Origin: Anaerolineaceae bacterium
Lineage (GTDB): Bacteria; Chloroflexota; Anaerolineae; Anaerolineales; Anaerolineaceae
Reading direction: 5' to 3'
DNA length: 64,000 nucleotides
Assembly: GCA_002702705.1 (NCBI GenBank)
Contig: PABH01000038.1
Coordinates: 1-64,000, forward strand
Shown here one piece after another: positions 1 to 64,000 of the stretch (its first letter is position 1; each line of letters opens with the position of its first letter). A program made the translations under genes and the position numbers. Under the pieces are notes generated by a model that was given only the letters and a program-made list of their open reading frames with translations, made no database searches and was not told the origin of the DNA.

Positions 1-691
1 CACTTTGCGGTTCGGGGTAATCAATGGTGATCAGTCGTCCGATGGCATCGTAACGATATTGGATGGTATCACCATTGGCATCGGTTGCGGTTGCCCGTTG
101 GTTGAGGATATTGTAGGTCTGGCTCCAGGTGTTCCCCACTGCATAGGGTTCAATAAAATAAGGACTGAAGGTATATTGGTAAACCTTGTCAAAATCGGTA
201 TTGCGGTGCCAAAGAGAAACCTTTTTTTGCTCTGCCCATGCCAGGGTCAGCGTTTCCAGTACGCTGATAAAATTCGGATCAAGTCGTTTGTGTTGATCAT
301 CCATCTGGTCGGCTGAGGTTAAGATATGTTGACTGACATGCGGAGCCAGTTTGTTCAGTGCCAAACCGAGTTTACGCAGAGCAGCGGCAGCATGCGGGTT
401 TTGTTTATCGAGACGGTTAGCCAACAAGCGAGATGCAAGGTGCAAAGCGGTAGCTTCGTGCAGGTTAAAGCGAACTTTTACCAAATAGGCGCTGCGGTCA
501 ATCTTCCACTTACCCCCATCCAGATCATCAATATATATATTTTTGGGTAAGTGAGAAATATAACGCCCAATTGTTGATCGATTGACGTCCAACCGGCGGG
601 CAAGCTCTGCCTGGGTTAATCCCTCCGGATGTGCTAATAACAATGTTTCAATTTGTAATAAACGATCTACTTTTTTAAAGGATGGGTTCAT
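1..691 (-). CDS. WYL-type transcriptional regulator fused in frame to RHS/YD-repeat sequence (partial)
   Basis: The frame starts at an ATG at 691 with an AGGGGC ribosome site just upstream and stays open to the window edge. Residues 1-60 form a helix-turn-helix (key run LTQAELARRLDVNRSTIG), as in HTH_11/DeoR-like regulators. Residues about 170-188 are the start of a WYL domain (YTFSPYFIEPYAVGNTW). Instead of the expected continuation of the WYL domain, the frame then reads as a YD repeat (TDANGDTIQYRYDAIGRL). WYL proteins bind DNA and a ligand; YD repeats belong to large secreted RHS proteins, so one protein is not expected to carry both. The switch near 125-142 could be a recombination scar or an assembly join. 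The regulator half is certain, the fusion is odd. Confidence 0.75.
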   Translation of the reverse strand, partial: MNPSFKKVDRLLQIETLLLAHPEGLTQAELARRLDVNRSTIGRYISHLPKNIYIDDLDGGKWKIDRSAYLVKVRFNLHEATALHLASRLLANRLDKQNPHAAAALRKLGLALNKLAPHVSQHILTSADQMDDQHKRLDPNFISVLETLTLAWAEQKKVSLWHRNTDFDKVYQYTFSPYFIEPYAVGNTWSQTYNILNQRATATDANGDTIQYRYDAIGRLITIDYPEPQS

Positions 692-766
692 CGATGCCCC
701 TTTTTGTGTTTTTTTATTCATTTCATTATATAAATTCGATGCGAAAATTCTGCAACAATTTCATTT

Positions 767-970
767 TTATCTCTTTCGATAAGGAAATAATTGCCCTTTT
801 TGATCCTCACTAAGAAATAATCCTTTTTCTTCCATGGTGGGCAGGTTTCGCGTTACCTCAGACCGGTGGATCTGCAACAAATTGGCGATCCAACCTGGGC
901 GTTTACCGGGATGCTGCGTAATTGTTTCATAAATTTCTTTAATTTTCTTTTCATTTGGATTTCTAGCCAT
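767..970 (-). CDS. Small winged helix-turn-helix protein
   Basis: A 67-residue basic protein that starts at an ATG with a strong GGAGG five bases upstream. Residues about 10-55 look like a MarR/IclR-style HTH: a first helix (IKEIYETITQHPG), a second (WIANLLQIHRSEVTRNL) and a short wing. It lies upstream of, and on the same strand as, the WYL regulator gene with a 75-base gap, so the two may be co-transcribed. It is probably a small DNA-binding regulator; the target cannot be told from the sequence. Confidence 0.6.
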   Translation of the reverse strand: MARNPNEKKIKEIYETITQHPGKRPGWIANLLQIHRSEVTRNLPTMEEKGLFLSEDQKGQLFPYRKR

Positions 971-1233
971 ACAACCTCCGTTTTGCTGTGTAGATCCAGC
1001 TTAATGGAGGTATGTTGCAGGATATGCAACATGAAGTTTTTTGTTCGGTGGAGATTTTATTTTCCCCCGATGATTATTTTTACATCCATTAGATATTAAA
1101 AGCAATTTATTTTTGTGGTTACTTTGATGGACATTAAACAGCTCGCGTAAAAATGGCATAAAATCAAATGGATTTTCTTAAAACATTATATATCTGCGTG
1201 GCGGATATGTAGTTTCAATTTAAAATTGGATAT

Positions 1234-1899
1234 ATGATAGAAAAATTATCGTTATTTCCCCTCAATACGGTATTGTTTCCGGGCATGCCGATCAATTTGC
1301 ATATTTTTGAAAGCCGCTATAAATTAATGATTCAGCGAGCTTTGTTGACCGACAACATCTTTGGCGTGACATTAATCCGCCAGGGTACGGAAGCACTTGG
1401 GGCATTAGCCGAACCATTTTATATTGGTACTACGGCGAAAATTGTCGATGTTGAACGCCTGGATAATGGACACATGAACATTACCGCGATTGGGGAAGAA
1501 CGCTTTTTAATTAAGGAATTGGACCGTGAATCAGCAGTTTATTTAACTGGTTTTGTGGAAAAGTATCCACTTGAACTACACCGTCCGCTGGATATTTACC
1601 GCCGTCTGCGGATGCTGCGCAGCCACGTGCAGTATTATTTACGTACACTTGATAGTTTGGAAGAGGTGCAGATCAATTTGGAATCGCTTGATCTGCCAGA
1701 GGATCCGATGGTGTTTTTGTTCCTGGCTTCTTCCCTGCTGCAAATTCCAGCGACAGAAAAACAGCCTATCCTTTCCGCCCCGACCGCCTTGGATTTTTGT
1801 ACCATGGTGGAACGTCTTTACCGGCGTGAAAATGCCGTCCTTCGAAATTTAAAACATGTCAGTGCCGAAGCCGCCCAGAATCTGGCGATGTTAAACTAA
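1234..1899 (+). CDS. LON peptidase substrate-binding domain protein
   Basis: A 221-residue protein made almost entirely of a Lon N-terminal (LAN/PUA-like) domain. The opening LSLFPLNTVLFPGMPINLHI and the following IFESRYKLMI are diagnostic of this family, and there is no AAA or Ser-Lys protease domain. Such stand-alone proteins are thought to bind unfolded substrates or act as adaptors, but their precise role is unknown. The gene stands alone and converges on the replication-like gene cluster, from which it is separated by a long bidirectional hairpin. The ATG start fits the family's usual N-terminus. Confidence 0.85.
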   Translation: MIEKLSLFPLNTVLFPGMPINLHIFESRYKLMIQRALLTDNIFGVTLIRQGTEALGALAEPFYIGTTAKIVDVERLDNGHMNITAIGEERFLIKELDRESAVYLTGFVEKYPLELHRPLDIYRRLRMLRSHVQYYLRTLDSLEEVQINLESLDLPEDPMVFLFLASSLLQIPATEKQPILSAPTALDFCTMVERLYRRENAVLRNLKHVSAEAAQNLAMLN

Positions 1900-1952
1900 A
1901 AGTTAAAAACGAAAAGTGAAAAGTGTTATTTTTCATTTTTCGTTTTTAACTT
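1900..1952. terminator. Bidirectional terminator hairpin
   Basis: Arms at 1900-1922 and 1928-1952 are nearly perfect inverted repeats (AAGTTAAAAACGAAAAGTGA and its complement) and lie between two convergent genes. A/T runs at both ends allow termination on either strand. Confidence 0.7.
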
Positions 1953-1956
1953 CCAC

Positions 1957-2850
1957 TTAATCGTCCCAGTCCTCATGTTCGTCTTCAAACTCGGGGCTGA
2001 ACCAGGTGCCGTTGTCATATTCGCCACTCATTTCCTGGTCCTGCGGGGTAAGCGGATCATCCATGCGTACTTGCAAACGGATGCCTGCTGTTCTTACGCC
2101 GTTGGGTGTCATCACCCGGCGAACAGTATAGCGGATGAAATAACGTTTGATGAGGTCATTCTTGAGTATCGTTTTAAGGGTTCTCACGCTGACATGGGCA
2201 CGGTCAGCCAGATCTTTCATTTCAGTTTCCACAATATTCCGGGTTTCCCCTGTCTCCGGATTCCAATAACACATCATCCGGGCTGCCTTAATGGCAGCAT
2301 AGGCGGATAAACCGATCAGAGGCACCCACTGGTTCCACATGTAATTGGTCTGAAACATACCACGTTCCGGTTGAATAATCAACGAACGTTGGTCACCATA
2401 GGCCTTTTGCAACATGGCCTTGCGAGTACCTTTTTTCCGAAACGTTTTCTCTAATTCCTGATCCGCTTCTTCATCATTAACGGATTGGCGGGGAGGGGTG
2501 GTAGATTTGGATATTTTTTTGGGTGGAGCGCTGCTTTCGGATCGCAGCATCTGCACGGTTTGATCGGAATAAAATCCGTTGGATACCTCTACTGATAACA
2601 AAATATCACGCTGATACAGGCCGGATAACATTTTGCTAATACGCGCATCCAGGCGGCTTTGCACCCATTTGCGAGCGTAATCATTCACGGCGGCCAGGCG
2701 GAATATTTGTTCGTCTTCATTCCGGAACCCCAAGGGTTTTAAAGGACGTACCCAGGCATCAAAATCAGCACGCGACATTTCGGCGCGTAACTGACCCAGA
2801 ACCATTTCCCAGGCTTCCTCATGACTTGGAATGTTGACGGTTGTTACCAT
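1957..2850 (-). CDS. DnaA N-terminal-domain protein, putative replication initiator
   Basis: A 297-residue protein. Residues about 10-95 resemble DnaA domain I: WEMVLGQLRAEMSRADFDAW, then a region ending in NDYARKWVQSRL, the usual helicase/DiaA-interaction fold. There is no AAA+ or domain IV HTH of true DnaA. The middle (residues about 165-255) resembles a helical winged-HTH replication protein (NQWVPLIGLSAYAAIKAARM, then DLADRAHVSVRTLKTILKND). The C-terminus is very acidic. It is the last gene of a four-gene leftward operon. I infer a plasmid-type initiator or helicase-loading factor; a regulator is the alternative. Confidence 0.6.
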   Translation of the reverse strand: MVTTVNIPSHEEAWEMVLGQLRAEMSRADFDAWVRPLKPLGFRNEDEQIFRLAAVNDYARKWVQSRLDARISKMLSGLYQRDILLSVEVSNGFYSDQTVQMLRSESSAPPKKISKSTTPPRQSVNDEEADQELEKTFRKKGTRKAMLQKAYGDQRSLIIQPERGMFQTNYMWNQWVPLIGLSAYAAIKAARMMCYWNPETGETRNIVETEMKDLADRAHVSVRTLKTILKNDLIKRYFIRYTVRRVMTPNGVRTAGIRLQVRMDDPLTPQDQEMSGEYDNGTWFSPEFEDEHEDWDD

Positions 2851-2857
2851 AACGACA

Positions 2858-2880
2858 TCCTTCTGATCATTTTAATCAGA
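2858..2880 (-). promoter_or_regulatory. Hairpin overlapping the ribosome site of the DnaA-N-domain gene
   Basis: TCTGAT (2862-2867) and ATCAGA (2875-2880) can pair between the stop of the upstream gene and the start at 2850. The Shine-Dalgarno AGAAGGAT on the minus strand lies in one arm, so translation could depend on ribosomes arriving from the upstream gene. Confidence 0.3.
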
Positions 2881-2884
2881 GGGC

Positions 2885-3730
2885 TTAGTTTCCTTTGGGT
2901 TGATCTGAATCCGGCGGTTTTGATTGGGAGAGGGCTTTTACCTGCCGGTTTAAAAACTCAATAACTTTTGGAAAATCATCCTGGCGAATATCTTCCGAGC
3001 GGCTGACTCCCGTCAATCGGGTGACATCCATATAGATACCAGGGTAAGGTTTGGCGATCCCACGTTCCTGCATAAGGGAACCCAGGGTTGCAATGGTTTG
3101 GCGGAGCTGACCCATTTGTTCGGGGGTAAGTCGGGCTTTTGGACCAGCGACTTTTTCCAACAAGGTCACTTGTTGGCGTAAATCTCCAAATGCATCTCGA
3201 ATTTGCTGGACTTTTTCATCATGTGCACGACGAAGTTCAGCCAGCTCCGCCTCTACTTTTTTTTCAAGGTTCTCTTCATAAGTTTCTTGTTCGGCTACCA
3301 TCCGGGCAACCGATTCCCGCAAAAATTGAATTTCTCCTCGCTCGCTAATACCGAAATGTTCAGCCAAAACGGTATGGGCTTCATCCAAAAAAGCTTTTAA
3401 TAACAATCGGGTTTCTTGTTCTTGCACGCGGGAAAGATCCACTCCCGTCAAGAATAAGGGCACAGCGGAAGCCATCAAACACAGGGTAGCTTGTTTTCCG
3501 CCCGCGGTCTGCATTTGGATGGTGGCCGTGTAGGGTTCAAAATAACCCTGTTGGCGCTGCAAACGGCGGCGTTGGGCACGTCCATCCAACCCAAAGGCTT
3601 CGCATAAAGAACGCACGGATACATATCCGTTGCCATCCGCTAAATCCGCGGTAATGATCTCCTTATCCTGGAATTTGAGGGTTCGTTCATGAACAGGGAT
3701 GAACAAGTTTTCTTCATTTTCATTGGTCAT
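2885..3730 (-). CDS. P22 antirepressor-like protein (P22_AR_N domain)
   Basis: A 281-residue protein with a clear GAGGAA ribosome site. Residues about 15-110 match phage antirepressor N-termini: a beta strand, then VSVRSLCEAFGLDGRAQRRR and a basic segment. Residues about 150-205 form a coiled coil rich in Glu/Arg/Gln. The end (YPGIYMDVTRLTGV) resembles the ORF6C-type tail of phage proteins. Phage members relieve repression; here the gene sits inside a replication/partition operon, so a role in copy control or plasmid maintenance is inferred. It lies 34 bases before the DnaA-N-domain gene. Confidence 0.7.
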   Translation of the reverse strand: MTNENEENLFIPVHERTLKFQDKEIITADLADGNGYVSVRSLCEAFGLDGRAQRRRLQRQQGYFEPYTATIQMQTAGGKQATLCLMASAVPLFLTGVDLSRVQEQETRLLLKAFLDEAHTVLAEHFGISERGEIQFLRESVARMVAEQETYEENLEKKVEAELAELRRAHDEKVQQIRDAFGDLRQQVTLLEKVAGPKARLTPEQMGQLRQTIATLGSLMQERGIAKPYPGIYMDVTRLTGVSRSEDIRQDDFPKVIEFLNRQVKALSQSKPPDSDQPKGN

Positions 3731-3751
3731 GGGGGTTCCTCGGTATATGGT

Positions 3752-3784
3752 GGGGAAGAATTTTTGATTTAGTTTTTTTCTTCC
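3752..3784. repeat. Short inverted repeat between operon genes
   Basis: GGAAGAA (3752-3758) and TTCTTCC (3778-3784) flank a T-rich loop between the 109-residue gene and the antirepressor-like gene. It may be a weak processing or attenuation hairpin. Confidence 0.3.
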
Positions 3785-3814
3785 GATAATATTGTTAATT
3801 ATTGGTAGAAAAAA

Positions 3815-4144
3815 TTATTCACCTTCAATTAACATCGAAACTAACTCGTCCAGATTGCGAGCTTTCTCACCCGGAATCAAAGACAGGCGAGCTGTGCACA
3901 CCCGAGAAAGGATGCCAACCGTCTCACCGATAGAGATCTTACGATTTAAGAGTTTACTTAAGCGCTGCTGCCATTTTTGCAGTTCGCTCATTTCGCCCTT
4001 GGAAAGGGTCATTCCAACTTTGTGGCGCGGAACCAATGAAGGCGGGCGTCCTGCCGGCCGGGTTTGGGGATCGGAAGTGATCCGGCGGGCTTGATATAAC
4101 TGTACCCAGGCATTGTTCGCGCCGCCCTGAGAATCACGCTTCAT
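3815..4144 (-). CDS. Small basic protein of the replication/partition operon
   Basis: A 109-residue protein of unknown family. The N-terminal half is basic and proline-rich (ITSDPQTRPAGRPPSLVPRH), the rest is two or three predicted helices (KGEMSELQKWQQRLSKLLN). Its start codon overlaps the end of the upstream ATPase gene by 11 bases, which argues for a real, translationally coupled gene. By position it could be an accessory DNA-binding or ATPase-partner protein, but nothing in the sequence proves a function. Confidence 0.5.
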   Translation of the reverse strand: MKRDSQGGANNAWVQLYQARRITSDPQTRPAGRPPSLVPRHKVGMTLSKGEMSELQKWQQRLSKLLNRKISIGETVGILSRVCTARLSLIPGEKARNLDELVSMLIEGE

Positions 4145-4964
4145 AAGCTACCACCTCTCTAACAATATCTAAATTAATCGTTGAAACATCATTTTGCAGC
4201 ACCAGGTCTGTGGAAAGCGCACATAGGCGGATAATCTCACGCGGCACACCTTCGGACCGTTCATACAATAATTCAAATGCATCATCGTCGATAAATGGCT
4301 CACTGCGACCAGCTACATTCAAGCGGAATAACACCATTTGTAAGGAGCTTGATAAGGTTAATGGCGGCAGTGCCAAACGAACAAATACACGAGCGTTGAC
4401 CGCTTTGTTCGTTTCAAACAAAGTGTTCATTTCCCGTTGACCAAATGCCAAGATTTGCACAACTTTGGCATCGTAATCAAAATTATATAAACGGTGCAGC
4501 ACTTCCAAGGCTTCGGCATTCATCATCTGGGCATCATCCAAGATAATGACCACATTACTGCCCTTGGTATACATTTCCGCCATCAGTTTTTCCAGGGTTT
4601 CCATCTGTCGTTGAAAACTGCGCTGGGTGGGTAGATTTAAAGAAACGGATATTTGACGAGCTGCATCCATGGCCGATTTAAATGCGGCCGTGTGGATATA
4701 ACTGATCATTAAATTGTCATCAGCTGCGTAAAGATCATAAATCCTCCGCGCCAGTGAACTTTTTCCCATTCCCATATCACCGGAAAATAATGCCAAACCC
4801 CGGCGGCGGGAAACGACACCCTGAGCCTGCCGGTATACGGCTAAATGCTCCGGGCCTAAATACAGGTAACGCGGATCAGCGGATAATTTAAATGGATCCT
4901 CACGCAGGTTTAATCGTTCTAACCGCGCAACGCGCCATTCTTCATCATTCAAAGAATTGAACAT
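4134..4964 (-). CDS. ExeA/TniB-like AAA ATPase
   Basis: A 276-residue ATPase. The opening (LNLREDPFKLSADPRYLYLG) is typical of ExeA/GspA and TniB/MuB-like ATPases. Walker A is GDMGMGKSS at about residues 62-70, and Walker B is VVIILDDAQ at about 138-146. Later regions (VFVRLALPPL, RSEGVPREIIRLC) match the sensor and lid of AAA_22 proteins. Relatives act in transposon target choice, in secretion or with phage-type replication proteins. It leads the leftward operon and is divergent from parA, so I favour a DNA-handling role. Confidence 0.75.
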   Translation of the reverse strand: MFNSLNDEEWRVARLERLNLREDPFKLSADPRYLYLGPEHLAVYRQAQGVVSRRRGLALFSGDMGMGKSSLARRIYDLYAADDNLMISYIHTAAFKSAMDAARQISVSLNLPTQRSFQRQMETLEKLMAEMYTKGSNVVIILDDAQMMNAEALEVLHRLYNFDYDAKVVQILAFGQREMNTLFETNKAVNARVFVRLALPPLTLSSSLQMVLFRLNVAGRSEPFIDDDAFELLYERSEGVPREIIRLCALSTDLVLQNDVSTINLDIVREVVAYEA

Positions 4965-5189
4965 GGTGCCATTCCTCCAAGATTTCTTTGCCTATTATTG
5001 CACGAATTATCCTTAATTACAATAGAATTAGCGTAATTATAGTATAAAGTAGCAGTTTTTAAGCTAATTATGTTGATTTTCCCCTGTATATCTGCTAATA
5101 TTGTATAAAATTGACAAATTTATGCTTAAGAAGAAGGATTTTCCAGCTATTGTCTTTATTTTAGCAAAAATCCGAACAAAAGAGGCAGT
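4965..5189. other. AT-rich divergent intergenic region
   Basis: About 225 bases separate the leftward replication-like operon from parA. They are very AT-rich, with repeated TAATTA words and a TTGACA at 5111-5116. They must hold the promoters of both operons and could include an origin, but I saw no DnaA box (TTATNCACA) or clear iterons. Confidence 0.4.
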
Positions 5190-6026
5190 ATGGCAACCAC
5201 AATTACGATTGCAAATGAAAAAGGCGGTGTAGGCAAAACAACCACCACCGTTAATTTAGCCGCCGGATTAGCCATTCAATTGGCAGAAACGGCTGGACCA
5301 TCAGGACGTGTATTGTTGGTCGATATGGATCCGCAAGGACACGCATTGTTAGCCGCAGCATATGGAACTCATGATGTGGCTCCAGAACAATCACTGGCCG
5401 CTGTTTTAATGGAAACACCACCCCCATCCATTCAACGAATGGTACGCCAAGGGGATCATCACCTCAATTTATACGTGCTGCCATCCAACAGGAGTGCGAT
5501 GGTTGAAGCTGCCCGGGTTTTACCAACCATGATGGCAAATGAAACCCGGCTGATGCATGCCTTACAAGCAGTGCAAAATCAATTTGCCTATATCATTATC
5601 GATACCCCACCCAACACAGGTGATCTGCTGGTGAACGCCCTGGTCGCGGCGGATCATCTGATTATCCCGGTTGAAACAAGTTATCTGGGTGTTTCGGGAT
5701 TACGCGAATTACAAAATACAATTGAACAAGTTCGTTTACATTTTAAACCCCAGTTAAACATCCTTGGATATCTGCCTACTTTAGTGGAAGAACAACGATC
5801 TGAAGTGCGAGAAATTTTGGATCAGCTTCGCCAGCGTTATCCAAAGCAGATGTTAAACCCAATCCACAAATCATCCGACCTGGCTTATGCCCACTCTAGT
5901 CACATGGATGTTTTTTCATATCGTCCCCCTCGCCAACGCAGTGGTGGACAACTTGCGTCTAGTTCTCGCGCCACCCAGGAATATGGCGAATTGGTTTTGC
6001 ATGTGCTCCAGCAGACCAGCCGCTGA
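5190..6026 (+). CDS. parA: ParA partition ATPase
   Basis: A 278-residue type Ia-like ParA without an N-terminal HTH. The deviant Walker A is NEKGGVGKTTTT at residues 9-20, the A' motif is LLVDMDPQGH and Walker B is IIIDTPP. ParA dimers bind DNA with ATP and position ParB-bound centromeres. GAGGC lies 7 bases before the ATG. parB follows after 41 bases, so the two form an operon. It differs clearly from the second ParA at 8138, with an insertion near residue 30 (AETAGPSG), so it is not a recent duplicate. Confidence 0.95.
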   Translation: MATTITIANEKGGVGKTTTTVNLAAGLAIQLAETAGPSGRVLLVDMDPQGHALLAAAYGTHDVAPEQSLAAVLMETPPPSIQRMVRQGDHHLNLYVLPSNRSAMVEAARVLPTMMANETRLMHALQAVQNQFAYIIIDTPPNTGDLLVNALVAADHLIIPVETSYLGVSGLRELQNTIEQVRLHFKPQLNILGYLPTLVEEQRSEVREILDQLRQRYPKQMLNPIHKSSDLAYAHSSHMDVFSYRPPRQRSGGQLASSSRATQEYGELVLHVLQQTSR

Positions 6027-6067
6027 CCCTTTAACCCCACGCGCGGATCCGTTCATCAGGAGGAATC

Positions 6068-7237
6068 ATGGCTCCCAGCAAACGAAAACGCTTTAATGCG
6101 TTTGAAGATTTTCCAGCCAGCGAAAATAAACAAAATCAATCTCCCTTAGCCGGAACACCAACTTTAAAGGAAAGTGCAACCACGGTAGAGCGAATTGAGC
6201 GGCTCAAACCAAGCGAAATGATGCCTGACCGTTTTCAACCGCGTCGTTTGCTGCCGACCTTTATCCGTGTGCCTTTTTTTAATGGAGAAATAAATTGTTA
6301 CCAGGCAGCCCAGCGCTGGCTGCATTTTGCCAATCAAGACAGTGGTGTCCGGCAGGAAGTTGACCGGTTACTACATCTGGGGTCTTCATTTGAAGATCAC
6401 GGTCAGATCAAACCGATCACCGGATCCTGGCAAAATGATGCGGATGGACAGTTCTTTTTTCTGATCGAAACCGGGGAACGCCGGTTTTGGGCCGCCTGTT
6501 TGCAAACAGCCCAAAGTGCATCCAAACACCACAATGGAGAACTCGATTTTAACAAACTAGAAGAACCGGTATTAAGGGTAGAAGTGGTCCAAAACCCCAC
6601 GCGACAGCGCCAGGTATTGGAGAACCGGCATGCCGAAGCACCCTCCGCGGTGGAACAAGCCTGTGAAGTAGCCGCTCTGATTCTCGCTGATTTGGATATC
6701 CACCCCGACGAAACCATTGAGGACGATTTTGATTATTTTCGCCAAGCGAACGATAAACGTATGCCTGCCGGATTATGGGACCGCATTATCCCGATCATGA
6801 ATCTGACCCGCCCGCGCATGGTGCAGCTGATCAAATTATTTGATTACCCTAATCATCTTTTAGAAATTGCAGATCGTTTCCGTCTTTCCGAGCGCGTTTT
6901 AAGAGAAATCCGCAGCCGTCCACAGCAGGAATGGGAACAACTCATTCATCAAAGTATCGCCAACAGCCTCACTTCTGAGGATATCGCTGAACAAATCGTT
7001 GAACCGGAACAACCAAAAAAACCTCAATCTCCAAAACAAGCCACTACCCCCGAAACGAATGCATACCGCGGTTTGCGTAAATTTACGCGGGTCTTTAAAG
7101 ACATGAACAAACTGGACCAATCCCAGGTACTGGATTATCTGGCGGATGAAATCACCATCAGCGGGCAAAGTCAACAAGTTCTGGAACTGCTGGATGAACT
7201 CAGCCAACTTATCAAAGCCCGCCATTCACGACGATAA
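6068..7237 (+). CDS. parB: ParB-like centromere-binding protein
   Basis: A 389-residue protein with an AGGAGGA ribosome site. It carries the ParB CTP-binding patch GERRFWAA at about residues 136-143 and an equivalent of the ENxQR motif (ENRHAEAPSAVEQA, 185-198). These are followed by a helical DNA-binding region (MNLTRPRMVQLIKLFDYP) and a linker to a C-terminal helix. The N-terminal domain is longer than in chromosomal ParB and carries an insertion (about residues 62-105), as in plasmid homologues. It should bind a parS site and slide as a CTP clamp; candidate sites lie directly downstream. Confidence 0.88.
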   Translation: MAPSKRKRFNAFEDFPASENKQNQSPLAGTPTLKESATTVERIERLKPSEMMPDRFQPRRLLPTFIRVPFFNGEINCYQAAQRWLHFANQDSGVRQEVDRLLHLGSSFEDHGQIKPITGSWQNDADGQFFFLIETGERRFWAACLQTAQSASKHHNGELDFNKLEEPVLRVEVVQNPTRQRQVLENRHAEAPSAVEQACEVAALILADLDIHPDETIEDDFDYFRQANDKRMPAGLWDRIIPIMNLTRPRMVQLIKLFDYPNHLLEIADRFRLSERVLREIRSRPQQEWEQLIHQSIANSLTSEDIAEQIVEPEQPKKPQSPKQATTPETNAYRGLRKFTRVFKDMNKLDQSQVLDYLADEITISGQSQQVLELLDELSQLIKARHSRR

Positions 7238-7246
7238 TCTGATTAC

Positions 7247-7280
7247 AAAAAAGCCGTTGGAAAACACCAGCGGCTTTTTT
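7247..7280 (+). terminator. Rho-independent terminator of parAB
   Basis: The stem AAGCCGTTGG / CCAGCGGCTT with a 6-base loop is flanked by A and T runs, starting just after the parB stop. Confidence 0.88.
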
Positions 7281-7290
7281 CTTTAAAAGT

Positions 7291-7304
7291 GTAACCGTGG
7301 TTAC
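7291..7304. promoter_or_regulatory. Candidate parS site 1
   Basis: The palindrome GTAACCGTGGTTAC (arms GTAACC/GGTTAC) is preceded by AAAAGT and lies immediately after the parB terminator. The same motif recurs at 7408 and 9287, all next to partition genes. Confidence 0.6.
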
Positions 7305-7407
7305 GAATCTTATACAAAAAAGATTACTGATGACAAAGCCTGGAGAGGTTATTTGTTTTTCTTTCTGCTCCACCTATATATGTTTTTGATACTTCAGTCC
7401 TTAAAGT

Positions 7408-7421
7408 GTAACCACGGTTAC
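7408..7421. promoter_or_regulatory. Candidate parS site 2
   Basis: GTAACCACGGTTAC is the reverse complement of site 1, 104 bases away from it. The preceding bases TTAAAGT resemble those before site 1. Confidence 0.6.
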
Positions 7422-7992
7422 GAAACCTTTCGGCAAAAACTTGGTCAACAGAGGGCAATAATTGTTATATTTCATTACCCCTTATGCTCTTACTTGAGTT
7501 AACTTTGTCGTTTATTAATTCTCAAACCATTTTTATTTTTAAGTTCTACTCATAAGCAATTTATTTCATTTACCAGACCCCTTCTTGATAAACGGAATCA
7601 CATTCTTAGCGAACAATGAGTTTTTAATTAAAAAACCTTCAGTACGCTTCGACAGGTTCATTCTGCTAATTTTAGCTAAATCACACCTCCATATGAGCAC
7701 AAATTTATCCGCTTCACTCAAATCGCTTTCTCAAATACCTCTATTTAAAGAGATCAATTTTTAGGAGAAAAATTTCTCCAGGAAACCAATCATAAAACCC
7801 AAAAGTTAAGGAATTTCCAAAACAAATTATTTTAAATAACCCATCAAAACAAATCACTTTTGTTTGGTTTTTTTACACACATCCTTAAAGTTGCGTTTTC
7901 AAAAAAGCAATGATTTACCAGCCTTTTAATTTTACCCACACCCTAACCCATTTTTGGTAATAAATCCGCTCAAAATGCCTTATTTCAAACTT
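7422..7992. other. AT-rich noncoding region
   Basis: I see no gene here. The stretch is AT-rich and includes CTTCGACAGGTTCA at 7647-7660, which resembles a common dispersed extragenic repeat; a similar fragment is present near 21970. An origin or accessory centromere function is possible but unsupported. Confidence 0.4.
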
Positions 7993-8036
7993 AGGGTATA
8001 CCCTGAATATTCATAAGGGTATACCCTAAGGGTATC
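7993..8036. promoter_or_regulatory. Tandem operator palindromes before the second parA
   Basis: AGGGTATACCCT occurs as a perfect 12-bp palindrome at 7993-8004 and 8016-8027 (23 bases apart), followed by a half site AAGGGTATCC at about 8028-8036. They lie directly upstream of a consensus promoter and are probably bound by the RHH protein encoded at 8901 (autorepression) or act as its centromere. Confidence 0.65.
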
Positions 8037-8039
8037 CGC

Positions 8040-8069
8040 TTGACATTTTACTCTTTTTAAGGCTATAAT
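8040..8069 (+). promoter_or_regulatory. Consensus sigma-70-type promoter of the second partition module
   Basis: A perfect -35 TTGACA (8040-8045) and a perfect -10 TATAAT (8064-8069) are separated by 18 bases. Operators abut the upstream side, and an AAGGGTCACCCCTT inverted repeat covers the predicted start. Confidence 0.8.
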
Positions 8070-8137
8070 TCAAGGGTCACCCCTTAGACAAGTTATTTTC
8101 ATTTTTTGGGGAAGGCAAGATATGGAGAAATCATTAT

Positions 8138-8908
8138 ATGTTCATTTTTGCATTGGCTAATCAAAAAGGCGGAGTCGGAAAAACCACCACCGCTGTCACC
8201 CTAGCATCAGGGTTTGCCCAAGCCGGATTAAAAACACTGCTGGTGGATTTGGACCCGCAGGGTCATGTTGCGTTTAGTTTTGGACAGGAAAAAACCGCGG
8301 GCCTTTACCGCTGGCTTGTAATGGAAGAACCAATAAAAGACGTCGTCCAAACCGTTCGGCCCAACCTGGATATTTTGCCAAGTGATAAAAATACGGAAAA
8401 AGTAAAACGTCACATCACGCTGATGGATTTTCGGGAATCGTTGTTAAAAGACCACTTTAAACGACTGAAATACGATGTCGTCTTTTTAGATCTGGCTCCT
8501 TCATTAGATGTTCTTCATATTAATGGACTCATCACCAGCGATTGGGTTATTATCCCCACCCGTCTGGATGCAATGGCCGTTGATGGTGTAAAAGAAATCT
8601 TATTAACGATGGGTGAAATCGGACAAAAAGGCCACCAATTTACAGGGTACTCAATCCTCCCCACATTCTTTGACCGCACTACCCGTGAAACCATCACCCA
8701 ATTCCAGGAAATTGTTCAAACCTTTGGAGAGAGAGTGCTGCCTCCTATCCCGCAGGATACACGAGTGCGCGAAGCACCAGCGTTCGGGCAAACGTTATGG
8801 GAATACACACCGAACAGCCCAGCAATCACAGGTTATCAAAATGGAAAATCTAAAGCAGGTGGATATCAACAAATTTGTGAGCGTTTGATGGAGGTAGTCT
8901 ATGGCTGA
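8138..8908 (+). CDS. Second ParA-family partition ATPase
   Basis: A 256-residue ParA/Soj-like ATPase. The deviant Walker A is NQKGGVGKTTTA at residues 8-19, the A' motif is LLVDLDPQGH and Walker B is DVVFLDLAPS. GGAG lies 10 bases before the ATG. The 3' end overlaps the next gene by 8 bases, the usual arrangement of a ParA with a small ribbon-helix-helix centromere binder (type Ib). It sits only 900 bases from parAB, so two partition modules are stacked in one locus. Confidence 0.9.
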   Translation: MFIFALANQKGGVGKTTTAVTLASGFAQAGLKTLLVDLDPQGHVAFSFGQEKTAGLYRWLVMEEPIKDVVQTVRPNLDILPSDKNTEKVKRHITLMDFRESLLKDHFKRLKYDVVFLDLAPSLDVLHINGLITSDWVIIPTRLDAMAVDGVKEILLTMGEIGQKGHQFTGYSILPTFFDRTTRETITQFQEIVQTFGERVLPPIPQDTRVREAPAFGQTLWEYTPNSPAITGYQNGKSKAGGYQQICERLMEVVYG

Positions 8909-9290
8909 ACGAAAACGGCGAAATATTTTAGACCCGGCCGTAGCGGATCTGTTAGCCGGGATGGAAGAAAAACAAGCGGAAGCGCGCCTGCCCAAACGGG
9001 AACGTGAAAAAATCGCACGGGAACGCGCAAAAATGCGTGCTCGTAAAGATCACCGGGTTACCTATGACCTCCCTCCGGAGTTAAAAAAACAAGTGGGTGA
9101 TCTGGCAGAACAAATGGGTGTAGCCGCCAGTCAGATTGCCACCTACGCTCTCATTCAATTTTTGCAGTCCTATCAAAACGGGGAGGTGGATTTATCAAAG
9201 TTCAAAGTCCCATCCCGCAGTCCACGTTATGAATGGAAACTGGTTTTTCCAAAAAGTCTGTTGGAGTCAGTAAAAAAGAAAAAAGTGTAA
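8901..9290 (+). CDS. Ribbon-helix-helix partner of the second ParA (ParG/CopG-like)
   Basis: A 129-residue basic protein. Residues 1-50 are charged and probably unfolded (RLPKREREKIARERAKMR), as in the ParG tail that stimulates ParA. Residues about 53-95 look like a ribbon-helix-helix: the strand HRVTYDLPPELKKQVGDLA, then VAASQIATYALIQFL. Such proteins bind the centromere and repress their own operon. The gene overlaps the upstream parA by 8 bases. Its last codons run into candidate parS site 3. Confidence 0.75.
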   Translation: MAERKRRNILDPAVADLLAGMEEKQAEARLPKREREKIARERAKMRARKDHRVTYDLPPELKKQVGDLAEQMGVAASQIATYALIQFLQSYQNGEVDLSKFKVPSRSPRYEWKLVFPKSLLESVKKKKV

Positions 9291-9304
9291 CCGTGGTTAC
9301 ACTT
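9283..9304. promoter_or_regulatory. Candidate parS site 3 (extended palindrome)
   Basis: The core GTAACCGTGGTTAC at 9287-9300 is the same as sites 1 and 2. Here the arms extend to 10 bp (AAGTGTAACC / GGTTACACTT). It overlaps the stop codon of the RHH gene and the end of the convergent MOSC gene. Confidence 0.6.
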
Positions 9305-9845
9305 ACACTGGTTCAAGGGGTTGGTGCGGTCTATCGGGTAGGATAATTTTTATCATATCGCCAGTTCTTACAACCCCATCTTTAAGAATAATCGCCATTA
9401 CCCCTGACTTTCGAATCACCTCTCCATTTTTATTCCGATACATGAGGGCATTCATTAAACCAGGTTGAAAATCATTAATTTGCGAACAAGGGGTTCTTAA
9501 TCCGGTTAATTCAATTTCCGCTGTGTCACCTAAGATTAACTTAGTGCCTCGAGGTAAGGCCAATAAATCAATACCTTGCGTGGTAATATTTTCACCCAGC
9601 TGGCCGGGCTGTACTTTAAATCCCTGGGTTAACAATTCATCAAATAATTCATTATGAATTAAATGCACCTGACGGAGATTGGGCGCTGTGGGATTTTTGC
9701 GTTGCGCATAAAGATGTTGTGTGGTCCTGCCACAATGAGCATCTCCTGCTACACCCATACCAGCAAGCAGCTGCACTTCTTGAACTGGGGTTTTGCTAAA
9801 GGTATGTTTTGGATTAATATGAACGGCAAGAACAAGTTTTTCCAT
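9303..9845 (-). CDS. MOSC domain protein
   Basis: I place the start at the ATG at 9845 (protein beginning MEKLVLAVHINP) because the 22 residues upstream do not fit the family. The product is then 180 residues: a single MOSC beta-barrel with the conserved cysteine in the stretch LRTPCSQI and the LGENITTQGIDL motif. MOSC domains bind molybdenum cofactor or sulfur and deliver it to enzymes, and are also seen in stand-alone YiiM-like proteins. It converges on the partition module. The only other molybdenum-cofactor gene in the window is the distant moaA. Confidence 0.82.
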   Translation of the reverse strand: MEKLVLAVHINPKHTFSKTPVQEVQLLAGMGVAGDAHCGRTTQHLYAQRKNPTAPNLRQVHLIHNELFDELLTQGFKVQPGQLGENITTQGIDLLALPRGTKLILGDTAEIELTGLRTPCSQINDFQPGLMNALMYRNKNGEVIRKSGVMAIILKDGVVRTGDMIKIILPDRPHQPLEPV

Positions 9846-10181
9846 AGTCTTGATTATCCATTGATAGTTTAGAAAGTCAAGAGTTTTTACACTTATATAG
9901 TACGATATCATATTATTCTATGACGAATTATAATCATTGGTTATGTGACCAGATTTGGAAAAATAAATATTCTAACCGAATCTTATTGAATTATGAACAA
10001 AAAAGTTCTCATTAAATAATACCAAAAATAATGTAAATTTCTTTTTTAATCATTTCTACATCCAAGTTTACTTACCAAAAAATTCATTTGTTGATCTATG
10101 TAACGACTATTTATTAACTATTTTTTTAAAGTAGTAATTAAGTAGTTAAAAGAGTCGTTAATTAAGAATCACGTGCAATTA

Positions 10182-10344
10182 TTGCACTCAGGAGAAGTGC
10201 AAATTTTGCGCTTACTAGAAATGCAGTTTTTGCACGCTGGAGCCCTTAATGCAAAAATTTCCTTCTGGCCAGCGGGTAAATCTTGCGTTCAGGCCTAAAT
10301 GAAAAATCTGCACACAGGCCAGGAGGAAAAAATTGCACGCAGGC
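10182..10344. repeat. Degenerate ~24-bp tandem repeats
   Basis: Six to seven units start near 10182, 10206, 10230, 10259, 10283, 10309 and 10333, four of them 24 bases long. The shared pattern is TTGCACNCAGGCC followed by an A-rich half. Units are clearly related but diverged. Confidence 0.6.
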
Positions 10345-10547
10345 ATCGTTGGTTTTGATTTGCTTTAGTCAATTGCGTGTAGATTAATAAACTTGCAGAT
10401 GCTTATCATAAGTAAAACTTATCATGAATCCAGTTTGGATTTTCTGTATTTTGTGCTACTATATTGATAGTTGGGTAATTTTGTTCGAACTGATAATTAA
10501 ATAATTACATTGATTGAATCCGTTGTTTTCTGGTTTGGAAAGTTTCC

Positions 10548-10587
10548 GACCGGGTAGTGATGTTTCCCCTGACTTCATTATCCGGTC
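10548..10587 (+). promoter_or_regulatory. Strong RNA hairpin upstream of the osmoprotectant operon
   Basis: GACCGGGTAGTG (10548-10559) pairs with CATTATCCGGTC (10576-10587): 12 bp with two G-U pairs, a 16-base loop, followed by TTTT. It could be a weak terminator or part of a leader RNA. It matches no riboswitch I recognise. Confidence 0.45.
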
Positions 10588-10878
10588 TTTTAATGTATGA
10601 AACCGAAATGATCATATCTACTATCAAATGGGTGATCATAAGTGGCACATTTTGTATATTAATCCACCTTATGCATGGATAAGGTTTCTATATTTTAATT
10701 AACTATAATCAGGGTGGATTTGTTTAGAGCAGAATACAACGTGATTATTTCATGGTGTACCTTGTTTGTGAACAATCTATTGGTAGAGGTGAATTGACTG
10801 TTATTGAAAATCACTTTATTGCTTTATTGTTTTTGATAATCACGCGCGGTTCAACGCAGAATTAAGAGGGTAATCCGA

Positions 10879-11532
10879 TTGTTTACTAACCTGATCAACA
10901 CTTTTGTGTTAGCCTGGCAATATACACTTTCCCATGCGGATGAATTCATCTTAGCTTTACGTGAACATTTATTTCTGGTAACCATTTCAATGATTGTAGG
11001 CATTTTGGTTTGTGTACCGCTTGGTATTTGGACAGCCCGTTCGAAAAGAATTGCAACCGCTGCCCTCAATACAGTGAACACCCTGCGCGTTATTCCCAGT
11101 CTTGCCATTTTATTTTTGTTAATTCCCTACCTCGGTTTGAGCTCTACTTCCGCGTTAATTGCCCTGATCGTTTTGGCTTTGCCTCCCATTTTAATTAATA
11201 CCGATGCAGCTTTCCGCGGTATTAGTCCAGCAATTTTGGAGGCTGCTCGGGGTATGGGGATGAAGCCGCAACAAATTTTGTTTCAAATCGAATTTCCCCT
11301 GGCTGCACCGGTCATTTTAACCGGGATTCGGATCGCAGCTGTTGAAGTAATTGCTAGTGCAACCCTTGCCGCTTTTGTCGGCAGTGGGGGATTGGGTATT
11401 TATATCACGCGGGGTTTTGCTCTGTATGATTATTCCATCCTGTTCGTGGGCGCTGTACCGGTGGCGTTGTTAACGTTATTTTCTGAAGGTATCATCAGCG
11501 GCGCTCAAAAATTGATTCAATATCCGCAGTAA
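10879..11532 (+). CDS. Osmoprotectant ABC transporter permease (OpuC/OsmF type), first subunit
   Basis: A 217-residue membrane protein with about five to six helices and the BPD_transp_1 EAA-like loop (EAARGMGMKPQQILFQIEFP). It starts at a TTG with AGAGGG eight bases upstream. Family members form the channel for glycine betaine, carnitine or choline uptake. It begins a four-gene operon (permease, binding protein, ATPase, permease), the classic OpuC/OpuB set. Confidence 0.88.
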   Translation: MFTNLINTFVLAWQYTLSHADEFILALREHLFLVTISMIVGILVCVPLGIWTARSKRIATAALNTVNTLRVIPSLAILFLLIPYLGLSSTSALIALIVLALPPILINTDAAFRGISPAILEAARGMGMKPQQILFQIEFPLAAPVILTGIRIAAVEVIASATLAAFVGSGGLGIYITRGFALYDYSILFVGAVPVALLTLFSEGIISGAQKLIQYPQ

Positions 11533-11547
11533 CTTGTAGGAGGAACC

Positions 11548-12447
11548 ATGAAACGTAAGACTATCTGGATGGTCGTATCACTTTTGATATTGACTGCCGT
11601 ATTGGTAAGCGCCTGTAGTGGCGGTAGTAAAAAAACACCCATCAAAGTGGGTTCAAAAGATTTTACCGAACAATTTATCATCGGTGAAATGTACGCTTTG
11701 GTATTGGAAGACGCCGGTTTTGATGTCGAAAGAAAATTAAATCTTGGTGGCACACCCGTTGCACAGGCGGCGATGGAATCAGGAGAGATTGATTTATATC
11801 CTGAATATACGGGAACAGGCTTGTTGACAGTTTTAAAATTGCCAGTAAACAGTGATCGAGAAGCGGTTTATCAAAGTGTATATGATGGTTATCTCGAAAA
11901 GTATAACTTTGTCTGGTTAAATCCTTCTCCAATGAACAATACCCAAGCCATTGCCATGAAACGCGACAAAGCAGAGCAGATGGGGATTGTTACTATGTCA
12001 GATATGGCGGCAAAAGCCAGTGAGCTCGTTATGGTAGGACCACCAGAATTCCAGGAACGGGAAGATGGATTACCCGGCATCAAGGCGGTATATGGAGATT
12101 TCACTTTAAAGGAATATAAATCAGTGGATCCGGGTTTACGATATCAAGCCCTTGTGGAAGATCAGGCTGATATTACGGTTGCTTTTGGTACGGATGGGGA
12201 AATCAGCGCCTATGACTTGGTGCTGCTGCAAGATGATAAAAACATGTTCCCACCCTATCAAGTTGCACCTGTCGTACGGAAAGAAATAATTGATGCCTTC
12301 CCGGAGGTGGAAACAGTCTTAAACACCCTTTCCGCATTGTTGACCGATGGTGTCATGCAAGAGTTAAATTACGAAGTAAGTGGAAAGCAGCGTGAACCAT
12401 CTGAAGTTGCCCGTGAATTTTTGGTACAGGCTGGGTTGATTAAGTAA
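11548..12447 (+). CDS. Osmoprotectant-binding lipoprotein (OpuAC/OsmF-like)
   Basis: A 299-residue lipoprotein with a signal peptide and lipobox LVSAC, so Cys 23 would be lipidated and anchored outside the membrane. The OpuAC-type domain begins KVGSKDFTEQFIIGEMYA and contains the family signature IDLYPEYTGTGL. Aromatic residues near these motifs would form the cage for quaternary ammonium compounds. An AGGAGG site precedes the ATG by 6 bases, and the gene follows the first permease by 15 bases. Confidence 0.9.
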   Translation: MKRKTIWMVVSLLILTAVLVSACSGGSKKTPIKVGSKDFTEQFIIGEMYALVLEDAGFDVERKLNLGGTPVAQAAMESGEIDLYPEYTGTGLLTVLKLPVNSDREAVYQSVYDGYLEKYNFVWLNPSPMNNTQAIAMKRDKAEQMGIVTMSDMAAKASELVMVGPPEFQEREDGLPGIKAVYGDFTLKEYKSVDPGLRYQALVEDQADITVAFGTDGEISAYDLVLLQDDKNMFPPYQVAPVVRKEIIDAFPEVETVLNTLSALLTDGVMQELNYEVSGKQREPSEVAREFLVQAGLIK

Positions 12448-12484
12448 GCGTGTTTCGGTAACTTTTTTCAGATTGATAATCCAT

Positions 12485-12522
12485 CCCCATCCCTTTTCTC
12501 CATTTATTGAGCAGGGATGGGG
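12485..12522 (+). terminator. Intra-operon hairpin
   Basis: CCCCATCCC (12485-12493) pairs perfectly with GGGATGGGG (12514-12522) between the binding-protein and ATPase genes. There is no U run, so it is more likely an RNA-stabilising or processing stem that raises binding-protein levels than a full terminator. Confidence 0.5.
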
Positions 12523-12543
12523 ACCTACTAGAAAGTTAAAATT

Positions 12544-13485
12544 ATGCAGGGCATCGTTTTTGACAAAGTTTCCAAACAATATAAAAATGCAGCCGCTCCT
12601 GCTGTAAATCAGGTTAGTTTTACCGTTGATCCTGGGAGTCTGGTTGTGTTATTGGGCCCATCCGGTTGCGGTAAAACTACCTTGTTAAAGATGGTCAATC
12701 GATTGTTTGAGCCTAGCGAAGGCACTATATATTTGGATGGGGTAAATATACGTGATATGGAAGTAACAGCCTTGCGTCGCCAGATTGGATATGTCATCCA
12801 ACAGGTCGGTTTATTTCCTCATATGACGGTTGCTGAAAACATCGCATTGATCCCCTCCCTCTTAAAATGGGAGAAACCGCGGATTCAATCCAGAGTGGAT
12901 GAATTATTAACCCTCATTCACCTTGATCCACTTGAATACCGGGATCGATACCCGGCTCAGCTCTCCGGTGGCCAGCAGCAGCGGGTCGGTTTGGCGCGTG
13001 CTTTAGCGGGAGATCCTAACGTCTTATTAATGGATGAACCTTTTGGAGCGATTGATGCGATCACCCGCGCTTCGTTACAGCAAGAGGTAATGCAACTTCA
13101 AAATCAACTCCAAAAGACAGTTTTATTTGTCACACATGACGTCGAAGAAGCACTGCTCTTGGCAGATAAGATTGCCATTCTGAAAGAAGGCGCTCTGGTC
13201 CAATATGATACTCCTTGGAATCTGTTGACCAATCCGGCTGATGAATTTGTGCGTGAATTAATTAATGCTGACGACCGGATACGCCAGTTGACTGTCTTAA
13301 AAGCAAAAGATGTCATGATTAAGCCCAGCCATCATGAGCAGGTACTCAAAAAAGTGCAGCAGCGTACAGATTTGCGTCAGGTGCTTTCATTATTATTATC
13401 ATCTCCCAATGCGGTTGTTGCGGTGACCGACTCAAGTGGAAAAGTCGTGGGTGAAATCAGTTTACAGCAGCTGGTTTTGGAATAA
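12544..13485 (+). CDS. Osmoprotectant ABC transporter ATPase
   Basis: A 313-residue ABC ATPase with Walker A GPSGCGKTT (about residues 38-46), signature LSGGQQQRV and Walker B VLLMDEP. The C-terminal extension (about residues 240-313) resembles a shortened CBS region (DVMIKPSHHEQVLKKV, then VVAVTDSSGKVVGEI). OpuCA/OpuBA proteins carry two CBS domains that sense ionic strength or c-di-AMP; this one has at most one to one and a half, so its regulation may differ. The last permease gene follows after 11 bases. Confidence 0.9.
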   Translation: MQGIVFDKVSKQYKNAAAPAVNQVSFTVDPGSLVVLLGPSGCGKTTLLKMVNRLFEPSEGTIYLDGVNIRDMEVTALRRQIGYVIQQVGLFPHMTVAENIALIPSLLKWEKPRIQSRVDELLTLIHLDPLEYRDRYPAQLSGGQQQRVGLARALAGDPNVLLMDEPFGAIDAITRASLQQEVMQLQNQLQKTVLFVTHDVEEALLLADKIAILKEGALVQYDTPWNLLTNPADEFVRELINADDRIRQLTVLKAKDVMIKPSHHEQVLKKVQQRTDLRQVLSLLLSSPNAVVAVTDSSGKVVGEISLQQLVLE

Positions 13486-13496
13486 AAAGAGGCCTA

Positions 13497-14117
13497 ATGC
13501 CGTATTTTCTGCGCTATCCGGATATAATCTTCAAACTCACCCTACAACACCTCTATCTGGTGCTGATTGCTCTTTCAATTGCCCTTATTATTGCGCTTCC
13601 ACTGGCATGGTTTCTCAATCGGCATAAACGCCTATCTAATATTGTGATGGGCTTTTTTGGTATTGTGTACACAATACCCAGTATTGCTTTGATGATTATC
13701 CTCATTCCCTTTTTGGGATTAAATGAAAAATCTGTGATTGTGGCTTTGGTGTTATACAGCCAGGTTATTTTATTACGCAATATCTTAACGGGATTGGATG
13801 GGATACCTAAAACAACCATTGAGGCTGCGAACGGCATGGGTCTTTCCACTTGGCAAATCGCATGGAAGATTCAACTGCCACTAGCTTTACCGGTTATTTT
13901 GGCCGGAGTGCGTATTTCTGCAGTTGTGGTGGTTGCCATCGCAACCATTGGGGCGAAATTTGGGGCGGGGGGATTGGGTACGCTGTTGTTTGATGGCATT
14001 GCTCAGGCAGGAAGAACCGATAAAATCTGGACCGGGGCGATTATTGTTGGTTTGGTTGCCTTTTCCCTCAGCCGCCTGGCGTTATACTTAGAAAAACGGT
14101 TTTCTTATCCGGTTTAA
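13497..14117 (+). CDS. Osmoprotectant ABC transporter permease, second subunit
   Basis: A 206-residue permease with five to six helices and the EAANGMGLSTWQIAWKIQLP coupling loop. It is a paralogue of the permease at 10879 and completes a heterodimeric channel. It is the final gene of the operon; its end overlaps the convergent diguanylate cyclase gene by 4 bases, so transcripts from the two strands must meet here. Confidence 0.88.
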   Translation: MPYFLRYPDIIFKLTLQHLYLVLIALSIALIIALPLAWFLNRHKRLSNIVMGFFGIVYTIPSIALMIILIPFLGLNEKSVIVALVLYSQVILLRNILTGLDGIPKTTIEAANGMGLSTWQIAWKIQLPLALPVILAGVRISAVVVVAIATIGAKFGAGGLGTLLFDGIAQAGRTDKIWTGAIIVGLVAFSLSRLALYLEKRFSYPV

Positions 14118-15616
14118 GTATTTCGTTTAATCTTGGCTTTATTTTTATAAAGGTGTTGATCTGCAGCAGCAATCAATTCATCCAAATTTTGGGATGTTTG
14201 AGGGAAAAGAGAAAGACCATAACTAAGTGATAATTTTTCGACTTGATTTTCATTAATTTGAACTTCACAGGATTCGATTGTACTGATTAGTTTTTCCATT
14301 ACCATGGTTGCTGATTCCATGTCTGTTTCCGGCAATAATACAATAAATTCATCTCCCCCATACCGGGCAAGAATGTCCGTTTTTCGGATTGATTGTTTAA
14401 TGCATTCCGCAATTTGCCGAAGCGCTCGATCGCCGCTGGTATGGCCATAATTATCATTGATACGTTTGAAACCATTTAAATCCAACATGGCAATACAAAA
14501 TTGTCGATTGTATCGGGTGAAATTTTCTAATATTTTGATAGATTCCCCCTCAAAAGCGCGCCGGTTAGGCAAGTTGGTAAGAGGATCCGTATAGGCTTGA
14601 ATACTGATGCGATCATAGGTTCGGATATTTCGAATCACATTAGCAGCTTGACCGGCTAAGTGCTGCAGGTTTGCGATTTCTTTTCCAGTGAAGCCAAAGG
14701 GGGTTAATTTTGCCATCGTCATCACACCTACCACCGTTTTTTGGTTAAGTAGGGGAATACCAATAATAGATCCTTTCCACGCTGATGGGGCATTTTGATA
14801 TAAGGGATCTTTTGCCATATCTTGAATAACGATCATTTTGCCTTGTTTTGCGACGGTATACGTTAAGCCATCTTCGCGTGGATTTGCCCAAACTTTACCG
14901 CTCATACCATCCTGGAACATAGCAGCACCAAATTGGATTTTGTTATCTTCATATAAGAAAATATGAGCATCATGTGCTTTTGGCGTAAGGGTTAGTGCAT
15001 TTTCTAGGATCGTGTTTAATGTTTCTTCCAAGTTGAGCGACGCGGTTAATTCCAGGCCGGCTTGAATAAATTGGTCCATTTCGGTAATTTTCGCCTCTGC
15101 CTGATCGTATTTGGATTGCCAATTTGCAAAATTTGAAAAGAAAAGAGAAAGTGTCTGAATAAAGAACGGATGAGTAAATAATTCACCCTCAACAGAGTTT
15201 GAGAAACCAATTAAACATAATCCAGTAATATCTTTATTAGACAATATTGGAAAAACAATCATTGATTGAAACTTGTTTGTTTGCATCCAAGTATTCAATA
15301 ATGGTGAAGATGGCTCAGATTGTGTTTCAAAAGTGAGATATGGTCTGTTTTTATTGGAAAGATATGGGATGAAGGAAACCAACTCTGTGACGACCGAAGG
15401 GGTAAACCACTTGCCGCGGGGATTATTCCGAGTCCAAAGGATTTCGTTTGTTGGGCCGGGGTGAATATTAATATATCCGCAAGCGGAACATTCACAATAT
15501 TCCTTCAACCAACTTAATAATTGGTCAACCAATTGTTTCCATGTGCGGGCATTGTTTAAATGATTAATAAGTTGGTTCAGATCCGATAATGAATCTACCC
15601 CAGATTTTAATTTCAT
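14114..15616 (-). CDS. GAF-GGDEF diguanylate cyclase
   Basis: A 500-residue soluble protein. The first half holds GAF-like sensor regions (about 20-170 and 180-335, the second with GIPLLNQKTVVGVM). The C-terminal 165 residues are a GGDEF domain with an intact active site (RYGGDEFIVLLPE) and an RxxD inhibitory site (RKTD) five residues before GGDEF. It should make cyclic di-GMP from GTP with product inhibition. No membrane segment is seen, so the signal is likely cytoplasmic. Its relation to the adjacent osmoprotectant operon is only positional. Confidence 0.9.
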   Translation of the reverse strand: MKLKSGVDSLSDLNQLINHLNNARTWKQLVDQLLSWLKEYCECSACGYINIHPGPTNEILWTRNNPRGKWFTPSVVTELVSFIPYLSNKNRPYLTFETQSEPSSPLLNTWMQTNKFQSMIVFPILSNKDITGLCLIGFSNSVEGELFTHPFFIQTLSLFFSNFANWQSKYDQAEAKITEMDQFIQAGLELTASLNLEETLNTILENALTLTPKAHDAHIFLYEDNKIQFGAAMFQDGMSGKVWANPREDGLTYTVAKQGKMIVIQDMAKDPLYQNAPSAWKGSIIGIPLLNQKTVVGVMTMAKLTPFGFTGKEIANLQHLAGQAANVIRNIRTYDRISIQAYTDPLTNLPNRRAFEGESIKILENFTRYNRQFCIAMLDLNGFKRINDNYGHTSGDRALRQIAECIKQSIRKTDILARYGGDEFIVLLPETDMESATMVMEKLISTIESCEVQINENQVEKLSLSYGLSLFPQTSQNLDELIAAADQHLYKNKAKIKRNT

Positions 15617-16066
15617 TTGGTTTCCAATTGTTTAATAGAGTTTTTCAATGATTATCACCTAATCTAATAGTAGATCATAATTTATCGTTTCGTCAATAGC
15701 TTTGAGTCAAAATTAATCTTGATTTTATCCCATAGCAAGTTGGAACATCTCAACTTGCTATGGGTCTAGTTTTTCTTTAGATTTTTAAATTTTTCTATCT
15801 CTAGAGATATTAATTTTCACAAATATTTGTACGTTCGATTAATTTCGCTATGATTAATCAGTACGGGTTTACAAGGTAATTGATCTTCGTTTGCCAACAT
15901 CTCATTAGGAGAATTATAATAAAACGATATTATGTGCTGAACTTTATAATGAATGCTGGTATGCACCAATTCCTCGTATACCGACCCCAAAACCGCAGGC
16001 TGTGATGCGGGGTGAAAATATTCGTTCAGGCTTTCGTTTACAAAATTATTTTTTGGAGTTCATTTT
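15617..16066. other. Intergenic region before the glycosyltransferase gene
   Basis: A 450-base gap between divergent genes, AT-rich at the left. It contains the perfect inverted repeat at 15729-15764 and no credible ORF. Promoters for both flanking genes must lie here. Confidence 0.4.
15729..15764. repeat. Perfect 14-bp inverted repeat
   Basis: CCCATAGCAAGTTG and CAACTTGCTATGGG are separated by 8 bases and followed on the plus strand by TCTAGTTTTTCTTT, like a terminator. No plus-strand gene ends upstream, so it may end a leader RNA or be an extragenic element. Confidence 0.6.
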
Positions 16067-16765
16067 ATGCAAAAAATCAGCATTGTCATCCCAGTTTATA
16101 ACGAAGAAAAGTTTGTTAATATCACGATAAGTAAAGTATTAGAAGCTGACACCTTGGGTTTGGAAAAAGAGTTGGTTATCGTGGACGATGGTTCAAAAGA
16201 CAATACCGTGGCAGTAATTGAAGCCATTTCTAACGAGCACCCCAATGTCCATTTATTTAAGCAACCGGTCAATCAAGGAAAAGGTGCTGCGTTAAGGCGT
16301 GGTTTTCAAGAAGCAACCGGTGATATTATTTTAATTCAGGATGCTGATCTGGAATATGATCCTACGGATTATCCTAAATTATTGAAACCCATATTGGATA
16401 ACAAGGCAGATGTTGTTTATGGATCCCGATTTTTGGGTGGACCACACCGGGTATTATATTTTTGGCATTTTGTTGGAAATCAAATGCTGACTCTTCTATC
16501 CAATATGACGACCAATCTAAATTTAACCGATATGGAAACCGGCTATAAGGTATTTGTTGCAGAGGTATTAAAAAATATGCCTCTAAAATCCAACCGATTC
16601 GGTTTTGAACCGGAGGTTACCGCCAAAATTGCCCGTCGCAAATACCGTATTTTTGAAACATCCATCTCGTATTACGGACGCTCGTATGAAGATGGAAAAA
16701 AGATTGGCTTTCCGGATGCAATCAAAGCTTTTTATTGCATTATCCGGTATGCTATAGCTGACTAA
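16067..16765 (+). CDS. Family 2 glycosyltransferase (dolichol-phosphate mannosyltransferase-like)
   Basis: A 232-residue GT2 enzyme. It has the opening [13 protein letters not shown], the nucleotide-binding [10 protein letters not shown] and the metal-binding QDADLEYDP (DxD). Members transfer a sugar from GDP- or UDP-sugar to a polyprenyl phosphate. Unlike many bacterial homologues it has no C-terminal membrane helices, so it resembles DPM1. GGAG lies nine bases before the ATG. It is followed closely by the MoxR operon but may be functionally unrelated. Confidence 0.85.
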
Positions 16766-16792
16766 GTTTTTAAGGGAGATGAAAAATTAACG

Positions 16793-17743
16793 ATGGCAGC
16801 CAACCAACCTGAAATTGTGACTTTGCTGGAGAAGAATGTATCCAAAGTAATCATTGGTAAAAATGAATCTATTCGCCTTCTGATTTTAGCACTGGTGAGT
16901 GGAGGTCATGTTTTGTTGGAAGATGTGCCCGGTGTTGGTAAAACCATGCTGGCGCGGTCGTTAGCCGTTAGTATGGGTGGGGTTTTTAAACGTTTGCAAT
17001 GTACACCTGATCTTTTGCCCAATGATGTGACTGGCGTTTCGATTTATAATCAGCAGTCCCAAACCTTTGAATTTCGAGAAGGTCCTATCTTTGTGAATGT
17101 ATTGTTGGTGGATGAGATCAACCGTGCTACTCCCAGAACCCAATCGGCTCTATTGGAAGCTATGCAAGAACGCCAGGTGACGGTGGATGGACTCTCTTGC
17201 CAGCTGCCTGACCCATTTATTGTACTGGCAACCCAAAATCCAATTGAATATGAAGGTACCTTTCCACTGCCGGAAGCGCAGTTGGATCGTTTTATGATGC
17301 GGATATCGATGGGATATCCCCAGCCGGATGATGAACGGCTTATTTTACGTAACCTACGTCGTGAACATCCGGTTTTATCCTTAGCGGAAGTAGTTTCACC
17401 TGAACAAATTATCGCAGCCCGACAAAAAATTTGGGAAACTCATCTGGACGAAACATTAGAAGCCTATATTATCAATCTTGTTAACGCTACACGTATGCAC
17501 CATTCATTGGCCTTAGGTGCCAGCCCGCGGGCTAGCCTGGCCTTATACCGGGGTGCCCAAGCTTTTGCATGGATGTCCGGACGGGATTATGTTTTACCGG
17601 ACGATATTCAATATTTAGCGCCATTTGTGCTGAATCATCGGCTTATCCTTTTGCCGGAAGCAAAGCTGCGCGGTTACAGCACAGTTAAAATTTTAGAAGA
17701 GATCATCGAAGCCACAGATTTACCCTTGACCACTCAACCATAA
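16793..17743 (+). CDS. MoxR-family AAA+ ATPase
   Basis: A 316-residue MoxR ATPase with Walker A DVPGVGKTMLAR (about residues 44-55), Walker B LLVDEINRATPRTQSALLEA and sensor I ATQNPIEYEGTFPLPEAQLD. MoxR proteins act as chaperones that mature or insert metal or cofactor into partner proteins, usually with von Willebrand or DUF58 partners. The next gene begins 4 bases after its stop and encodes such a DUF58 protein. Confidence 0.92.
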   Translation: MAANQPEIVTLLEKNVSKVIIGKNESIRLLILALVSGGHVLLEDVPGVGKTMLARSLAVSMGGVFKRLQCTPDLLPNDVTGVSIYNQQSQTFEFREGPIFVNVLLVDEINRATPRTQSALLEAMQERQVTVDGLSCQLPDPFIVLATQNPIEYEGTFPLPEAQLDRFMMRISMGYPQPDDERLILRNLRREHPVLSLAEVVSPEQIIAARQKIWETHLDETLEAYIINLVNATRMHHSLALGASPRASLALYRGAQAFAWMSGRDYVLPDDIQYLAPFVLNHRLILLPEAKLRGYSTVKILEEIIEATDLPLTTQP

Positions 17744-17747
17744 AGTT

Positions 17748-18932
17748 ATGGTTTCTTTTTTATTTATTGCCCTGATTATGCTTCTCCTGGCGGCTATCCT
17801 TTCTCAGGAACCGTTTGTGTTTACCTTGCTTTACATTTTGCTGGCAGTGTTTGTATTGGACCTGGTCTGGAAAAGACAGGTTGCCAAATCAATTCAGGTT
17901 GACCGTCGAATGCAAGCGCGCGCTTTTCCGGATGAGCCGGTGCAAGTCCAGCTTAAGATAGATAATAAAGGTTGGATGCCGTTGGTTTGGGGGCAGTTAA
18001 GTGAGGGGTTTCCTCCGGGAGTATCTATTCGTACCTTTCAACAGGTAATTACATTAGGTGGACATCAAACACAATTATTGGAATACAACTTTAAGGTGCC
18101 TAAACGAGGGGTTTATCCGATTGGTCCCCTTAATCTTACTCATGGGGACCTAATGGGATTTAGCAAAGATCAACGATTTACACTCCATAGTCAGCCATTA
18201 ATTGTATATCCTAAGGTTGTTCCCCTGCAGGAATTGGGTTTTCCATCTATTTCTCCATTAGGAAATAAAAAATATCACCAACCAATCTTTGAGGATCCAA
18301 CCCGTCCGATTGGGAAAAGGGATTACCAACGAGGCGATTCACAACGCCGTATTGATTGGCGGGCTTCAGCTTCGATTGGTTCGTTACAGGTAAAACTATT
18401 TGAGCCGGCGATTGCTTTGGAAACAGCTATTTTTTTGGACTTAAATCGTGACGCCTATCCGCAAAAAAGATACATAGATGCAATTGAACTTGCTATTTCT
18501 ACGGCAGCTTCTATTGCCAGCTGGGTTGTTGAATCACGGGAGTCGGTTGGTTTATACACCAATGGCAAAAATTTATTGGAAGACTATCAAAAACCTATCG
18601 TATTTCCACCCGCCAAAGGGTATGCGCAGTTAATGGAAATTTTAGAAGGACTGGCTAAAGTGCAATCAATGGAAACACAATCTATTGAAAACCTGATTCA
18701 CCAGCAGAAAGTAAACCTTTCTTGGGGTGCGACCCTGGTAGTTATAGCCGGCAGTGCGCCACAAACACTTTTTGATCAAATGATCCAATCACAACGAGTT
18801 GGATTGCAAGTAGTATTGGTACTGGTTGGAGACGTGGTGGGGGTGGACGAGATCAAAACCAAAGCCAATTATTTGGGTGTAGATTGTTATCACATCCTTT
18901 ATGGCATTGACCTTAAGAGTTGGGCGGTTTAG
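17748..18932 (+). CDS. DUF58 membrane-anchored protein
   Basis: A 394-residue protein with two N-terminal hydrophobic helices (about residues 1-40), an Ig-like beta region, and the DUF58 core with the hallmark RDYQRGDSQRRIDWRASA at about residues 190-207. The C-terminal half has a vWA-like layout. DUF58 proteins are the standard partner of MoxR; together they are linked to cell-envelope stress. It is directly followed, with no gap, by the next gene, so the three genes form one operon. Confidence 0.88.
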   Translation: MVSFLFIALIMLLLAAILSQEPFVFTLLYILLAVFVLDLVWKRQVAKSIQVDRRMQARAFPDEPVQVQLKIDNKGWMPLVWGQLSEGFPPGVSIRTFQQVITLGGHQTQLLEYNFKVPKRGVYPIGPLNLTHGDLMGFSKDQRFTLHSQPLIVYPKVVPLQELGFPSISPLGNKKYHQPIFEDPTRPIGKRDYQRGDSQRRIDWRASASIGSLQVKLFEPAIALETAIFLDLNRDAYPQKRYIDAIELAISTAASIASWVVESRESVGLYTNGKNLLEDYQKPIVFPPAKGYAQLMEILEGLAKVQSMETQSIENLIHQQKVNLSWGATLVVIAGSAPQTLFDQMIQSQRVGLQVVLVLVGDVVGVDEIKTKANYLGVDCYHILYGIDLKSWAV

Positions 18933-20543
18933 ATGGCAGCCTTAGGTGGATTCCAATCTTTTTTAAAGAATCAAAAATTTTCTAACCTCGCTTCCTATGC
19001 CCTTGTTGGTGTCATGTCGATCTGTATCCTTTTATCGTTGGTGGGCGTTGCGGAACAAATGCAGCCTGCTTGGCGGGGTAATTATGTTCGTGGTTTTGGT
19101 TTCTTTGTCATATTGGAAGCCATGGTTGCTCGGTTTGTTATTGATTCTTTTGATGAGAATAAAGCCTGGATCTTCCGATTATCTGAATGGGGCATTTTGT
19201 TAATTGCTGCAAAATTGACACAGCTAGCTTCGATTGGTTTTCAACAATTACCGTTAATTCTGGCTTCCTGGCAGGTTGATTTGATCAACTTTTTTGACAG
19301 TGAATATTTGTTAATCTTATTATTGGTAGGTCTGATCTGGCTGCATACAACACGATATTTATTCTTAATTTCAGTTTTGGATAGTTACGAATCTGATTTA
19401 CAAATTTACGAATTTGTTCAGCTTCGTACAGAGCGTGAAACCGCCAGGATAAGTATGGTTAATCAATTTTTGGCAGTTGGTGTGGGAATGATATTGCTGA
19501 TTACCATGGCGCGAAGTGATATGCGAAATTTGGATCTATTTTCAGGAGGGCAGGGGATTGCATTCCCCTTAGCAATATCTGTTCTTCCTCTGGTAATTTA
19601 CTTTTTAAGCGGCTTGGTGTTATTAAGCCTCAGCCGGTTTGCCATTTTGCGTGGAGCCTGGTTGGTAGGAAAACAAAAAATACAGCCTGATATCGCAAAA
19701 AACTGGATGAAATATGCACTCTTGTTTTTTGGCATAGTGAGTATAATCGCCTTGTTCCTCCCAACGCTCTATACCCAAAACTTCCTGCAAACTTCAGCGG
19801 TCATTTTACAATTCTTGGTAGAAGTGGTGATGTTTTTGCTGGGTTTGTTGGTCTTTCCATTTATTTGGATATATTCGCTTATTGTGTCTTTCTTACCTTC
19901 AACAGAAAACGCTGTTTCACAACCATCTTTGCCAGAATTTGATTTACCGGAAAGCCCACCGCCTAGTGCTGGGTTACCGCCCTGGTTTGAGATAGCCCGG
20001 AATGTTATTTTTTGGTTGCTTTTTATTGGGATCATTTTTATATTGGTGCGGTATTATCTGAAGCAAAACAAATCGTTTATAAAGACATTATCTATTTCTG
20101 GTTTGGGGAATTGGTTTAAAAAAGTTGGTTTAGATTTTTTGTTATGGGTATCCGGTATCAGGAAAAAAATAAGAACGGTACTCGCTATCAAATCAGATGA
20201 ACAAAATAAGACTCAAGAAGAAAAGAGCCCCATCCTGTCCTGGTTTAATCAACAAATCGGTGGAAAATCACCACGGGAACAAATAATCCAACGATATAGG
20301 CTTTTTATTCAACAAGCAGATCAATTAGGCTTACGAAAAAAGCCTGGACAGACCCCATTGCAATATACGTTAATGTTAGATCAGCGCCTACCTGAGGAAA
20401 CGAAACCCGATTCATTAGATATTACAGAAACTTTCATCAAAGCGCGGTACTCCCCAAATAATATCGAAAAAGAAGATGTACAGCGGTTAGCTCCTTTGTG
20501 GAAGCGAGTCTTAGGAAAATTAAAGGTCTTAAACGAAAAATGA
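18933..20543 (+). CDS. Multipass membrane protein with C-terminal DUF4129
   Basis: A 536-residue protein with about eight hydrophobic helices, a proline-rich stretch near residue 335 (DLPESPPPSAGLPPW), and a soluble tail. The tail (about residues 450-536: IIQRYRLFIQQADQLGLRKK, PGQTPLQYTLML, then TFIKARYSPNNI) is a DUF4129 domain, which often follows a transglutaminase core. The transglutaminase domain itself is absent here. It follows the DUF58 gene without a gap, so the MoxR operon ends with this likely envelope component. Confidence 0.8.
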   Translation: MAALGGFQSFLKNQKFSNLASYALVGVMSICILLSLVGVAEQMQPAWRGNYVRGFGFFVILEAMVARFVIDSFDENKAWIFRLSEWGILLIAAKLTQLASIGFQQLPLILASWQVDLINFFDSEYLLILLLVGLIWLHTTRYLFLISVLDSYESDLQIYEFVQLRTERETARISMVNQFLAVGVGMILLITMARSDMRNLDLFSGGQGIAFPLAISVLPLVIYFLSGLVLLSLSRFAILRGAWLVGKQKIQPDIAKNWMKYALLFFGIVSIIALFLPTLYTQNFLQTSAVILQFLVEVVMFLLGLLVFPFIWIYSLIVSFLPSTENAVSQPSLPEFDLPESPPPSAGLPPWFEIARNVIFWLLFIGIIFILVRYYLKQNKSFIKTLSISGLGNWFKKVGLDFLLWVSGIRKKIRTVLAIKSDEQNKTQEEKSPILSWFNQQIGGKSPREQIIQRYRLFIQQADQLGLRKKPGQTPLQYTLMLDQRLPEETKPDSLDITETFIKARYSPNNIEKEDVQRLAPLWKRVLGKLKVLNEK

Positions 20544-20557
20544 AAAACAGGATTATT

Positions 20558-20600
20558 AGTGAAAAAAATTTGATTTTTGCAAGGAAATAGATTTTTCACT
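20558..20600 (+). terminator. Inverted repeat after the MoxR operon
   Basis: AGTGAAAAA (20558-20566) and TTTTTCACT (20592-20600) with T-rich continuation could end the MoxR-DUF58-DUF4129 transcript. Confidence 0.45.
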
Positions 20601-20707
20601 TTTTGGTTATACACGAATCAGGTAAGCCCGTTTCCTCCTCGTTCAAACGGTTATAATTAAACCGATCTCCTTTTTGTGGGATAAAATTTGAAAGGATAAA
20701 CAATTTA

Positions 20708-21868
20708 ATGAAAAACTTTGAATATTGGAATCCAACCCGTATTGTGTTTGGAAAAGATACTATTAAATTATTACAAGACTTGATTCCGGTTGAGGCTAAA
20801 ATATTAATCACCTATGGTGGTGGTTCGATAAAAAAGAACGGTATATACGACCAGGTGAAAGATGCTCTGGCGGGGCGCACCTGGTTGGAGTTTGGCGGTA
20901 TTGAACCTAACCCTACCTACGAGACGTTAATGGAAGCTGTTAAGGTAGTGCGTAAAGAATTGGTGACCTTTATTTTGGCGGTAGGCGGCGGCTCCGTATT
21001 GGATGGAACCAAGTTTATCTCTGCTGCTTCCAATTACATAGGTGATGATCCTTGGGACATCTGGAAAAACGGTGCTAAATTTGAAAACCCGATTCCTTTT
21101 GGGTCTGTTTTAACGCTGCCTGCCACTGGTTCTGAAATGAACAGTGGAGCTGTTATTACTCGTAAATCTACCGTAGAAAAATTGAGCGGTGGGCATCCCA
21201 GCTTATTTCCAAAGTTTTCGATCCTTGATCCGGAAACAACTTATTCTTTGCCACAAAAACAACTGCGGAATGGGATCGTTGATACCTTCATGCATGTTAT
21301 GGAACAATATCTGACCTGTCCCATGAACACCCCCTTACAAGATCGGCAGGCTGAAGCCATATTAAAAACTCTGGTTGAAGACCATCAAAAGATGATGCAG
21401 TCCGACCCGGCTGATTATGACGCCCGTGCCAGTTTTATGTGGTGCGCTACACAAGCCCTTAACGGCACCTTACGAAGCGGGGTGGTCACCGATTGGGCTA
21501 CCCATGTTATCGCTCACGAACTGACTGCGTTTTATGGTCTGGCTCACGCTGAAACGCTTGCCATCATTTACCCGGCTTTGATTCAATACAAAGGGGAACA
21601 TAAAACCGAAAAAATGCGCCAATATCTGGAGCGTATTTTTGACCTGCGTGGATTATCGGATGAGGAGACTCAACTAGCTGCTGTTGAGAAGACCAAAAAA
21701 TTCTTGCATACCCTGGGCATGCCTACCCAACTGAATGATTACGGCATTAATCCCGATGAAGCAGCCCAAAAAATCAGTCAGCGTTTTGCGGAACGAGGTT
21801 GGAAGCTTGGCGAACATCAAGACATCCTTGCAGAAGATGTACGCCGAATCGTTTTGGCAGCAGCCTAA
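20708..21868 (+). CDS. Iron-containing alcohol dehydrogenase (YqhD/BDH-like)
   Basis: A 386-residue group III alcohol dehydrogenase. It has the NAD(P)-binding GGGSVLDGTKF (about residues 95-105) and the metal ligands in NGIVDTFMHVMEQYL and AHELTAFYGLAHAETLA. The overall sequence (opening FEYWNPTRIVFGKD) is typical of NADPH-dependent butanol dehydrogenase or YqhD, which reduces aldehydes. It stands alone. In an anaerobe it would serve fermentative aldehyde reduction or detoxification. Confidence 0.92.
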   Translation: MKNFEYWNPTRIVFGKDTIKLLQDLIPVEAKILITYGGGSIKKNGIYDQVKDALAGRTWLEFGGIEPNPTYETLMEAVKVVRKELVTFILAVGGGSVLDGTKFISAASNYIGDDPWDIWKNGAKFENPIPFGSVLTLPATGSEMNSGAVITRKSTVEKLSGGHPSLFPKFSILDPETTYSLPQKQLRNGIVDTFMHVMEQYLTCPMNTPLQDRQAEAILKTLVEDHQKMMQSDPADYDARASFMWCATQALNGTLRSGVVTDWATHVIAHELTAFYGLAHAETLAIIYPALIQYKGEHKTEKMRQYLERIFDLRGLSDEETQLAAVEKTKKFLHTLGMPTQLNDYGINPDEAAQKISQRFAERGWKLGEHQDILAEDVRRIVLAAA

Positions 21869-21945
21869 AAGAACAAACCTAGGGCTAAGATTCACGCAAA
21901 TGACCCAGGCTGCTGGTGATTAAACCTAACCAGCGCAGCAGCTTC

Positions 21946-21992
21946 AGAGACGACCATCCTGAGGTTGAAGGGACTGTCGAAGCCGGGTTTCT
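21946..21992. repeat. Fragment of a dispersed extragenic repeat
   Basis: CCATCCTGAGGTTGAAGG followed by GACTGTCGAAG resembles a short repeat common in many genomes (CTTCGACAGGCTCA type). A related fragment is at 7647-7660. Identification is by eye. Confidence 0.35.
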
Positions 21993-22146
21993 GCTTTCCA
22001 TGTGAATAAAGATAACACTCACCGATTTTGTATTCTCAATATTGTTAAGTTTACCTGGCTTATGTTAAACGGTTGTAAGGTTGGAACTGCAAAATCTGGA
22101 CGATAATTAAATATATAACAACAAGGCAAGATAGGTGTATTTAACT

Positions 22147-22833
22147 ATGGTAATGTCTGATCCATTAAATTTTTCTGGAAGGGCATTTTTATCCTACTTA
22201 ACGGAGCTGAAAACGCTGGTGGGGGAACAGTCGGTAAAAATGATCCTGCGCAAATCCGGCTGGTTAGACCAGGTGCGGATTATTGTCAGTACCAAACATG
22301 ATAAAAAAGCTCCCTACCAGGCTATTTTGGATATTAACCGTGAAATCGAAGAAATCTTTGGTCAAAATGCACAAAAAACGGTCGTTTTTGCTTCGGCTCG
22401 AAAAAGTTTTGTTTACAGTTACGCCAATTTTGTAGAAATACAAGAAACCAAAGCCTGGATCGCAAAGCATCCTGAAAGCACTCTCCGGCTGCGGACGGCC
22501 CTGCAAGTGATTATCTATGTACTCGAACAAACGACAATGCAGAAAATTCAACTGCAAGAGAGCTCAAGTCACTATCATCTCACTTTTGATCACAGTATGG
22601 TTGCTTCTGATCAAAAAGAACATAAACAACCGCATTGTTTTTTTCTAGTGGGAATGATTCGTGGTGGATTAAATTATCTTTTTGATGCTGATCTTTATCC
22701 TGTGCAAGAGCTCTCCTGTGTTTCTGCAGGGGATCACCAATGTGAGTTCACTGTGCGAAAATTTCAATTTTCGGATTATGAAAAAGGCACTGGTAAAACT
22801 GGCTTTTTAACCCTACCCACCCATTTGCGTTAA
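22147..22833 (+). CDS. V4R (4-vinyl reductase) domain protein
   Basis: A GTG start at 22135 is possible, but AGGTG at 22133-22137 sits nine bases before the ATG at 22147, which I prefer, giving 228 residues. The C-terminal half has the V4R pattern: HYHLTFDHSMVA, then FFLVGMIRGGLNYLF, then LSCVSAGDHQCEFTV with two cysteines that can bind metal. V4R domains bind small molecules or hydrocarbons and are found in regulators and in BchJ. There is no DNA-binding domain. A large hairpin follows. Confidence 0.65.
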   Translation: MVMSDPLNFSGRAFLSYLTELKTLVGEQSVKMILRKSGWLDQVRIIVSTKHDKKAPYQAILDINREIEEIFGQNAQKTVVFASARKSFVYSYANFVEIQETKAWIAKHPESTLRLRTALQVIIYVLEQTTMQKIQLQESSSHYHLTFDHSMVASDQKEHKQPHCFFLVGMIRGGLNYLFDADLYPVQELSCVSAGDHQCEFTVRKFQFSDYEKGTGKTGFLTLPTHLR

Positions 22834-22841
22834 TAAAATAT

Positions 22842-22896
22842 CCTCCCGTAGGTGAGACTGTTTGAAATAATCGTCTTGAATCTCACCTGCAGGAGG
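22842..22896. terminator. Terminator-like hairpin after the V4R gene
   Basis: CCTCCCGTAGGTGAGA and TCTCACCTGCAGGAGG can form a long stem with a small internal mismatch. It lacks a U run but sits at the gene's 3' end. Confidence 0.5.
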
Positions 22897-22912
22897 GATA
22901 CTTATGGTTAGG

Positions 22913-22953
22913 CTGGGCAGTTACAAAATTTCATTATTCGCCACCTGCCCAAC
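22913..22953. repeat. GGGCAG-type hairpin downstream of the LysM gene
   Basis: CTGGGCAG and CTGCCCAA form an inverted repeat with a loop of about 25 bases. It is the counterpart of the ATTGGGCAGGCGAGGTT copies on the upstream side of the LysM gene. Confidence 0.4.
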
Positions 22954-22975
22954 GAGTGTTTATTACCGCTGTTTT

Positions 22976-24328
22976 CTATGGAATGTTGATGCGTTGTCCG
23001 GTATAAATCAGATTGATGTTGGTGATTTGCGGGTTAGCGGCGGTTAATGTATTGAGTGTGATGTTGAATTTTTTCGCAATCTTACCCAGTGACTCACCTC
23101 TGTTGACAATGTAGATGGTACTCCCATCGGAAAGATTGACCGTCGCACCAGGTAGGTAGATGACCTGTCCCACTGAGATATTATTTTTGTCAGTAATCTC
23201 AGGGTTCGCACGCATCAATACTGTGACAGTAGTGCCGGCATTTACGGCAATACGATAAAGTGTATCGCCTTTCTTTATGGTGTAACTGTTGGTTCCTGTC
23301 ACCGGAATACTCACAGCGCCAGTAATGCTCACATTCAATGTGAAAGCTTGAACCTGATTTGCGGATTTAAGTACAAGCATATAATCCTGTGTGCTCGGAA
23401 GGGTCCCGCTGAAGGAATTTCCTTCACTCATACCGCTCTTTAACACTGTACCATCCACCCCATACACGGTTAATTGGATTTTATCGGTAGGTGCAGCGGT
23501 CACCGTCAGTGTCTGATCTTTCGATGCCCGGATGATGAAATATTGATTCAGATTGGCGGGAATCGTTCCGGTTATGGAAGTTGAGGAACTGCCTGCCGCA
23601 AAGAGAATGCGCTGCGGAATATCCACGCTCAAGCCATAATCCAGTGCACTATTGCCTGAAGATAACTCCAAGATGTAATCCTGTGATTTTGGTAAGACAC
23701 CGCGGTAATTGGGATTACTGCTGGCTGCGCTTAACGTCGTGCCATCCGCTCCCAAAATTGCCAGCGTAACACCGGCAGGGGCAGTCAGGGTTGTTTCCAG
23801 AAGTTGGTTAGCAGCTGCGTTCAACAAGTAATAATGCTTGCTGTTGGCTTCCAGCTTACCCGTAACACTGGCGGCCGTCCCACCGGCGGCAAAGCGGATG
23901 CGTGCAGGAATATTCAACACCTGTCCGGCTGAGATTGTACTGCCGATCGTTGAGTTAACCTCACGTAGTTCAGTGACAGTTACCGCGAATTGCTGGCCGA
24001 TACTGTAGAGGGTATCACCGGCTTTTACTGTGTACATATCCGGTTTCGTTAGGCCGGTCACGGGAATGCTCGCTGTAGGGATATTGATCACCTGACCAGG
24101 ATAGATCCTGCTTGGTGTGGTAATGTTTGGGTTGGCTTTGAGCAAATCTGTGTAGGTAACACCGCATGTTCTGGCAATTTTCGTCAGATAATCACCTTTC
24201 TGAACAGTATAGGTGCTCCCACAAGTGGATTGAGCTAACACGTCGGATGTAAATCCCAGGCTGGCTAGGATTACAGCGCCGGCGATCATAAGTTTAATAA
24301 TATTTTTGAAAGAAATAAATGTGTTCAT
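22976..24328 (-). CDS. Secreted LysM protein with four LysM domains
   Basis: A 450-residue protein with a signal peptide (residues about 1-33, cleavage near SDVLAQS). LysM domains lie at about 38-85 (YTVQKGDYLTKIARTCGV), 97-142 (YTVKAGDTLYSIGQQFAV), 346-392 (YTIKKGDTLYRIAVNAGT) and 403-450 (YIVNRGESLGKIAKKFNI). Two repeated beta-rich modules of about 90 residues sit between them and resemble PPC-type domains. LysM binds N-acetylglucosamine polymers in peptidoglycan. No catalytic domain is present, so a cell-wall-associated or scaffold role is inferred. Confidence 0.88.
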   Translation of the reverse strand: MNTFISFKNIIKLMIAGAVILASLGFTSDVLAQSTCGSTYTVQKGDYLTKIARTCGVTYTDLLKANPNITTPSRIYPGQVINIPTASIPVTGLTKPDMYTVKAGDTLYSIGQQFAVTVTELREVNSTIGSTISAGQVLNIPARIRFAAGGTAASVTGKLEANSKHYYLLNAAANQLLETTLTAPAGVTLAILGADGTTLSAASSNPNYRGVLPKSQDYILELSSGNSALDYGLSVDIPQRILFAAGSSSTSITGTIPANLNQYFIIRASKDQTLTVTAAPTDKIQLTVYGVDGTVLKSGMSEGNSFSGTLPSTQDYMLVLKSANQVQAFTLNVSITGAVSIPVTGTNSYTIKKGDTLYRIAVNAGTTVTVLMRANPEITDKNNISVGQVIYLPGATVNLSDGSTIYIVNRGESLGKIAKKFNITLNTLTAANPQITNINLIYTGQRINIP

Positions 24329-24386
24329 CTTAATTCTCCTTAAAGCTTAAGACGAAATTTATCCTGATTTTGTTCCGAATCGGTAG

Positions 24387-24488
24387 ATTGGGCAGGCGAG
24401 GTTCACATTCACCCCCTTTATTAATTTTTCCCGAAAAGAAAAAACACGATTTGCCAAATGCCCAACAATGAATTGGGCAGGCGAGGTT
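24387..24488. repeat. 17-bp direct repeat pair with hairpin
   Basis: ATTGGGCAGGCGAGGTT occurs at 24387-24403 and 24472-24488, 85 bases apart. The second copy pairs with TGCCCAA at 24459-24465. Related arms lie on the other side of the LysM gene at 22913-22953. The rest of the 320-base gap shows no credible gene. Confidence 0.55.
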
Positions 24489-24584
24489 AAATAAACTGAC
24501 CTTTCGCAAATATAATTCGTGCTCAATCATCATCATTTCCCACGTGCCAAAAATGTAGTTGATATAACAAAGAACCACAATAAT

Positions 24585-24613
24585 AAAAAACACCCGCTGA
24601 ATTACAACGGGTG
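24585..24613 (-). terminator. Rho-independent terminator of the lipoprotein gene
   Basis: On the minus strand, CACCCG and CGGGTG (24608-24613 and 24591-24596) form a stem followed by six Ts at 24585-24590, about 40 bases after the lipoprotein stop. Confidence 0.8.
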
Positions 24614-24652
24614 GTCTTATAGATTGTTTAAACAAAAATCTAAAATCTTTCG

Positions 24653-25441
24653 TTAGGGCATACTAAGTTCTGCCGTCTTGAGTTTATCTAATACAATTTG
24701 CGCCAGGGATTCGACAAATTCATATTGAACATCTCGTTCATATCCATAACCATACAGGTCGACCCCAAAATTTTTATAACAAAAATATACTCGATAAAAG
24801 ACGAGATAATCGCCACCGGATGTGCGTTCTTTGTAAAGATAAGCCTCGTTATAATCACCTAAGTCAAGGTCACGATCTAAAAGTTCCCATTCATCATAAT
24901 CATCACGAGATGCAAGGTTGTATTTGGTTTGAGCCAAATAAGCCCCTTCTGCCGTTTTATATCGAACGACATTAACAAAAATTTCTTCTGGTAATGCGAC
25001 AGCCCTTGTCCCACGGGAGAATGCAACAAACCAGCTGACTTCCCTTCCGGTATCTAAAATATATTCCCGTCCTTCTTCCACTGTCCAGGATGAAATGACT
25101 TCTTCGTTGGTATTGATTCCCATCCAGCCAGCATTTGGGATTGTATATAACCCTTCAGCGGGTAAATCTTTTTTCTCCCACAAAAAATCCCTTGGGTCTG
25201 CTGTAATAATTCTTAGATCAGGCGTAGGTGTGAATGTTGGTTCTGGTGTATTGGTAGGTTCCAAAGTCGGTGTCTGGGTTGCCGTTGGTGTTAGAGAGGG
25301 TAATGGTGTGCTTGTTGCTGTTTCTGTTGGCTGCGCAGCCTGGGTTTGAGCGATTGCCGTTTGAATCTGGTTTTCGTTTGGCTGGGCATTACACGAAGTT
25401 AATAAACACCCCAATACAAATAACAGTATCAATTTTTTCAT
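24653..25441 (-). CDS. Lipoprotein of unknown function with Thr/Pro linker
   Basis: I place the start at the ATG at 25441 (MKKLILLFVLG) because GGAG precedes it and the signal peptide then ends in the lipobox LLTSC. The mature 245 residues begin with an Asn/Gln-rich part and a Thr/Pro-rich linker (about residues 45-80) typical of Chloroflexota surface proteins. The globular remainder (WEKKDLPAEGLYTIPNAG and on) has no family I recognise. It probably sits on the outer face of the membrane. Confidence 0.7.
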   Translation of the reverse strand: MKKLILLFVLGCLLTSCNAQPNENQIQTAIAQTQAAQPTETATSTPLPSLTPTATQTPTLEPTNTPEPTFTPTPDLRIITADPRDFLWEKKDLPAEGLYTIPNAGWMGINTNEEVISSWTVEEGREYILDTGREVSWFVAFSRGTRAVALPEEIFVNVVRYKTAEGAYLAQTKYNLASRDDYDEWELLDRDLDLGDYNEAYLYKERTSGGDYLVFYRVYFCYKNFGVDLYGYGYERDVQYEFVESLAQIVLDKLKTAELSMP

Positions 25442-25638
25442 TTTTTCTCCGAGGATTTTGGTTTTTATGTTGTAGAGAAAGAATTTCCCCACTAAATATA
25501 CATAACAAAATAATTTTACTTATTAAATTGATTAATTCAATCGTTTTCACGCAGCATATTCATTAAAATAAAAAAAATGATCTATAATTAACCCACACTC
25601 GGGGGAAACCCCACCCTTTATCAATAGGAGCCCCAACC

Positions 25639-27093
25639 TTGTTTGAACAAACCTTCAAAAACATAGACGACAGCCTTTGGAAAGACGCCGGCTGCAGCAG
25701 TGAACTCGACTACATCGAACAAACCTCATGGATCCTCTTCCTCAAATATCTGGACGATCTTGAAAAAACGCGTGCACTGGAAGCGGAATTAAAATTTGAA
25801 ACCTATAACCACATTATCGCCCCCGAATTCCGCTGGGAAGCCTGGGCAGCCCCCAAAAATGGTAACGGCAAGATTGATATCAATAAAGCCCTCACCGGAG
25901 ATGATTTGATTAAGTTTGTTAATCAAGATCTTTTTCCTTATTTACAAAACTTTAAAAGAAGTGCCGATGGAGCGGATACCATCGAATATAAAATTGGTGA
26001 AATCTTCAGCGAATTAAAAAACAGGGTCCAATCTGGTTACAATCTGCGCGCAGTCATTGACCTGGTCGATGAACTCCGTTTTCAATCCCAGGCCGAAAAA
26101 CACGAGATGTCCCATCTTTACGAAGGCAAGATCAAAAACATGGGCAACGCCGGGCGCAACGGCGGTGAATATTACACCCCCCGACCCCTTATTAAAACCA
26201 TTGTGGAGGTTGTTCAGCCCCAGATTGGGGAGACCGTTTATGATGGGGCTGTCGGGTCCGCCGGATTTTTGGTGGAGGCTTTTGAATACCTCAAATCCAG
26301 TCGTCAATTAACCGTCGCGGATATGAACACCCTGCAAACCAAAACCTTTTACGGCAAAGAGAAAAAATCCCTGGCCTACATCATAGGCATTATGAACCTC
26401 ATACTGCACGGGATCGAAGCCCCCAACATCCTTCATACCAACACCCTTTCTGAAAATATCGCTGATATCCAGGAAAAAGACCGCTACGATGTGGTGCTTG
26501 CCAATCCCCCCTTTGGTGGGAAAGAACGGGCTGAAGTGCAGGAGAATTTTCCCATCCGTACCGGGGAAACCGCTTTTTTGTTTTTACAGCATTTTATCAA
26601 AATTCTCAAAGCTGGCGGACGGGCCGGTGTAGTCATTAAAAATACTTTTTTATCCAATACCGATAACGCCGCCATCAGCCTGCGGAAAATGCTGCTTGAA
26701 TCGTGTAACCTGCATACCGTTCTTGATCTCCCCGGAGGTACCTTCACCGGCGCCGGTGTGAAGACCGTTGTCCTCTTTTTTGAGAAAGGCGCTCCCACCA
26801 AAAAAGTATGGTTTTACCAGCTTAATCTCGACCGTAACCTCGGCAAAACCAACCCGCTCAACGAAGCGGACCTTGCCGAATTTTTGTCACTCCAAAAAAC
26901 GAAGGCCGATTCCGATAATTCCTGGTCTATTAACATCGCAGATATAAACCCGGAAACCTTAGATCTATCGGCTAAAAATCCCAATAGGAATGATGAGGTT
27001 GTTTTGCGAGATCCCTTGGAGATTTTGGATGAGATACAATTATTGGATGAGGAAACGAATGAGATTCTATCTTCAATTAAGGGTTTATTATGA
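25639..27093 (+). CDS. hsdM: Type I restriction-modification DNA methyltransferase HsdM
   Basis: A 484-residue N6-adenine methyltransferase with a TTG start (GGAG nine bases upstream). It has the helical HsdM_N region, then GEYYTPRPLI, the SAM-binding motif as DGAVGSAGFLVEA (a known variant of DPAcGSGGFL) and the catalytic NPPFGG at about residue 290. It forms a trimer with HsdS to methylate one strand of a bipartite target. The end overlaps hsdS by 4 bases. Its codon use looks richer in G+C than nearby genes, which hints at horizontal transfer. Confidence 0.95.
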   Translation: MFEQTFKNIDDSLWKDAGCSSELDYIEQTSWILFLKYLDDLEKTRALEAELKFETYNHIIAPEFRWEAWAAPKNGNGKIDINKALTGDDLIKFVNQDLFPYLQNFKRSADGADTIEYKIGEIFSELKNRVQSGYNLRAVIDLVDELRFQSQAEKHEMSHLYEGKIKNMGNAGRNGGEYYTPRPLIKTIVEVVQPQIGETVYDGAVGSAGFLVEAFEYLKSSRQLTVADMNTLQTKTFYGKEKKSLAYIIGIMNLILHGIEAPNILHTNTLSENIADIQEKDRYDVVLANPPFGGKERAEVQENFPIRTGETAFLFLQHFIKILKAGGRAGVVIKNTFLSNTDNAAISLRKMLLESCNLHTVLDLPGGTFTGAGVKTVVLFFEKGAPTKKVWFYQLNLDRNLGKTNPLNEADLAEFLSLQKTKADSDNSWSINIADINPETLDLSAKNPNRNDEVVLRDPLEILDEIQLLDEETNEILSSIKGLL

Positions 27094-28286
27094 AGAAAGA
27101 GTGGTCTTATAAAAAACTGAATAAAGTTTGTAAAGTAGAACGAGGAAGTTCTCCAAGACCAATCAAAGAATACTTGACGACAGATTCTTCTGGGGTTAAT
27201 TGGATTAAAATTGGAGATACAAAAAATGTTGATAAATATATTTTTTCAACTAAGGAAAAAATCACTATTGAAGGTGCAAAAAAATCACGTTATGTAAAAG
27301 AAGGTGATTTTATATTATCCAATTCTATGTCTTTTGGAAAACCTTATATCATGAAAACTGATGGTTTTATACATGATGGATGGTTTGTTTTACGTCTAAA
27401 TGAGAATATAAATTCGGAATTTTTTTGGTATTTATTATCCTCACCAGTAGTATCAAAACAATTTAATATGCTTGCAAGTGGTGCTATTGTAAAAAATATT
27501 AGTAGTGATTTAGTAAAAAAAGTTGTTCTTCCAATCCCCCCCATCCCTGAACAGCAGCGCATCGTCGAAATCCTTGATCAGGCCTTCGCCGCCATTGACC
27601 AGGCCATCGCCAACACCGAGAAAAATTTACAGAATGCCCAGGAGTTGTTTGATTCTTACTTAAACTCTGTATTTATTGATCCTCCAGAATATTGGAAGTC
27701 TTGTGAATTAAATGACCATGTGAAATTTATTGATTATCGCGGACATACCCCCAATAAAATAGAAACCGGAATGAGATTAATAACAGCAAAAAACGTAAAA
27801 CTTGGGTATTTGAAAAATGAACCAGAAGAATTTGTTGATCCAAACATTTATGATTCCTGGATGGTGCGAGGTATTCCAAGAAAAGGTGATGTGCTATTCA
27901 CAACAGAAGCACCTTTGGCTAATGTTGCACAATTAGATACTGATGAAAAAGTCCTGTTTGCGCAAAGAATCATAATACTTCAGCCGAATGAAAATAAACT
28001 GGATCAAACATATTTAAAGTATCTATTATTATCATCCCCAATAAGAAGGAAAATCTTTGAAAACGGGACTGGGGCTACAGTAAAAGGTATTAAGGCAAAA
28101 CTTTTAAAGAAGATCAAAATATATTTTCCGGAAGATATTTTAATTCAGAAAAAAATCGTTCAAGAATTGGATTCTATGTGGAGCAATTCACAATCTTTAC
28201 AATCCAACTATAAACAAAAACTAACCAACCTCCACGAACTGAAACAATCCATCCTCCAAAAAGCCTTTAACGGAGAACTGACTTAA
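27090..28286 (+). CDS. hsdS: Type I restriction-modification specificity subunit HsdS
   Basis: A 398-residue specificity subunit with two target-recognition domains (about residues 1-145 and 195-345). Each is followed by a conserved helical spacer: PPIPEQQRIVEILDQAFAAI near residue 150 and LHELKQSILQKAFNGEL at the C-terminus. Recognition domain DNA is strikingly AT-rich and differs from the G+C-richer spacers, a mosaic consistent with TRD exchange. The overlap with hsdM shows an operon. The target sequence cannot be inferred. Confidence 0.93.
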   Translation: MKKEWSYKKLNKVCKVERGSSPRPIKEYLTTDSSGVNWIKIGDTKNVDKYIFSTKEKITIEGAKKSRYVKEGDFILSNSMSFGKPYIMKTDGFIHDGWFVLRLNENINSEFFWYLLSSPVVSKQFNMLASGAIVKNISSDLVKKVVLPIPPIPEQQRIVEILDQAFAAIDQAIANTEKNLQNAQELFDSYLNSVFIDPPEYWKSCELNDHVKFIDYRGHTPNKIETGMRLITAKNVKLGYLKNEPEEFVDPNIYDSWMVRGIPRKGDVLFTTEAPLANVAQLDTDEKVLFAQRIIILQPNENKLDQTYLKYLLLSSPIRRKIFENGTGATVKGIKAKLLKKIKIYFPEDILIQKKIVQELDSMWSNSQSLQSNYKQKLTNLHELKQSILQKAFNGELT

Positions 28287-28296
28287 AGGGTGCCCC

Positions 28297-29190
28297 ATGA
28301 ATGAAGCTGATAACAAACAAAAAAAAGAAAAAATGAACAGCATTATCCTTTTTGAATCCAAACAAGTTCGGCGTGTTTGGAATCAGGATGATCAAAAATG
28401 GTACTTTTCCGTTCAGGATGTGTTAGCCATTCTCACGGAAAGTCGTGATGTGAAACAATATATCAAAAAAATGCGCAGCCGTGATCCGGAACTAAATGCC
28501 AACTGGGGTACATTTTGTACCCTGGTTCAAATGACAGCCGCTGATGGAAAAAATAGAAAGATTCAGGCTGCCAATGCCGAAGGATTGTTTCGAATCATTC
28601 AATCTGTACCCACACCGAAGGCCGAACCGTTTAAACGTTGGCTTGCAAAAGTGGGTTATGAACGCCTTGAAGAAATTGAAAATCCGGAATTAGCTGCTGA
28701 ACGGATGCGTTCCTTATATAAAGCAAAAGGTTATTCTCAAGATTGGATCGAAAAACGGGTGCGCGGCATAGCCGTTCGAGATGAATTAACTGAAGAATGG
28801 CAGCAGCGCGGCATTAATCAATCCAAAGAATTTGCTATCCTGACCGCAGAGATTTCAAAAGCGACCTTTGGTATGACACCCTCACAATATAAACAATTCA
28901 AGAACCTTACTAAATCGAATGAAAACTTAAGAGACCACATGACTGATCTTGAACTGATTTTCACAATGTTAGGGGAAGCATCAACGACTGAGATAGCAAG
29001 AATGAAGGACGCACAAGGGTTTGATGAAAATCGACAAGCTGCCCAAGAAGGTGGGGGTGTCGCTGGAAAGGCTCGCCGTGATCTGGAAAATAAATCAGGT
29101 TCCCGTGTATCAACGAATCAGAATTTTAAAGAAATAACGCAAAATACTCGTAAATCTTTATCAAATAAAAAAAGAAGACCAGACGAATAA
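28297..29190 (+). CDS. BRO-N/DinD-like protein inside the type I R-M operon
   Basis: A 297-residue protein with a BRO-N domain at about residues 12-110: IILFESKQVRRVWNQDDQKW, then YFSVQDVLAILTES. The rest resembles DinD (DNA-damage-inducible protein D). Such genes recur next to type I restriction genes and in phages; their role is unknown, perhaps regulation. The first codons (MNEAD) repeat the start of the next gene, hsdR, with only two differences in the first 19 bases, as if the gene had been inserted at the hsdR start. The natural start may be the Met at residue 13. Confidence 0.75.
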   Translation: MNEADNKQKKEKMNSIILFESKQVRRVWNQDDQKWYFSVQDVLAILTESRDVKQYIKKMRSRDPELNANWGTFCTLVQMTAADGKNRKIQAANAEGLFRIIQSVPTPKAEPFKRWLAKVGYERLEEIENPELAAERMRSLYKAKGYSQDWIEKRVRGIAVRDELTEEWQQRGINQSKEFAILTAEISKATFGMTPSQYKQFKNLTKSNENLRDHMTDLELIFTMLGEASTTEIARMKDAQGFDENRQAAQEGGGVAGKARRDLENKSGSRVSTNQNFKEITQNTRKSLSNKKRRPDE

Positions 29191-29225
29191 AGAAAAGTAA
29201 ACGGTTGAAGTGAAAGAGGCAGAGG

Positions 29226-31541
29226 ATGAATGAAGCCGATACCAGAGCGTTATTAATTGACCCATTGTTAAAACAAGCCGGTTGGGGTGTGGTTCCCGAA
29301 AGCCGTGTTTACCGTGAGGTACAGATCACGGCCGGGCGCATTTTGGCCGGTCATAAACGAGAAAAGCCGCTTTTTGCCGATTACATCCTCGAATACAAGG
29401 GTCAAAAACTGGCCGTCATCGAAGCCAAGTCCGATGAAAAACCTGTTGGGGAAGGGGTCGCCCAGGCCAAAAATTACGCGCTCAAATTGGACCTCATTCA
29501 TAGCTTTGCAGCGAACGGTAAAGCCATCTACCAGATTAACATGCGCACCGCCTGGGAAGGGGAGGTGACAGCATTTCCATCTCCGGAGCAGCTTTGGGAT
29601 GCTGTTTTTTCTGAGCAAAATGATTGGCGGGAAAAATTTAGCTTGGTTCCGTTTGAAAACGTTGGTGGTACCAAAGACTTGCGTTATTACCAGGAAATCG
29701 CTGTCAATCGTGCCATGGAAGCGATCGCCGCCGACAAACAGCGCATTTTATTAACCCTGGCTACCGGTACCGGTAAAACCTTCATTGCTTTCCAGATCGT
29801 TTGGAAACTTTTTCACACCCGCTGGAACCTGCAGCGGAACGGGGGGCGTCTTCCGCGCATTCTTTTCCTGGCTGACCGTAATATTTTGGCTAACCAGGCT
29901 TTTAATGCCTTCTCCGCCTTTGACCAGGATGCCCTCATTCGCATCCGCCCCGATCAGATCAAAAAAGATGGACGTGTCCCCACCAACGGCAGCATCTTTT
30001 TTACCATCTTCCAGACCTTTATGAGCGGCCCCAATGATGAGCCTTATTTTGGCGAATATCCCCGTGACTTTTTTGACTTCATCATCATTGATGAGTGCCA
30101 CCGCGGCGGTGCCAATGACGAGTCAAATTGGCGCGCCATCATGGATTATTTTTCGCCGGCTGTCCAGCTCGGTCTCACCGCCACCCCCAAACGTACGGAT
30201 AACGTGGATACCTATCAATATTTTGGTGATCCGGTTTACATTTACTCGCTCAAAGAAGGCATCAACGATGGTTACCTGACCCCCTTCCGTGTCAAACGCA
30301 TCCAGACCACCATTGATGAATATGTTTTTACCGCCGATGATTTAATTTTGGAAGGCCAAATCGAGCAGGGAAAAATTTTTAAAGAGGCCGACTTTAACCG
30401 CATCATCGAGATTAAACAGCGCGAAAAAAAGCGGGTCCAGATTTACCTTAACGAAGCCAACCAGAAAGAAAAAGCCATCGTATTTTGCGCCACTCAGGAT
30501 CACGCCCTGGCGGTGCGTGACCTGATTAACCAACTTAACACCATCAAAGACCCCTTGTACTGTACTCGGGTCACCGCCAATGACGGTGCATTGGGTGAGC
30601 AGTATCTGCGCGCATTTCAGGACAACGAAAAAAGCATTCCCACCGTCCTGACCACCTCCCAAAAACTCTCCACCGGGGTTGATGCCCGTAATATTCGTAA
30701 TATTGTCCTCTTGCGCCCGATCAACTCCATGATCGAGTTTAAACAGATTATTGGGCGCGGCACCCGGCTTTTTGAAGGCAAAGAGTATTTCACCATTTAC
30801 GATTTTGTAAACGCCTATCACCACTTCAGTGATCCCGAATGGGATGGAGAACCACTCCCTCCGGAAGAACCGGACGAGGGAAAAACACCTCGGGTAATCC
30901 GCGAAAGGGAAGGGGATTACGAAGGAGAGGATGATCCCCCGCCGCCAAGGGAGCGTATGGTAAAAATTCGTCTTTCGGATCAAAAAGAGCGCCAGATCCA
31001 GCATATGGTCGGTACCAGTTTTTGGAATGCGGATGGAAAACCGCTCTCTGCTGAAGAGTTTTTACAAAATCTGTTTGGTGCCTTACCAGCCTTTTTTAAG
31101 GACGAATCGGAACTGCGTCAAATCTGGTCCAACCCCCAAACCCGACAGGCTTTCCTCGAAAAACTTTCCAATGCCGGTTACAGCCAGGATGATCTTATCC
31201 TTTGCCAAAAATTAATCGATGCTGAAAACAGCGATCTTTTTGACGTTTTGGAATACATCGCCTATGCTGTGCAGCCCATTCCGCGGGAACAGCGGGTCGC
31301 CCAGGCCCAATCGGAAATCTTTAACACCCTTGCCGAACACGAAAAAGAATTCCTTGAATTTGTTCTAACCCAATACATCCAAACCGGAGTCGAAGAACTA
31401 TCCGTCAACAAACTCCCCGACCTCCTTACACTCAAATACTTCACCATCCAGGACGCAATCAAATTATTTGGCGGAATACCCAAAATCCAAGAACTATTCA
31501 TCGGATTCCAAAAACACTTGTATTTGCCAGTGGCGGGGTAG
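29226..31541 (+). CDS. hsdR: Type I restriction enzyme R subunit HsdR (EcoEI-like)
   Basis: A 771-residue translocase-nuclease. The N-terminal PD-(D/E)XK nuclease has ADYIL and AVIEAK at about residues 50-70. A superfamily 2 helicase follows with Walker A ATGTGKTF (about 178), DECHRGG (about 288), TATPKRTD (about 319) and the motif VI-like QIIGRGTRLFEG. The C-terminal third resembles the EcoEI_R_C domain that binds the methylase. With HsdM and HsdS it cleaves unmodified DNA after translocation. GAGGCAGAGG lies just before the ATG. Confidence 0.95.
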   Translation: MNEADTRALLIDPLLKQAGWGVVPESRVYREVQITAGRILAGHKREKPLFADYILEYKGQKLAVIEAKSDEKPVGEGVAQAKNYALKLDLIHSFAANGKAIYQINMRTAWEGEVTAFPSPEQLWDAVFSEQNDWREKFSLVPFENVGGTKDLRYYQEIAVNRAMEAIAADKQRILLTLATGTGKTFIAFQIVWKLFHTRWNLQRNGGRLPRILFLADRNILANQAFNAFSAFDQDALIRIRPDQIKKDGRVPTNGSIFFTIFQTFMSGPNDEPYFGEYPRDFFDFIIIDECHRGGANDESNWRAIMDYFSPAVQLGLTATPKRTDNVDTYQYFGDPVYIYSLKEGINDGYLTPFRVKRIQTTIDEYVFTADDLILEGQIEQGKIFKEADFNRIIEIKQREKKRVQIYLNEANQKEKAIVFCATQDHALAVRDLINQLNTIKDPLYCTRVTANDGALGEQYLRAFQDNEKSIPTVLTTSQKLSTGVDARNIRNIVLLRPINSMIEFKQIIGRGTRLFEGKEYFTIYDFVNAYHHFSDPEWDGEPLPPEEPDEGKTPRVIREREGDYEGEDDPPPPRERMVKIRLSDQKERQIQHMVGTSFWNADGKPLSAEEFLQNLFGALPAFFKDESELRQIWSNPQTRQAFLEKLSNAGYSQDDLILCQKLIDAENSDLFDVLEYIAYAVQPIPREQRVAQAQSEIFNTLAEHEKEFLEFVLTQYIQTGVEELSVNKLPDLLTLKYFTIQDAIKLFGGIPKIQELFIGFQKHLYLPVAG

Positions 31542-31556
31542 AAGGAAAAAATAAAC

Positions 31557-32381
31557 ATGGACTTACCGAAATATGATTTGACGATTTCTAAAACATATTT
31601 TAATAATGGTTTTTTTAATTTGGGAATTAAAGTAAACGATTTTATTCGTCATGATGAAGGTCCAATTGAAATTTTATTAGGTGAAACTAGCCAAACGATT
31701 GTTGCAAAAGTAAACAGATCCTCAAATACAAATAAGACACCACGCATAATGGGAGGCGAGGAACTGAAATATTGGTTTCAGGATAATTTTAAAATCGAGG
31801 ATGTGATATTGGTTGAAATAATTAATCCGCTCAAAATTCGGTTGGTGGGTAAGTCCAGTAAACAAAAAAATCTGACCCCCATTAAAAATCAACAGATTAA
31901 TGTAATTCATCCAGATATGAAAAACTCGATTACGAATAAGTTTCAACGAAAAGGCTCACGAAGTAATGCCCATGTTGGAAAAGAGTTTGAAAAAATAGCG
32001 AAGAGATTCTTTTTATCACAAGGCTTGCATTTAGATTCCAATTACAAAATAGAGATTGGGGTATCTCAAATAAAAAAAGATCATGTATTTGATTTAGGGT
32101 CAGATAATCCAAAAATTATCGTCGAATGCAAATCGCACCGCTGGACAGAAACTGATAAAATTCCGTCTGCCAAAAGAACTGTTTGGAATGAGGCTATGTT
32201 CTATTTTTTCATAACACCAAAGGAATATAGAAAAATATTTTTTGTTTTAAAACATTTTAGTCAAAAATGGAATGAAACTTTGGCAAGTCATTATGTCAGA
32301 TTGAATGCTCATCTGATTCCACACGGTGTGGAGATTTGGGAATATGATGAAGAGATTGAAACCGCTCTGAAAATATATTGA
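31557..32381 (+). CDS. Predicted PD-(D/E)XK nuclease attached to the type I R-M operon
   Basis: A 274-residue protein that starts 15 bases after hsdR. The C-terminal half has a Mrr/restriction-like nuclease pattern: GKEFEKIAKRFF, then a hydrophobic strand with D at about residue 179 and IIVECKSH at about 187-194 (ECK as the D/E-x-K). The N-terminal 100 residues (FNLGIKVNDF, PRIMGGEELKYWFQDNF, EDVILVEI) resemble a B3/EcoRII-N-type DNA-binding beta-barrel. I infer an extra nuclease or target-recognition protein of this defence island. It could also be an independent type II enzyme without a methylase. Confidence 0.6.
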   Translation: MDLPKYDLTISKTYFNNGFFNLGIKVNDFIRHDEGPIEILLGETSQTIVAKVNRSSNTNKTPRIMGGEELKYWFQDNFKIEDVILVEIINPLKIRLVGKSSKQKNLTPIKNQQINVIHPDMKNSITNKFQRKGSRSNAHVGKEFEKIAKRFFLSQGLHLDSNYKIEIGVSQIKKDHVFDLGSDNPKIIVECKSHRWTETDKIPSAKRTVWNEAMFYFFITPKEYRKIFFVLKHFSQKWNETLASHYVRLNAHLIPHGVEIWEYDEEIETALKIY

Positions 32382-32744
32382 TTTTTTATAAATTATTTGT
32401 TCAACAATTATCGATTACGGAGATTGGAAAAAAACTGCCCGACCTCGAGATTTTTGGATACAGGAAAAACCATTGACGAATCTGGCTGTTTTAAGGGTCT
32501 ACATCATTGGTGGGATTCATCTCGAGGTCTGTTCTTTCCGGGGGGTAAGAGCAAAAACCGAGATGAGAATAAGGTCGTAAAAAGCGATCTTGTTGGCAGG
32601 ATTACCCCAGTTTATTATCGCATTGCGGTTCAAAATCTCGGTTTTAGGGGATTCATCTTGATCTCGAGGTTTCCAGCCTCCTGGAAGGTTGCCTTCCAGC
32701 ATCTGTAACGTGAATTTATCGTCCCGGGGATTTAGCTCTTCGAA
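32382..32744. other. Noncoding region with interleaved inverted repeats
   Basis: A 360-base gap. ACCTCGAGAT (32442-32451) is complementary to ATCTCGAGGT at 32519-32528 and 32661-32670. AAAACCGAGAT (32554-32564) pairs with ATCTCGGTTTT (32635-32645). GGGATTCATCT recurs at 32512 and 32648. CTGGAAGG/CCTTCCAG forms a tight hairpin at 32681-32699. No gene is convincing here. Confidence 0.55.
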
Positions 32745-32778
32745 CAAAAAAAGGGGAGGCCATCATGGCCCCCCCTTT
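32745..32778 (-). terminator. Rho-independent terminator of the permease gene
   Basis: GGGGAGGCCAT and ATGGCCCCCCC form a strong stem (32753-32776). On the minus strand it is followed by seven Ts. Confidence 0.85.
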
Positions 32779-32787
32779 AAAGCGGGT

Positions 32788-34773
32788 TTATTCTTCGGGT
32801 TCATCACCGATTTCATCAATCAGTGATTCTTTTAATAGTACTTGTTCATGCACATGCGGATCGGTGTGTTCGTCAATATGGAATGGCACTTCAATGATGA
32901 TGATGTCTCGATCATCCCGCAGTTGGGCACGCAGCCGGGTTGCGGTCTGGTTATGAAGGAAGGAGGCCCATTTCTTTTCGGGGATAAACTCCGGTACCAC
33001 AACGGTGGTTAGTTGATCGGGAAACTCTTCCGTATTTACTTTTTTAATGTAATTTACCAATGGTTTTAAAATGTCGCGGAAGTCGTAATCAATCGCGACT
33101 AGTTTTGTTTCTCTGGAGATTGATTCAAAACGGTTCCAACGCTGCATAAAGCGATCCCTTTCCTCATCTGTTGTGAAGATGGTTAGGGCTCGTACATCAC
33201 CAGCAATTTTGTGGGCATACTGCAGTGCCAACATGGTGCCGCGGTGAATATCTGCTATTGGAACAATCGCGATATCGGCTACGCCGCCTATCTGATGGGT
33301 GGTGAGTCCCTGGGTGGTGAGAGCGTCAGAAACCTGTTTGTAATGCCGGTTGATGGTGTAAAACATGGTTACCAAGATTGGAATTAAGACCGCAACAATC
33401 CAGGCTCCATCCGTGAATTTGGTGATCAATAAAATCAGGAAAACGATAAAAGTAACGGTAGCTCCTAATAAGTTTACCGCTCGTTTCCAGGAGGTTCCTT
33501 TTTCGTAATGAATTTCGGTAACCAGGGTTTTTAAACTTTCGCCAGGCTGCAGGTGTTTGATGCGTCCCATCAGACGGAACATGCCGGATTGTGACAGGCT
33601 GAACCCGAGCATAACACCAAGCGCGTAAAGCGGCAGCATGGCAATTTCATCGGCTTGAAAGGCGATAATCAGTAAGGATGCAACAATTGCCAATGTTGTA
33701 ATACCGGCACTGTAAACCAGGCGGTCACCACGGATTTTTAACCAGCGCGGCAGGAAGTTATCGCGTGCCAGGAAAAACGACAGGCGGGGGAAATCTTGAA
33801 AGCCCGTGTTGGCAGCCAAAAATAAGATGGCGGCAGTGAAAAACTGTACCCAGAAGTAAATGAATCCGGTGCCGGTCGCACGGCGGGTAAGTTGGGAAAG
33901 GATACTTTCTGCTTCTTCCGGTACCAACTGGAGGTGGGTAGCCAGGAAGGAGATACCAATAAAGAGGCTCATCGCGATTAAACCCATCGCAACCATGGTT
34001 TTGGCAGCATTTTTAGATTCTGGTGCTTTGAAAGCTTTGACACCATCGCTGATGGCTTCGATGCCCGTCAGAGCAGTACAACCGCCGGCAAAAGCACGCA
34101 GCAGCACCCAGATCAAGATAAAACCCTGGCCGCTGGTATGGGCTGGTACTACGTGGGGTGTGATTTCCATTGGGGTAACACCAAAGAAACCAAAATAACG
34201 TACCAAACCGACTGCGATAACTGCCAAAACACCAACCACGAAAGCGTAGGCTGGAATAGCAAAGATGGTTCCGCTTTCACGGATACCGCGCAGATTAATC
34301 CAGGTGATCAGTAATAACACTACTAAGGCAATCAAAACCCTGTAGGGAAATGCCTCTGGAATGGCAGAGGTGACTGCCCGCACACCGGCTGAAATGGATA
34401 CGGACACAGTCAGCACGTAGTCGACCAATAAGGCAGCTGCTGCCACCAGAGAAGGCAGCTTGCCGAGATTGTCCTTGGACACCATGTATGACCCGCCGCC
34501 TTCGGGATAATGCATGATGGTTTGGATATAACTGAATACGACCAATAATACCAGACCTGCCACTGCCAGGCTGATTGGCAGAGTAATTTGTAATGCACCG
34601 CTACCTAATACGATCAACACACTCATGATCGCTTCTGTGGCATAAGCATTACTGGAGATCGGATCCGAGGCAAAAATAGCTAAACCACGGATATTATCGA
34701 GACGTTCATGGCTGTCGCGACTGGTGGGAAAAGGTTCCCCGATAAGAACTCGTTTGATATTAGAAAAACCCAT
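32788..34773 (-). CDS. kimA: KimA-like potassium importer (APC superfamily)
   Basis: A 661-residue protein with 12 predicted helices (about residues 25-480) and a soluble C-terminal domain of about 170 residues. The layout and motifs match KimA/YdaO of Bacillus: opening FSNIKRVLIGEPFPTSRDSH, LAIFASDPISSNAYATEAIM, YPEGGGSYMVSK, LTGIEAISDGVKAFKAPESK. KimA brings in K+ with protons and is shut off by cyclic di-AMP through its soluble domain. The annotation 'amino acid permease' is the alternative. I looked for a ydaO-type riboswitch upstream and saw none. Confidence 0.8.
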   Translation of the reverse strand: MGFSNIKRVLIGEPFPTSRDSHERLDNIRGLAIFASDPISSNAYATEAIMSVLIVLGSGALQITLPISLAVAGLVLLVVFSYIQTIMHYPEGGGSYMVSKDNLGKLPSLVAAAALLVDYVLTVSVSISAGVRAVTSAIPEAFPYRVLIALVVLLLITWINLRGIRESGTIFAIPAYAFVVGVLAVIAVGLVRYFGFFGVTPMEITPHVVPAHTSGQGFILIWVLLRAFAGGCTALTGIEAISDGVKAFKAPESKNAAKTMVAMGLIAMSLFIGISFLATHLQLVPEEAESILSQLTRRATGTGFIYFWVQFFTAAILFLAANTGFQDFPRLSFFLARDNFLPRWLKIRGDRLVYSAGITTLAIVASLLIIAFQADEIAMLPLYALGVMLGFSLSQSGMFRLMGRIKHLQPGESLKTLVTEIHYEKGTSWKRAVNLLGATVTFIVFLILLITKFTDGAWIVAVLIPILVTMFYTINRHYKQVSDALTTQGLTTHQIGGVADIAIVPIADIHRGTMLALQYAHKIAGDVRALTIFTTDEERDRFMQRWNRFESISRETKLVAIDYDFRDILKPLVNYIKKVNTEEFPDQLTTVVVPEFIPEKKWASFLHNQTATRLRAQLRDDRDIIIIEVPFHIDEHTDPHVHEQVLLKESLIDEIGDEPEE

Positions 34774-34897
34774 ATTTAATCCTGTATAGTAAGTAATTAA
34801 GTAAAATAAAAATAAAAACCAATAAACAAACTAAAAAATGAAAAAATTGTTAAAGCCCGATAAAATCAGGTTGTATTACCTTATTTCCATATATGAT

Positions 34898-35092
34898 TTA
34901 GATTGTTGGCGGTGGGTAAGTGCTGAAACTAGAACGCCAGGCAATTTGGCGCGATGTTTCCATTAGATAAATTTCCCCCCGATTGGCGCAATGATGTTTG
35001 CTATTTTTACAAAACAAAGGCACTTTTAATGGGGATTCATTACAAGTGATTTGTTGGTATTGGGCGAACATGTAGAGCCAAGTGTAGTTCAT
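34898..35092 (-). CDS. Possible 64-residue Cys/His protein
   Basis: An ATG with AAGGA six bases upstream and a TATTAT box further up starts a 64-residue frame. The pattern C-(10)-C-(6)-C with HH next to the third Cys (residues 17-34) could bind zinc. No family is recognised, and chance cannot be excluded. It lies upstream of the KimA-like gene on the same strand. Confidence 0.3.
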   Translation of the reverse strand: MNYTWLYMFAQYQQITCNESPLKVPLFCKNSKHHCANRGEIYLMETSRQIAWRSSFSTYPPPTI

Positions 35093-35262
35093 TCATTTCC
35101 TTATAATATGTTTTCAGTAAATAAAGACGGGCAATGATAATCCGGGATTGGCTAGGCGTCAATATCCGGAACTGATTTTTCATTTTATTTTAATCTAACG
35201 TTAACAGGATTTTATGTTTTTGTAAAGACGAAAGATTCTGCAACCGCGCTTCGGTTTAACTC

Positions 35263-35353
35263 AAAGCCCAGCTTTTAAGGGATTGGAAAAAATCATGTTT
35301 GTTTTTATGGTTTAGGCGTGAAGAGGTTTGATTATTTGGCAAAGCTGGGCTTT
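35263..35353. repeat. Inverted repeat 1 near the RAYT gene
   Basis: AAAGCCCAGCTTT (35263-35275) and AAAGCTGGGCTTT (35341-35353) are perfect 13-bp arms with a 65-base loop. Confidence 0.65.
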
Positions 35354-35367
35354 TTCTGGATGGTATA

Positions 35368-35460
35368 AGAAGCACGGCTTTACCGAAACGGGTATTCTTT
35401 AAACCAAATAACAACCGGTAGCATGCTGATTGTAAACGGGCCTTTAAAAGCCGTGCTTCT
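35368..35460. repeat. Inverted repeat 2 near the RAYT gene
   Basis: AGAAGCACGGCTTT (35368-35381) and AAAGCCGTGCTTCT (35447-35460) are perfect 14-bp arms, again with a 65-base loop. It ends 80 bases before the transposase start. Confidence 0.65.
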
Positions 35461-35539
35461 GAAAAGCCGGTTTTTTTTCAGCTGGTTTTCTTTTTGTGAA
35501 ATTTATTCATCCATCTATAATATAACTTTAGGTGATTAT

Positions 35540-36094
35540 ATGCGGAATGAAGATATTACCCAGGGAAATATTTACCATATATATAATAGAGGTGTAGATC
35601 GTCAAAAGATTTTCTTTTCTGCCAGGAATATGGGTTTCTTTTTATTTCGATTAAGAAAATATTTTGATAAAGAAAATATATCCTTATATGCTTATTGTTT
35701 AATTTCCAATCACTATCATTTATTAATTAAAGTCGAAAAACAAAATTTTGGTTTAAAAGTGATGCAGCCATTTCTGACATCCTATACAAAGGCCATCAAT
35801 TTACAACAAGATCGGGTTGGGCCCTTGTTTCAAGGAAGTTTTAAAGGCAAATTAATGCCTTCTGTAGAAATAGCACTCTATGCTTCAAAATATATTCATT
35901 TAAATCCAGTGAAAGCAAAATTGGTTCGTCATCCGGTTGAATGGCAGTATTCAAGTTACAAAGAGTATCTAATACCTACAAACAAACCATTTGTTAAGAA
36001 GGATTTGATTTTATCTTTTTTTAAGACACCACAAGCGTATGAGTCTTTTGTTTTGAATGAAGAAGATGGTTACCATGATTCCTTTGAAGATTAA
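35540..36094 (+). CDS. Y1/REP-associated tyrosine transposase (RAYT)
   Basis: The ATG at 35540 has AGGTG six bases upstream and gives a 184-residue protein that begins MRNEDITQGNIYHIYNRGVD, a typical RAYT start; an upstream in-frame ATG at 35423 would add 39 residues and is less likely. The HUH metal site is SNHYHLLIK (about residues 62-70), and a Tyr follows in SYTKAINL. The HLNPVKAKLV segment is also diagnostic. RAYTs nick and move short palindromic repeats and are usually single-copy and vertically kept. Two palindromic structures lie just upstream. Confidence 0.9.
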   Translation: MRNEDITQGNIYHIYNRGVDRQKIFFSARNMGFFLFRLRKYFDKENISLYAYCLISNHYHLLIKVEKQNFGLKVMQPFLTSYTKAINLQQDRVGPLFQGSFKGKLMPSVEIALYASKYIHLNPVKAKLVRHPVEWQYSSYKEYLIPTNKPFVKKDLILSFFKTPQAYESFVLNEEDGYHDSFED

Positions 36095-36129
36095 CGTTGT
36101 GGAGAAAAGCATAATCTAGCTAGAATGTT

Positions 36130-36699
36130 TTACTCTTGCCAATCACCTCTTAACAAAGAAAAAACCAATTCGTCCTTAAATTGATTGTCTTTAAACACAT
36201 ATTGCCTTTTGGTTCCTTCTTGTTGAAAACCGAGTTTTTTGAATAATTTTAACGACCGGTGATTAAACTCATAAATTTCTGCACCAATACGATTTAATTT
36301 CAATTCGACAAAACAATACCGGATCAACGCCTGTACAGCTTCGTTGGCATACCCATTTCCCCAATCCGGTTTATGTCCAATCACAATTCCCAAGTCACAG
36401 CGCTGATTGTATGTGTCGATATGGGCGATCTGGCAAAAACCAATAGCTTGGTCATTTTCTTGTTTATGAATGGCAAGGTCAATGATTCCGCTGCTTAATG
36501 GCCGGTTGATCCAACGTGCGAGGGTCGTTTTTGTTTCTTCTAAGGTAGAGCTTGTTTCAGTTGGGGGTTCATCGTCGTCATAATAAGCCAGTTCGGGGTC
36601 ATTTAACCACCTGTGAACAGTCTCTAATTGATCGACAGTAAAAGATTTAAGAATTAATCGAGGTGTGGTGAGTGTTGGCATAGAATCTAAATTGTTCAT
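36130..36699 (-). CDS. GNAT N-acetyltransferase (RimJ/RimL-like)
   Basis: A 189-residue acetyltransferase. Its start TPRLILKSFTVDQLETVHRW and the acetyl-CoA loop region IGHKPDWGNGYANEAVQALI, followed by RIGAEIYEFNHRSLKLFKKL, are typical of the RimJ/RimL branch. It would transfer acetyl from acetyl-CoA to a protein N-terminus or an amine; the substrate is unknown. It is a single gene next to the transposase. Confidence 0.88.
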   Translation of the reverse strand: MNNLDSMPTLTTPRLILKSFTVDQLETVHRWLNDPELAYYDDDEPPTETSSTLEETKTTLARWINRPLSSGIIDLAIHKQENDQAIGFCQIAHIDTYNQRCDLGIVIGHKPDWGNGYANEAVQALIRYCFVELKLNRIGAEIYEFNHRSLKLFKKLGFQQEGTKRQYVFKDNQFKDELVFSLLRGDWQE

Positions 36700-36738
36700 C
36701 CTTTTTTAATTAAATAAGTGGAAGTGATGATAATTTGC

Positions 36739-36774
36739 CTCCTGAAGAGGCGGTTTTAAAACCACCCTTCCGGA
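36739..36774 (-). terminator. Imperfect hairpin between small genes
   Basis: A long imperfect stem centred on GGTTTTAAAACC lies after the 65-residue membrane protein gene. It lacks a strong U run. Confidence 0.4.
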
Positions 36775-36783
36775 GAAACAGTT

Positions 36784-36981
36784 TTAGAGATCAATAACAT
36801 TGGCTTCTGATGGTTTGGGTCCGCGCATTTTCCACCATATAAAACCACCCAGCAAACCCATCAGCACCATAAATAAAATGTCCATTAGAGAAAAGCAAAT
36901 GGTGCCAATAATTTGTGAAGTAGAGTAATAAGTACCAAAATCTGCGGGAACAGCAAAGCCAAAGTTTCTTAACATTTCCAT
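36784..36981 (-). CDS. Small membrane protein
   Basis: A 65-residue protein with one or two hydrophobic helices (about 24-50: IIGTICFSLMDILFMVLMGL) and a charged end. It follows the 83-residue membrane protein gene on the same strand with a 14-base gap, so the two are probably co-transcribed. Function is unknown. Confidence 0.5.
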   Translation of the reverse strand: MEMLRNFGFAVPADFGTYYSTSQIIGTICFSLMDILFMVLMGLLGGFIWWKMRGPKPSEANVIDL

Positions 36982-36995
36982 TGTCGTTTCTTCAC

Positions 36996-37247
36996 TTACG
37001 TAGAAGGAGTAATTAACGCCCCAAACACTTGCCCCAGGATGATACCAATACCTGCGATTGCGCCGCTGTATGCACCACTCTTTACTGCTCGATTTTGTAC
37101 CATTGGTTTCTCAAAGACGTTTGCCAAAAAGCCCGCTCCTAAGCCTAGAAATAAAGCTAGACAAGGTACACAAATTGGGGTTAATAATGTGATTCCGATG
37201 CCGAGAATTAGTCCCACAATTCCTAAGATTAAACCTGATTTAAACAT
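36996..37247 (-). CDS. Small glycine-rich membrane protein
   Basis: An 83-residue protein with two or three hydrophobic segments rich in Gly and Ala (GLILGIVGLILGIGITLL and GIGIILGQVFGALI). It has two cysteines in the loop (ICVPC). It heads a two-gene unit with the next small membrane protein. The family is unknown to me. Confidence 0.55.
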   Translation of the reverse strand: MFKSGLILGIVGLILGIGITLLTPICVPCLALFLGLGAGFLANVFEKPMVQNRAVKSGAYSGAIAGIGIILGQVFGALITPST

Positions 37248-37553
37248 AAGATACTCCCATTGCCTAAATTTTGTTAATTATCATTTTCATATTACCAGAT
37301 TTTAGACTTATGTTTGCGATTTAAACCAACAATTTTTTAATCTTCGATCAATTCGCCGAAACAAAATTCGAATTTTAACTGTCTAAAAAACAGTGGAATT
37401 AAGATGCTGTTTCGTTTAATGAACAACCAAGGTGGTCATACGATCTATTTTCATCCAAATGGATATGATATAAAATTATCAATTGTGCAACTTTTGAGGT
37501 TAGCAATCGTAATTAATATATAACGAAAAAATTTCTTAATAAGGAATACACAG
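37248..37553. other. Divergent intergenic region
   Basis: 306 AT-rich bases between the small membrane protein gene and the CPBP protease gene. I see no ORF or clear repeat; promoters of both units should lie here. Confidence 0.35.
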
Positions 37554-38624
37554 ATGAAAAACCCCTTTTACAATGCAAAAGAAAAAAGACTACGTTCAGG
37601 ATTAAGGATAATTATTCAGTCGGGCGTTTTTTTATTTGGAACGATTTTAGCGGGTGTGGTTTTGGCTTTTGTGATGGTGGCAATTTTAGCTGCTCAAGGA
37701 AAGTTAAATAGTGATCTGCTGCAAGACCCGGGTTCTTTGAATGCAGTGATCATGAATACCAGCGGCAGCTTGTTTGTTTTATTTAGCCAGGTAGTGTCCC
37801 TGATTTTAATCATCCTAACCATGTTTTTGGCCGCTCGTTTTCTGGATCGAAGAAAATTTATAGATTTTGGTTTTCACTTTTCAAAACGTTGGTTTTGGGA
37901 TTTAGGTTTTGGTTTATTCCTCGGTGCTTTGTTGATGGCCTTGATATTTTTGGTCGAATATGCCTTTGGGTGGGTTGAGATCACTGGTTATGTGACAACA
38001 TTATCTGTAAAAACGCCAGCCTCTACCATTATTTTGTATTCTTTGGTTGGTTATATCTGTGTTGGTATTTATGAAGAAATGTTGTTTCGTGGGTATATTT
38101 TCAGAAACCTGGCAGAAGGACTAAATTTTAAAACACTTGGTACCCGCGGTGGGTTGTGGTTAGCATATCTAATTTCCTCTTCTATTTTTGGAATTGCTCA
38201 TCTCTTAAATCCAAATGCGAGTCTAATTAGCACGGTTAATATTATTCTGGCCGGATTATTTTTAGGATTGGGTTTTGTATTGACAGGTGAGTTAGCTATT
38301 CCGATTGGCTTGCATATAACCTGGAATTTCTTTCAGGGAAATGTTTTTGGATTTCCGGTCAGTGGAACCGGATCCGGTGCGACCGTGATCCAAATTAATC
38401 AGCTGGGTTCCGATTGGATAACAGGTGGTGTTTTTGGTCCAGAAGCAGGACTAATTGGCATTATTGCGATATTAATTGGCAGTTTGTTAACTATTCTTTA
38501 TGTTAAACAAACGCGTGGTGATCTTAACATTCAGTATCGTTTGGCGGACTATAAATCCACAATTAATAATAATGAAGGAACTGAAAAAAGTTTTGAAGAA
38601 AAGCAGGTTTTGGCATCTGAATAA
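37554..38624 (+). CDS. CPBP-family intramembrane metalloprotease
   Basis: A 356-residue membrane protein with eight or so helices. The Abi/CPBP (CAAX-like) motifs are EEMLFRGYIF (EExxxR, about residues 178-187), FGIAHLLNP (FxxxH) and a later HITWNFFQG. These form a membrane-embedded glutamate-type protease site. Substrates are unknown; such proteins mature signal peptides or peptides, or give bacteriocin immunity. It stands alone with a hairpin after it. Confidence 0.88.
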   Translation: MKNPFYNAKEKRLRSGLRIIIQSGVFLFGTILAGVVLAFVMVAILAAQGKLNSDLLQDPGSLNAVIMNTSGSLFVLFSQVVSLILIILTMFLAARFLDRRKFIDFGFHFSKRWFWDLGFGLFLGALLMALIFLVEYAFGWVEITGYVTTLSVKTPASTIILYSLVGYICVGIYEEMLFRGYIFRNLAEGLNFKTLGTRGGLWLAYLISSSIFGIAHLLNPNASLISTVNIILAGLFLGLGFVLTGELAIPIGLHITWNFFQGNVFGFPVSGTGSGATVIQINQLGSDWITGGVFGPEAGLIGIIAILIGSLLTILYVKQTRGDLNIQYRLADYKSTINNNEGTEKSFEEKQVLASE

Positions 38625-38629
38625 GCAGT

Positions 38630-38666
38630 TATAATCCAATCCCCATTTATTTCAGATTGGATTATA
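38630..38666 (+). terminator. Hairpin after the CPBP gene
   Basis: TATAATCCAAT (38630-38640) and ATTGGATTATA (38656-38666) are perfect 11-bp arms with a 15-base loop. Confidence 0.55.
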
Positions 38667-38697
38667 CTGGGCTTAACAAGGAATTGAATTTTTCGAT

Positions 38698-39330
38698 ATG
38701 GAAAGCTTTATTAATCAATTAATGACAGTACCAGCTAACACTGTATCCCATCTTTGGGTTTACCCGGTGTTGTTTGTTATGGTTGTCATTGAAGGACCGA
38801 TTGCCATCCTGGTTGCCGCAACAGCCGCTTCAACCGGATTCTTAAACCCCTTGCCTGTTTTTATTACAGCATCAATGGGTAATTTGATTGCGGATATCTT
38901 GTGGTATTTTTTAGGGCTTTTTGGCAAGGTTGAGTGGATCTTAAAATTAAAGTGGTTAAAACTTGAACCAAAAAAATTGGATGTGCTGACGAAGAGCATT
39001 TCAAAAAATGTTGTCAAAATATTAATTATTGCTAAGTTAACCAATGGATTAATCGTCCCGGCGCTGATAGCGACTGGGTTAGCTAAGGTGAAAATCCGAC
39101 GTTGGTTTCCAAGTATCTTTTTTTCAAATTTGTTGATAACCGGTTTGTTTGTTGGTTTAGGTTACTGGACTGCCGTAAACATAATGAAATTAGAACATTG
39201 GGTCAAATATTTGGCTTTAGGTTTTTCGATAATCCTGATTATTTTTGCTTCAATTTATGTTCAACGCTTGTTGAGCCGCCAAACTTCGGTGGATGATTTG
39301 ATTGAAGAAAATAATCTGGGTCAAGTGTAA
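38698..39330 (+). CDS. DedA/SNARE-associated-type membrane protein
   Basis: A 210-residue protein with five predicted helices and the DedA-like core: PVLFVMVVIEGPIAILVAA, then a GNLIADILWYFLG re-entrant-type loop, and LTNGLIVPALIATGLAKV. DedA proteins act as undecaprenyl-phosphate or lipid flippases. The next gene, a glycosyltransferase, starts 10 bases after it, so a shared role in envelope glycolipid metabolism is reasonable but inferred. Confidence 0.78.
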   Translation: MESFINQLMTVPANTVSHLWVYPVLFVMVVIEGPIAILVAATAASTGFLNPLPVFITASMGNLIADILWYFLGLFGKVEWILKLKWLKLEPKKLDVLTKSISKNVVKILIIAKLTNGLIVPALIATGLAKVKIRRWFPSIFFSNLLITGLFVGLGYWTAVNIMKLEHWVKYLALGFSIILIIFASIYVQRLLSRQTSVDDLIEENNLGQV

Positions 39331-39340
39331 GGATAAGACA

Positions 39341-40816
39341 ATGCGTATATTAATAGCAACAAATACGTATACCCCACATTTAAATGGACAGGCTGTTTTT
39401 ACGGCCAGTTTGGCGGAAGGTTTGGCTGGTGAGGGGCACCAGGTGACCGTTCTTGTTCCGGGCATCAATCGAACCGAGAGTGAAGTGAAAAATGGCGTGC
39501 TTATCGAACCCACCCCAACCATTGATCTGCGGTTTATTCACAAGGAGTTTTTTATCTCTTGGCGTTATGGAAAAATCGTAAAGCGGGTTTTTGAAGAACA
39601 AAGACCGGATGTGGTTCACCTCCAAGACCCCGCTCCACTCAGCCAGATGGTTTTAAAAGAGGCTCATAGGCGGGGAATTCCGGTTGTAGCTACCCACCAT
39701 ACAGGTCCCGCCATTTGGGCTCCGTACCTTTCCGAACATGATCCTTTTATGATGAAGGTTGCAGTTCCCATTCTTTGGGGATGGATTGTCAGCTTCTTAA
39801 ATCAAGCGGATAAAGTAACGGTGCCCTCTCGTGCTTCTGTCTCTATGTTGGAGAAGCATGGTTTACATGTACCGGTAAAACCAATCTCTTGTGGAGTGCG
39901 CCTGAACAATTTTAACCAAGCATTGACTCTTGACGCAGCGTTGGCTAGACACCAATTTGGTTTGACCGAAAATAAAAAACATTTTTTGTATGTAGGACGT
40001 ATCGATGAAGAAAAACGGGTTGATGTATTATTAAAAGGGTTAGCAAATACGATTAATCCGGATGTGGACTTGGTTGTAGCTGGTAGTGGTGCAGCAGAAG
40101 AATCGATAGTTTCATTAGCCAAACAACTAGGTTTGAAGGATAGAGTTAAATTTTTAGGAAAGGTAGAACGTGAAAAACTGCCTGCCTTGTATGCAGCATG
40201 TGATGTTTTTGTGATGCCTGGAGATGTTGAATCATTAAGTATTGCCACTTTGGAAGCGATGGCTTGTGGTAAACCGATTATTGCTGCCAATGCGATGGCA
40301 CTGCCTGAGATGGTTCATCCAGGTAAAAATGGATTCTTGTTCACTCCGAGAAATCCACAAGATTTGGGCAAAAGAATGGATCAACTCATTAACTTGAATT
40401 ATCGTTGGTCACAAATGGGTAAATACAGCCTTGAACTTGTTCAACGCCATGATCAAAATTTGACAATAAACAATTATGCGGATTTATATCAAAAGTTGAG
40501 TAAACAGAATCAAATAAAAAGGCATGTTCCGGTGTGGCAGCGATTACCGCAAACTCTGGTGAATCCTTACGGCCTGGTTGTATTCGCTCAATGGGCCATA
40601 ACTGTTGGTGTGATTCTGATATCCCTCCTGACACGCAGCAGCCCAGTCATCGCCGCTTCTAAACCACAAATTGATATCCTGACCCCGGAAATGATGCAAA
40701 ATATTCGTGAAATTCTGGCAACGTTACGTTATCTTGATCTTCCGTCGAATCAAGCAAATGGAGTTTTGGCCATCTCTAATAGTTTGAGAAATTTCCTCAG
40801 CCTACTTCGCCCTTAA
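39341..40816 (+). CDS. Group 1 (GT4) glycosyltransferase with C-terminal membrane helix
   Basis: The ATG at 39341 has AAGGA eight bases upstream and gives the classic start MRILIATNTYTPHLNG; the in-frame ATG at 39302 is inside the upstream gene. The 491-residue protein has a GT-B fold with YVGRIDEEKRVDVLLK near residue 220 and the donor site VMPGDVESLSIATLEAMACG. A hydrophobic helix near residue 420 (VVFAQWAITVGVIL) and an extra tail are unusual. It probably glycosylates a lipid such as diacylglycerol or phosphatidylinositol. Confidence 0.85.
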   Translation: MRILIATNTYTPHLNGQAVFTASLAEGLAGEGHQVTVLVPGINRTESEVKNGVLIEPTPTIDLRFIHKEFFISWRYGKIVKRVFEEQRPDVVHLQDPAPLSQMVLKEAHRRGIPVVATHHTGPAIWAPYLSEHDPFMMKVAVPILWGWIVSFLNQADKVTVPSRASVSMLEKHGLHVPVKPISCGVRLNNFNQALTLDAALARHQFGLTENKKHFLYVGRIDEEKRVDVLLKGLANTINPDVDLVVAGSGAAEESIVSLAKQLGLKDRVKFLGKVEREKLPALYAACDVFVMPGDVESLSIATLEAMACGKPIIAANAMALPEMVHPGKNGFLFTPRNPQDLGKRMDQLINLNYRWSQMGKYSLELVQRHDQNLTINNYADLYQKLSKQNQIKRHVPVWQRLPQTLVNPYGLVVFAQWAITVGVILISLLTRSSPVIAASKPQIDILTPEMMQNIREILATLRYLDLPSNQANGVLAISNSLRNFLSLLRP

Positions 40817-40821
40817 AATCT

Positions 40822-40851
40822 AAAAAGTCCACTTCAATAGGTGGATTTTTT
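40822..40851 (+). terminator. Rho-independent terminator of the glycosyltransferase gene
   Basis: The stem AAAAAGTCCAC / GTGGATTTTTT with an 8-base loop follows the stop immediately. Confidence 0.8.
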
Positions 40852-40873
40852 TGATTTTAAGGTATAATTAAAT

Positions 40874-40909
40874 TAAGTAGTAAAATAAGTATAAAATTAA
40901 GTAGGTGAG
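40874..40909 (+). promoter_or_regulatory. 12-bp tandem repeat overlapping the ROK gene leader
   Basis: TAAGTA occurs three times at exactly 12-bp spacing (starting near 40874, 40886 and 40898), the last merging with the AGGTGAGGG ribosome site. A TATAAT box lies at 40863-40868 just before it. It may be an operator for the ROK protein. Confidence 0.45.
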
Positions 40910-40911
40910 GG

Positions 40912-42147
40912 ATGAAAACGACAACAGTAAAAGATGTGCGAAAACTTAATCGCAGTCTCATTCTCAAAGAATTTTATTTTAATGGACCGGTTACACGGTT
41001 AGATGTCAGCCGTGTAACGAAATTATCACCAGCGACGGTAACCAATATTGTTACAGATTTGCTTGAGAATGGAGTTTTAGTCGAAGAGGGGAATGTTGAA
41101 TCTTCTGGTGGAAGGCCAAGTGTTTTATTAAAAGTAAATCCGGATCTGGGATATTTTATTGGGGTTGAGATTGGTGAATCGCATATCCAAACAGAATTGT
41201 TTGATATTTATTTTTCAAAAACAACTCAATATGCCATTAATGACCTTGAGCTAGATCTCTCACCAGAACATCTTATTGATCTGGTAGCGGACTCCATTGG
41301 GCAGGTTCTGAGGTCTGCGAATTTAAAAGAAACAGATATCTTAGGGATCGGATTGGGTTTACCTGGGATTGTCGACCCAGAATCTGGTATTTCGATATTT
41401 TCTCCGAGTTGGGGTTGGAATAATATCAACTTGTCCGAATTATTAAGAAGGAAAATTGCGATTCCGATCTATATTGATAATGGTGCAAAAGCATTGAGTG
41501 TGGCAGAATTGTTGTTTGGTCAAGGTCAGGGTGTCGATGAATTTGCCGTTTTATTAATTGGTGCAGGTGTTGGTGGGGCGATTGTTCATAATGACCTATT
41601 ACTTCGTGGTGGTTCCAATAGTGCTGGTGAAATCGGTCATATGACTTTATCAATTGATGGGCCAGTTTGCCGTTGTGGTAGTAAAGGTTGTTTTGAGGCT
41701 TTTATTGGAGCGAACCATATTTTTGAGGAATTTGGCAGGACAAAAGATGAACCACAACCCAGATTAGAAAACCGGGAATTAATGAAAAAAATATTTTCAA
41801 ATTATTCTAATCCGGATAGTAAAGAAAGAAAAATTATCCAAAATTCGATTCAATATCTTGGGGCTGGTATTGCCAATCTGATCAATATCGAAAATCCTGA
41901 ACGTATCATTCTTGGCGGGTGGTTGGGTATATTGTACGGTGAGGCAGACCTTGATCTGATAAAAAATGTTGTGAAAAAGTACGCCCTGGCTCAATCTTAT
42001 GAGTTGGTGGATATTTGTGTTTCTAACCTGGGTGCGGAAGCAATACCAATGGGTTCTGCCGCGATGGCACTTATTGACTTCTTTGAGAATGTTAATCAAG
42101 AAGATTTAATGGTTATTGGCGGAAACCGGCTGAAACAAAGAAATTGA
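40912..42147 (+). CDS. ROK-family transcriptional regulator (XylR/NagC-like)
   Basis: A 411-residue regulator. Residues about 10-75 are a winged HTH (TRLDVSRVTKLSPATVTNIV). Then comes a ROK sugar-kinase fold with LGIGLGLPGIVDPESGI and the zinc site CRCGSKGCFEAFIGA. Such proteins repress sugar genes and release DNA on binding a sugar. Its neighbours across the terminator are a GH5 gene, a sugar ABC transporter and a GH3 gene, so it is probably their regulator, with a beta-glucoside as inducer. Confidence 0.9.
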   Translation: MKTTTVKDVRKLNRSLILKEFYFNGPVTRLDVSRVTKLSPATVTNIVTDLLENGVLVEEGNVESSGGRPSVLLKVNPDLGYFIGVEIGESHIQTELFDIYFSKTTQYAINDLELDLSPEHLIDLVADSIGQVLRSANLKETDILGIGLGLPGIVDPESGISIFSPSWGWNNINLSELLRRKIAIPIYIDNGAKALSVAELLFGQGQGVDEFAVLLIGAGVGGAIVHNDLLLRGGSNSAGEIGHMTLSIDGPVCRCGSKGCFEAFIGANHIFEEFGRTKDEPQPRLENRELMKKIFSNYSNPDSKERKIIQNSIQYLGAGIANLINIENPERIILGGWLGILYGEADLDLIKNVVKKYALAQSYELVDICVSNLGAEAIPMGSAAMALIDFFENVNQEDLMVIGGNRLKQRN

Positions 42148-42156
42148 TTTTTAAAT

Positions 42157-42196
42157 AAAAAGACCGCTTAGATTAATTTTTAAGCGGTCTTTTTTT
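42157..42196. terminator. Bidirectional terminator between ROK and GH5 genes
   Basis: AAAAAGACCGCTTA and TAAGCGGTCTTTTTTT form a strong stem with a 10-base loop between convergent genes. Confidence 0.88.
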
Positions 42197-42208
42197 AAGA
42201 ATTTTTTC

Positions 42209-43630
42209 TTACAACCATTTTGTGAAAATATCAACCTCTTCCTGGCGAACAATACAATTATCAATCGAAAAACTTTCAAAGACTTCTTTTAAAGCCTCAT
42301 TGGAAAGTTGGATAAACTGATTGATAAAAACTTCTTGTAATAAATCCGCGGTATAGGTAGACATAGCAGCCTGTCGAAAGAACATCCGGTTTGCATTCTG
42401 ATTCAATTCCGGAAGAACATCCAAAATCTCTTTTTCAATTGTTTCAAGCGCTTGATTAATTGGTCTAGGAAAACCAGATAACCATCCAAAATCGGGACAT
42501 AAGCGATTTTTTGCAGTAATGACGGGTTCTATAATTTTATTATATGCTGAATCAGGCTTGGTTTGGACAACACTCATTGCCCCAATATCTTTATATGCCC
42601 AAAAAGTCCAATGGATTCCATAATCATGAAAAATTGATAAATGATCATTTAATGCATTCAGTTGCCAATACATTGTTTCGGAAGGGTAGGTTATTCCACC
42701 ACCAAATTCTCCAACCCACAAAGGCACATTATATTTTTGTGAAAATTTAAATCCTGAACTATTAATCAATTGATCACGAATTTTTTCCTTGTCCCAAAAA
42801 CACCCATCAATCATTCCCGGATAGGGTTTTCCGGATGTCATTGCCGGAACATAGTTATGACTGCTGTACACCAAATTGTCTGCGAAGGGAGGTTCCAATC
42901 CATCAAACATGGTTGAATAATAATCTCCTTCGAGAAAGATGATGTGATCCGGGTCGATTTTTCGAATGGTATTGACAGATTTTTCGTAAATTGAATTTAA
43001 TAATTTCCAGTTTGGCTGATATTCTTCTACCGATCCGAATCTCCCATAAGGAGCATTTGAGATGGGTTCGTTGATAAGATTGTAACCAGCAATCGTATTT
43101 GATAAGCGATAACGTTTCGCCATCTCTTGCCATAATGCATAATAACGATCTTGTGAAATTTTATCAGTCCAAAATAGTGCATGGCGGCTGCTGTTATCTG
43201 CATGCCAATCTCCATTTTGCCAGCCTTGAACGGAATGTAAATCCAAAATAACATAAATTCCATGTTTTTCACAGGCAGATATTATTTGATCTAACCGTTC
43301 AAAACCTTTTTCTAAATAAACAAATGGATTTTGGTCTGATTCAAAATGACGGTAATTTAAAGGAATTCGAATAACATTAAAACCAGTATTTTTTAAAAAA
43401 ATTACATCTTTTTCATTAAATAAATGATCTAACCAATGGTCAAAAAATAACTCTGTTTTTTCTTTACCTATTTTTTCCTGGAACTGATAACGTAGGCTGG
43501 CTTCAGAACCCGGGTAACCATTTAAAAAATGTTCCATGTTCATCCATCCGCCGACACATACCCCCCTTAATTTTATAATTTCTCCAAGGGAATTTACAAT
43601 TTCATTGTTGATTACTTTTAAGCGTTGCAT
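42209..43630 (-). CDS. Glycoside hydrolase family 5 enzyme (cellulase/exo-glucanase-like)
   Basis: A 473-residue protein with no signal peptide, so it acts in the cytoplasm. The (beta/alpha)8 barrel has the acid/base Glu in YNLINEPISN (about residue 187) and the nucleophile Glu in LWVGEFGGG (about residue 305). The opening (GVCVGGWMNMEHFLNGYPG) is typical of exo-beta-glucanase-like GH5. It probably cleaves imported beta-glucan oligosaccharides. Its stop-to-start spacing to the upstream permease gene is 3 bases, so it is in the ABC operon. Confidence 0.9.
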   Translation of the reverse strand: MQRLKVINNEIVNSLGEIIKLRGVCVGGWMNMEHFLNGYPGSEASLRYQFQEKIGKEKTELFFDHWLDHLFNEKDVIFLKNTGFNVIRIPLNYRHFESDQNPFVYLEKGFERLDQIISACEKHGIYVILDLHSVQGWQNGDWHADNSSRHALFWTDKISQDRYYALWQEMAKRYRLSNTIAGYNLINEPISNAPYGRFGSVEEYQPNWKLLNSIYEKSVNTIRKIDPDHIIFLEGDYYSTMFDGLEPPFADNLVYSSHNYVPAMTSGKPYPGMIDGCFWDKEKIRDQLINSSGFKFSQKYNVPLWVGEFGGGITYPSETMYWQLNALNDHLSIFHDYGIHWTFWAYKDIGAMSVVQTKPDSAYNKIIEPVITAKNRLCPDFGWLSGFPRPINQALETIEKEILDVLPELNQNANRMFFRQAAMSTYTADLLQEVFINQFIQLSNEALKEVFESFSIDNCIVRQEEVDIFTKWL

Positions 43631-43633
43631 AAA

Positions 43634-44461
43634 TTAACCTTTTAATCCACTGAGTTTGATGCTTTCCACAAAATTCTTTTGAGCAAAAAAGAACAAAATA
43701 ATTACAGGTAAAATCGTGACTACCGAACCAGCCATTAAAACCGGCCAATCAATATAATTTTCGTTTAAGAGGTATGACAAACCGACTTGTAAAGTACGTT
43801 TTGATTCCGAATTAATCATGATTAACGGCCACTGAAAATCATTCCATACCCATTGAAACGTCATGACACCTAAGGTTGCCATAATTGGTTTTGAGTTTGG
43901 CAAGAGAATGCGCCAGTAAAATGCAAATGGATTGCACCCATCCAATTTTGCTGCATCTTCCAAATCGCTTGGAAAAGACAGAAAAAATTGGCGCATTAAA
44001 AAAGTGCCAAATGCACTTGCCAGGGCAGGGATGATCAACCCTGTATGGGTATTAACCCATCCGAACTTACTCATTAAAATAAAGTTTGGAATCATCGTAA
44101 CCGTGGCAGGAACCATCATGGTGATCAGGAATAAAATAAACAAAAAATCTCGCCCTGGGAATTTAATTCGGGCAAAGGCATAACCGGCCATTGAACATGT
44201 TATTAGTTGTCCAACCGTGATTAATACTGCGATCTTAAACGTGTTCATGGTAAACAAACCAAAATTAATTTTTCCGAGTATGGTTATATACGCATCAAAA
44301 TTTAATGGAAACGTGATTTGAAATGGTGGCGTATTAAACACATTTTCCAGCGGTTTTAAAGAGGTGGTGATACTCCAAATAAATGGTGTAACCATAAAGA
44401 CAGCACCAAATAACAAAACCAGGTGAGCAGAAATTTTGCGAAATGAGAATTGTTTTAACAT
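43634..44461 (-). CDS. Sugar ABC transporter permease (MalG-like)
   Basis: I place the start at the ATG at 44461 (MLKQFSFRKI), which has GAGAAGAGG upstream inside the end of the previous gene; a nine-residue longer start is possible. The protein has six helices and the MalG-type EAA loop (DLEDAAKLDGCNPFAFYWRI). With the permease at 44464 it forms the channel of a CUT1 sugar importer. No ATPase gene is present nearby, so a shared MsmK/UgpC-type ATPase is likely encoded elsewhere. Confidence 0.9.
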   Translation of the reverse strand: MLKQFSFRKISAHLVLLFGAVFMVTPFIWSITTSLKPLENVFNTPPFQITFPLNFDAYITILGKINFGLFTMNTFKIAVLITVGQLITCSMAGYAFARIKFPGRDFLFILFLITMMVPATVTMIPNFILMSKFGWVNTHTGLIIPALASAFGTFLMRQFFLSFPSDLEDAAKLDGCNPFAFYWRILLPNSKPIMATLGVMTFQWVWNDFQWPLIMINSESKRTLQVGLSYLLNENYIDWPVLMAGSVVTILPVIILFFFAQKNFVESIKLSGLKG

Positions 44462-44463
44462 GG

Positions 44464-45366
44464 TTATACCTCTTCTCCATACACCCATTTTTTTCTAAAG
44501 AACCATTGGATTAAAGTGAAGACTAAAATGATCAGAAATAATATAAAGGAAAGGGCTGCACCATAACCCATATGAAGGTAATCAAAGGCTTCTTTCCAGA
44601 TTAAGAAACCAATTAAATAGGTTGCCCGCGCAGGTCCGCCTTGAGTCATGCTGTAAATCAGGTCAAAACTTTGGAAAGAACCAATGATTCCGGTGATAAA
44701 TGTAAAAAAGATAGCGGGAGAAACAAGGGGTAATGTAATATTAAAGAAGGTTTGTTTTTTATCCGCCCCATCTATATTTGCGGCATCATATAAATAGCGG
44801 GGAATATCTTGGATGGCTGCAAGGAAAATGATCATATTAAATCCCAGACCTCGCCAGATCGAAACCAGGATAACGGAATATAAGGCTACTTTAGGGTTCG
44901 TTAACCAGCCAATCGGATCAATACCAAAAATGGATAAAGTGCGATTTAATAATCCATAGTTTGTATCAAAGATCCATAAAAAGACGAGACTCACCGCAAC
45001 GGATGCCGAAATAACGGGCAAATAATAACTGGTGCGGTAAAAGGATATTCCCTTGATTTTTTGATTTAATGCAATGGATAATAATAATGACAAAAAAATG
45101 GTAATCGGAATACTGATGAAAGAAAAAATAAATGTGTTTTTATAAGTAAACAAGGCTAATTGATTACTGAAAATCTTTTGATAATTTGCAAAACCTAAAA
45201 ACTCTGGACTGCCAAAAATATTCCATTGGGTTAAACTAATGCCAAACGAAGAAATGACCGGAATGAAAACAAAGGTGAGTACCAATAACATACTTGGTAA
45301 AATGAAGAGATACCCCCAAATGGCATCTTTCCAATAATATTTTTTCTTTAATTTATTTGATACCAT
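44464..45366 (-). CDS. Sugar ABC transporter permease (MalF-like)
   Basis: A 300-residue permease with six helices. The MalF-type signature is the EAA loop (YLYDAANIDGADKKQTFFNI), and the LSLTQWNIFG near residue 43 is typical of CUT1 permeases. It precedes the second permease with a 2-base gap and follows the binding-protein gene, giving a binding protein-permease-permease-hydrolase order. Confidence 0.9.
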   Translation of the reverse strand: MVSNKLKKKYYWKDAIWGYLFILPSMLLVLTFVFIPVISSFGISLTQWNIFGSPEFLGFANYQKIFSNQLALFTYKNTFIFSFISIPITIFLSLLLSIALNQKIKGISFYRTSYYLPVISASVAVSLVFLWIFDTNYGLLNRTLSIFGIDPIGWLTNPKVALYSVILVSIWRGLGFNMIIFLAAIQDIPRYLYDAANIDGADKKQTFFNITLPLVSPAIFFTFITGIIGSFQSFDLIYSMTQGGPARATYLIGFLIWKEAFDYLHMGYGAALSFILFLIILVFTLIQWFFRKKWVYGEEV

Positions 45367-45428
45367 ACTGATTCTCCGTTTGAGAAAAAGAGGTGGGAGT
45401 TAATCCCACCTCTTTTATATGATCGACT

Positions 45429-46760
45429 TTACTCGGAAAGTAAACTATCAACGGCAACGCAAGCATCGGTCATGGCTTGTTCTACACTTTTATCGCCTAA
45501 AACTGCCAGATCTAATTCTGCTTGAATTGTATCCAATATCTCACTCAATCGAGCATGATCCGGTAATTTTTGTCCGTAGGAGGTTGCTTCCATGAAAACT
45601 TCAGGGTGAGCGGGATATTGCCCTTCGAGGGATTTAATGAATTCACCTTCAGCAATTTCTTTGACAGCGGAGATTTCAAAATTTCCTTTTTGCCGAATCA
45701 ATGAACCTTCGGGGCCGGTTGCGAATTTTAAGAATTCCCAGGCTGCATCTTTGTTTTTAGAACCGGAGGAAATGGCATAAGAGTTTGAATAGAGGAAGGT
45801 GCCTTGTTGGGTTCCGATTGGATGATGGGTTACATCCCATTCAAAGGTGGTAATGGAGTCATTGAAGGGTTTTAATGCCCAAGGACCGGAGGGGAACATG
45901 GCTAATTTACCGGCTACAAAGCGGTCCCAATCACCCATCGCAGTTTGTGCTTCTTTATTGGCGGTAATGCCGTCTTCGTTTTGGGCTTTCACATAATTTT
46001 CAATTGCTTGTAAAGCACCTGGGGAGGTTAAGGCACAGCTGGCATTATCCGGGGTGAGCACATTGGTGTCGTACATAAACAAGTACATTGGCCACCAGGC
46101 AAGGCCGTAACCGTATGTGTCAACAATGCCATCACCGTCATCATCGGAGACAAATTTTTGTCCTTCTTCAACCATTTTTGCCCAGTCCCAACTGGCGCTT
46201 GGGTATTCAATGCCCTTTTCATCAAACATCGTTTTGTTGTAATACAGCACCCAATTCGAGAAAGTGGCCGGTAAACCAAATTGGGTACCATCGACGTTAT
46301 GCATTTCATTTGTATTTTCATAATAGGTGCTCATATCATATGAATCTTTTGCGATATAGTCACCTAATGGTTCCAGTGCGCCTAGGGTTGCAAATTGACG
46401 CAGGTTTTCAAAATTCATGGAAATGACATCCGGTGCGGAACCACCGGCACTTAATGTTTTGTATTTTGTAAAGATGTCAACAAAGGGTACCAGTTCAAGC
46501 TCAACTTTAATGTTTGGGTGTGCCGCCTCAAATTGAGCAACGACTTCTTTTTCCACTTCCGGATTATCGTATGCAAAAAAGGTCATCACACGAATGGTCT
46601 GGACTTCTTCTGATACTGGCTCGTTAGCAACTGGTTCTTCAACAGGAGCTGCTTCAGAATTGGGTTCATTAGCCTGTGGGCTATTCGGGGTAGGGGTGCA
46701 GGCTGTTAAAATCAATGACAATATCATGATAACGGCCAGCAAAGACAGCGCTTTTTTCAT
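45429..46760 (-). CDS. Sugar ABC transporter solute-binding lipoprotein
   Basis: I start at the ATG at 46760 (MKKALSLLAVI) because GGAGG is just upstream and the signal peptide then ends in the lipobox LILTAC. The 443-residue product is a family 1 solute-binding protein: VRVMTFFAYDNPE-like start, PNIKVELELVPFVDIFTKYK, and the GWDWAKM-type region ASWDWAKMVEEG. An acidic linker follows the lipidated cysteine. It should bring oligosaccharides to the permeases, and its gene heads the operon. Confidence 0.9.
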   Translation of the reverse strand: MKKALSLLAVIMILSLILTACTPTPNSPQANEPNSEAAPVEEPVANEPVSEEVQTIRVMTFFAYDNPEVEKEVVAQFEAAHPNIKVELELVPFVDIFTKYKTLSAGGSAPDVISMNFENLRQFATLGALEPLGDYIAKDSYDMSTYYENTNEMHNVDGTQFGLPATFSNWVLYYNKTMFDEKGIEYPSASWDWAKMVEEGQKFVSDDDGDGIVDTYGYGLAWWPMYLFMYDTNVLTPDNASCALTSPGALQAIENYVKAQNEDGITANKEAQTAMGDWDRFVAGKLAMFPSGPWALKPFNDSITTFEWDVTHHPIGTQQGTFLYSNSYAISSGSKNKDAAWEFLKFATGPEGSLIRQKGNFEISAVKEIAEGEFIKSLEGQYPAHPEVFMEATSYGQKLPDHARLSEILDTIQAELDLAVLGDKSVEQAMTDACVAVDSLLSE

Positions 46761-46859
46761 TAGGATCCTCCAAAAAACTATTGATAAATTGGGTTGGGGT
46801 AAGGTTATTATGGAAAAAATCGACAACCTCTTTATTTATAGGTTATTTTATGGTATAAA

Positions 46860-46873
46860 TTAACTTAAGTCAA
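46860..46873. promoter_or_regulatory. Near-palindromic operator candidate before the GH3 gene
   Basis: TTAACTTAAGTCAA is a 14-bp palindrome with one mismatched pair, located between the divergent binding-protein and GH3 genes and just after a TATAAA box. Its ACTTA/TAAGT half sites recall the TAAGTA repeats before the ROK gene. Confidence 0.4.
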
Positions 46874-46909
46874 GTACGAATTTTATGGATTTATAAAAAT
46901 GGTGAAAAT

Positions 46910-49096
46910 ATGACAAAATATTTTTTGAATATGTTGGGTAAGATTGATATCGAAAAGTTGTTACAACAAATGTCAAGAGATGAAAAAATCGGTCAATTGG
47001 TCCAAGCTGATTTATCTTGGAACTATGATATTAAAGAAATGATCCGAGAAGGGAAGTTGGGTTCATTATTATCAATCCGAGATGTAGATCAGGTAAATGA
47101 ATTGCAATCGATTGCGGTTAATGAATCGCGGTTAGGGATTCCTTTAATCTTTGGAAATGATGTAATTCATGGATATAAAACAATTTTGCCGATTCCATTA
47201 GCCCAGGCTTGTAGTTGGAATTTAGCATTAATTGAAGAAGCGGAACGAATGGTGACAAAAGAAGCGTTGGCCGAAGGGACTCACTGGAATTTTGCACCAA
47301 TGGTGGATATTTCTAGAGATCCGCGGTGGGGTAGAGTTGCAGAGGGCAGTGGTGAAGATACATTTCTTGGCAGTTGTATTGCAAAAGCACGTGTGCGAGC
47401 CTACCAAGCGCAAGACATCTTGCCCGGAAGGCAAATGGCAGCTTGTGTAAAACATTATGCCGCCTATGGAGCAGCCATTGGTGGGAAGGATTATAACTCT
47501 GTTGACATGTCGGAACGGATGTTAAGAGATGTTTATCTTCCTCCATTTAAAGAAGCTTTGGATGAAGGTGCAAAAACACTGATGACGGCCTTCCATGATT
47601 TAAACAGCATCCCAGCTACTGCGAACACCTGGTTGTTGGTTGATCTGTTACGAAAAGAATGGGGTTTTGATGGTGTTGTTGTCAGTGATTTTGATGCCAT
47701 TGGAGAATTGATCCATCATGGGGTTGCCAGTAATCTGGCTGAAGCGGCTTTTTTGGCTTATAAAGCGCAGGTTGATATGGACATGATGGGCAATGCCTAT
47801 CCGTTTCATTTAAGCAAATTGATTGATCTTGGTTTGGTTTCCGAACAGTGGTTGGATGAAGCTGTTCGCAGGATATTAATCCTCAAACGTGATTTGGGTT
47901 TGTTTGAGAAACCTTATGGTGACAAAGATCTGTTTATGGAATGTGTTCTGAGTGATGAACACTTGAACATAACAAAAACTTTGGCTGATGAATCCATTGT
48001 TTTATTAAAAAATGAGAACAAAATTTTACCGATCAAACCTGATGGACTTCGTGTGCTTGTTCTTGGCCCATTAGCAAATGATGCCAAATCCATATTGGGC
48101 TGTTGGTCTTGTGAAGGGGAACCAGAGCGAACCCAAACCATTTTGGAAGCGATCCAAGAGTCTTTTACCGGTGCGACGATTAACTATATTATGGGTTGTG
48201 ATGTGGATGGAACAGAAATTTCAGCTGATGAGGTTACAGCAGGTCTTGGGGAGGCTGACCTTTGTATCTGTGTTTTAGGAGAAACAGATGAAATGAGTGG
48301 CGAAGCACACAGCCGAGCACATCTGACTTTGCCTGGTGTGCAGGCTAAATTGCTTGATTTAGCACATTCATCTGGTGTCCCGACGGTATTTGTCCTTGTG
48401 AGTGGACGTCCTTTGATCCTAACGGATTATGTTACAAAAGCTGATGCTGTGATCGTTCCCTGGCATGGTGGTAGTATGGCGGGAGCCGCTCTTGCCGATT
48501 CATTACTTGGGAAAGTAAATCCAAGCGGTAAATTACCGATATCTTTTCCAAGAACCGAGGGTCAACTTCCAGTTTATTATGCCCATAATCGTACAGGACG
48601 TCCTTTGGAGGCGACCGGCACCATTCAATTTAACCGAGAACACAAATCAAAATATTTGGACGAATCGAATTATCCCTTATACCCCTTTGGTTATGGGTTA
48701 AGTTATTCAACATTTGCCATTACAAATATAGAGATTAAAAACCCAACTATTTCACAAAATGAAGCATTAACGGTATTGGTCGATGTAAAAAATGAGAGTG
48801 AAATCGCAGGTAAAGCCGTCGTCCAAATCTATCTGCGTGATCAAGTTGCCTCGATTTCTAGACCAGTGAGACAATTGGTAGGTTTTGAAAAAATTCCATT
48901 ATCAGGTGGCGAAGAAAAACAAATCCAATTCACCATAAATCCAAAAGAGTTAGGGTTTTATGATGCGCATATGCGTTATACTGTCGAAGCTGGAAAATAT
49001 GATGTGTTTGTAGGTTTTGATTCTAAAACTGAATTTTCTGGAAGTTTTGAAATTGTTGAATTTAGCCGTGAAAGAGACCACTTAATTCTCGACTAA
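46910..49096 (+). CDS. Glycoside hydrolase family 3 beta-glucosidase
   Basis: A 728-residue enzyme with no signal peptide. The N-terminal barrel has RDPRWGRVAEGSGEDTFLG and the nucleophile Asp in VVSDFDAIGELIHHG (about residue 265). The (alpha/beta)6 sandwich and the C-terminal fibronectin III-like domain (about residues 600-728) complete the usual BglX layout. It should release glucose from beta-linked oligosaccharides brought in by the adjacent ABC system, and is divergent from that operon. Confidence 0.93.
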   Translation: MTKYFLNMLGKIDIEKLLQQMSRDEKIGQLVQADLSWNYDIKEMIREGKLGSLLSIRDVDQVNELQSIAVNESRLGIPLIFGNDVIHGYKTILPIPLAQACSWNLALIEEAERMVTKEALAEGTHWNFAPMVDISRDPRWGRVAEGSGEDTFLGSCIAKARVRAYQAQDILPGRQMAACVKHYAAYGAAIGGKDYNSVDMSERMLRDVYLPPFKEALDEGAKTLMTAFHDLNSIPATANTWLLVDLLRKEWGFDGVVVSDFDAIGELIHHGVASNLAEAAFLAYKAQVDMDMMGNAYPFHLSKLIDLGLVSEQWLDEAVRRILILKRDLGLFEKPYGDKDLFMECVLSDEHLNITKTLADESIVLLKNENKILPIKPDGLRVLVLGPLANDAKSILGCWSCEGEPERTQTILEAIQESFTGATINYIMGCDVDGTEISADEVTAGLGEADLCICVLGETDEMSGEAHSRAHLTLPGVQAKLLDLAHSSGVPTVFVLVSGRPLILTDYVTKADAVIVPWHGGSMAGAALADSLLGKVNPSGKLPISFPRTEGQLPVYYAHNRTGRPLEATGTIQFNREHKSKYLDESNYPLYPFGYGLSYSTFAITNIEIKNPTISQNEALTVLVDVKNESEIAGKAVVQIYLRDQVASISRPVRQLVGFEKIPLSGGEEKQIQFTINPKELGFYDAHMRYTVEAGKYDVFVGFDSKTEFSGSFEIVEFSRERDHLILD

Positions 49097-49135
49097 GATT
49101 TTTTGAGAAATTTTATCGATTGCATTTATAACTAA

Positions 49136-49180
49136 AATATAATAATATCGCCAAAATTTTAATGGCGGTATTATTATATT
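49136..49180 (+). terminator. Long hairpin after the GH3 gene
   Basis: AATATAATAATATCGCC (49136-49152) and GGCGGTATTATTATATT (49164-49180) form a 17-bp stem with one G-T pair. Confidence 0.65.
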
Positions 49181-49253
49181 AATGTATCAATTAAGTTATA
49201 ATTTATACAATTACTTAAGTCTTTTTTGTAACAAATGTTGGGGATGGAACACA

Positions 49254-51254
49254 ATGATAATTAGGTTAATCTCATCAACTTTTCGTTCTCGGACGATGTT
49301 ATTTTCTATTATGATCTTGTTAATAACAATAAGTTGTAACTTGCCCATTTCAAAACAGGAAAGAAGTCAAACTAAGGGTACAGATAAATTTGTTTTGGGT
49401 GACCAAATTGAAGTATTTAACGGGACAATTGATGCAAAGGGAGGCACCATTGATATTAATCAAACAGATGGTGATATGAATGGATTTCAATTGGATGTTC
49501 CTGAAAAGGCTTTTTTGAATTCAACACCAATTCGGATTTCCTACCAATCTGTAAATGGACATCCATGGGGTGAAAATTTTATTCCCATTTCTCCCTTAAT
49601 TGAGGTTGATTTGATTGATATTCAGCCATTGGATTACTTAACTTTAACAATTCCTGTTGATGTACCAGAAGGTTTTTTTGCTATACCATTTCATGTTGAT
49701 CTTGAAACAGGCGAATTGGAAGCAGTTATTGTTACAGGCGAAGACGATCATTCCATTTCATTTATAACCAATCATTTTTCTGCTTTTATCGTTTCGATGG
49801 TTTCTGAAATAGCTTTAACACAAGATTTTGAAACTTCTTTCATGCAAGGAAGGGATAATTTTCGTTTTTCAAACGCTGGTTCCTCAGTTACAAAAACAGG
49901 AGAATGTGCTGGGCAAAGTCTGGCAGCATTGTATTTTAACGATCAAAAAACAGGTGAACCTTTGTATGAATCTTTTGATGGCTATAACGGCATCCTGGGT
50001 GCGACTCCTGATTTTTGGCAAGATGATGTTTTGGTTTACAAATTAACCGCATTGGCACAACTTGAATATAAACACGGCGGCCCACAAACGATTAATTATT
50101 GGATTCAATTGCAAAATAATCAACCGTTTAGAACCTACTTCACCATTTCTTATCTCATGCTTTTAACAGGAAAGCCTCAATTGGTAGCAATTACAAATGA
50201 ATCGAGTGGGCATGCCTTGATTGTTTATAAGAAGGTTGGAAGTGATCTTTATGTTTCAGATCCAAATTTGCCGCTTTCTACGAACCAAATTTTACATTTT
50301 GATTTGCAGAACCACACGTTTGATCCTTATATTACTTCATCCAGAGTAGGTGGCGGTGTTAACACTTATCAAAATATTTTCTTTTTGCCAAAAAAGGATG
50401 CTATCAGTTGGCCAATATTGGGTAACTTGTGGAATGAAGTGCTGAATGGCCAATTTTCAACCGATCCTTTTCCAGTTCTTAATTTTAAGGTAATCGATAA
50501 AAACGATTATGGAGAAGAACAACCAGCAGTAGATTTGAACCAAACCTACCAAACCCGTAATGTTTTGGTTGATATTTTTCATCCAAATCTTTCTTTCCCG
50601 GCTCGGTTGAGTGTTTTTACGCACGAATCGGATGGGTCGGTTCGTTTGTTTAAACAAGCAGCTCTACCTGATTCGGTTCGTTTACCTTTGTATGAAGGTG
50701 ATAATTTTTACGGGTTTTTGATTGAAGAGGATTTGGGTGGTGGAGATTATGTTTGGGCTGGTTTTGAATGGGTTAATATCATCAGAACAGAATATCCAGA
50801 ACAACCTGAAGACAACCCTGTAACCAGTGAAAAATTAACCTTACAGGAATGTGATATGACACCTTACTTGAGCTATCTTTATGAAGAACCAACAATAATG
50901 AGATTGACAAATTCGGATTGTTCCTATATTTGTTCAAGTAATTTACTGGTCTCACAAGAGTTAACCCAAGATATTTCGTTATTTTATTATTATTCAGAAA
51001 CAGATCGGGTGAATCCACCGAATGATCGTTGGGTGAATCGCACGATTTCTCCTGGGGAAGAAACACCGCTATTTTATTATAACGTTGGGATCAATAATGC
51101 AAATTGTGCATGGTCTACCAAAAATGTACTTCAGATTGGGGCCATCAGAGATGATCCAGGTTGTTTATGGATGATGAAAGAAATTGGATATGATCCTCAA
51201 AGAATCGGAGAATATGCTTTGCAATGGTTTGCACCGGATAATCCATGCCCATAA
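49254..51254 (+). CDS. Lipoprotein with Ig/ZU5-like and C39-like cysteine protease regions
   Basis: The ATG at 49254 gives a signal peptide ending in the lipobox LLITISC; an earlier in-frame ATG at 49182 is less likely. The mature part has a beta-rich region (about residues 45-190, ZU5/Ig-like: GTIDAKGGTIDI, FQLDVPEKAFLN). A papain-like fold follows, with Cys in GECAGQSLAAL, His in SSGHALIVYKK and Asp in YVSDPNLP as a C-H-D triad. The C-terminal third (about 450-665) is unrecognised and Cys-containing. I infer a membrane-anchored peptidase of the C39-like group with an unknown target. Confidence 0.65.
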   Translation: MIIRLISSTFRSRTMLFSIMILLITISCNLPISKQERSQTKGTDKFVLGDQIEVFNGTIDAKGGTIDINQTDGDMNGFQLDVPEKAFLNSTPIRISYQSVNGHPWGENFIPISPLIEVDLIDIQPLDYLTLTIPVDVPEGFFAIPFHVDLETGELEAVIVTGEDDHSISFITNHFSAFIVSMVSEIALTQDFETSFMQGRDNFRFSNAGSSVTKTGECAGQSLAALYFNDQKTGEPLYESFDGYNGILGATPDFWQDDVLVYKLTALAQLEYKHGGPQTINYWIQLQNNQPFRTYFTISYLMLLTGKPQLVAITNESSGHALIVYKKVGSDLYVSDPNLPLSTNQILHFDLQNHTFDPYITSSRVGGGVNTYQNIFFLPKKDAISWPILGNLWNEVLNGQFSTDPFPVLNFKVIDKNDYGEEQPAVDLNQTYQTRNVLVDIFHPNLSFPARLSVFTHESDGSVRLFKQAALPDSVRLPLYEGDNFYGFLIEEDLGGGDYVWAGFEWVNIIRTEYPEQPEDNPVTSEKLTLQECDMTPYLSYLYEEPTIMRLTNSDCSYICSSNLLVSQELTQDISLFYYYSETDRVNPPNDRWVNRTISPGEETPLFYYNVGINNANCAWSTKNVLQIGAIRDDPGCLWMMKEIGYDPQRIGEYALQWFAPDNPCP

Positions 51255-51262
51255 TAAAAAAT

Positions 51263-51288
51263 CCCCTTCCCATTTTATCGGGAAGGGG
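51263..51288. terminator. Bidirectional terminator
   Basis: CCCCTTCCC and GGGAAGGGG form a 9-bp stem between convergent genes, with an A/T run on the left side for the minus-strand gene. Confidence 0.8.
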
Positions 51289-51297
51289 CACTATCTT

Positions 51298-51945
51298 TTA
51301 TGCGTCTGCTGGTTGATATTCCGGCAGATTTTCATATAATTCTTCATCGATAGAAAGATACAAACCATCTTCATTAACCGATTTGATCCAGAAAGTTGGA
51401 ATCATTTTTTGGGTTTTATCCAATAAGCCACTGCTGACGATAATATGCGTTGCGGTATGGTGTTCTTCATTTACTAACACCTCTTCCACATCACCCAGGT
51501 CCTCTTCATCTCGGCTGTAGACTTTGGCTCCTTCTTCTAAGGCAACACTGTCTGCGGGTATGTTACGCATCTTTTGAGTGACATAATGTGCTGGATACTG
51601 AACAAACGCAGTACCTGTTCGCCCCCAGAAGGGGTAACTCGGATACCAATAAGCTGAGCGAACATATTGGCGTTTAGGTTGTGTCCAGTCAATCGGCAGA
51701 AATAGGCTTTCTTCAAAATCGGGTAAGTCTTCATAAGCGGTTTCGCTCTTTTTTAAGATAACTTTATCCTCACTGGCTTTGTCGACCCATTCAATGGGGA
51801 TCACTTTATCAGTCTTAAAGATAAAGCCCTTACTTACTACTAAATGACTTACTTCATTCGTTTCTGGATGAAGTACAACACGTTCAATATTACCAAGTTT
51901 TTCATTACCTGAAGAGAATACTTCAGCACCATTTATAAATTTCAT
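51298..51945 (-). CDS. PRC-barrel domain protein
   Basis: A 215-residue protein made of two PRC-barrel halves: about residues 1-70 (GAEVFSSGNEKLGNIERV, IPIEWVDKASEDKV) and 135-215 (GAKVYSRDEEDLGDVEEV, IPTFWIKSVNEDGLY). A Tyr/Trp-rich linker (SAYWYPSYPFWG) joins them. PRC-barrels occur in RNA-processing and photosynthetic proteins, and in many stress-linked bacterial proteins of unknown job. An AGGAGG site precedes the ATG. Confidence 0.85.
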   Translation of the reverse strand: MKFINGAEVFSSGNEKLGNIERVVLHPETNEVSHLVVSKGFIFKTDKVIPIEWVDKASEDKVILKKSETAYEDLPDFEESLFLPIDWTQPKRQYVRSAYWYPSYPFWGRTGTAFVQYPAHYVTQKMRNIPADSVALEEGAKVYSRDEEDLGDVEEVLVNEEHHTATHIIVSSGLLDKTQKMIPTFWIKSVNEDGLYLSIDEELYENLPEYQPADA

Positions 51946-52088
51946 TATTTTCCTCCTTGAATATGTTTTAAATTCTAATTCTGCAATTTAATATCTTGCA
52001 TTTTAATGTTAACAAAAAGGATAAAATAATAAAATGTATCATCCGCTATATGAAGGTATATATTAGGATATATATTTTGAGGAGGTGG

Positions 52089-53069
52089 TTAACCACCAAT
52101 TTCGCTCATAGTACGGTTTGTGGCAAATTTTCCTTTTGAAAGATCATGCCCCCAGGGTTTTTCCCAGATACCATCTTTGATAACTTGTTTTAAATCTTCC
52201 AGAGAAGCCCCAGCTCGTAAGGGGGTAAGTAAGTCTACTTCTTTTTCTTTTAATAAACACAGACGTAATTTGCCATCCGATGTTAAGCGGGCGCGGGTGC
52301 ATGCGGCACAAAATGGGTTTGTTACGGAAGAAATAAATCCGATGGTTCCTTTTGCTCCGGGCAATTGATAGATTCGTGCTTCTCCATCCAATTGACCATT
52401 ATCCAATAGTCGGGGATCATCCAAATTGGTTTGAATCAGTTCCAACAACTCCGCATCACTGACGACCTGTTTCTGTTGAAAATCCGAATTCCCACCAAAC
52501 GGCATCATTTCAATAAAGCGGATTTGCCATGGATGTTCATAACTAAGGCGTGCCATATCGGGCACATCCTGATCATTATGGCCGCGTACCACTACCACGT
52601 TGATCTTAATTGGTGTTAAGCCTGCTTTTTCGGATTCTAAAATACCATCCCAAACCTGGTCTAACTTTCCCCAACGGGTAAGGCTGTTAAATCGGATGGG
52701 GTCAAGCGTATCGAGGCTGATATTCACCCTTTGTAAACCAGCCTGTTTCAGCGGTTCGGCAAGTTTCCCCAAAAGGACACCGTTGGTTGTCATCGATAAG
52801 GAGTTTACGCCAGGAGTTTGGGCAATCTGGCGTACAATTTCTACAATATTGGCACGTACAGTCGGCTCACCGCCGGTTAAGCGAAATTTGTCAAACCCGA
52901 GTTCAGTGAACAGTTTGACCAAAGTAAGCACTTCTTCATCTTGCATCAGGTCTGCATTTGGTCGAAATGTCATATCCTCTGGCATGCAGTACAAACAGCG
53001 CAGATTGCAGTGATCTGTCAGGCTGATACGTAAATAATGAATATTTCGTCCAAATTTGTCAAATGCCAT
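52089..53069 (-). CDS. moaA: GTP 3',8-cyclase MoaA
   Basis: The start is placed at the ATG at 53069 (GGAG six bases upstream), which gives the normal N-terminus MAFDKFGRNIHYLRIS and 326 residues. The radical-SAM cluster is CNLRCLYC, the SAM site includes RLTGGEPTVR, and the second cluster is formed by CAACTRARLTSDGKLRLC. The C-terminus ends in Gly-Gly as MoaA should. It makes 3',8-cyclo-GTP, the first step of molybdenum cofactor synthesis. No moaC or other pathway gene is adjacent. Confidence 0.94.
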   Translation of the reverse strand: MAFDKFGRNIHYLRISLTDHCNLRCLYCMPEDMTFRPNADLMQDEEVLTLVKLFTELGFDKFRLTGGEPTVRANIVEIVRQIAQTPGVNSLSMTTNGVLLGKLAEPLKQAGLQRVNISLDTLDPIRFNSLTRWGKLDQVWDGILESEKAGLTPIKINVVVVRGHNDQDVPDMARLSYEHPWQIRFIEMMPFGGNSDFQQKQVVSDAELLELIQTNLDDPRLLDNGQLDGEARIYQLPGAKGTIGFISSVTNPFCAACTRARLTSDGKLRLCLLKEKEVDLLTPLRAGASLEDLKQVIKDGIWEKPWGHDLSKGKFATNRTMSEIGG

Positions 53070-53253
53070 TAATTCTCCAATAAACAAGATAATTCTGATA
53101 ATAATAGTAATATTAAATCGAATTAAAATCAAGGTCAAGTTTTAATTGTTTATGTTTTAAGTCGATTTTGTTATACTTTTTAAAATACCTATCATTTTTC
53201 CGAATAAACGAAAATAAATCTAATAGATCGTTCTGTGTTTCACCTGGAAACTC

Positions 53254-55596
53254 ATGACTAATTCATTTATTTTTCCATTACAAGGCTCTCGTTTTCCTAA
53301 ACAAGTTGGTGAAAAAGCAAAAAATATTCACTGGCTTAGTAAAAAAGGTTTTCATATTCCTAAAACTTATTTCATTCCTTGGGATCTTCAAAAAGAAGTT
53401 CTTAAGAATGGGGGAGAATTTCCACCGGTATTTTTGGGGGCTTTACATGATGTGATAAAACCAGACCAGCGTTATGCGGTGCGATCTTCTGCCAATGTAG
53501 AAGATTCTGTTACACAGTCTTTTGCTGGACAATTTTTATCCATGTTAGATTTAGAAGGGGAAGAAGCTGTCTTGAAAGCGATTGTTGACGTCTGGGTTTC
53601 ATCGCAAATGGATAACGTCTCACTTTACCAGGATCACAGGGTTGGTGAAAACAAGCAAGTAAAAATGGGTGTTATCCTTCAAGAAATGGTGTCAGCCGTT
53701 TTCGCCGGCGTCGTATTTAGTTGTAACCCGGTAACAGGCATGGATGAAATAATTATTGAAGCGGTAGCGGGTAGCGGCGTAAAAATTGTTCAAGAGGGAG
53801 TAACACCAGAACGCTGGGTATGGAAATGGGGAAAATGGTTAGAAAAACCACAAAACCCACAAAACCCACAAATGCTGGAAGAACAGGTTCTGGAAATTGT
53901 AAAACAAACCCAAGATATAAGTAAAAAACGCGGTCATTCGATTGATGCTGAATGGGCATTTTCTGAGGCTGACCTGATTTGGCTCCAAATACGTCGAATC
54001 ACGGTTCATCAAGAGATTGATATTTTTGCAAATCACATCCCGAAAGAATTTTTACCTGGTTTGATCAAACCCTTGGTATGGTCGGTGAATGTCCCGTTGG
54101 TGAATGGGGCTTGGGTTTGGCTGTTAACGGAGTTGATTGGGAAAAATCAATTAGATCCTTATCGTTTGGCACGTCGGTTTTATGGCAGGGCATATTTTAA
54201 TATGGGATTGCTCGGTTCCGTTTTTAAACAAATTGGACTGCCGGATAACGCATTGGAAAAATTGATGGGTTTTGAAGCGGAAAGTGGTCTGGGACCAAGT
54301 TTTCGTCCATCTCTAAAAGCGCTACGAACCCTACCAAGGTTGATCTTTTTTATGTTGGAGAAGTTACGTTTTCATCGTAAAGTAGAATCTTATTTGTGTA
54401 CAGCCCGCATGTCTTATGAAACGATTCAAAAACAAGCTTTATTGGTTAAAAACCCAAGTGCCGTTTTGGTTCTGTTGGAAGATTTATATTCATTAAATCA
54501 AAAAACAGCTTATTTCAATATTATCACTCCGCTGCTGATGCGTTTGTTTCACCAGTTGGCTAAACGGCAGTTGGCTGGTAAAAACATTGATTACAAAAAA
54601 ATTAATTGGCTTGAGCATTGGCAAGATCGCGAACGATATGATCCGATTCCTCATCTACAAAAACTCGGCAAGATGATCCAGGTGATGGACACAAATGACC
54701 GCCAGGATATTCTTAGTAAAAATGGGAACCGATCAAGACCAGTCAAAGAATTTCAGGAAGCATTTAACGAGTTTATGAAACAATTTGGTCATTTTAGTGA
54801 CAGCGGCAACGATTTTTCATATCCTTCATGGGCAGAAAGACCAGAAGTTGTTATGAATCTCATAAAAAGTATGGTGGAAAAACCGATTGTAAAAAAAGAG
54901 ATAAACAAACCGGGTTTTGATCAAGAAGTCCAATTTAACACGTTTGTTTTAAAACAGGCTGTATATTGGAGCTGCCGACGTGAGGAAATCAGTGCTTTAT
55001 TTACATTTGGCATTGGCTTGTTCAGGAAGTTATATTTGCAAATTGGCAAAGCTTTTTGCCAGAGCGGGTGGTTGGCAGAACAGGAAGATATATTTTATCT
55101 GGAGCATGCAGAGATAACCGCAGCAATCCAAGAAGATTCCACTACCGCACTTCAATCCATTGTTAAACAACGAAAGCAGCAGTATGACGACTTTCGTAAT
55201 TTAGTTCCACCTCCAATTATTTATGGGAATTCTGAACCTGAAATTATCAAAGATGTTTCCTCCTCATTAAAAGGAATAGCTGCTTCTCGGGGAATTCACC
55301 GTGGAGTAGTGCGGGTGGTCTTACAGCATTCCGATTTTTATAAAGTTGAACCAGGGTGTGTATTGGTTGTTCCTTATTCCGACGTAAGCTGGACTCCGTT
55401 GTTTGCCATTGCTGGTGCTGTATTAGCGGAAGCAGGTGGTTTGTTATCACACAGTTCAATCATTGCGCGGGAATATGGAATTCCCGCCATCGTCTCAGTG
55501 GAAGGTGTCACGCTTTTATCGGATGGGGTTGAGGTGACCGTAGATGGGTATACGGGAAATATCATCATCCATGATGGGATAAACGAAGGAGAATGA
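53254..55596 (+). CDS. PEP synthase/rifampin phosphotransferase-like dikinase
   Basis: A 780-residue protein of three parts. Residues about 1-250 are a PPDK_N ATP-grasp domain (AVRSSANVEDSVTQSFAGQF). Residues about 280-680 are an unrecognised helical middle. The end is a PEP-utilising phosphohistidine domain with the catalytic His in EAGGLLSHSSIIAREYGIP (about residue 732). The C-terminal PEP/pyruvate TIM barrel of PpsA is missing, which matches rifampin phosphotransferase layout. It therefore probably transfers the beta-phosphate of ATP to an unknown acceptor bound by the middle domain. Its end overlaps the next gene by 4 bases. Confidence 0.75.
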   Translation: MTNSFIFPLQGSRFPKQVGEKAKNIHWLSKKGFHIPKTYFIPWDLQKEVLKNGGEFPPVFLGALHDVIKPDQRYAVRSSANVEDSVTQSFAGQFLSMLDLEGEEAVLKAIVDVWVSSQMDNVSLYQDHRVGENKQVKMGVILQEMVSAVFAGVVFSCNPVTGMDEIIIEAVAGSGVKIVQEGVTPERWVWKWGKWLEKPQNPQNPQMLEEQVLEIVKQTQDISKKRGHSIDAEWAFSEADLIWLQIRRITVHQEIDIFANHIPKEFLPGLIKPLVWSVNVPLVNGAWVWLLTELIGKNQLDPYRLARRFYGRAYFNMGLLGSVFKQIGLPDNALEKLMGFEAESGLGPSFRPSLKALRTLPRLIFFMLEKLRFHRKVESYLCTARMSYETIQKQALLVKNPSAVLVLLEDLYSLNQKTAYFNIITPLLMRLFHQLAKRQLAGKNIDYKKINWLEHWQDRERYDPIPHLQKLGKMIQVMDTNDRQDILSKNGNRSRPVKEFQEAFNEFMKQFGHFSDSGNDFSYPSWAERPEVVMNLIKSMVEKPIVKKEINKPGFDQEVQFNTFVLKQAVYWSCRREEISALFTFGIGLFRKLYLQIGKAFCQSGWLAEQEDIFYLEHAEITAAIQEDSTTALQSIVKQRKQQYDDFRNLVPPPIIYGNSEPEIIKDVSSSLKGIAASRGIHRGVVRVVLQHSDFYKVEPGCVLVVPYSDVSWTPLFAIAGAVLAEAGGLLSHSSIIAREYGIPAIVSVEGVTLLSDGVEVTVDGYTGNIIIHDGINEGE

Positions 55597-56255
55597 TGTT
55601 GAATTTTATTTTACTTAATGGGTTTGTTCTTTTGATGGGTTATTTGATTGGATCCGTTTCATTCGCTCGGATAATTACAAAAATCGTTTCACCGGATACC
55701 AATCTCGAAAGAACGGATGCACCATTGGAAGGAACGGACGAAAAATTAGAAATGAACGGAATCAGTGCCACCAGTGTGCGGTTAAAATTGGGACCAAAAT
55801 ACGGCATTTTGGTGAGTTTACTGGATATGCTTAAAATGGTCGTGCCGGTGGCGGCGCTTCATTATTTTTTTCCGGATTCACCAGCTTACTATTTTGCAGC
55901 TGCAGGTGGCGTGGTAGGGCACAACTGGCCGATTTATTATAAATTTCAGGGTGGATATGGACATTCTCCGATTTATGGAGCTTTGTTTGTGATTGAATGG
56001 ACAGCCATCCCGATCAGTTTTGTTGGAACAGCTGTATTTTATTTTATCTTTCGACAGGTTCAAATCGCTTCATTTTTGGGTGTGCTGCTGATTCTGCCCT
56101 GGTTTTTATTTCGCGGATTGGGAAGATTTGCTGTGTTGTATGCCGTTGTTTTTAGCTTATCCTACCTCATTCGTATTTTGCCCGATTTCCGCGCAACCCG
56201 TCAAATCGAAAAAAGAAAAACAAATACCCAGGCTTCAACAACGAATGCTGAATAA
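55593..56255 (+). CDS. Divergent PlsY-like membrane acyltransferase
   Basis: A 220-residue membrane protein with five to six helices. It matches PlsY in layout: GYLIGSVSFARIITK at the start, and GHNWPIYYKFQGGYGHSPIY where PlsY has GHxxPxxxxFxGGKGVAT. The key Lys of GGKG is replaced by Tyr, and the GATN motif by SATS (NGISATSVRLKLGPKYG). PlsY acylates glycerol-3-phosphate from acyl-phosphate; these changes suggest a different substrate or loss of activity. The 4-base overlap with the dikinase-like gene shows tight coupling. Confidence 0.65.
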   Translation: MMLNFILLNGFVLLMGYLIGSVSFARIITKIVSPDTNLERTDAPLEGTDEKLEMNGISATSVRLKLGPKYGILVSLLDMLKMVVPVAALHYFFPDSPAYYFAAAGGVVGHNWPIYYKFQGGYGHSPIYGALFVIEWTAIPISFVGTAVFYFIFRQVQIASFLGVLLILPWFLFRGLGRFAVLYAVVFSLSYLIRILPDFRATRQIEKRKTNTQASTTNAE

Positions 56256-56301
56256 CGAAATCAGAATGATTGGTAATAGGTATTAAACCATTAGCAAAGG
56301 C

Positions 56302-57102
56302 CTATTTATTTTCTGTCTTCTCAGCCAAAGTTTCTGAGGGCGAGGTGGCATCAGCCTGTGGTGGAAGGATGGTGATATTGATCTTATATTCTTTCTGGTA
56401 AGCTTCCGCTTGTGTTTCTTCTTTCACCTCCAAGTATGGATTTCCTTTTCCACTCAGATAGATGATGTAATCGTGACTGGGTTGATTTTGTTTTTTCATT
56501 AAATTGATCGCGTTCATAATCATCACCAATTCACTAAAAAGTTTTGCCATCTTAGAATCACTCTGTACCAAAGATGCTATTGCTTCTTCGTCCAGGTGGT
56601 ACATAATTGATTTATTTTCGGGGTCCTGAAGTGCTTCTGTTAATCCTTCCACCAAATCTTGAATAATTTCTTGCGGGGTACGTAAGGTCTGCACTTTCTT
56701 AATACTGATTTTTTGAGAAACAGCTAATTCGGATTGGGTATATTGTAAGTTGAGAGTGATAGGTTTTAATGGGTCTGCAAACATATTTTTGTTTAACCCC
56801 AATGATTCAGCACTCAAGGTAATATCGAATGTAAATAACTCGGTTTTTAAGTTAATATTGGTTGAACTGGTTGCATGTAATGCAAGACTGTTATCTTTTC
56901 GATAAACAAGATTGGTTTCATTTTGAGAAAAGTTTAATTCGCTGATTTGCATTGACATCGCAAAAGATGTCACACCGGAAAGAGCGTCTTGTGTATGTAA
57001 GTTTTCTTTTTCCGTATTGGCGGTTTTATTTAACGATTCAGCAGTTGTTTTGGAGATCGTTGGATTGGTAGGGTTAAATAAAGATGAAGAAGATATTTGC
57101 AT
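56302..57102 (-). CDS. Hypothetical 266-residue protein
   Basis: A soluble protein with no signal peptide or recognised domain. The first 45 residues are Ser/Thr/Asn-rich and probably unfolded. Residues about 70-135 look like beta strands, 140-210 like helices (IIQDLVEGLTEALQDPENKS, LFSELVMIMNAINLMKK). The end is acidic. An AAGGAGG site precedes the start. The layout loosely recalls proteins of unknown function near flagellar genes, but no motility genes are nearby. Confidence 0.6.
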   Translation of the reverse strand: MQISSSSLFNPTNPTISKTTAESLNKTANTEKENLHTQDALSGVTSFAMSMQISELNFSQNETNLVYRKDNSLALHATSSTNINLKTELFTFDITLSAESLGLNKNMFADPLKPITLNLQYTQSELAVSQKISIKKVQTLRTPQEIIQDLVEGLTEALQDPENKSIMYHLDEEAIASLVQSDSKMAKLFSELVMIMNAINLMKKQNQPSHDYIIYLSGKGNPYLEVKEETQAEAYQKEYKINITILPPQADATSPSETLAEKTENK

Positions 57103-57194
57103 AAGACCTCCTTTACATAGTATCGGTCTATTTTTTTAGATCTAAATATTTTATGTGAACTTTTTTATCTCCTATTAATTTTTTAACCAAAAAC

Positions 57195-57229
57195 AAGACA
57201 GACACCGGATCAAATCCGATGTCTGTCTT
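57195..57229 (-). terminator. Rho-independent terminator of the C45 hydrolase gene
   Basis: AAGACAGACACCGGAT and ATCCGATGTCTGTCTT form a 16-bp stem with a 3-base loop. On the minus strand it is followed by TTGTTTTTGG. Confidence 0.85.
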
Positions 57230-57300
57230 CTTCGCTTACTAAAGCTCTTTTTTGTCTTTCTAACTTGGGTTCACTTAACTTTATGAATCAGTCTTTTTTC

Positions 57301-58380
57301 TTAGGCATTCAGCTGGTATGTGGTGTAGTTATTCTTACAAGGTGAACCCCAGGTAGCGTGCATCTGGTGGGTGGTGAGGTCAATTACCATCGCCATGATC
57401 GTTTTTTCGCTGTTAAGTACATTTTTATCAATGCCGTGGTTGCAGATCGAATCCGGGTAATTAACATGATCCTTTTGGATTTCCTGAAGTGTTTTAACGG
57501 TATGTTTGCTGGTTTGTTTCAGGAGTCTTAGAGCACGGTAATATCGCACCCGGGCACTGATTAATTCATCCGGTTCATTTTCAATGCTGCGCATCACAGG
57601 ATCAAGATAAAAATTGGTATGTACCAGGTAGCCATCTTCCCCATAAATCATGCCGAATTGGCGAGCAGAAACTTCGATATTGTATAACTCGCCGCTTTCG
57701 TGCACGATGAGGTGATTATAGCCAGCGGCTCGCTGAGGAACCAGGATCGAGCGGATCGCATCGGCTGGGGTTTTGGCAGCCAAAACGGCTCTGGAATACA
57801 GAATACGAGGGATGCCAATCCGTCCATCTTCCGGGTACACCGAATCACAGGCCTGAGCAATGCCGTGCGCATTAAAGCCAATGTTGGGTAATAAGCCGCC
57901 ATAGGACATGGCCAAAAATGGAGGTTCTTTCTCAGGTTTAGCGTGAACCAGGTATACATCCGATTCATCTTCCGGTGTCCAATCTTCATTGTGAGCAACC
58001 AATACATTTCCATTGGCGGTCCGACTCTGATTTACGGCAATACTGCTGCATTTTGTAAGATGCAAAGCATCACTGGTTACACCTTCCATAGCGTTTACGA
58101 TGCAAATATCGTTATAGTCTACACCAGCGCCTTCTGAGATGCCATGTAATTCTTCTACATATTGAGGGAGGTGTTCTTCAGCAAACAGCATATATTTACG
58201 GGCTTGTATGCTTGCCCCATCCCATGTTAGTTGAAGTTGATCGTAGGCTTTTTGGAGCAGTATTTTTGCATTTTCAACACTGTGTTGGATCTGAGGGCGC
58301 ATAGATTCCCCAATCTGCTGCCCGATTTCAAGGTGATTTCCCTGAACATAAATAATAGGAAGTTCGTTTCTTGTAGTCAT
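57301..58380 (-). CDS. C45-family acyltransferase/amidohydrolase-like protein
   Basis: The ATG at 58380 (MTTRNELPIIY) has GAAAGA upstream; a TTG start 15 bases earlier is less likely. The 359-residue protein matches the C45 (acyl-CoA:6-aminopenicillanate acyltransferase) family: GNHLEIGQQIGESMRP, HGISEGAGVDYNDICIVNA, KCSSIAVNQ and NVLVAHNEDWTPE. These are Ntn hydrolases; the Cys in KCSS is the candidate nucleophile after self-cleavage. Substrate is unknown (an acyl-amide or peptide). Confidence 0.82.
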   Translation of the reverse strand: MTTRNELPIIYVQGNHLEIGQQIGESMRPQIQHSVENAKILLQKAYDQLQLTWDGASIQARKYMLFAEEHLPQYVEELHGISEGAGVDYNDICIVNAMEGVTSDALHLTKCSSIAVNQSRTANGNVLVAHNEDWTPEDESDVYLVHAKPEKEPPFLAMSYGGLLPNIGFNAHGIAQACDSVYPEDGRIGIPRILYSRAVLAAKTPADAIRSILVPQRAAGYNHLIVHESGELYNIEVSARQFGMIYGEDGYLVHTNFYLDPVMRSIENEPDELISARVRYYRALRLLKQTSKHTVKTLQEIQKDHVNYPDSICNHGIDKNVLNSEKTIMAMVIDLTTHQMHATWGSPCKNNYTTYQLNA

Positions 58381-58451
58381 ATAACATTCTTTCAAATAGA
58401 TATAAAAAAAGTTCTCAAGTAAAACATTCGTACGGATATTAAAAAATCATA

Positions 58452-59657
58452 TCACCGATTTAGGTTTCCAGTCAGAGGAGCTTCAGTAAGTGGAGGTTTT
58501 TTTTGTTTTCGTCGCTGTTGAAACACAATAATTGATCCAAACATTACAATCGAAATCATAAAATTAGCTAATACGATCCAAATGATAATGACCGGAGTGG
58601 CTGATTCGATCCACTGACCGGCAATCCAGGGGGAGATCATACCGCCTAAACTGGCGACAATAAAAATCAGGCTGGTTACCCGGCTGGAAACAGCACCAAT
58701 TTGTTCGGCCAGGTTCATTGCAGTTGGAAAAGTTGAGGCAATAAATAAGGCGTGCAGTACAGAGCCGATCCATAAAAAAGTAGGTTGATTTACAAACAGG
58801 ATCAACAAAATGAGTGTTACAGCGCCTCCTACCAGGTTACCTGTTAACATAATAGTGGTGGATAATTTTTTAGAGATAAAAACCGCTGCCAAACGGGAAA
58901 ATGTAAAGACGCCCCAAAAAATGGATGTAAGGTAAGCGGCTTGTTCCGCGTCCATGGTACTGACTTTGGTAGCATAGGTGAACAGCCAGTTGCCTAAAGT
59001 CATTTCAGCACCGACATATCCCAGAAAAAATAACAACAAAAAAACAATCAAAGCAATCGGTGTTTTTTCAGATAGAGCAGTTTTACTTCGTGGGCTGGTT
59101 TCCAGGGTGGGGGGAGAAAAACGCAGTAAAAACAATACGGGTATAAGAATGACAGCTGACATAATCCAAAAAGCAAAATTGAGGTTTTCGTTGACCCGCA
59201 GTGATTGGGCAATCAACAGTGGGGCAATAAAAGAGCCCAATCCAAAAAAGAAATGCAGCCCGTTCATATAAGGCGCAACCTGATTTCCGTGTAACCACAT
59301 GATTAAGGTGTTTTCGCCAACATCCAAATGGGCCTGGCAGATTCCAAGTAAAAAAAGAATGAGTATCAATAACCATAAATTTTGCAGCAAGGGCAGGCTT
59401 GCAACCCCAATTGCTAACAAGACCAAAACAACGGCAATCACCTTATGTCCGTCAAATTTTTTCAGCAAAGTGCCCGCAATAAAAGCACCGGACATAAATC
59501 CAAGACTACTGAAAATAAAAAGGGTACTTAATTGGGAAAAAGTTGTTCCTGTGTTTTTAGCAAAGGTGGGCAGGCTGGGGCCTAACATGCCAGTAATTAA
59601 ACCCAATGCAATGAAGGCTAAATAATATACAACGGTGATTTTTTTCTTTTGATCCAT
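58452..59657 (-). CDS. MFS transporter
   Basis: The ATG at 59657 (MDQKKKITVVYYLAFIAL) is preferred over a TTG start 45 bases upstream. The 401-residue protein has 12 predicted helices. It is closest in feel to sugar or fucose-type MFS carriers (MLGPSLPTFAKNTGTTFSQL, GNTLIMWLHGNQVAPYMNGL-like stretch). Substrate is unclear. It lies upstream of the C45 hydrolase on the same strand with a 70-base gap, so it may supply that enzyme's substrate. Confidence 0.8.
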   Translation of the reverse strand: MDQKKKITVVYYLAFIALGLITGMLGPSLPTFAKNTGTTFSQLSTLFIFSSLGFMSGAFIAGTLLKKFDGHKVIAVVLVLLAIGVASLPLLQNLWLLILILFLLGICQAHLDVGENTLIMWLHGNQVAPYMNGLHFFFGLGSFIAPLLIAQSLRVNENLNFAFWIMSAVILIPVLFLLRFSPPTLETSPRSKTALSEKTPIALIVFLLLFFLGYVGAEMTLGNWLFTYATKVSTMDAEQAAYLTSIFWGVFTFSRLAAVFISKKLSTTIMLTGNLVGGAVTLILLILFVNQPTFLWIGSVLHALFIASTFPTAMNLAEQIGAVSSRVTSLIFIVASLGGMISPWIAGQWIESATPVIIIWIVLANFMISIVMFGSIIVFQQRRKQKKPPLTEAPLTGNLNR

Positions 59658-60053
59658 AGAAAATGCCTGAAATTTCGTGTAGATTAACTGTTTCCCCAAC
59701 AAAAACCAATTCTTTGAAAAGAAGAAAAAAACATAGGGTTTTATGGAAGAAAAAATAGTGATAATTTTTTAAAGAATCAATCGATTAATGGACCTATTAT
59801 AAAGTGAATTCCTAAAAACGGAAAACAATTTACAATAACGGTGTAAGGATTGTTTTCCATTGAAAAAATTTTTGAAACTCCAGTATCACTACGATTATTG
59901 CCTTAAATTAAAAAAGTCAAAAGGTGTTATGCGTTCTTAAAACACAGGCCGGTCGGCAGAATGAAAAAATCATATGTATTCATATAAAGGGACAAAAATA
60001 ACTAGGTTTATTAGCCTCTATTTCTGTCCCTTTGTATTTAACAAATTCTTAAA
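59658..60053. other. Intergenic region with inverted repeat
   Basis: About 400 bases without a gene. GGAAAACAAT (59820-59829) and ATTGTTTTCC (59849-59858) form a 10-bp stem. The subtilase terminator lies at its right end. Confidence 0.4.
59986..60033 (-). terminator. Terminator of the subtilase gene
   Basis: AAAGGGACAAAAATA and TATTTCTGTCCCTTT form a long stem. On the minus strand it lies about 20 bases after the protease stop. Confidence 0.65.
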
Positions 60054-62945
60054 TTATCGCTGCAATAACGGCAGATAAACAGCATTCTCACCTGTAAATG
60101 TAGGTAAACCAGCACTGATAATGATGGCATAGGGCTGCTGCCCGCCTTGCGGCACATTGTAACCGGTAACAGTAATGGTGTACTGTCCTTGGACTGCATT
60201 GGGAATAAAGACTGTCTCGGTGTTATTACAGCGGTCATGTCCATTGCTGAGACAAGAACTATTGCTAGAATAAACACCACTGTTGCCATAATATTTTGTT
60301 CCATTGGGGGCGGTCACGACCAGGTCAAGATCGTTAACAAGTGCCTTTGTAGCGGTTGTTGAACCGGGATAATCCGTCCAAACCAGGGTAGCACGCAGCG
60401 GCTCATTAGAGAGGGGCAAGGGGGTACTTGTTGGGCTAGGGACAAGAGTCGGTGTACGGGTTGGTGTGGGTACCGCTGTAGGAATGCCGTTTGGTGTAGT
60501 GACATTGAGTTCAACATCGTCAATATAATAGGTAGGAAACCACATTGTATAAATGTTGTCAATCGCAGAGAACTCAATTGCGATCTCTTTTCCACGCACT
60601 TCTGCTAATAAGTCAGAATTAAAAACCATCGTTTTTTGCTGCCAAAAACTAGAAGAGCTATTGAGAGAACTACTAAGGTAAGTATGGGTTCGATCCACAG
60701 ATGTTACTCGAGCAAGCAAGTAATGATTCCCATCTTCATAGTATTTTGTTAACCAAAAGAATTTTAATTCAAGTGAGGTAGCATTTTCTGGAACACTAAC
60801 AACTTGATAAAATTCAGCATCATTAGTTCCATCCATAAACATGGATTTGCTCCCGCTATGTTTTTCAGTGCTTGAATAATGAGTTTGTCGGCCTAACGTC
60901 CATCCCGTTTCTGATTCAAAGGATGGATTAAGCAGAAGTTGCTCTGTTACACTCTTGCTAGAAATTCCCTTTTCTTGTGAAGAAGCTGATGGGGTTACCT
61001 CAAAACTGGGTATATTGCCTTGATTTGCTGTCTCATCGTTGGAAACTTGGCCAACGGTGATGTTATAACTAATGCTCTGTCCAGTAACCAGCCCTGCTGT
61101 GTAATCATCAATGCGCATTTGTTGGCCGCTATCTTGAATCAAGCTGTCTGCAACATTCACCCTGCCCCAGCCGCTCACGTTGTTGGGAGTAATATTAGGG
61201 ATTTGTTGATAAGCACTCACACTGCCGTATTCACCGGGGGAGATATCCTCTGCACCATGCACCAAGAGTGCTTTGACCAATGCGCTGCTGGGGTTAAGGA
61301 AATGTTTGTAGTCAATCAGCCATTCACGCACTAAGGCGGCTGCACCGGCGACTAATGGAGTCGACATGCTGGTGCCGCCCAGGAATAAATAGCGTTGATC
61401 TAAGGTACTACCTGCATTTGTCAATCCATGGTAACTGAGTGTGCCCCAACCAGTGCCTTCCGCGAGACTACTACGCATTGAAATGATTGCCGTGCCTGGT
61501 GCGACCACATCCGGTTTGATGCGTCCATCATCTGTTGGTCCACGGCTGGAGAAGGCTGCCATACCGATTCTATTACTAGCGACCCTGTCCCAGTAGATTG
61601 GCTGTACACTAAAATCGCTGGGCCAAGCAGCACCCCAGGTAATTGCAAAGCTTGGACGGGAGTTTTCGGTCGCCCCGACAGTGATACAGTTTTTGGCTGT
61701 TCCGGGTTGACCTATTGAATCAAGATCAACGACACCGTTGGCATTGGCATCGGTTCCGTCATTGCCAGCTGAGAAGAGAATCACCATATCTTTCATTTCC
61801 CAGGCTGCAGCGTCAATTTGCTGGCTGCTTGTTATGTATCCCCCGTACTCCGGGTAATAAATTCCTCCGGTAGGTCCCCCCCAGGAATTCGTATGAATCC
61901 GCGCACCTAGTTGGTAGGCGTCACGCATCAAATCACCCCGGTCATCAGGGATACCTCCTAAACTGCCGCCTGAATCCATAACGCTTTGCATAATGAGCTG
62001 GGCTTCAGGGGCACTGCCGGCGTAACTATTGTTGTAATTATGGGCTGCGGGGTTGCTGCCAGACATGACACCGTTTCCTAATACAGAGCCGGCAACATGG
62101 GTACCGTGTCCGTTGGGATCAGACCAGTCTCCTGGACGGCCCAAACCGAATCCGTTGAGTAGACGGCCAAAAACATCCGGGTGTAAGGTAGCGAGATTGC
62201 CCGTATCCAACCCGGAATCTGCCACGGCAACAATTTGTCCTTCACCAAAAAGATTTAGTTGATTTCTTACTTCACCAACTTCCATGATGACAGTTCCGCC
62301 CACGTCATTTGTGAATTCTACGGGGAACTGGGGCTCAATATAAAGCACATCATTCAATTTGGCTAATTCGATTTGTTTGGCGGAAGGCAGGCTTGCGGTT
62401 ATAAACCCGTAGAAGTCATTTTGAGTCTGGCTTTTTACTATTCCTCCCCAACTCTGGATTTGTTCAGCGATAGCCATTAAATCAGCATCCGGTAATGTTT
62501 GCACAATAATGTCCTGAATTTCTTCGTCCGATTTTTGGCTTGCTGTTAATTCGGAAGAAAGCCGGTACTGGGGTTGGTATTCTCCAACCCAACGAACATA
62601 ATCAAGCGCCCGCGTTTGATTTACCATTGACGAGTTCATTCGTGTGATAAAGGTGAAATTTGGAATATAATCATAAAATTTTACGCCAAAGCTGGATATT
62701 TCCATTTTCCATGCTTCGTCAATAGGTCCATTAAATTGAACCAAATAAAGTGTTTCACCTTCAAGCAAAACTTCCTTATTTTGGTCGGTGGACATTTCTT
62801 CCGATATGGGATCAAATGAGTTTGTTTTTAATTGGATCGTATAGGATAAATCCGGATTGGAATCGTGATAAGCCTGAATTGAGCTGTTGACTAACACAAA
62901 ACACAAAAAAATAGTGGGTACCAGCAAAGAAATTCTACGATACAT
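60054..62945 (-). CDS. Secreted subtilisin-like serine protease (S8)
   Basis: A 963-residue secreted protein with a signal peptide (about residues 1-26) and a pro-region to about 230. The catalytic triad is Asp in VAVADSGLDTGN (about 243), His in PNGHGTHVAGS (about 281) and Ser in GGTSMSTPLVAG (about 525). Residues about 660-810 form a beta-sandwich that may bind carbohydrate. A Thr/Pro-rich linker (TAVPTPTRTPTLVPSPTS) and a pre-peptidase-type C-terminal domain follow. It probably digests external proteins for nutrition. Confidence 0.93.
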   Translation of the reverse strand: MYRRISLLVPTIFLCFVLVNSSIQAYHDSNPDLSYTIQLKTNSFDPISEEMSTDQNKEVLLEGETLYLVQFNGPIDEAWKMEISSFGVKFYDYIPNFTFITRMNSSMVNQTRALDYVRWVGEYQPQYRLSSELTASQKSDEEIQDIIVQTLPDADLMAIAEQIQSWGGIVKSQTQNDFYGFITASLPSAKQIELAKLNDVLYIEPQFPVEFTNDVGGTVIMEVGEVRNQLNLFGEGQIVAVADSGLDTGNLATLHPDVFGRLLNGFGLGRPGDWSDPNGHGTHVAGSVLGNGVMSGSNPAAHNYNNSYAGSAPEAQLIMQSVMDSGGSLGGIPDDRGDLMRDAYQLGARIHTNSWGGPTGGIYYPEYGGYITSSQQIDAAAWEMKDMVILFSAGNDGTDANANGVVDLDSIGQPGTAKNCITVGATENSRPSFAITWGAAWPSDFSVQPIYWDRVASNRIGMAAFSSRGPTDDGRIKPDVVAPGTAIISMRSSLAEGTGWGTLSYHGLTNAGSTLDQRYLFLGGTSMSTPLVAGAAALVREWLIDYKHFLNPSSALVKALLVHGAEDISPGEYGSVSAYQQIPNITPNNVSGWGRVNVADSLIQDSGQQMRIDDYTAGLVTGQSISYNITVGQVSNDETANQGNIPSFEVTPSASSQEKGISSKSVTEQLLLNPSFESETGWTLGRQTHYSSTEKHSGSKSMFMDGTNDAEFYQVVSVPENATSLELKFFWLTKYYEDGNHYLLARVTSVDRTHTYLSSSLNSSSSFWQQKTMVFNSDLLAEVRGKEIAIEFSAIDNIYTMWFPTYYIDDVELNVTTPNGIPTAVPTPTRTPTLVPSPTSTPLPLSNEPLRATLVWTDYPGSTTATKALVNDLDLVVTAPNGTKYYGNSGVYSSNSSCLSNGHDRCNNTETVFIPNAVQGQYTITVTGYNVPQGGQQPYAIIISAGLPTFTGENAVYLPLLQR

Positions 62946-63180
62946 AAATACCTCGGTTTTTGCAATGATCTTTGGAACAAAAAAATTATACTCCCCAGTT
63001 TTTGTTCTGTAAATTTTGTCTTGCTATAGAGGATGTTTGTTTGAGAAGAGATATTAGTATTTTAAACAAGCAAAAATTCACCCATTTTGATCGTGACTCA
63101 AAAACTGAGGATTGGAGATTAAATGGTTCCGATTGCGGCGGCGGTATCGCTTGCTGTGGGGTAGTTCTTAAAGTTAAATT
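62946..63180. other. Intergenic region
   Basis: A 235-base gap between two minus-strand genes. I see no gene, clear promoter or strong hairpin in it. Confidence 0.35.
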
Positions 63181-64000
63181 CTATTGTGGTGCCAAACCAC
63201 TGTCACGTACTAATCTGGGAATAATCGATTCCCAGCCCATTGCCATAAAATGTATTCCATTCACACCGGGTAAATTCTTTACCTGTTCCACTATTTCGAG
63301 ACATATTTGGATGCCTTCTTCCTTACCATCCGTGGCTTTTTCCATTCGGGTGACAAGGGAGTCAGGAATTTCAATGCCGGGAATGTTCTGCATCATTTTG
63401 GCAGCTTTATAACTGCGGATGGGTGCTACGCCAGCCAAAAGATAGGATTGTTCCAATACACCCTGTTTATCCAATGCTTCCAGGTAATCCTGAAAACGTC
63501 TAGGGTCATAAATCAGGTTGGTTTGGAAAAACTGGGCACCGGCATTTGATTTTTTCTTTTCTCGTACAGCCTGAAAGCGTGTTTCAGATGCAAAAGGAGA
63601 TCCGGCTGCGCCCAGAAAGAGTTGCGGGGCAGATTTAATCTCACGTCCATCCAAAAAATGGTTTTCGTCACGCATACGTCGTAACATCCAGATCATTTGT
63701 ACGGAATCTAGATCTAAGATATCCAAACGTCCATGTGGAGAAGGACCCATACTGGCATGATCCCCGGTGATACATAATACGTTGCGGATACCAAGAGCGG
63801 CAGCCCCCAGTATTTCAGCCTGAATACCCATCCGGGTGCGTTCCCGGGCAGCGATTTGCATAACTGGCTCCAAACCGACTTGTAGAGCCAATAAAGAGCT
63901 TGCAAAAGAAGACATACGTGGGGTAGCGGAGGGATTATCCGTAAAGTTAACGGCGTCAAGCACTTCTCGCAGAGCTTCCAATTTTTTTATTAAATGTTCA
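63181..64000 (-). CDS. metF: Methylenetetrahydrofolate reductase-type protein, 3' part
   Basis: The frame is open through the window edge (it continues upstream as EHLIKKLEALREV), so the true start is outside. It carries MetF features: a beta/alpha barrel with SSFASSLLALQVGLEP, the conserved LGIRNVLCITGDHASMG, and FFQTNLIYDPRRFQDYLEAL. MetF reduces 5,10-methylene-THF to 5-methyl-THF. This version has the look of the MetF-like proteins of anaerobes that partner with MetV/RnfC2 in the Wood-Ljungdahl route. No partner gene is visible in the window. Confidence 0.82.
   Translation of the reverse strand, partial: EHLIKKLEALREVLDAVNFTDNPSATPRMSSFASSLLALQVGLEPVMQIAARERTRMGIQAEILGAAALGIRNVLCITGDHASMGPSPHGRLDILDLDSVQMIWMLRRMRDENHFLDGREIKSAPQLFLGAAGSPFASETRFQAVREKKKSNAGAQFFQTNLIYDPRRFQDYLEALDKQGVLEQSYLLAGVAPIRSYKAAKMMQNIPGIEIPDSLVTRMEKATDGKEEGIQICLEIVEQVKNLPGVNGIHFMAMGWESIIPRLVRDSGLAPQ

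Follow-up and report, generated by a model that had tools for sequence, protein, structure and literature searches.

Plasmid and chromid initiators that carry a DnaA domain already have precedents, and the locus described here is a variation on them. The DALP protein of Rickettsia is plasmid-borne, bears a DnaA_N domain and was described in 2014 as the sole protein common to all Rickettsia plasmids then sequenced (PMC4316617). For the Roseobacter clade and for Paracoccus chromids, secondary replicons of large size are reported that combine an initiator resembling DnaA with a partition region of characteristic make-up (PMC6209633), and a review gives the chromid origins known by 2018 as belonging to the iteron or the repABC type (PMC6090056). 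The initiator of plasmid pSK41 is described with a DnaD-like C-terminal domain that binds primase (PMC5703833). Finally, a 2026 report on Ktedonobacteria presents chromid-like replicons of 1.6-3.5 Mb with parA near a skew extremum, in which its Pfam search detected neither parB nor an initiator of a Rep family (PMC13289182). Here, we analyzed a stretch of 64,000 nucleotides (the window) and found a cassette that very probably serves a large secondary replicon of Anaerolineaceae (a plasmid or a chromid) as its origin and segregation module.

Gene content and conservation of the cassette

The cassette occupies positions 1957-9300 of the window, its last base being that of a third candidate parS palindrome. 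The genes for Rep, for a small protein and for an ATPase with the Orc/Cdc6/TnsC fold face parA-parB, and parA2 and a ribbon-helix-helix (RHH)-like gene follow. All these genes are intact ORFs at the positions listed here:

1234-1899, + strand: Lon substrate-binding-domain protein, 221 aa (PF02190, E 1.8e-24)
1957-2850, - strand: Rep, candidate replication initiator (DnaA_N PF11638, E 2.1e-11)
2885-3730, - strand: P22-antirepressor-like protein (P22_AR_N PF10547, E 1.5e-16)
3815-4144, - strand: small conserved protein, 109 aa (no family match)
4134-4964, - strand: AAA+ ATPase, 276 aa (AAA_22, E 5e-16)
4965-5189, no strand: divergent promoter region, AT-rich (70% AT), with GCTAATTA/CGTAATTA boxes
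5190-6026, + strand: ParA1, Soj-like ATPase of the ParA family, 278 aa (PF13614, E 5.6e-41)
6068-7237, + strand: divergent ParB with GERRFWA and ENRH boxes (TIGR00180, E 6.6e-4; no Pfam match)
7238-8137, no strand: AT-rich intergenic region (67% AT) close to where the raw GC skew of contig C40 is lowest, alternative origin candidate
7291-7304, no strand: palindrome GTAACCNNGGTTAC, candidate parS copy 1
7408-7421, no strand: palindrome GTAACCNNGGTTAC, candidate parS copy 2
7990-8090, no strand: AGGGT/ACCCT half-sites upstream of parA2, candidate RHH operator/centromere
8138-8908, + strand: ParA2, second ParA, 256 aa (PF13614, E 5e-40)
8901-9290, + strand: RHH-like partner of ParA2 (phrog_582, Arc-like, E 0.0042, weak)
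9287-9300, no strand: palindrome GTAACCNNGGTTAC, candidate parS copy 3, at the end of the RHH gene

The same gene order was found in all 8 genomes of the genus, including that of the analyzed bacterium, as well as in further genera. The original prediction of a replication and double-partition gene set is borne out by these intact ORFs, their family matches and the order kept across the genus. It had also warned that a decayed plasmid would be indicated if a single strain had this order or if relatives carried the genes as pseudogenes; neither was observed, the genes being intact in 8/8 genus genomes. A scan with the ATPase as query gave 39 loci, containing the ATPase itself in 39, the small protein and Rep in 36 each, ParA in 32 and ParB in 29, and the Rep-small protein-ATPase trio is kept without this parAB at loci L179, L180 and L181. 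Beyond the genus, the occurrence is sporadic (20/301 genomes of the order at E<=1e-40), and across the phylum the close form is uncommon: two evenly drawn samples, of 301 and of 400 genomes, contained it only in the genome under study.

The antirepressor-like gene is indeed present but does not belong to the core in which it had been counted: it occurs in 2/8 genus genomes and 12/39 wider loci and is thus an optional insertion. The PF02190 gene adjoins the set in 8/8 genus genomes and is found in 13/39 wider loci, where its adjacency varies. As a guess, its product might possibly regulate initiator turnover.

Candidate replication proteins and partition modules

Rep consists of an N-terminal DnaA domain I, a disordered linker and a C-terminal winged helix. 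The PF11638 match spans residues 11-76, a search against PDB profiles retrieved DnaA domain I (4tps, E 3e-10), and residues 6-90 of the model superimpose on 4tps_B with a Z of 13.5. Residues 165-278 are modeled as winged-helix-like with a best Z of 7.4, in a range (under 8) where the tool warns, and the overall pTM of the model is 0.47. In the residues equivalent to those of E. coli DnaA, W6 and an aromatic at F46 are kept in 25/25 sequences, W25 in 24/25, N44 in 23/25 and W50 in 20/25; in DnaA domain I, such residues are described as serving dimerization and the binding of DnaB and DiaA (PMC5448010). The position of E21 varies (D in 10/25, E in 0/25), which counts against our explanation. A full DnaA, whose single chain holds domains I, III (AAA+) and IV, was rejected for Rep, which has domain I alone and a TIGR00362 score of 33 bits against a cut-off of 343.9; a DnaA-sized frame of 458 aa with DnaA_N lies on a separate contig (C16) of the same genome. 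Rep does show the architecture of DALP-like plasmid initiators with a DnaA_N domain, with PF11638, a modeled winged helix and a relative borne on the plasmid of strain HRD-7, and a swapped domain order occurs in other Chloroflexota. We consider Rep a candidate replication initiator.

The ATPase is the most conserved member of the cassette (88-90% identity in the genus). Its model resembles TnsC (Z 21.5), Cdc6 (21.1) and MuB (20.0), and in sequence its sole PDB match at E<=0.001 is the Cdc6 structure 1fnn (E 2.9e-4). We consider it a candidate helicase loader or initiator motor. Two closer assignments were rejected: an Orc1/Cdc6 protein combines AAA+ and a C-terminal winged helix in one chain, and the structure matches of this 276-aa protein cover the AAA+ part only; a TniB/TnsC/MuB transposition ATPase is encoded with a transposase, and none is present among the cassette proteins scanned. 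More distant ATPases were found in nine places of 7 genomes (E 6e-26 to 2e-48), several on short contigs; Rep is absent beside them in all 8 places with a recovered ATPase frame, indicating that this fold has no fixed link with replication. The small protein (72-78% identical in the genus) gave no family or PDB match. Its alignment displays a W(V/L)QLY motif, a GRP(P) motif that we read as AT-hook-like, and a basic C-terminal part, and the protein is probably a DNA-binding partner.

The divergent region 4965-5189 has 70% mean column identity across the 8 genus genomes, and GCTAATTA occurs in 17 copies in 14/32 loci against 0.8 in shuffles. With its GCTAATTA/CGTAATTA boxes, this region may be an operator and/or a Rep-binding site (origin), the alternative origin candidate being 7238-8137; any exact origin position is a prediction. 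A repeat search found no classical iteron array beside the initiator gene, the 225 bp between the divergent genes holding only short GCTAATTA boxes, and no cluster of DnaA-box-like 9-mers was found either (0-2 relaxed-pattern matches per cassette). A repABC replicon, with repA-repB-repC in one operon, was discarded given that Rep and parAB are divergent and no RepC match was obtained.

ParB matched the PDB profiles of Spo0J (E 1.9e-4), Noc (0.0024) and ParB (0.0093), and aligned at 35.5% over 63% to the annotated ParB of plasmid CP069395.1. The N-domain of ParB/Spo0J proteins is marked by a GERRxRA-type box and an ENxxR-type box. In an alignment of 19 sequences, T135-G-E-R-R139, W141, A142 and E185-N186 are invariant, in agreement with these boxes. 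Pfam misses this divergent ParB in 16/19 members at E<=0.01. The palindrome GTAACCNNGGTTAC has 3 copies in the 5.89-Mb genome, all within the cassette, and is therefore likely the parS site. It was detected in 21/29 loci with parB versus 0/10 without, at least 5 of the latter being short contigs; lying beside parAB and tracking parB, it behaves as expected of a site of ParB/Spo0J systems, here a predicted one. The copy after the RHH gene is also found in G301, G302, G303, G305, G306 and G307, and none was seen there in G304. The palindrome is absent from the loci of ZRK35 (24.7 kb examined), G290 and G374 despite their related, more distant ParBs. Read backwards, it is about as frequent in the genus (12 occurrences, against 18 read forwards), so its placement alone is telling.

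As for the second module, the RHH-like gene overlaps parA2 by 8 bases, and its product matched a CopG-family PDB entry without significance (E 0.19). The 200 bp upstream of parA2 contain 7 AGGGT half-sites, where 500 shuffles gave 0.79 on average and never more than 5, and across 8/8 genus genomes there are 3-7 per 200 bp against shuffle means of 0.26-0.79. By eye, the half-sites of 7990-8090 flank a sigma-70-like promoter. A 256-aa ParA, an overlapping gene and AGGGT repeats would fit type Ib partition, in which a ParA of about 250 aa precedes an RHH gene with operator repeats, but the RHH assignment comes from weak matches. The half-sites are a candidate RHH operator/centromere.

Evidence for a probable separate replicon

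The circular plasmid AP024711.1 of Leptolinea sp. HRD-7 (212,187 bp) carries the cassette, with identities of 69% for the ATPase, 53% for the small protein, 46% for Rep, 67% for ParA2 and 54% for the RHH protein; it is the sole record with a Rep relative among 72,556 plasmids. In Longilinea arvoryzae, the cassette is on scaffold C2 (293,070 bp), apart from C1 (4,145,241 bp). Among the tRNA matches listed for this genome all are on C1, and ARAGORN found 0 on C2; the ends of C2 show no overlap that would indicate a circle. We found no tRNA on the ~919 kb of cassette contigs from the 8 genus genomes and on the HRD-7 plasmid, versus 47 in the 5.885-Mb genome of the bacterium itself; the scan was done in pieces and left out a 590-base piece and the cut-off contigs G306:C254 and G304:C136. 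Of 83 ORFs outside the cassette, 4-7 have a relative no farther than 50 kb from the cassette in 4/7 related genomes, compared with 38-41 of the 99 ORFs around chromosomal dnaA in 3/7. Neighboring genes had been said to look chromosomal, which may hold for their functions, but these flanks do not behave like a chromosome. A chromid is marked by a plasmid-type origin, core genes, a chromosome-like composition and constancy in the genus; as to a possible chromid, the GC content is 0.415 versus 0.426 for a chromosomal stretch, and the cassette recurs in 8/8 genus genomes.

GC skew had been proposed as a check, and its minimum lies at or near the locus in several contigs but not in all. In HRD-7, the skew is V-shaped with a minimum at 191,076, inside the cassette (190,113-197,861), and a maximum nearly opposite, at 79,039. 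It is also V-shaped in Longilinea (raw minimum 218,855, maximum 74,800), where the minimum lies 9-17 kb from the cassette (203,035-209,506). Skew gives the cassette no support in G305, and the raw skew gives none in G302 and G303 either; the detrended minimum shifts away from it in G000 and G301. Despite these contrary results, the case for a secondary replicon is strong: the predicted plasmid or chromid core, which is also a conserved replication and segregation locus, agrees with the order in 8/8 genomes, the HRD-7 plasmid, the Longilinea scaffold, the tRNAs not found and the fluid flanks.

That the plasmid is integrated in the chromosome, decaying or kept as a genomic island, is improbable. 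The cassette sits at the end of contig C40 (98.7 kb), which therefore does not prove the topology in this genome nor a free molecule, and no skew switch occurs at the cassette in G305; however, no sign of the suggested integration was found, the genes are intact and conserved throughout the genus, a conserved chromosomal neighborhood and tRNAs were not found, and HRD-7 and Longilinea provide a separate molecule and a separate scaffold. We regard as more improbable still a conserved chromosomal locus, for instance an additional segregation region that lies near the origin of the main chromosome: constancy in the genus and a Spo0J-related ParB would fit it, against which stand the fluid flanks beside a largely collinear chromosomal control, the 458-aa DnaA-sized frame on C16, the sporadic presence in 20/301 genomes of the order and the plasmid location in HRD-7. 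A transposon, phage or integrative element module is very improbable and largely refuted. The TnsC/MuB fold of the ATPase and matches to a PHROG "DNA transposition protein" (E 8e-16) and an antirepressor (E 6e-16) point toward it, but the antirepressor is optional, 10 proteins scanned include 0 transposase or integrase, and no relative was confirmed when viral contigs were scanned by pattern.

Proposed mechanism and comparison with described systems

Most likely, then, the locus controls how a large second DNA molecule of these sediment bacteria is replicated and distributed. Rep would bind origin DNA by its winged helix and present DnaA domain I, which could recruit the host replicative helicase DnaB like domain I of DnaA. 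The ATPase, together with the small protein, would carry out an ATP-dependent step (strand opening or helicase loading) and stand in for the AAA+ domain of DnaA, so that the initiator would amount to a DnaA in two parts with its own DNA-binding domain. For this split-initiator step, we see roughly even chances. ParA1 and ParB would act on the GTAACCNNGGTTAC sites 3' of parB and of the RHH gene, and ParA2 with the RHH-like protein on the AGGGT repeats before parA2, this second system probably also repressing its own promoter.

Within the same replicon locus, Rep could instead be a DNA-binding regulator and not a helicase loader, host DnaA joining initiation and the ATPase having an accessory role in copy control or partition. 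In transposition, ATPases of the TnsC/MuB type work on DNA, this ATPase has relatives at places with no Rep gene nearby, and the long Rep of plasmid ZRK35 has no recognized DnaA_N. Conversely, the conserved surface residues of domain I, the trio kept without this parAB and the missing DnaA-box-like cluster argue against such a role, which we judge rather unlikely.

The split initiator leads to a more tentative proposal, which we consider possible but doubtful: next to the iteron and repABC types, origins of secondary replicons would include a third class, in which a domain-I Rep recruits the helicase and a separate Orc/Cdc6-like AAA+ protein is the motor, scattered in Chloroflexota with Rep-AAA facing parA-parB, and possibly the hidden initiator and partition system of the chromid-like replicons of the phylum. 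A split DnaA-like initiator, if true, would separate helicase recruitment from ATP-driven loading for study.

In RepA_N plasmids such as pSK41 the initiator is a winged-helix protein, and the Rep C-terminal part matches 4pt7, 4pql and 5kbj, which we take to be RepA_N-type initiators, at Z 6.7-7.4, under the trust level of the tool; Rep has no RepA_N Pfam match, and the partner domain described for pSK41 is DnaD-like instead of DnaA domain I. As described, DALP carries DnaA_N at the C-terminus of an otherwise extremely variable protein, whereas Rep has it at the N-terminus, its winged helix is conserved and an AAA+ ATPase is encoded alongside. The account of the DnaA-like replicons of Roseobacter and Paracoccus (PMC6209633) mentions no AAA+ partner, unlike the cassette. 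Archaeal Orc1/Cdc6 and the TnsC/MuB ATPases are effectively tied as fold matches of the cassette ATPase (Z 19-21.5), but Orc1/Cdc6 has its winged helix on the same chain and the cassette on the separate Rep. Plasmid plas-ZRK of Chloroflexota bacterium ZRK35 (CP069395.1, 179,736 bp) is alike in layout: a long protein resembling Rep and one with a weak AAA_22 match (E 0.0058) are followed by divergent parA-parB, and G290 and G374 bridge it and the cassette; its Rep differs in being 739 aa long, and pairwise BLAST gave no significant similarity of its Rep and AAA protein to those of the cassette. The Ktedonobacteria replicons, likened here by their description, are secondary replicons of Chloroflexota too, and the locus bears on such chromid-like replicons reported without initiator or parB: since this ParB is mostly missed by Pfam and Rep can be mistaken for a DnaA fragment, profiles built from the cassette could test them directly.

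Gene content and distribution of the cassette

The layout of the original prediction, a leftward gene group facing a rightward one on contig C40 (98,657 bp, of which the window covers bases 1-64,000) of the source genome (5.89 Mb, 74 contigs), was confirmed:

Positions 1957-9300, leftward (-): Rep with DnaA_N, antirepressor, small protein of 109 aa, ATPase
Positions 1957-9300, rightward (+): parA, parB, an AT-rich stretch of 900 bp, parA2, RHH-like gene

As for its recurrence in other Chloroflexota genomes and plasmids, for which the same prediction had called, a full-length relative of Rep, the candidate initiator (49-56% identity), occurs in the seven other genomes of the genus. The gene order is identical in all eight, the cassettes of G304 and G306 being split by contig ends with the remainder on C136 and C254, and relatives of Rep, the small protein and the ATPase (the trio) are found on the plasmid of Leptolinea sp. 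HRD-7. A stand-alone Lon substrate-binding-domain protein (window 1234-1899, +), a possible adaptor for initiator proteolysis, adjoins Rep in 8/8 genus genomes. Also beside the cassette is an osmoprotectant-type ABC transporter operon (10879-14117, OpuC-like by eye), with no close relatives in the compared stretches of related genomes.

The ATPase was found at E≤1e-40 in 20 of 301 genomes of the order: five belong to the genus, ten to the rest of the family and five to other families. Among the 15 loci outside the genus, Rep adjoins the ATPase in 11, and 10 of these also carry parA-parB. Rep is a 693-aa form next to the ATPase in G345 and a long, weakly similar protein in G455; the set of G436 is divergent (ATPase 39%, small protein 38%, parA 33%, parB 32%, a 720-aa Rep-like frame) and differently arranged, and Rep was not found in G421 and G513, on contigs of 5.5 and 10.4 kb. 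Running the ATPase alignment more widely, against GTDB genomes, yielded 39 loci, from genomes overlapping those of the order scan so that the counts are not additive; a contig scan with Rep alone as query gave no match. The 39 include Longilinea arvoryzae, Ornatilinea apprima and Leptolinea tardivitalis, and all but one are Chloroflexota by title, among which we presume Candidatus Aquidulcis to belong. The exception, a 3.2-kb contig binned as Verrucomicrobia (L157, ATPase 79% identical), is probably misbinned. Full-length Rep (even phylum sample of 301 genomes) and a close ATPase (400 genomes; 8 at E≤1e-25, the other seven distant) were found in the source genome only, indicating that the cassette is not phylum-wide. 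Of nine wider ATPase places in the phylum, the eight with a recovered ATPase frame (all but L247 in G644) had no Rep beside them.

Gene counts over the 39 loci were: small protein 36, Rep 36, parA 32, parB 29, RHH 27, parA2 22, Lon-domain gene 13 and antirepressor 12, and the antirepressor was accordingly rejected as a core part. With an ATPase of ≥69% identity (37 loci), both small protein and Rep are present in 36, the exception (L177) being cut at the ATPase; the two loci with distant ATPases (L186, L187) lack both. Both partition modules occur in 18/39 loci. Three loci, all Leptolinea (L179, L180, L181), keep parA2-RHH and lack this parAB, while at least six (L155, L156, L170, L171, L175, L185) carry parAB with no recognised parA2 within the stretch examined, although an RHH-like match is present in four of the six or more. 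Thus either partition module can be absent while the trio stays. In HRD-7 the place of parAB is occupied by two genes (351 and 449 aa) with no significant Pfam match, both of which have relatives in L180.

Evidence for a secondary replicon

Several lines of evidence make it very probable that this is the origin/partition locus of a secondary replicon. The HRD-7 element (AP024711.1) is a circular plasmid of 212,187 bp and the sole record with a Rep relative among 72,556 plasmid records; near its replication region lies a type I-C CRISPR-Cas set (L035 27309-35022). In Longilinea arvoryzae the cassette is on C2 (293,070 bp), and all tRNAs among the matches listed are on C1 (4,145,241 bp); ARAGORN found no tRNA on C2, and no end overlap was seen there as a sign of circularity. 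None of the 47 tRNAs found in the source genome is on C40, and none was found on HRD-7 or the cassette contigs of the eight genus genomes (~919 kb scanned in pieces, leaving out a 590-base piece, C136 and C254).

We compared the flanks in G301, G302, G303 and G307, leaving out G304, G305 and G306, by counting ORF relatives at ≥45% identity and ≥60% coverage. Of 99 ORFs around chromosomal dnaA, 41 have relatives in the corresponding 100 kb of G301, 38 in that of G302 and 38 in that of G307, mostly collinear with some inversions. The cassette surroundings (83 ORFs) have relatives of 15, 12, 13 and 13 in the four genomes, only 7, 4, 4 and 5 of which lie beyond the cassette and its Lon-domain neighbour. 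A chromosomal locus was rejected, given the relative on the HRD-7 plasmid and flanks so little conserved compared with those of dnaA. A phage or transposon module was likewise rejected, as a pattern-based scan of viral contigs confirmed no relative.

GC skew, proposed as a check of the locus, bore out the secondary-replicon reading in part. The raw cumulative minimum lies within the cassette in HRD-7, G301 and the source genome (G000), and also in G304 and G306, there at the end of short contigs. It lies 3.8 kb away in G307. For Longilinea the distance is 9 kb, or 17 kb after detrending; in HRD-7 and Longilinea the maxima are about half-way round from the minima. The minimum speaks against the cassette in G305, raw and detrended, and in G302 and G303 in raw form, their detrended minima being in the cassette or 1.2 kb away; in G302, moreover, shuffled sequence gives as large a skew range (p 0.5). 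Detrending, of little meaning on incomplete contigs, shifts the minimum off the cassette in G000 and G301, and C40 offers no strong test since only 2 kb of it lie left of the cassette. In 100-kb stretches around dnaA (G000:C16 1-100000, G302:C19, G307:C19, G301:C28), the minimum falls at or near the stretch end rather than at dnaA, so the main chromosomal origin may lie elsewhere.

Candidate origin and partition sites

Candidate origin positions are 4965-5189 or 7238-8137. A direct-repeat search found no classical iterons and a relaxed pattern no DnaA-box cluster. K-mer enrichment yielded promoter-like elements and GCTAATTA boxes, candidate operators or Rep sites, two roles not separable here.

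The palindrome GTAACCNNGGTTAC is, judging from its placement, a candidate partition site of ParB. It has three copies in the whole source genome (C40 7291, 7408, 9287) and 18 in the eight genus genomes. Cassettes hold 17 of the 18, counting three on the pieces of G304 and G306 that contig ends cut off, and the remaining one lies outside, on G305:C14. Since the reversed pattern occurs 12 times in these genomes, the total is unremarkable and the placement is what tells. It is present in 21 of 29 loci with parB (three of the eight misses are cut inside parB) and in 0/10 without parB, at least five of which are short contigs. No copy occurs on the HRD-7 plasmid, nor in the stretches of ZRK35 (a Chloroflexota bacterium), G290 and G374, whose ParBs are more distant. 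The GERR and EN boxes are invariant in the ParB family, whose profile matches Spo0J, Noc and ParB, and Pfam detects ParB in only 3/19 members. Upstream of parA2, AGGGT/ACCCT half-sites number 7, 5, 6, 5, 5, 4, 5 and 3 across the eight genomes, where shuffles average 0.26-0.79; for G307 and G304 the count equals the highest value among the shuffles. Before parA1 there are 0-1 (five genomes checked).

A possible split initiator and its kin

The Rep profile (25 relatives) matches DnaA domain I structures (4tps, E 3e-10). In the AlphaFold model (mean pLDDT 75.2, pTM 0.47) the domains are confident and the linker is not; residues 6-90 superpose on DnaA domain I (Z 13.5, rmsd 2.5 over 82), and 165-278 are winged-helix-like, the best matches listed being 4pt7 (Z 7.4) and 4pql (7.3), with 5kbj at 6.7. 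Of these three, all of which we take to be RepA_N-type, two are titled as initiator/Rep structures; as general winged helices also score 6-7, kinship to plasmid initiators cannot be deduced from such values. Mapped through the 2e0g alignment, equivalents of DnaA residues with roles in dimerisation and in binding DnaB and DiaA (PMC5448010) are kept at W6 (25/25), W25 (24/25), N44 (23/25), F46 (as Y/F, 25/25; Y58 in the cassette Rep) and W50 (20/25), while the E21 position is variable (D in 10/25).

The ATPase model (26 sequences; pLDDT 89.5, pTM 0.83; five-model means 89.5, 87.1, 68.8, 67.8, 62.8) matches TnsC (Z 21.5), Cdc6 (21.1), ORC (21.0) and MuB (20.0), effectively tied among the fold matches listed, and by sequence Cdc6 1fnn (E 2.9e-4) is the sole PDB match at E≤0.001. 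Unlike Orc/Cdc6, it has no winged helix. Taken with the make-up of Rep (domain I plus winged helix, no AAA+ domain), this suggests an initiator in two parts, in which Rep would act with the separate ATPase; should the locus be a replicon locus, we give this mechanism an even chance. The 109-aa protein had no match in Pfam, PHROGs or a PDB profile search.

A related layout is seen in plas-ZRK of ZRK35 (CP069395.1, 179,736 bp), in which a 739-aa Rep-like and a weakly AAA-like protein face parA-parB; by pairwise comparison these two show no similarity to the cassette Rep and ATPase, and the Rep-like protein had no other relative among plasmid records. The ParB profile matches in 4 of 400 phylum genomes: the source, G290, G374 and G240, the last with parA-parB only within the stretch shown. 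G290 and G374, which come from the same family and share the ZRK35 layout, bridge the two: their ParBs (E 1e-85, 2e-81) and ATPases (E 9e-8, 9e-10) match the cassette proteins, and their Reps share 28% identity with the ZRK Rep and match the cassette Rep weakly in the winged helix (E 3e-5, 9e-5). Rep-AAA facing parAB thus looks like an older Chloroflexota plan, with the DnaA_N form as one branch.

Two paralogous loci of the source genome (at ~76.2 kb of C46 and ~55.8 kb of C61; L144, L145) carry ParA, then 231/234-aa and 83/84-aa proteins and a DnaA_N Rep (721/726 aa, sharing 25-26% identity with the Rep of plas-ZRK), and are probably further replicons or integrative elements. In three other Chloroflexota proteins (L013, L021, L025) the order is swapped, the same winged helix coming first and a DnaA_N-like part last, and two source-genome proteins on C71 and C65 (L146, L147) have DnaA_N at the C-terminus. 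DnaA domain I appears to be a mobile module for helicase recruitment.

In a literature search, no title or abstract opening described this locus. The cassette may bear on the Ktedonobacteria chromid-like replicons, in which a Pfam-based study found neither initiator nor parB (PMC13289182). By description, the cassette Rep can be likened to the DnaA_N plasmid proteins of Rickettsia (PMC4316617) and to the DnaA-like initiators of Paracoccus/Roseobacter chromids (PMC6209633).
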